Assembly (NCBI GenBank): GCA_946887155.1
Contig: CAMPKM010000137.1
Location: forward strand, 1 to 7,332
Direction of reading: 5' to 3'
DNA from: an uncultured Gemmatimonadota bacterium
GTDB taxonomy: Bacteria > Gemmatimonadota > Gemmatimonadetes > Gemmatimonadales > Gemmatimonadaceae
DNA length: 7,332 bases
Below are positions 1 through 7,332 of the stretch, piece after piece. The position numbers were made by a program, and so were the translations under genes. The notes beneath the pieces were generated by a model, which had not been told where the DNA came from, searched no databases, and saw only the letters and a list, made by a program, of their open reading frames with translations. Numbering within the stretch: the first letter of the stretch is position 1; the number at the start of each line of letters is the position of its first letter.

Positions 1-1617
1 ATGCCGAGTGGGGAGTTGCTCCTTCGCGCCTTGCGCACCTGGGGAGCGCGATTCGCCCGGTACGTCGAGGGTGATTACGCAATCCTGGCGTGGGAGAAAC
101 GTCGCGGACGACTGCTGCTCGCCCGTGATACCGGCGGTCGAAGAACCCTCGTTTACGCCACGTCAGGCGCGTCGACGATCGTGGCGTCGACGTCGGGTGC
201 GGTTGTCTGTCACCCCGCCGTCTCCCGTGAATTCGATCGGGGATTCATTGCCGCATCCGCGAGTTTTGTGTTCGGGCCCGGGCAACGCACGGCGTATCGG
301 CACGTCTCCATCGTTGCGCCGGGATCGACCCTGTCGATCGAAGGCGGCACCGTTCACGAAATCGATCGATGGACGCCGGTCGTCGGGTTTGACTGGGAAC
401 GAGAACCGTCGCAGGCGGCGGCGGAGGAACTGCGACACCTGCTCATGAATGCCACCCGGGAGCGCCTGGATCCCGAGCGCCCGACGATGGTGTTCATGAG
501 CGGCGGCTGGGACTCCCCGTCAGTATTCGCAGCCGGATGCGCCGCACTCGAGTCGGCAGGGGTCGATCGCACGAAGCATCCCTTGCTTCCCGTCTCGATG
601 ACGTATCCACCCGATGACATCGGGAACGAGGACCATCACATCAATGCGATCGCGGCGCGCTGGGACGTTCCCGTCACCTGGCTCCAGACGGAGAAGATCC
701 CCCTGCTCGAGGACAGCGAAAATCGCGCCCTGAAGCACGATGATCCGATGATGCAGACCTTCGAGGGGCAGATGCGGCACCTCGCCAGGTCATCTCGCCA
801 GTACGGCGCGCGAGTGGCGTTGGACGGTTTCGGAGGAGACCACATCTTCCACGTATCCAGTGCCGCGGTGATTGCTGATCACCTCTTCTTCGGAAGGTTC
901 GGCGAGCTCTGGCAGGAATGGAGAGAATGGGGATTGTCGGGGCGCGCATTCCTCCGCCTCGCGCTCATGCCGCTCATTTCCGACGGTGTCCGCGACTGGC
1001 TTGGAACCGTGCGCGGTCGCCCACTGAATGGGTTCTGGGACCGGGGTTTTCCGCCTTGGATCGTCCGTTCCAGGGAAATTCTGGCGGAGCTCGCGCCCGC
1101 CATCGAGCGGGATGCCGGAGAAAGCGCCTCGCAGTACGAGTTGCGCCGCGGCTTGTTGGGATCGATCACGGGCAGGGCCGCGTCGTGGAACATGGCATTT
1201 GGCCTGGACGAAGGGTTGCAGATGCGCGGGCCGCTGTTCGACCGCCGTGTCGTCTCGTTTGCCGCCTCGCGCCCTTTGAGCGATCGGGCCAAGGCCGGCG
1301 ATTCGAAGAAGCTTCTTCGGAAGGCGATGGCCGGACTGATTCCCGACACGGTGTTGCGGGCGCGCGACAGAAAGACTGGCACCCCCTCCGGTTACTTCAA
1401 ACGTCAGTTCCAACCCGTCGCGGAGGCCGAAGTCCGCAAGCTTTTTCTCAGCGGGAAGTCGAACCTGGAGCTTCTGGGGGTCATTGACCGGCAGGAGTTC
1501 TTGCGGTCGGTCGACAGGTACGTAAACTCCGGCGCCCACCTGCTCGGGGCCGCCATTCAACAGACAGTCGCGGCCGAGCGATGGCTCGCCGTACGGACAA
1601 GGCTGGAACCCATATAG
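1..1617 (+). CDS. Lasso-peptide macrolactam cyclase (asparagine synthetase B-like), probably 5'-truncated by the window
   Basis: Asparagine-synthetase-like enzyme. In lasso pathways (McjC/LasC type) it adenylates an Asp or Glu side chain of the core peptide and lets the N-terminal amine close the ring. Seen: the first ~125 residues read as the back half of a glutaminase-like (Ntn) domain (GDYAILAWE, LLLARDTGGRRTLVYA), followed by the AsnB synthetase domain. The ATP pyrophosphatase loop is SGGWDS at residues 167-172, GFGGD lies at 276-280, and a basic segment RDRKTGTPSGYFKR lies near residue 455. The ORF is open from base 1, which happens to be ATG, giving 538 residues. Lasso cyclases are usually about 580-620 residues and carry some 60-80 residues before the GDYAI-like motif, so the true start is probably upstream. 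The stop is TAG at 1615-1617. The precursor gene follows after 65 bases. An ordinary AsnB is less likely given the neighbours. Confidence 0.9.
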   Translation: MPSGELLLRALRTWGARFARYVEGDYAILAWEKRRGRLLLARDTGGRRTLVYATSGASTIVASTSGAVVCHPAVSREFDRGFIAASASFVFGPGQRTAYRHVSIVAPGSTLSIEGGTVHEIDRWTPVVGFDWEREPSQAAAEELRHLLMNATRERLDPERPTMVFMSGGWDSPSVFAAGCAALESAGVDRTKHPLLPVSMTYPPDDIGNEDHHINAIAARWDVPVTWLQTEKIPLLEDSENRALKHDDPMMQTFEGQMRHLARSSRQYGARVALDGFGGDHIFHVSSAAVIADHLFFGRFGELWQEWREWGLSGRAFLRLALMPLISDGVRDWLGTVRGRPLNGFWDRGFPPWIVRSREILAELAPAIERDAGESASQYELRRGLLGSITGRAASWNMAFGLDEGLQMRGPLFDRRVVSFAASRPLSDRAKAGDSKKLLRKAMAGLIPDTVLRARDRKTGTPSGYFKRQFQPVAEAEVRKLFLSGKSNLELLGVIDRQEFLRSVDRYVNSGAHLLGAAIQQTVAAERWLAVRTRLEPI

Positions 1618-1671
1618 CTGTGGCTGTTTCTGTGATGGTATTGGTCTTGCAAGTGACCCAGACGAACCCTC

Positions 1672-1678
1672 AGGGAGG
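1672..1678 (+). promoter_or_regulatory. Strong Shine-Dalgarno site of the precursor gene
   Basis: AGGGAGG lies four bases before the ATG at 1683. It is the best ribosome binding site in the window and fixes the precursor start at 1683 rather than at the in-frame upstream codon at 1581, which would overlap the cyclase and add a 34-residue tail unlike any leader. A strong site fits a precursor needed in excess over its enzymes. Confidence 0.8.
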
Positions 1679-1682
1679 ACGC

Positions 1683-1865
1683 ATGTACGAATCACCCAAA
1701 CTCGTCCGCTTCGGCAGCTTTCGTGAGCTGACGTTGCAGGTGAGCGATTGCACGAATGGCGGCACGGCTCCGCAGCCGTGGACGTTCAAGAACCAGCCGA
1801 ACGCGGACTCGTTCGTCCCGGTCGGCAACGATGACGACGGCTGCCCCACGGTTGCCCGTTCGTAA
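1683..1865 (+). CDS. Lasso-type RiPP precursor peptide, 60 residues
   Basis: Substrate of the cluster. Residues 2-17 match the leader pattern Y-x2-P-x-L-x3-G-x5-T that B1 proteins recognise: Tyr2, Pro5, Leu7, Gly11, Phe13, Thr17. In known precursors the conserved Thr is at -2, which predicts cleavage after Leu18 and a core starting Gln19. That core would be 42 residues, long for a lasso peptide (commonly 15-26), and has no Asp/Glu at core positions 7, 8 or 9 (Asn25, Gly26, Gly27). Acidic residues lie at Asp22, Asp42 and Asp50-52; Cys23 and Cys54 could form a disulfide. The last residue is Ser60, the position phosphorylated in paeninodin-type peptides, which fits the two kinase genes. A later cut would give normal sizes: Thr34 at -2 places Asp42 at ring position 7, and starts at 42-45 place Asp50-52 at 7-9. 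The identity as precursor is well supported; the product's topology is not. Confidence 0.88.
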   Translation: MYESPKLVRFGSFRELTLQVSDCTNGGTAPQPWTFKNQPNADSFVPVGNDDDGCPTVARS

Positions 1866-1876
1866 GTAGTTAGTTC

Positions 1877-1909
1877 GACAGCAGTTAGAAGGTGAAGTAC
1901 TTAGCTGTC
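1877..1909 (+). other. Weak hairpin immediately 3' of the precursor
   Basis: GACAGC at 1877-1882 pairs with GCTGTC at 1904-1909 across a 21-base loop, and AGT/ACT inside the loop can add three pairs. No T-run follows, so it is not a terminator by itself. It could protect the 3' end of the precursor message, or be chance. Confidence 0.3.
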
Positions 1910-1985
1910 AGGCCGAGGTGCCGTCCGGGGCACTGAAGGCCGCCGGTTCCACGGAACGTCGCCCAGGCTGGGAATTGCCGGGCTC

Positions 1986-2028
1986 GCCGCCGCGACCCTT
2001 TTGTGTTGGGTCGAGGCGGCATTTTGTT
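1986..2028 (+). terminator. Intrinsic terminator or attenuator between precursor and B1a
   Basis: The left arm 1986-1998 pairs with the right arm 2008-2020 in 12 base pairs interrupted by one G-A mismatch (1992/2014). The loop is nine bases (1999-2007) and the RNA then reads AUUUUGUU. The outer half GCCGCC/GGCGGC is very stable. This is a classic rho-independent layout about 120 bases after the precursor stop, so most transcripts through the precursor should end here, leaving the enzymes downstream at lower dose or under another promoter. Confidence 0.8.
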
Positions 2029-2081
2029 GCAAGAGCGCGCAACACTGCTCCAGTCTCGTTGCCCTGCCGCGTCAAGCCAAT

Positions 2082-2101
2082 GTACTACCTACGGGTAGTA
2101 C
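2082..2101 (+). promoter_or_regulatory. Perfect 8-4-8 palindrome upstream of B1a (operator candidate)
   Basis: Arms GTACTACC and GGTAGTAC flank TACG, ending 88 bases before the B1a ATG. There is no T-run, so a binding site for a dimeric regulator is more likely than a terminator. The TAC-rich half-sites are loosely reminiscent of sites bound by LuxR/NarL-type (GerE-domain) regulators, but no regulator gene lies in the window and that link is inference. No second copy was found here. Confidence 0.55.
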
Positions 2102-2189
2102 CCTCCTGCCAGCGAACCAAGGCTAGTGGCCGGCACTTTGCGTTTTGCGATTCTGGGCCGTCCTACCCGAAAGACTTCCAGAACCGTTC

Positions 2190-2468
2190 ATGAATCTGCC
2201 AAGCCCGCGTTCCAGCGTCGTCGTAAAGGGCGTTTCCGAAGGTGCGATCCTTTTCTGCACCGAGACGGAAACGTATTTCAGCCTCAACCCGGTTGGCGTC
2301 CAGGTCTGGCGGCTTCTGCCACCGGCGTGTTCAACCGAGGCGGAGATCGTTTTGCGCCTGCGCCGCGACCATCCAGAAATCCCAGCCGAGACGATTGAGT
2401 CCGACGTGCGCGAATTGTTGGCGGAATTGGTGAAACACCGATTGGTAGAAGTGCTGCAGGCGGCCTGA
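2190..2468 (+). CDS. PqqD-like RiPP recognition element protein, copy 1 (B1a)
   Basis: 92-residue stand-alone PqqD-family protein (lasso B1). This winged-helix-like fold binds the leader peptide and delivers the precursor to the peptidase and cyclase. Typical features: EGAILFCTETETYFSLNPVG (beta-strands, then the N-P-V-G turn near residues 18-37), VWRLLPP, and a C-terminal helix with DVRELLAELVKHRLVEV. The start is ATG 2190; a TTG at 2145 in the same frame would add 15 residues outside the domain. No good Shine-Dalgarno site lies before 2190. By eye about 30 of 80 aligned residues match the second copy at 5035, so the two are paralogues long diverged. It is separated from both neighbours by terminator-like hairpins, unlike the tightly packed genes further on. 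Which of the two copies serves this precursor cannot be told. Confidence 0.88.
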   Translation: MNLPSPRSSVVVKGVSEGAILFCTETETYFSLNPVGVQVWRLLPPACSTEAEIVLRLRRDHPEIPAETIESDVRELLAELVKHRLVEVLQAA

Positions 2469-2501
2469 GCCAGCGATATCGAAGGTTTTTGAGCGAGCGC
2501 A

Positions 2502-2519
2502 TCGATCCATCTCGATCCA
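2502..2519 (+). repeat. Two direct copies of TCGATCCA, ten bases apart
   Basis: Copies at 2502-2509 and 2512-2519 start exactly ten bases apart, one helical turn, which is how tandem sites for OmpR-like regulators are often arranged. It lies 34 bases after the B1a stop. It may be chance in GC-rich DNA; no regulator is visible. Confidence 0.35.
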
Positions 2520-2551
2520 CCGTCGTCGCGCTAAGCGTGGTCGTGACTCCA

Positions 2552-2569
2552 CCGCGGTGTATGCCGCGG
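2552..2569 (+). other. Short GC hairpin in the B1a-K1 gap
   Basis: CCGCGG at 2552-2557 and again at 2564-2569 (self-complementary) form a six-pair stem with loop TGTATG. No T-run follows. It is part of the 273-base gap 2469-2741, in which I see no gene. Confidence 0.35.
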
Positions 2570-2618
2570 CACGCCGGAGTGCAGCTAAAGTGGCCGAAGG
2601 GTTCCGGCCTGCGAAGGG

Positions 2619-2648
2619 AATGCCGGCTCTCAGGCCGGCGTTTTCGTT
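2619..2648 (+). terminator. Intrinsic terminator after B1a
   Basis: GCCGGC at 2622-2627 pairs with GCCGGC at 2634-2639 over the loop TCTCAG; the A/T-containing flanks extend the stem slightly, and TTTTCGTT follows from 2641. It lies about 150 bases after the B1a stop and about 95 before the K1 start. Together with the hairpin at 1986-2020 it brackets B1a. Confidence 0.75.
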
Positions 2649-2705
2649 GCTCCCTCTGTTTGTAAGCGGTCCTTGGGAGACGGACAGGCACAGGGCAAGT
2701 GAAGA

Positions 2706-2720
2706 GAAGCCATTGGCTTC
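2706..2720 (+). promoter_or_regulatory. 7-1-7 dyad just upstream of K1
   Basis: GAAGCCA-T-TGGCTTC is a perfect dyad ending 21 bases before the K1 ATG. At the DNA level it could be an operator over a K1 promoter; in the mRNA it would fold next to the ribosome binding region and could limit translation. The sequence before the ATG itself (CGAGAACGACC) has only a weak Shine-Dalgarno match. Confidence 0.45.
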
Positions 2721-2741
2721 CAGTCGCTATCGAGAACGACC

Positions 2742-3692
2742 ATGATCGCAACGACAGACAATCGGTACAGCTTGTTCGGCGGCGTGCTCCGTACCTCTCT
2801 CGAGCTTCCGGAACTCCATCCCGTAATGCTCGGTGCCGATGAAAACTGGACGCTGACCGTACACGATGACGTGCCAGCTCCCAGCACTGCCTTTCCCTGG
2901 TCTGCCGACGAGGAACTTGCTGGCGGTATTTCCATCCGGCTCGAACGTGCGCCTGACGGCGTTTCGCGGCTCACCTACTCCGATACCGGAACGTTCGATA
3001 TCTCGCGGGACGGTACGCGCATCGATTGGTATCGTGCTCCGAATGCCAATGGCGATCTTGCCCGAACGGACATTCTCGGGCGCGTCATTTCCCTGGCGAT
3101 GCAGTCGAGCAGGGTTCTCATGCTCCACGCGAGCGCTGTGTGGATGAACGGCGAAGTTGCCGGGTTCCTCGCTCCCAAGTTTTATGGAAAGTCCACGCTG
3201 GCATGCGCACTGACGGACGCTGGCGCGCGGCTGGTGACCGACGATGCGCTCGGTGTTCGCATCGGTGACACCGTCGCGTGTGCGCCAGGCGTTCCCGCCA
3301 TTCGACTCCGAAAAGGAGCAGCGGCCTACCTGCGAGGTTCAGAAAAAGTCGAATCCGACTCGGTGGACTGGCGCCATCTCGAGCGCCGGGCCGCCGAGGA
3401 GGTACTGCATCAATGGGCTCCGGTTGGCGCGCTTTACGTGCTGAATCCGCGCCCGCCACGCGAAATGACGGCTCCCGCCATCCGGGAGCCGCTCTCTGGA
3501 ACGGAAGGCGCGCTCGCACTGGTGAAATTTGCGAAGTTGGGTAACCTGCTCCGAGGGATGCTGGCGGTAGAGTACTTGGGAATGGCAGCGGAAATCGCCA
3601 ACAGGGCAAGCATTTATACGTTGACGTATGCGCGAGATATGGAACGGCTCGCCGAGGTCGCTGAAACCGTGAAGGGATGGCATCGCGGGTGA
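2742..3692 (+). CDS. HPr kinase-like lasso-peptide kinase, copy 1 (K1)
   Basis: 316-residue relative of the HPr kinase/phosphorylase C-terminal domain. Lasso-cluster members (PadeK, ThcoK) phosphorylate the C-terminal Ser of the precursor; the precursor here ends in Ser. Seen: N-terminal FGGVLRT, a central TGTFDISRDG-WYR segment, then MLHASAVW (His129), a P-loop APKFYGKST at 144-152 (Lys150, Ser151), and TDDAL with Asp167-Asp168, matching the HPrK order of His, Walker A and acidic pair. The first Gly of the usual G-x4-G-K-[ST] is Ala and the residues before Gly149 are bulky, which is unusual but shared with K2. It opens the second transcription block, after a terminator; its end overlaps the nucleotidyltransferase start. 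Substrate assignment is inference. Confidence 0.85.
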   Translation: MIATTDNRYSLFGGVLRTSLELPELHPVMLGADENWTLTVHDDVPAPSTAFPWSADEELAGGISIRLERAPDGVSRLTYSDTGTFDISRDGTRIDWYRAPNANGDLARTDILGRVISLAMQSSRVLMLHASAVWMNGEVAGFLAPKFYGKSTLACALTDAGARLVTDDALGVRIGDTVACAPGVPAIRLRKGAAAYLRGSEKVESDSVDWRHLERRAAEEVLHQWAPVGALYVLNPRPPREMTAPAIREPLSGTEGALALVKFAKLGNLLRGMLAVEYLGMAAEIANRASIYTLTYARDMERLAEVAETVKGWHRG

Positions 3693-4924
3693 TTGCGGGT
3701 CCCCTTAGAATCCCTTCATCGACTGTTCACCCAGCTGGGGCGCACTTGGGCGATGCGTTGAAGCTCGATGGGATAGGATCGCCGGAATGGGCGCTGTTAC
3801 TCGCGTCCAGTCGGGGCGACCCCGACCGTGAGGTCATTCATCGGCTCATGTCGGGGGATCTGGATTGGCGGCTCCTGACCCGGCTGGCAATCAACGCGCA
3901 CGCCACGCCTGGTCTCTGGCAGGTGGTGTCGGCGTTCCCGAACCTGCCTGACGAAGCAGAACGACTTCAGGCGGTTGCCGTCCTGAATGACTTTCGCCGG
4001 TACCACATTCGGTCGCTGGTGGCGCGCCTTTCAGAGCAACTCCGCGCGGAAGGCATTGAAGTCCTCGCGCTGAAGGGTGCCGCGCTTCTCGCTGGCGGCG
4101 TTCAGAAGCCCATGCCGCGGACGATGTCAGATATCGATCTGCTCGTCCTCAAGGGCTCGCCGGAGCAGGCGTGGACCATTTGCCGGACGAATGGCTGGTC
4201 GCTCGTCGACGATGCGTGGACTGAAGAGCTGTACCGGAATCACCACCATCTGGCCCCGCTCATCGATCCGGATGGTGTGAACATCGGTCTCGAGTTGCAC
4301 CGCACGCTCCTCGCTGGCGTCGACCGTCTTGGACTCGACACGTTGTCCGTGGTGAAGCGAGCCCGGTCCGTGATGGTCAACGACGTTCCGGTGCTTGTTC
4401 CGTCGGTGGAAGACCTGCTGCTCCACACGTGCCTGCATTTCGCGTGGTCGAACAAGCTTCGACGCGGAGTCTGGCGGGCCTACGCCGACACGCATTCGAT
4501 CATCGCCGACCCGGGCTTCAGCTGGGACCGCTTCGTGAGTGTCGCGACGTCACGACGCATGCGCCAATCCTGTTACTGGACCCTCAGGATCGGACAGGTG
4601 GTCGCTGACGTCACTGTTCCCGAGGGAGTGCTCAAGGCCCTCGATCCGTCGTCAGGCGGACGATTCGGCGGTCTGCTCGAACGGCACTTCGCGCTTCAAT
4701 TGTCGGATCCTCAGGCCGATGATGCGGTGGCTCAGCGCGCGCGGCGCTGGTTATGGTTTGCCGCGATGCGCGAACGATCCGGTTCCCGGGAAGGGGATAT
4801 CCTGTGGAACGAGGGCGCCGTTGACGTGCCTGGTGAAGGAGCTGCGTCCCCGCGTTCGCAGCGCGGTGCCGTACGCGCTGCCGTGGAAACGTGGGGGTAT
4901 TTCGCACGGTTGCTCGCCCGGTGA
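3677..4924 (+). CDS. Nucleotidyltransferase-fold protein (NTP_transf_5 / PF14907-like) of lasso clusters
   Basis: 415-residue protein with the pol-beta-type nucleotidyltransferase signature: LALKGAALL, then R-x-M-SDIDLLV with the metal-binding pair Asp152 and Asp154, followed by a conserved-looking helix-rich region (ELHRTLL; LLLHTCLHFAW). Family members recur beside PadeK-type kinases (paeninodin and pseudomycoidin clusters), where they are thought to act on the phosphorylated C-terminus; the reaction here is not shown. ATG 3677 overlaps the K1 end by 16 bases, but GAAGGG touches that ATG with no spacer. The in-frame GTG at 3689 forms a GTGA overlap with the K1 stop, like the K2/ABC junction, and puts the same site 12 bases upstream; either start is possible. 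The C-terminal ~50 residues are low in recognisable motifs. Co-translation with K1 suggests they act on the same peptide. Confidence 0.82.
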   Translation: MASRVIAGPLRIPSSTVHPAGAHLGDALKLDGIGSPEWALLLASSRGDPDREVIHRLMSGDLDWRLLTRLAINAHATPGLWQVVSAFPNLPDEAERLQAVAVLNDFRRYHIRSLVARLSEQLRAEGIEVLALKGAALLAGGVQKPMPRTMSDIDLLVLKGSPEQAWTICRTNGWSLVDDAWTEELYRNHHHLAPLIDPDGVNIGLELHRTLLAGVDRLGLDTLSVVKRARSVMVNDVPVLVPSVEDLLLHTCLHFAWSNKLRRGVWRAYADTHSIIADPGFSWDRFVSVATSRRMRQSCYWTLRIGQVVADVTVPEGVLKALDPSSGGRFGGLLERHFALQLSDPQADDAVAQRARRWLWFAAMRERSGSREGDILWNEGAVDVPGEGAASPRSQRGAVRAAVETWGYFARLLAR

Positions 4925-5025
4925 TCGCGGGCGGGGGACGCCGTTGATCATGGTCGCCAAAGTCTTCGCCGCATCTTCTCAGGCGGCGGACCGCGAGTAC
5001 GTTTCCCCGTTGCGAAGTTCCTGGC

Positions 5026-5029
5026 GGAG
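5026..5029 (+). promoter_or_regulatory. Shine-Dalgarno site favouring the GTG start of B1b
   Basis: GGAG lies five bases before GTG 5035. The competing in-frame ATG at 5107 has only GTGAG upstream. This favours the longer protein, although the extra 24 residues lie outside the PqqD domain. Confidence 0.5.
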
Positions 5030-5034
5030 CGCGG

Positions 5035-5427
5035 GTGAACCAGAAACAACTCCGAATACTCACAGCGAAGCCGAGTGGGGTCCATGCCTCACCCGTGAGT
5101 CACGCAATGGCACCAGTTCAAGGAAAAGCGCTGCCGGCTCCCGCTCCGGGTGCAGTCTTTCGCAGGCTGCCCGAAGGTGGCGTACTGTTTTCCACGGAAA
5201 CGGAGGTCTACTTCGGGGTGGGTGTCGTCGGCGCGGCGATCTGGGAGCTGCTGCCACCCGTCACGCAAACCGTGGAAGAAATGGTCTCCACCCTGGCGGC
5301 CAAGTACCGTGACGTCTCCGCCAGTCAGATCCGCAACGATGTCGACCGATTCCTCGAGGAACTCCTCTCCAACGGTCTGGTCACGCACGTGGCGCCGCCT
5401 GCGGCGGGAGATACGAAGGTACCGTAG
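5035..5427 (+). CDS. PqqD-like RiPP recognition element protein, copy 2 (B1b)
   Basis: 130 residues from GTG 5035, or 106 from ATG 5107. The PqqD/RRE domain spans about residues 36-120: FRRLPEGGVLFSTETEVYFGVGVVG, IWELLPP, and a C-terminal helix NDVDRFLEELLSNGLVTHV. It shares TETE-x-YF and W-x-LLPP with B1a and plays the same leader-binding role, but has Gly-Val-Gly-Val-Val in place of the Leu-Asn-Pro-Val turn. The N-terminal Ala/Pro-rich extension has no counterpart in B1a. It is directly followed by, and overlaps, the leader peptidase, the standard B1-B2 pairing, so this copy is the likelier partner of B2. The 110 bases before it (4925-5034) hold no gene or hairpin that I can support. Confidence 0.87.
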   Translation: MNQKQLRILTAKPSGVHASPVSHAMAPVQGKALPAPAPGAVFRRLPEGGVLFSTETEVYFGVGVVGAAIWELLPPVTQTVEEMVSTLAAKYRDVSASQIRNDVDRFLEELLSNGLVTHVAPPAAGDTKVP

Positions 5428-5866
5428 GGCCGGTCCGAAACTCCGCGCGCTCGGCTGGCGTGACTGGCGGGACCTCGTCCGCGCGCAATTCGCGCTCGCG
5501 CGAGCGAATCGGGAAATGCGGACACTGCCCACCGGCGACATGGTGCGGGATGAATCGCGGCCGGCCGCTCAGGCGGGAGGTGTCGACCGAACCCTCGATG
5601 CCCGGCGAATCGCGCTGGCGGTCAATCGCGCGGCGGCGTTCGGGTTCTTCCGGCCAAAATGCCTCGTGAAATCGCGCGCCCTGCGGCGCATGCTCGACGA
5701 CGCGGGGATCGAGGGCGCGGACGTCCGCGTTGGAGTGTTCCTGCGCGAGGGTCGTTTTCTGGCACACGCGTGGGTGGAGTATCGCGGGCAGGTGGTCGGT
5801 GACGATCCCGCCTTCGTCGCGAATTACGTACCGATGACTGGGATCCAGGTGGCGGCCATCGAATGA
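5339..5866 (+). CDS. Transglutaminase-fold leader peptidase (B2, Transglut_core3-like)
   Basis: Cysteine-protease-like enzyme that cuts the leader off the precursor once B1 presents it. Seen, counting from ATG 5339 (175 residues): an N-terminal helix (LGWRDWRDLVRAQFALARAN) usual for the family, catalytic Cys108 in RPKCLVKSRAL, catalytic His143 in LAHAWVEY, and Asp155 or Asp156 in VVGDDPAF as the third residue of the triad. The start is uncertain. ATG 5339 forces an 89-base overlap with B1b and a poor leader segment; CTG 5399 would fit the domain better but is rare as a start; ATG 5516 gives a tidy 116-residue protein but deletes the N-terminal helix. No ATG, GTG or TTG lies between 5342 and 5515 in this frame. 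The stop overlaps the K2 start as ATGA. Confidence 0.82.
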   Translation: MSTDSSRNSSPTVWSRTWRRLRREIRRYRRAGPKLRALGWRDWRDLVRAQFALARANREMRTLPTGDMVRDESRPAAQAGGVDRTLDARRIALAVNRAAAFGFFRPKCLVKSRALRRMLDDAGIEGADVRVGVFLREGRFLAHAWVEYRGQVVGDDPAFVANYVPMTGIQVAAIE

Positions 5867-6801
5867 CGCAACTCTACGACGTGTTTGGCGGCACACTTCG
5901 CTCGGAGCTGCCGATCGAGGAACTGCCCAAGGCGATGGCGGTTTCCCCTGATTGGACGCTGCGCGTGGAGGATCGCACCACGCCTTCACCCCCCGGTGAG
6001 CTGCTCGGCACCGATATCGTGTACGGCGACACCCGCGTCAGATGCTACAGGACCGACGGCGGGTTCGCGCTCGTTTTTGATGACACCGGCCGATTCGATG
6101 TCTCGTCCGACGGCGCACACATCACGTGGTATCGCTCCGCTGACGCCGACCTCCAGTCGGCGCTGGCCGACATAACGAGCCGCGTGCTGGCGCTGGCGCT
6201 CCATGCCAGTGGCGTCTTCTGCCTCCACGCCAGCGCGGTGTCAGTGGCCGGAACCGGATTGGCGTTCCTCGCGCCGAAGCATCACGGGAAGTCGACGCTG
6301 TGCAGCGCCCTCGTGCTGCAGGGGGCCCGCGCACTCAGCGACGATACGGTGCCCGTGCGGCCGGGGTCGACGCCGATGCTGTCGCCTGGCTTGCCCCGCC
6401 TCCGGTTGTGGACGGACGCCGCGGCGCGCCTGTTCGGCACCGACGATAAAGGCGCGGTCACGAAGCGAGTCATGGACCACCTCGATCCGGATCGCGTGGA
6501 AACCGAATCGGTGCGGTTCGGCGCCGCCTATGTGCTGACCCCCGTGACGAGCCTGCCGGATGGCGCCGTCGTCGCCCGGCAACGCCTGGACACCATCGAG
6601 TCGACCATGTGCCTCGTCAGGCACTCCAAGCTCGGCCCGGTGCTCGCCGGCTCCGAGTCGCCGTTGATGCTGGCGCGGGCCGCTGATGTCGCCAGCGTGG
6701 TGCCCGTGTACGCGCTACACGTGGTCCGCGACCTGAACCGCATCGGTGAACTGGCCACACAGTTGGTTCGCTGGCACGAAACGGGGCAGGAGAACTCGTG
6801 A
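5863..6801 (+). CDS. HPr kinase-like lasso-peptide kinase, copy 2 (K2)
   Basis: 312 residues, a clear paralogue of K1 along its whole length: FGGTLRS at the start, DDTGRFDVSSDG-WYRS, CLHASAV (His122), P-loop APKHHGKST at 137-145 (Lys143, Ser144) and SDDTV with Asp160-Asp161. As in K1, the first P-loop Gly is Ala and bulky residues (His-His) precede Gly142. The C-terminal third (about 210-312) matches K1 less well apart from LVRHSKLGPVL versus LVKFAKLGNLL. The start is ATG 5863 in an ATGA overlap with B2, and its stop overlaps the ABC gene as GTGA, so B1b-B2-K2-ABC read as one coupled unit. Expected role: phosphorylation of the precursor's C-terminal Ser. Whether it repeats K1, extends its product to further phosphates or serves another peptide is unknown. 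Confidence 0.85.
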   Translation: MTQLYDVFGGTLRSELPIEELPKAMAVSPDWTLRVEDRTTPSPPGELLGTDIVYGDTRVRCYRTDGGFALVFDDTGRFDVSSDGAHITWYRSADADLQSALADITSRVLALALHASGVFCLHASAVSVAGTGLAFLAPKHHGKSTLCSALVLQGARALSDDTVPVRPGSTPMLSPGLPRLRLWTDAAARLFGTDDKGAVTKRVMDHLDPDRVETESVRFGAAYVLTPVTSLPDGAVVARQRLDTIESTMCLVRHSKLGPVLAGSESPLMLARAADVASVVPVYALHVVRDLNRIGELATQLVRWHETGQENS

Positions 6802-7332
6802 CGTCATCGACGCTGGAGGTGCGGGAGTCCGAGAGCTCAGCCACTCGTGACACGGTGGTTCGGGCTTCGGGGCTGACGAAACGTTTTCCGGCCCGGCGCG
6901 GCCTGAAGCAAACGTTGCTACACCCGTTCGATAACACAAAAACCACCGTGGTGTCCGACGTGACCTTCACGATCGACGCCGGTGAGTTCCTCGGGTTGCT
7001 GGGGCCTAACGGGGCCGGGAAGACGACGCTGCTGAAGATGCTGTCGACCCTCATCATTCCCGACGAAGGGTCGGCCTCGATTGCCGGCAAGGACGTGGTG
7101 AAGGACGCGGCGTCGGTACGCGAGCTGGTGTCGCCATGCCTGACGATGGAGCGGAGCCTCTACTACCGGCTATCGGCCCGCCAGAACCTCGAAGTGTACG
7201 CGGACCTGCAGGCCGTCGACCGGCACCAGCGGGACGCGCGCATCACCGAGGTACTGCAGGCGGTTTCGCTCGCCGACACCGGCGAAAAGATGGTCGGACA
7301 GTTCTCGAGCGGCATGCTGCAGCGGTTGCTCA
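6798..7332 (+). CDS. ABC transporter ATP-binding protein, 3'-truncated by the window
   Basis: From GTG 6798 (overlapping the K2 stop as GTGA) the frame stays open to the last base, 178 codons. The first ~22 residues are a polar extension, then ASGLTKRFPARRG starts the nucleotide-binding domain. Walker A is GPNGAGKTT at 69-77 and the signature is SSGMLQ at 170-175; Walker B lies beyond the end. In the Q-loop region the sequence is VSPCLTMERSLYYRLSARQNL, with no Gln in the usual place; this resembles the GER-x-LYWRLTARENL type of ABC-2 exporter ATPases. It likely exports the mature peptide or gives immunity (the D role in lasso clusters); a permease gene would be expected next. Confidence 0.9.
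   Translation, partial: MTSSTLEVRESESSATRDTVVRASGLTKRFPARRGLKQTLLHPFDNTKTTVVSDVTFTIDAGEFLGLLGPNGAGKTTLLKMLSTLIIPDEGSASIAGKDVVKDAASVRELVSPCLTMERSLYYRLSARQNLEVYADLQAVDRHQRDARITEVLQAVSLADTGEKMVGQFSSGMLQRLL

Follow-up and report, generated by a model that had tools for sequence, protein, structure and literature searches.

The window, as we call the whole 7,332-nucleotide stretch of DNA analysed here, contains a 60-codon open reading frame (1683..1865, + strand; ATG at 1683, TAA at 1863-1865) that encodes a lasso-type precursor peptide. It sits between a lasso cyclase gene and, in order, genes for a B1 protein, a kinase, a nucleotidyltransferase, a second B1, B2, a second kinase and an ABC transporter ATPase. 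A probable ribosome binding site, AGGGAGGA, occupies 1672..1679 (+), just 5′ of the precursor ATG. The leader, residues 1-18 (1683..1736, +), carries the YxxPxLxxxGxxxxxT motif of lasso peptides, and residues 2-18 match NCBIfam NF033521 (lasso_leader_L3) with an E value of 1.2e-6 and a score of 28.3 bits, well over the curated cut-off (19). It ends in Thr17-Leu18, and the leader peptidase B2 is predicted to cut after Leu18. With its ribosome binding site, a lasso leader above cut-off, a lasso cluster around it and homologs that keep its pattern, this 60-codon ORF is a genuine gene. An earlier note on this DNA had considered that a better precursor might be the true substrate; when window ORFs of at least 40 amino acids were scanned for the leader pattern, no second precursor came to light.

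The predicted core, from Gln19, is 42 residues long. Its positions 7-9 are Asn-Gly-Gly, where a lasso precursor with Thr at -2 is expected to provide Asp or Glu, and the earlier note's observation of a lasso leader without the ring-closing acid is thereby borne out. The N-terminal segment Gln19-Phe35 (1737..1787, +), whose length varies from 0 to 19 residues in the family among the matches listed, holds Cys23 (1749..1751, +). It is followed by Lys36-x5-Asp42 (1788..1808, +), the proposed side-chain to side-chain lactam ring, and by a loop and tail, Ser43-Ser60 (1809..1862, +), which includes Cys54 (1842-1844), the proposed disulfide partner of Cys23, and ends in Arg-Ser. Cys23, Lys36, Asp42, Asp50-52 and Cys54 all lie where the note had placed them.

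All the genes listed here are on the + strand. The cyclase (protein C, asparagine-synthetase type; 1..1617) has lost its N-terminus at the window edge; it matches PF00733 (E 1.1e-22), has an SGGWDS loop, and matches NF033535 and NF033561 below their cut-offs. Two predicted PqqD-like leader-binding B1 proteins are encoded at 2190..2468 (PF05402, E 6.2e-14) and 5035..5427 (PF05402, E 1.4e-16), and two HprK-related lasso peptide kinases at 2742..3692 and 5863..6801, each matching TIGR04352 below cut-off with its H-K-DD motif present. Between them lie a nucleotidyltransferase-fold protein (3677..4924; PF14907, E 1.5e-30) and B2 (5405..5866, start codon provisional), which scores 56.2 bits against NF033537 (cut-off 33) with its Cys-His-Asp residues intact. 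The ABC transporter ATPase (6798..7332; PF00005, E 4.7e-21) runs off the end of the window. The presence of B1, B2 and cyclase genes with intact catalytic residues identifies a lasso cluster, and an HprK-like kinase with H-K-DD together with a C-terminal Ser in the precursor suggests one of the paeninodin type. Because the left edge of the window cuts the cyclase gene, further cluster genes may lie upstream. Among the nine window proteins scanned, no acetyltransferase family was matched.

A related cluster, locus L001 from a metagenome-assembled genome of Gemmatimonadaceae (G001), has the gene order of the window and, inserted after B1 and ahead of the first kinase, an additional cyclase accompanied by a canonical precursor; in the corresponding part of the window (2469-2741) we found no cyclase match and no leader. 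The window has two B1 and two kinase genes (2190-2468 and 5035-5427; 2742-3692 and 5863-6801) for a single precursor. The same doubling occurs in L001, there with two precursors, and loss of one cyclase and its precursor from the window is therefore conceivable.

We collected homologs of the precursor in successive protein searches. The first gave 8 matches, the second, with an alignment of those 8, the best 120 of 146 matches, and the third, with an alignment of divergent members, the best 120 of 338, 52 of them new. Counts below refer to the window precursor and 172 listed proteins, which, after removal of P0062 (N-terminally truncated), represent 168 distinct cores; loci picked for carrying Lys-x5-Asp were left out of the counts. 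The homologs share a common descent, and most are known as proteins without gene context. Lys-x5-Asp is present in 165 of the 168 cores (115/118 in the first set and 50/50 among those new in the last search, the profiles of the second and third searches having been built from members that mostly carry the motif). The listed exceptions are P0069 and P0078, which have Lys-x6-Asp, and P0101, which has no such pair and looks degenerate. The departure from the 7-9 ring rule noticed in the window is therefore no lone oddity, the pattern being shared by the Lys-x5-Asp family, and the alignment of relatives that the earlier note had proposed as a check identifies Asp42 as the conserved acid and Thr17 as the conserved leader end among the matches listed.

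Within this family the distance between leader and ring is variable, and the distance between Lys and Asp is not. From the predicted cut (after Thr17-x18) to the Lys there are 0-19 residues in the window and listed matches, 17 of them in the window. In 148 of 165 listed cores the Lys lies at least 3 residues past the predicted cut, where a ring closed by the α-amine would span at least 10 residues; in the other 17 it is at core position 1-3, and closure in the usual way is possible. An acid at core positions 7-9 is absent from 135 of the 165 listed Lys-x5-Asp cores. To fix the register without reference to the Lys, cores were anchored on the first Asp-x5-Gly, so that the choice of Asp is independent of it. 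The anchor was found in 156 of the 168 listed cores, and Lys occupied position -6 in 148 of these 156. Among 31 dissimilar representatives of the matches listed, the entropy at -6 was 0.36 bits (27 Lys of 29), as compared with 2.34-3.17 bits at ring positions -5 to -1. With Lys and Asp mutually fixed in a variable ring while the N-terminus slides, the register of the ring appears to be set by the Lys and not by the N-terminus. Thr was present at leader position 17 in all 172 listed leaders when it was not demanded, and the C-terminus also varies little, the last residue being Ser in 163/165 and the last two Arg-Ser in 160/165 Lys-x5-Asp cores (window and matches listed). Proteins P0168 and P0164 and loci L016 and L061, in which the Lys is the first, second or fourth core residue, resemble steps between the canonical and extended forms.

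The earlier note had also offered Asp50-52 as acceptor, and this is less supported. An Asp-Gly-(Cys/Leu/Asn) tail is found in 86 listed cores. Its Asp lies 15 residues past the Lys in 53 of them, 16 past it in 22 and 11-20 past it in the remaining 11, versus the fixed spacing of 6 for Asp42 in 165/168.

Cysteines in the listed Lys-x5-Asp cores are paired. The total is 0 or 2 and never odd in 165/165: 91 cores have none before the Lys and two from the Lys on, 72 have one on each side, and 2 have none. P0075 and P0141 lack the upstream Cys but have a second one in the tail, and P0076 and P0172 lack both the upstream and the tail Cys. When the tail counts of 32 dissimilar representatives were shuffled, none of 100,000 trials matched the observed pairing, a statistic that ignores shared descent. 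Three Cys occur in 4 of the 29 canonical precursors described below. The pattern suggests that a disulfide probably joins the N-terminal segment to the tail, as Cys23-Cys54 in the window, and here the note's proposal looks right. Since 72 of the 165 cores have one Cys before the Lys and one after it, the N-terminal segment is probably retained in the product.

Precursors from related loci offer a comparison with canonical siblings. We sorted 45 leader-bearing precursors by acid position, and in 29 of them core positions 7-9 include an acid (at position 8 in 22, at 9 in 6, and at both 7 and 8 in 1). These 29 canonical precursors have ten different residues at core position 1, and two of them (L016 and L019), of the form Gly-Lys2...Asp8, carry Lys-x5-Asp as well. 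The Lys-x5-Asp class comprises 12 of the 45, with an additional acid at position 9 in L012, L055 and L056, and four of the 45 have neither an acid at 7-9 nor Lys-x5-Asp. In the canonical siblings the acid is fixed 7-9 residues from the cut, whereas in the Lys-x5-Asp family it is fixed relative to the Lys. The precursors of L018, L023 and L035 (VSLNLGAFAL...SCDC) show neither feature.

Several clusters link a Lys-x5-Asp precursor with a particular set of enzymes. In L037, L038 and L039 it is the sole precursor found, beside the sole cyclase, within 16 kb, and in the stretches examined of L037 and L038 one such precursor adjoins one cyclase and one B2. The Cys-His-Asp residues of B2 and the H-K-DD residues of the kinases are intact in the window, L001, L037, L038 and L039. 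The draft genome G001 has one B2 match and two precursors, each beside its own cyclase, one of the Lys-x5-Asp type and the other with Asp at 7 and 8. With a single B2 match, the two precursors probably share a peptidase, which would be expected to cleave each of them after residue 18, a missed B2 being possible in a draft genome. Two further Lys-x5-Asp precursors, L036 (G154) and L040 (G002), have no lasso enzyme gene found within 16 kb and 9 kb, respectively, and are perhaps served in trans. Clusters L051 and L072 gave no cyclase match in the stretch examined, and their B2 has Glu in place of the catalytic Asp of the others.

The cyclases of the window, L001, L037, L038 and L039 form one clade with support of 100/99 among 29 sequences, in a rough tree whose bootstrap had not settled. 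Ala393 and Trp396, positions picked after looking, are present in 5/5 cyclases of this clade, as compared with 0/19 and 1/19 canonical cyclases, respectively, and both are kept in the partial cyclase beside the Lys-x5-Asp precursor of L010. They are lacking in 5 of the 10 cyclases that lie beside Lys-x5-Asp precursors (L044, L061, L062, L063 and L070; offsets 1-3). The L061, L044 and L070 cyclases group together (96/94), and that of L061 falls with the Gly-Lys2...Asp8 type (bootstrap not settled); with 17 sequences, neither one nor two cyclase origins was favored (p-AU 0.463). Lys458 was considered as a type-specific residue and rejected, since it also occurs in 3/19 canonical cyclases. With the window cyclase as query, no relative was found in the genome contigs, and the only solved structures matching by sequence, 7ylz and 1ct9, are too distant to place Trp396.

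Several of these clusters share a chromosomal site. L001 (4978-5975), L037 (1094-12059), L038 (1088-12226), L039 (1245-12049) and L080 (2395-5806) are located in the str operon, with rpsL-rpsG to one side and fusA to the other, and both flanks are present in G001, G154, G081 and G155. An EF-G match lies on the contig of the precursor in G152 and G153, and in G002 S12 adjoins B2. Of nine genomes searched, seven gave a single S12 match and the other two, G152 and G153, gave none; eight of the nine had two matches to EF-G domain IV. Canonical cluster L045 and the odd cluster L072 are likewise located between S7 and EF-G, L047 is flanked on one side by S12-S7 and L051 on one side by EF-G; a mere ~2 kb separates S12 from EF-G in G262 and G271. 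The site is common to canonical clusters, and its specificity for the Lys-x5-Asp type was rejected. The portions of the literature searched yielded nothing on lasso clusters in the str operon.

By plain counting, a lactam between a Lys side-chain amine and Asp(i+6) has 26 ring atoms. The same count gives 26 for Gly1-Glu8, the ring of microcin J25, and 25 for x1-Asp8; a seven-residue ring closed on Glu has 23, and one in which the α-amine of Lys1 is joined to Asp7 has 22. Identity with Gly1-Glu8 would fit a cyclase that keeps the ring geometry but takes a side-chain amine. We consider it likely, from the conservation patterns and gene content described above, that the window encodes lasso machinery with a different nucleophile. 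B1 and B2 would remove the leader after Thr17-Leu18, as the conserved Thr-x end and the intact B2 suggest; the cyclase would then adenylate Asp42 and join it to the side-chain amine of Lys36 in a 26-atom, seven-residue lactam. Gln19-Phe35 would remain as a free N-terminal arm, crosslinked to the tail through Cys23-Cys54 as the paired Cys imply, and the tail would presumably be threaded as in lasso peptides. By analogy with paeninodin and pseudomycoidin, a kinase would phosphorylate the C-terminal Ser. On balance we also favor the extension of this reading to a large lasso-type family in which the side chain of Lys i closes on Asp i+6, the Lys sets the position of the ring, and an arm of 0-19 residues can be disulfide-locked to the tail.

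The same Lys-Asp pair would be used if the leader were cut late, directly before Lys36, and the α-amine of the Lys closed a seven-residue ring to Asp42, the cleavage after Phe35 suggested in the earlier note. The product, of 25 residues, would be of ordinary length, and rings of seven residues are known in lasso peptides along with those of 8 and 9 (PMC13352647). The frequency of Gly or Thr before the Lys (105 of the 148 listed cores with Lys at least 3 residues in) could reflect cleavage, and in P0168 the Lys directly follows Thr-Leu. However, Thr at -2, the usual cut marker (PMC10368454), precedes the Lys in only 49 of those 148 cores, with no residue fixed there, whereas Thr17 is kept in all 172 listed leaders; the ring would have 22 atoms versus 23 in a seven-residue Glu ring; the lone B2 found in G001 would have to cut at two different places; and the upstream Cys, which varies together with the tail Cys, would be stranded in 72/165 listed cores, an argument that applies only to the subfamily with an N-terminal Cys. 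An invariant Lys would also be left unexplained, as canonical siblings accept ten residues at position 1. The invariant Lys, sliding N-terminus and paired Cys thus make late cleavage awkward, and we regard it as unlikely: the pair singled out by the note looks right, and the cleavage site it proposed is probably wrong.

Closure of Asp42 by the amine freed after Leu18 would retain the known nucleophile and the conserved acid, at the price of a ring of 24 residues in the window and of 7-26 across the family (offsets 0-19, matches listed). The invariant Lys would again have no role, and Gln, which is core position 1 in 132 of the 165 listed Lys-x5-Asp cores, can lose its amine as pyroglutamate when N-terminal; we give this large, variable ring very little credence. 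It also seems improbable, somewhat more so than late cleavage, that the conservation of Lys and Asp has some other cause, for instance modification of the Lys or a role in recognition, with the true linkage being something else. Albusnodin does have a conserved, acetylated Lys (PMC9266682), but no acetyltransferase accompanies the window precursor among the proteins scanned, and the exact spacing of the Lys to a fixed acid fits ring closure. Against a Lys nucleophile in general is the account in a 2026 review (PMC13352647), in which the peptide N-terminus attacks the activated Asp or Glu.

The preferred reading, a ring closed by the Lys36 side chain, bears directly on this rule. By the accepted description, a lasso is closed through its N-terminal amine; the ring is thereby confined to the 7-9 residues that follow the leader, with no space for an N-terminal arm. 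If the reading is true, closure by a cyclase that uses an internal Lys would break the rule, represent a new way of building a lasso, explain precursors that fall outside the usual pattern and give access to interlocked peptides with both ends free for extension. Searches of the open-licence PubMed Central literature brought up no title or opening of an abstract that reports a Lys-closed lasso, and the literature searched gave no product, mass or structure for the Lys-x5-Asp family.

Among the known systems closest to the window are lasso peptides with split B1 and B2, with which it shares the NF033521 leader, PqqD-like B1, transglutaminase-like B2, asparagine-synthetase-like cyclase and ABC ATPase. 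It differs from them in lacking an acid at core 7-9, in the internal Lys that appears to set the register and in the proposed free N-terminal arm. The HprK-like H-K-DD kinase, the nucleotidyltransferase-fold gene and the C-terminal Ser are shared with the paeninodin and pseudomycoidin clusters (PadeK/PsmK, PsmN), whose kinases phosphorylate the C-terminal Ser and in which PsmN is linked to a hexose on that residue (PMC9266682). The window departs from these clusters in its proposed ring closure and in having two copies each of the kinase and B1 genes. Xanthomonins likewise have rings of seven residues, counted from the one that supplies the nucleophile through the acid. Their rings are Gly1-Glu7, closed through the N-terminal amine with the acid at position 7 right after the leader, where the window core has Asn; the pair proposed here is Lys-Asp, and as many as 19 residues precede its Lys. 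Graspetides also have side-chain to side-chain links, which are made by ATP-grasp ligases; no such domain was matched among the nine window proteins scanned, the left end of the cluster lying beyond the window. Metanodin (PMC12670498) is likewise a metagenomic lasso precursor missed by standard annotation, and its ring starts at the N-terminal Asn1, with Thr at -2, unlike the internal Lys proposed here.
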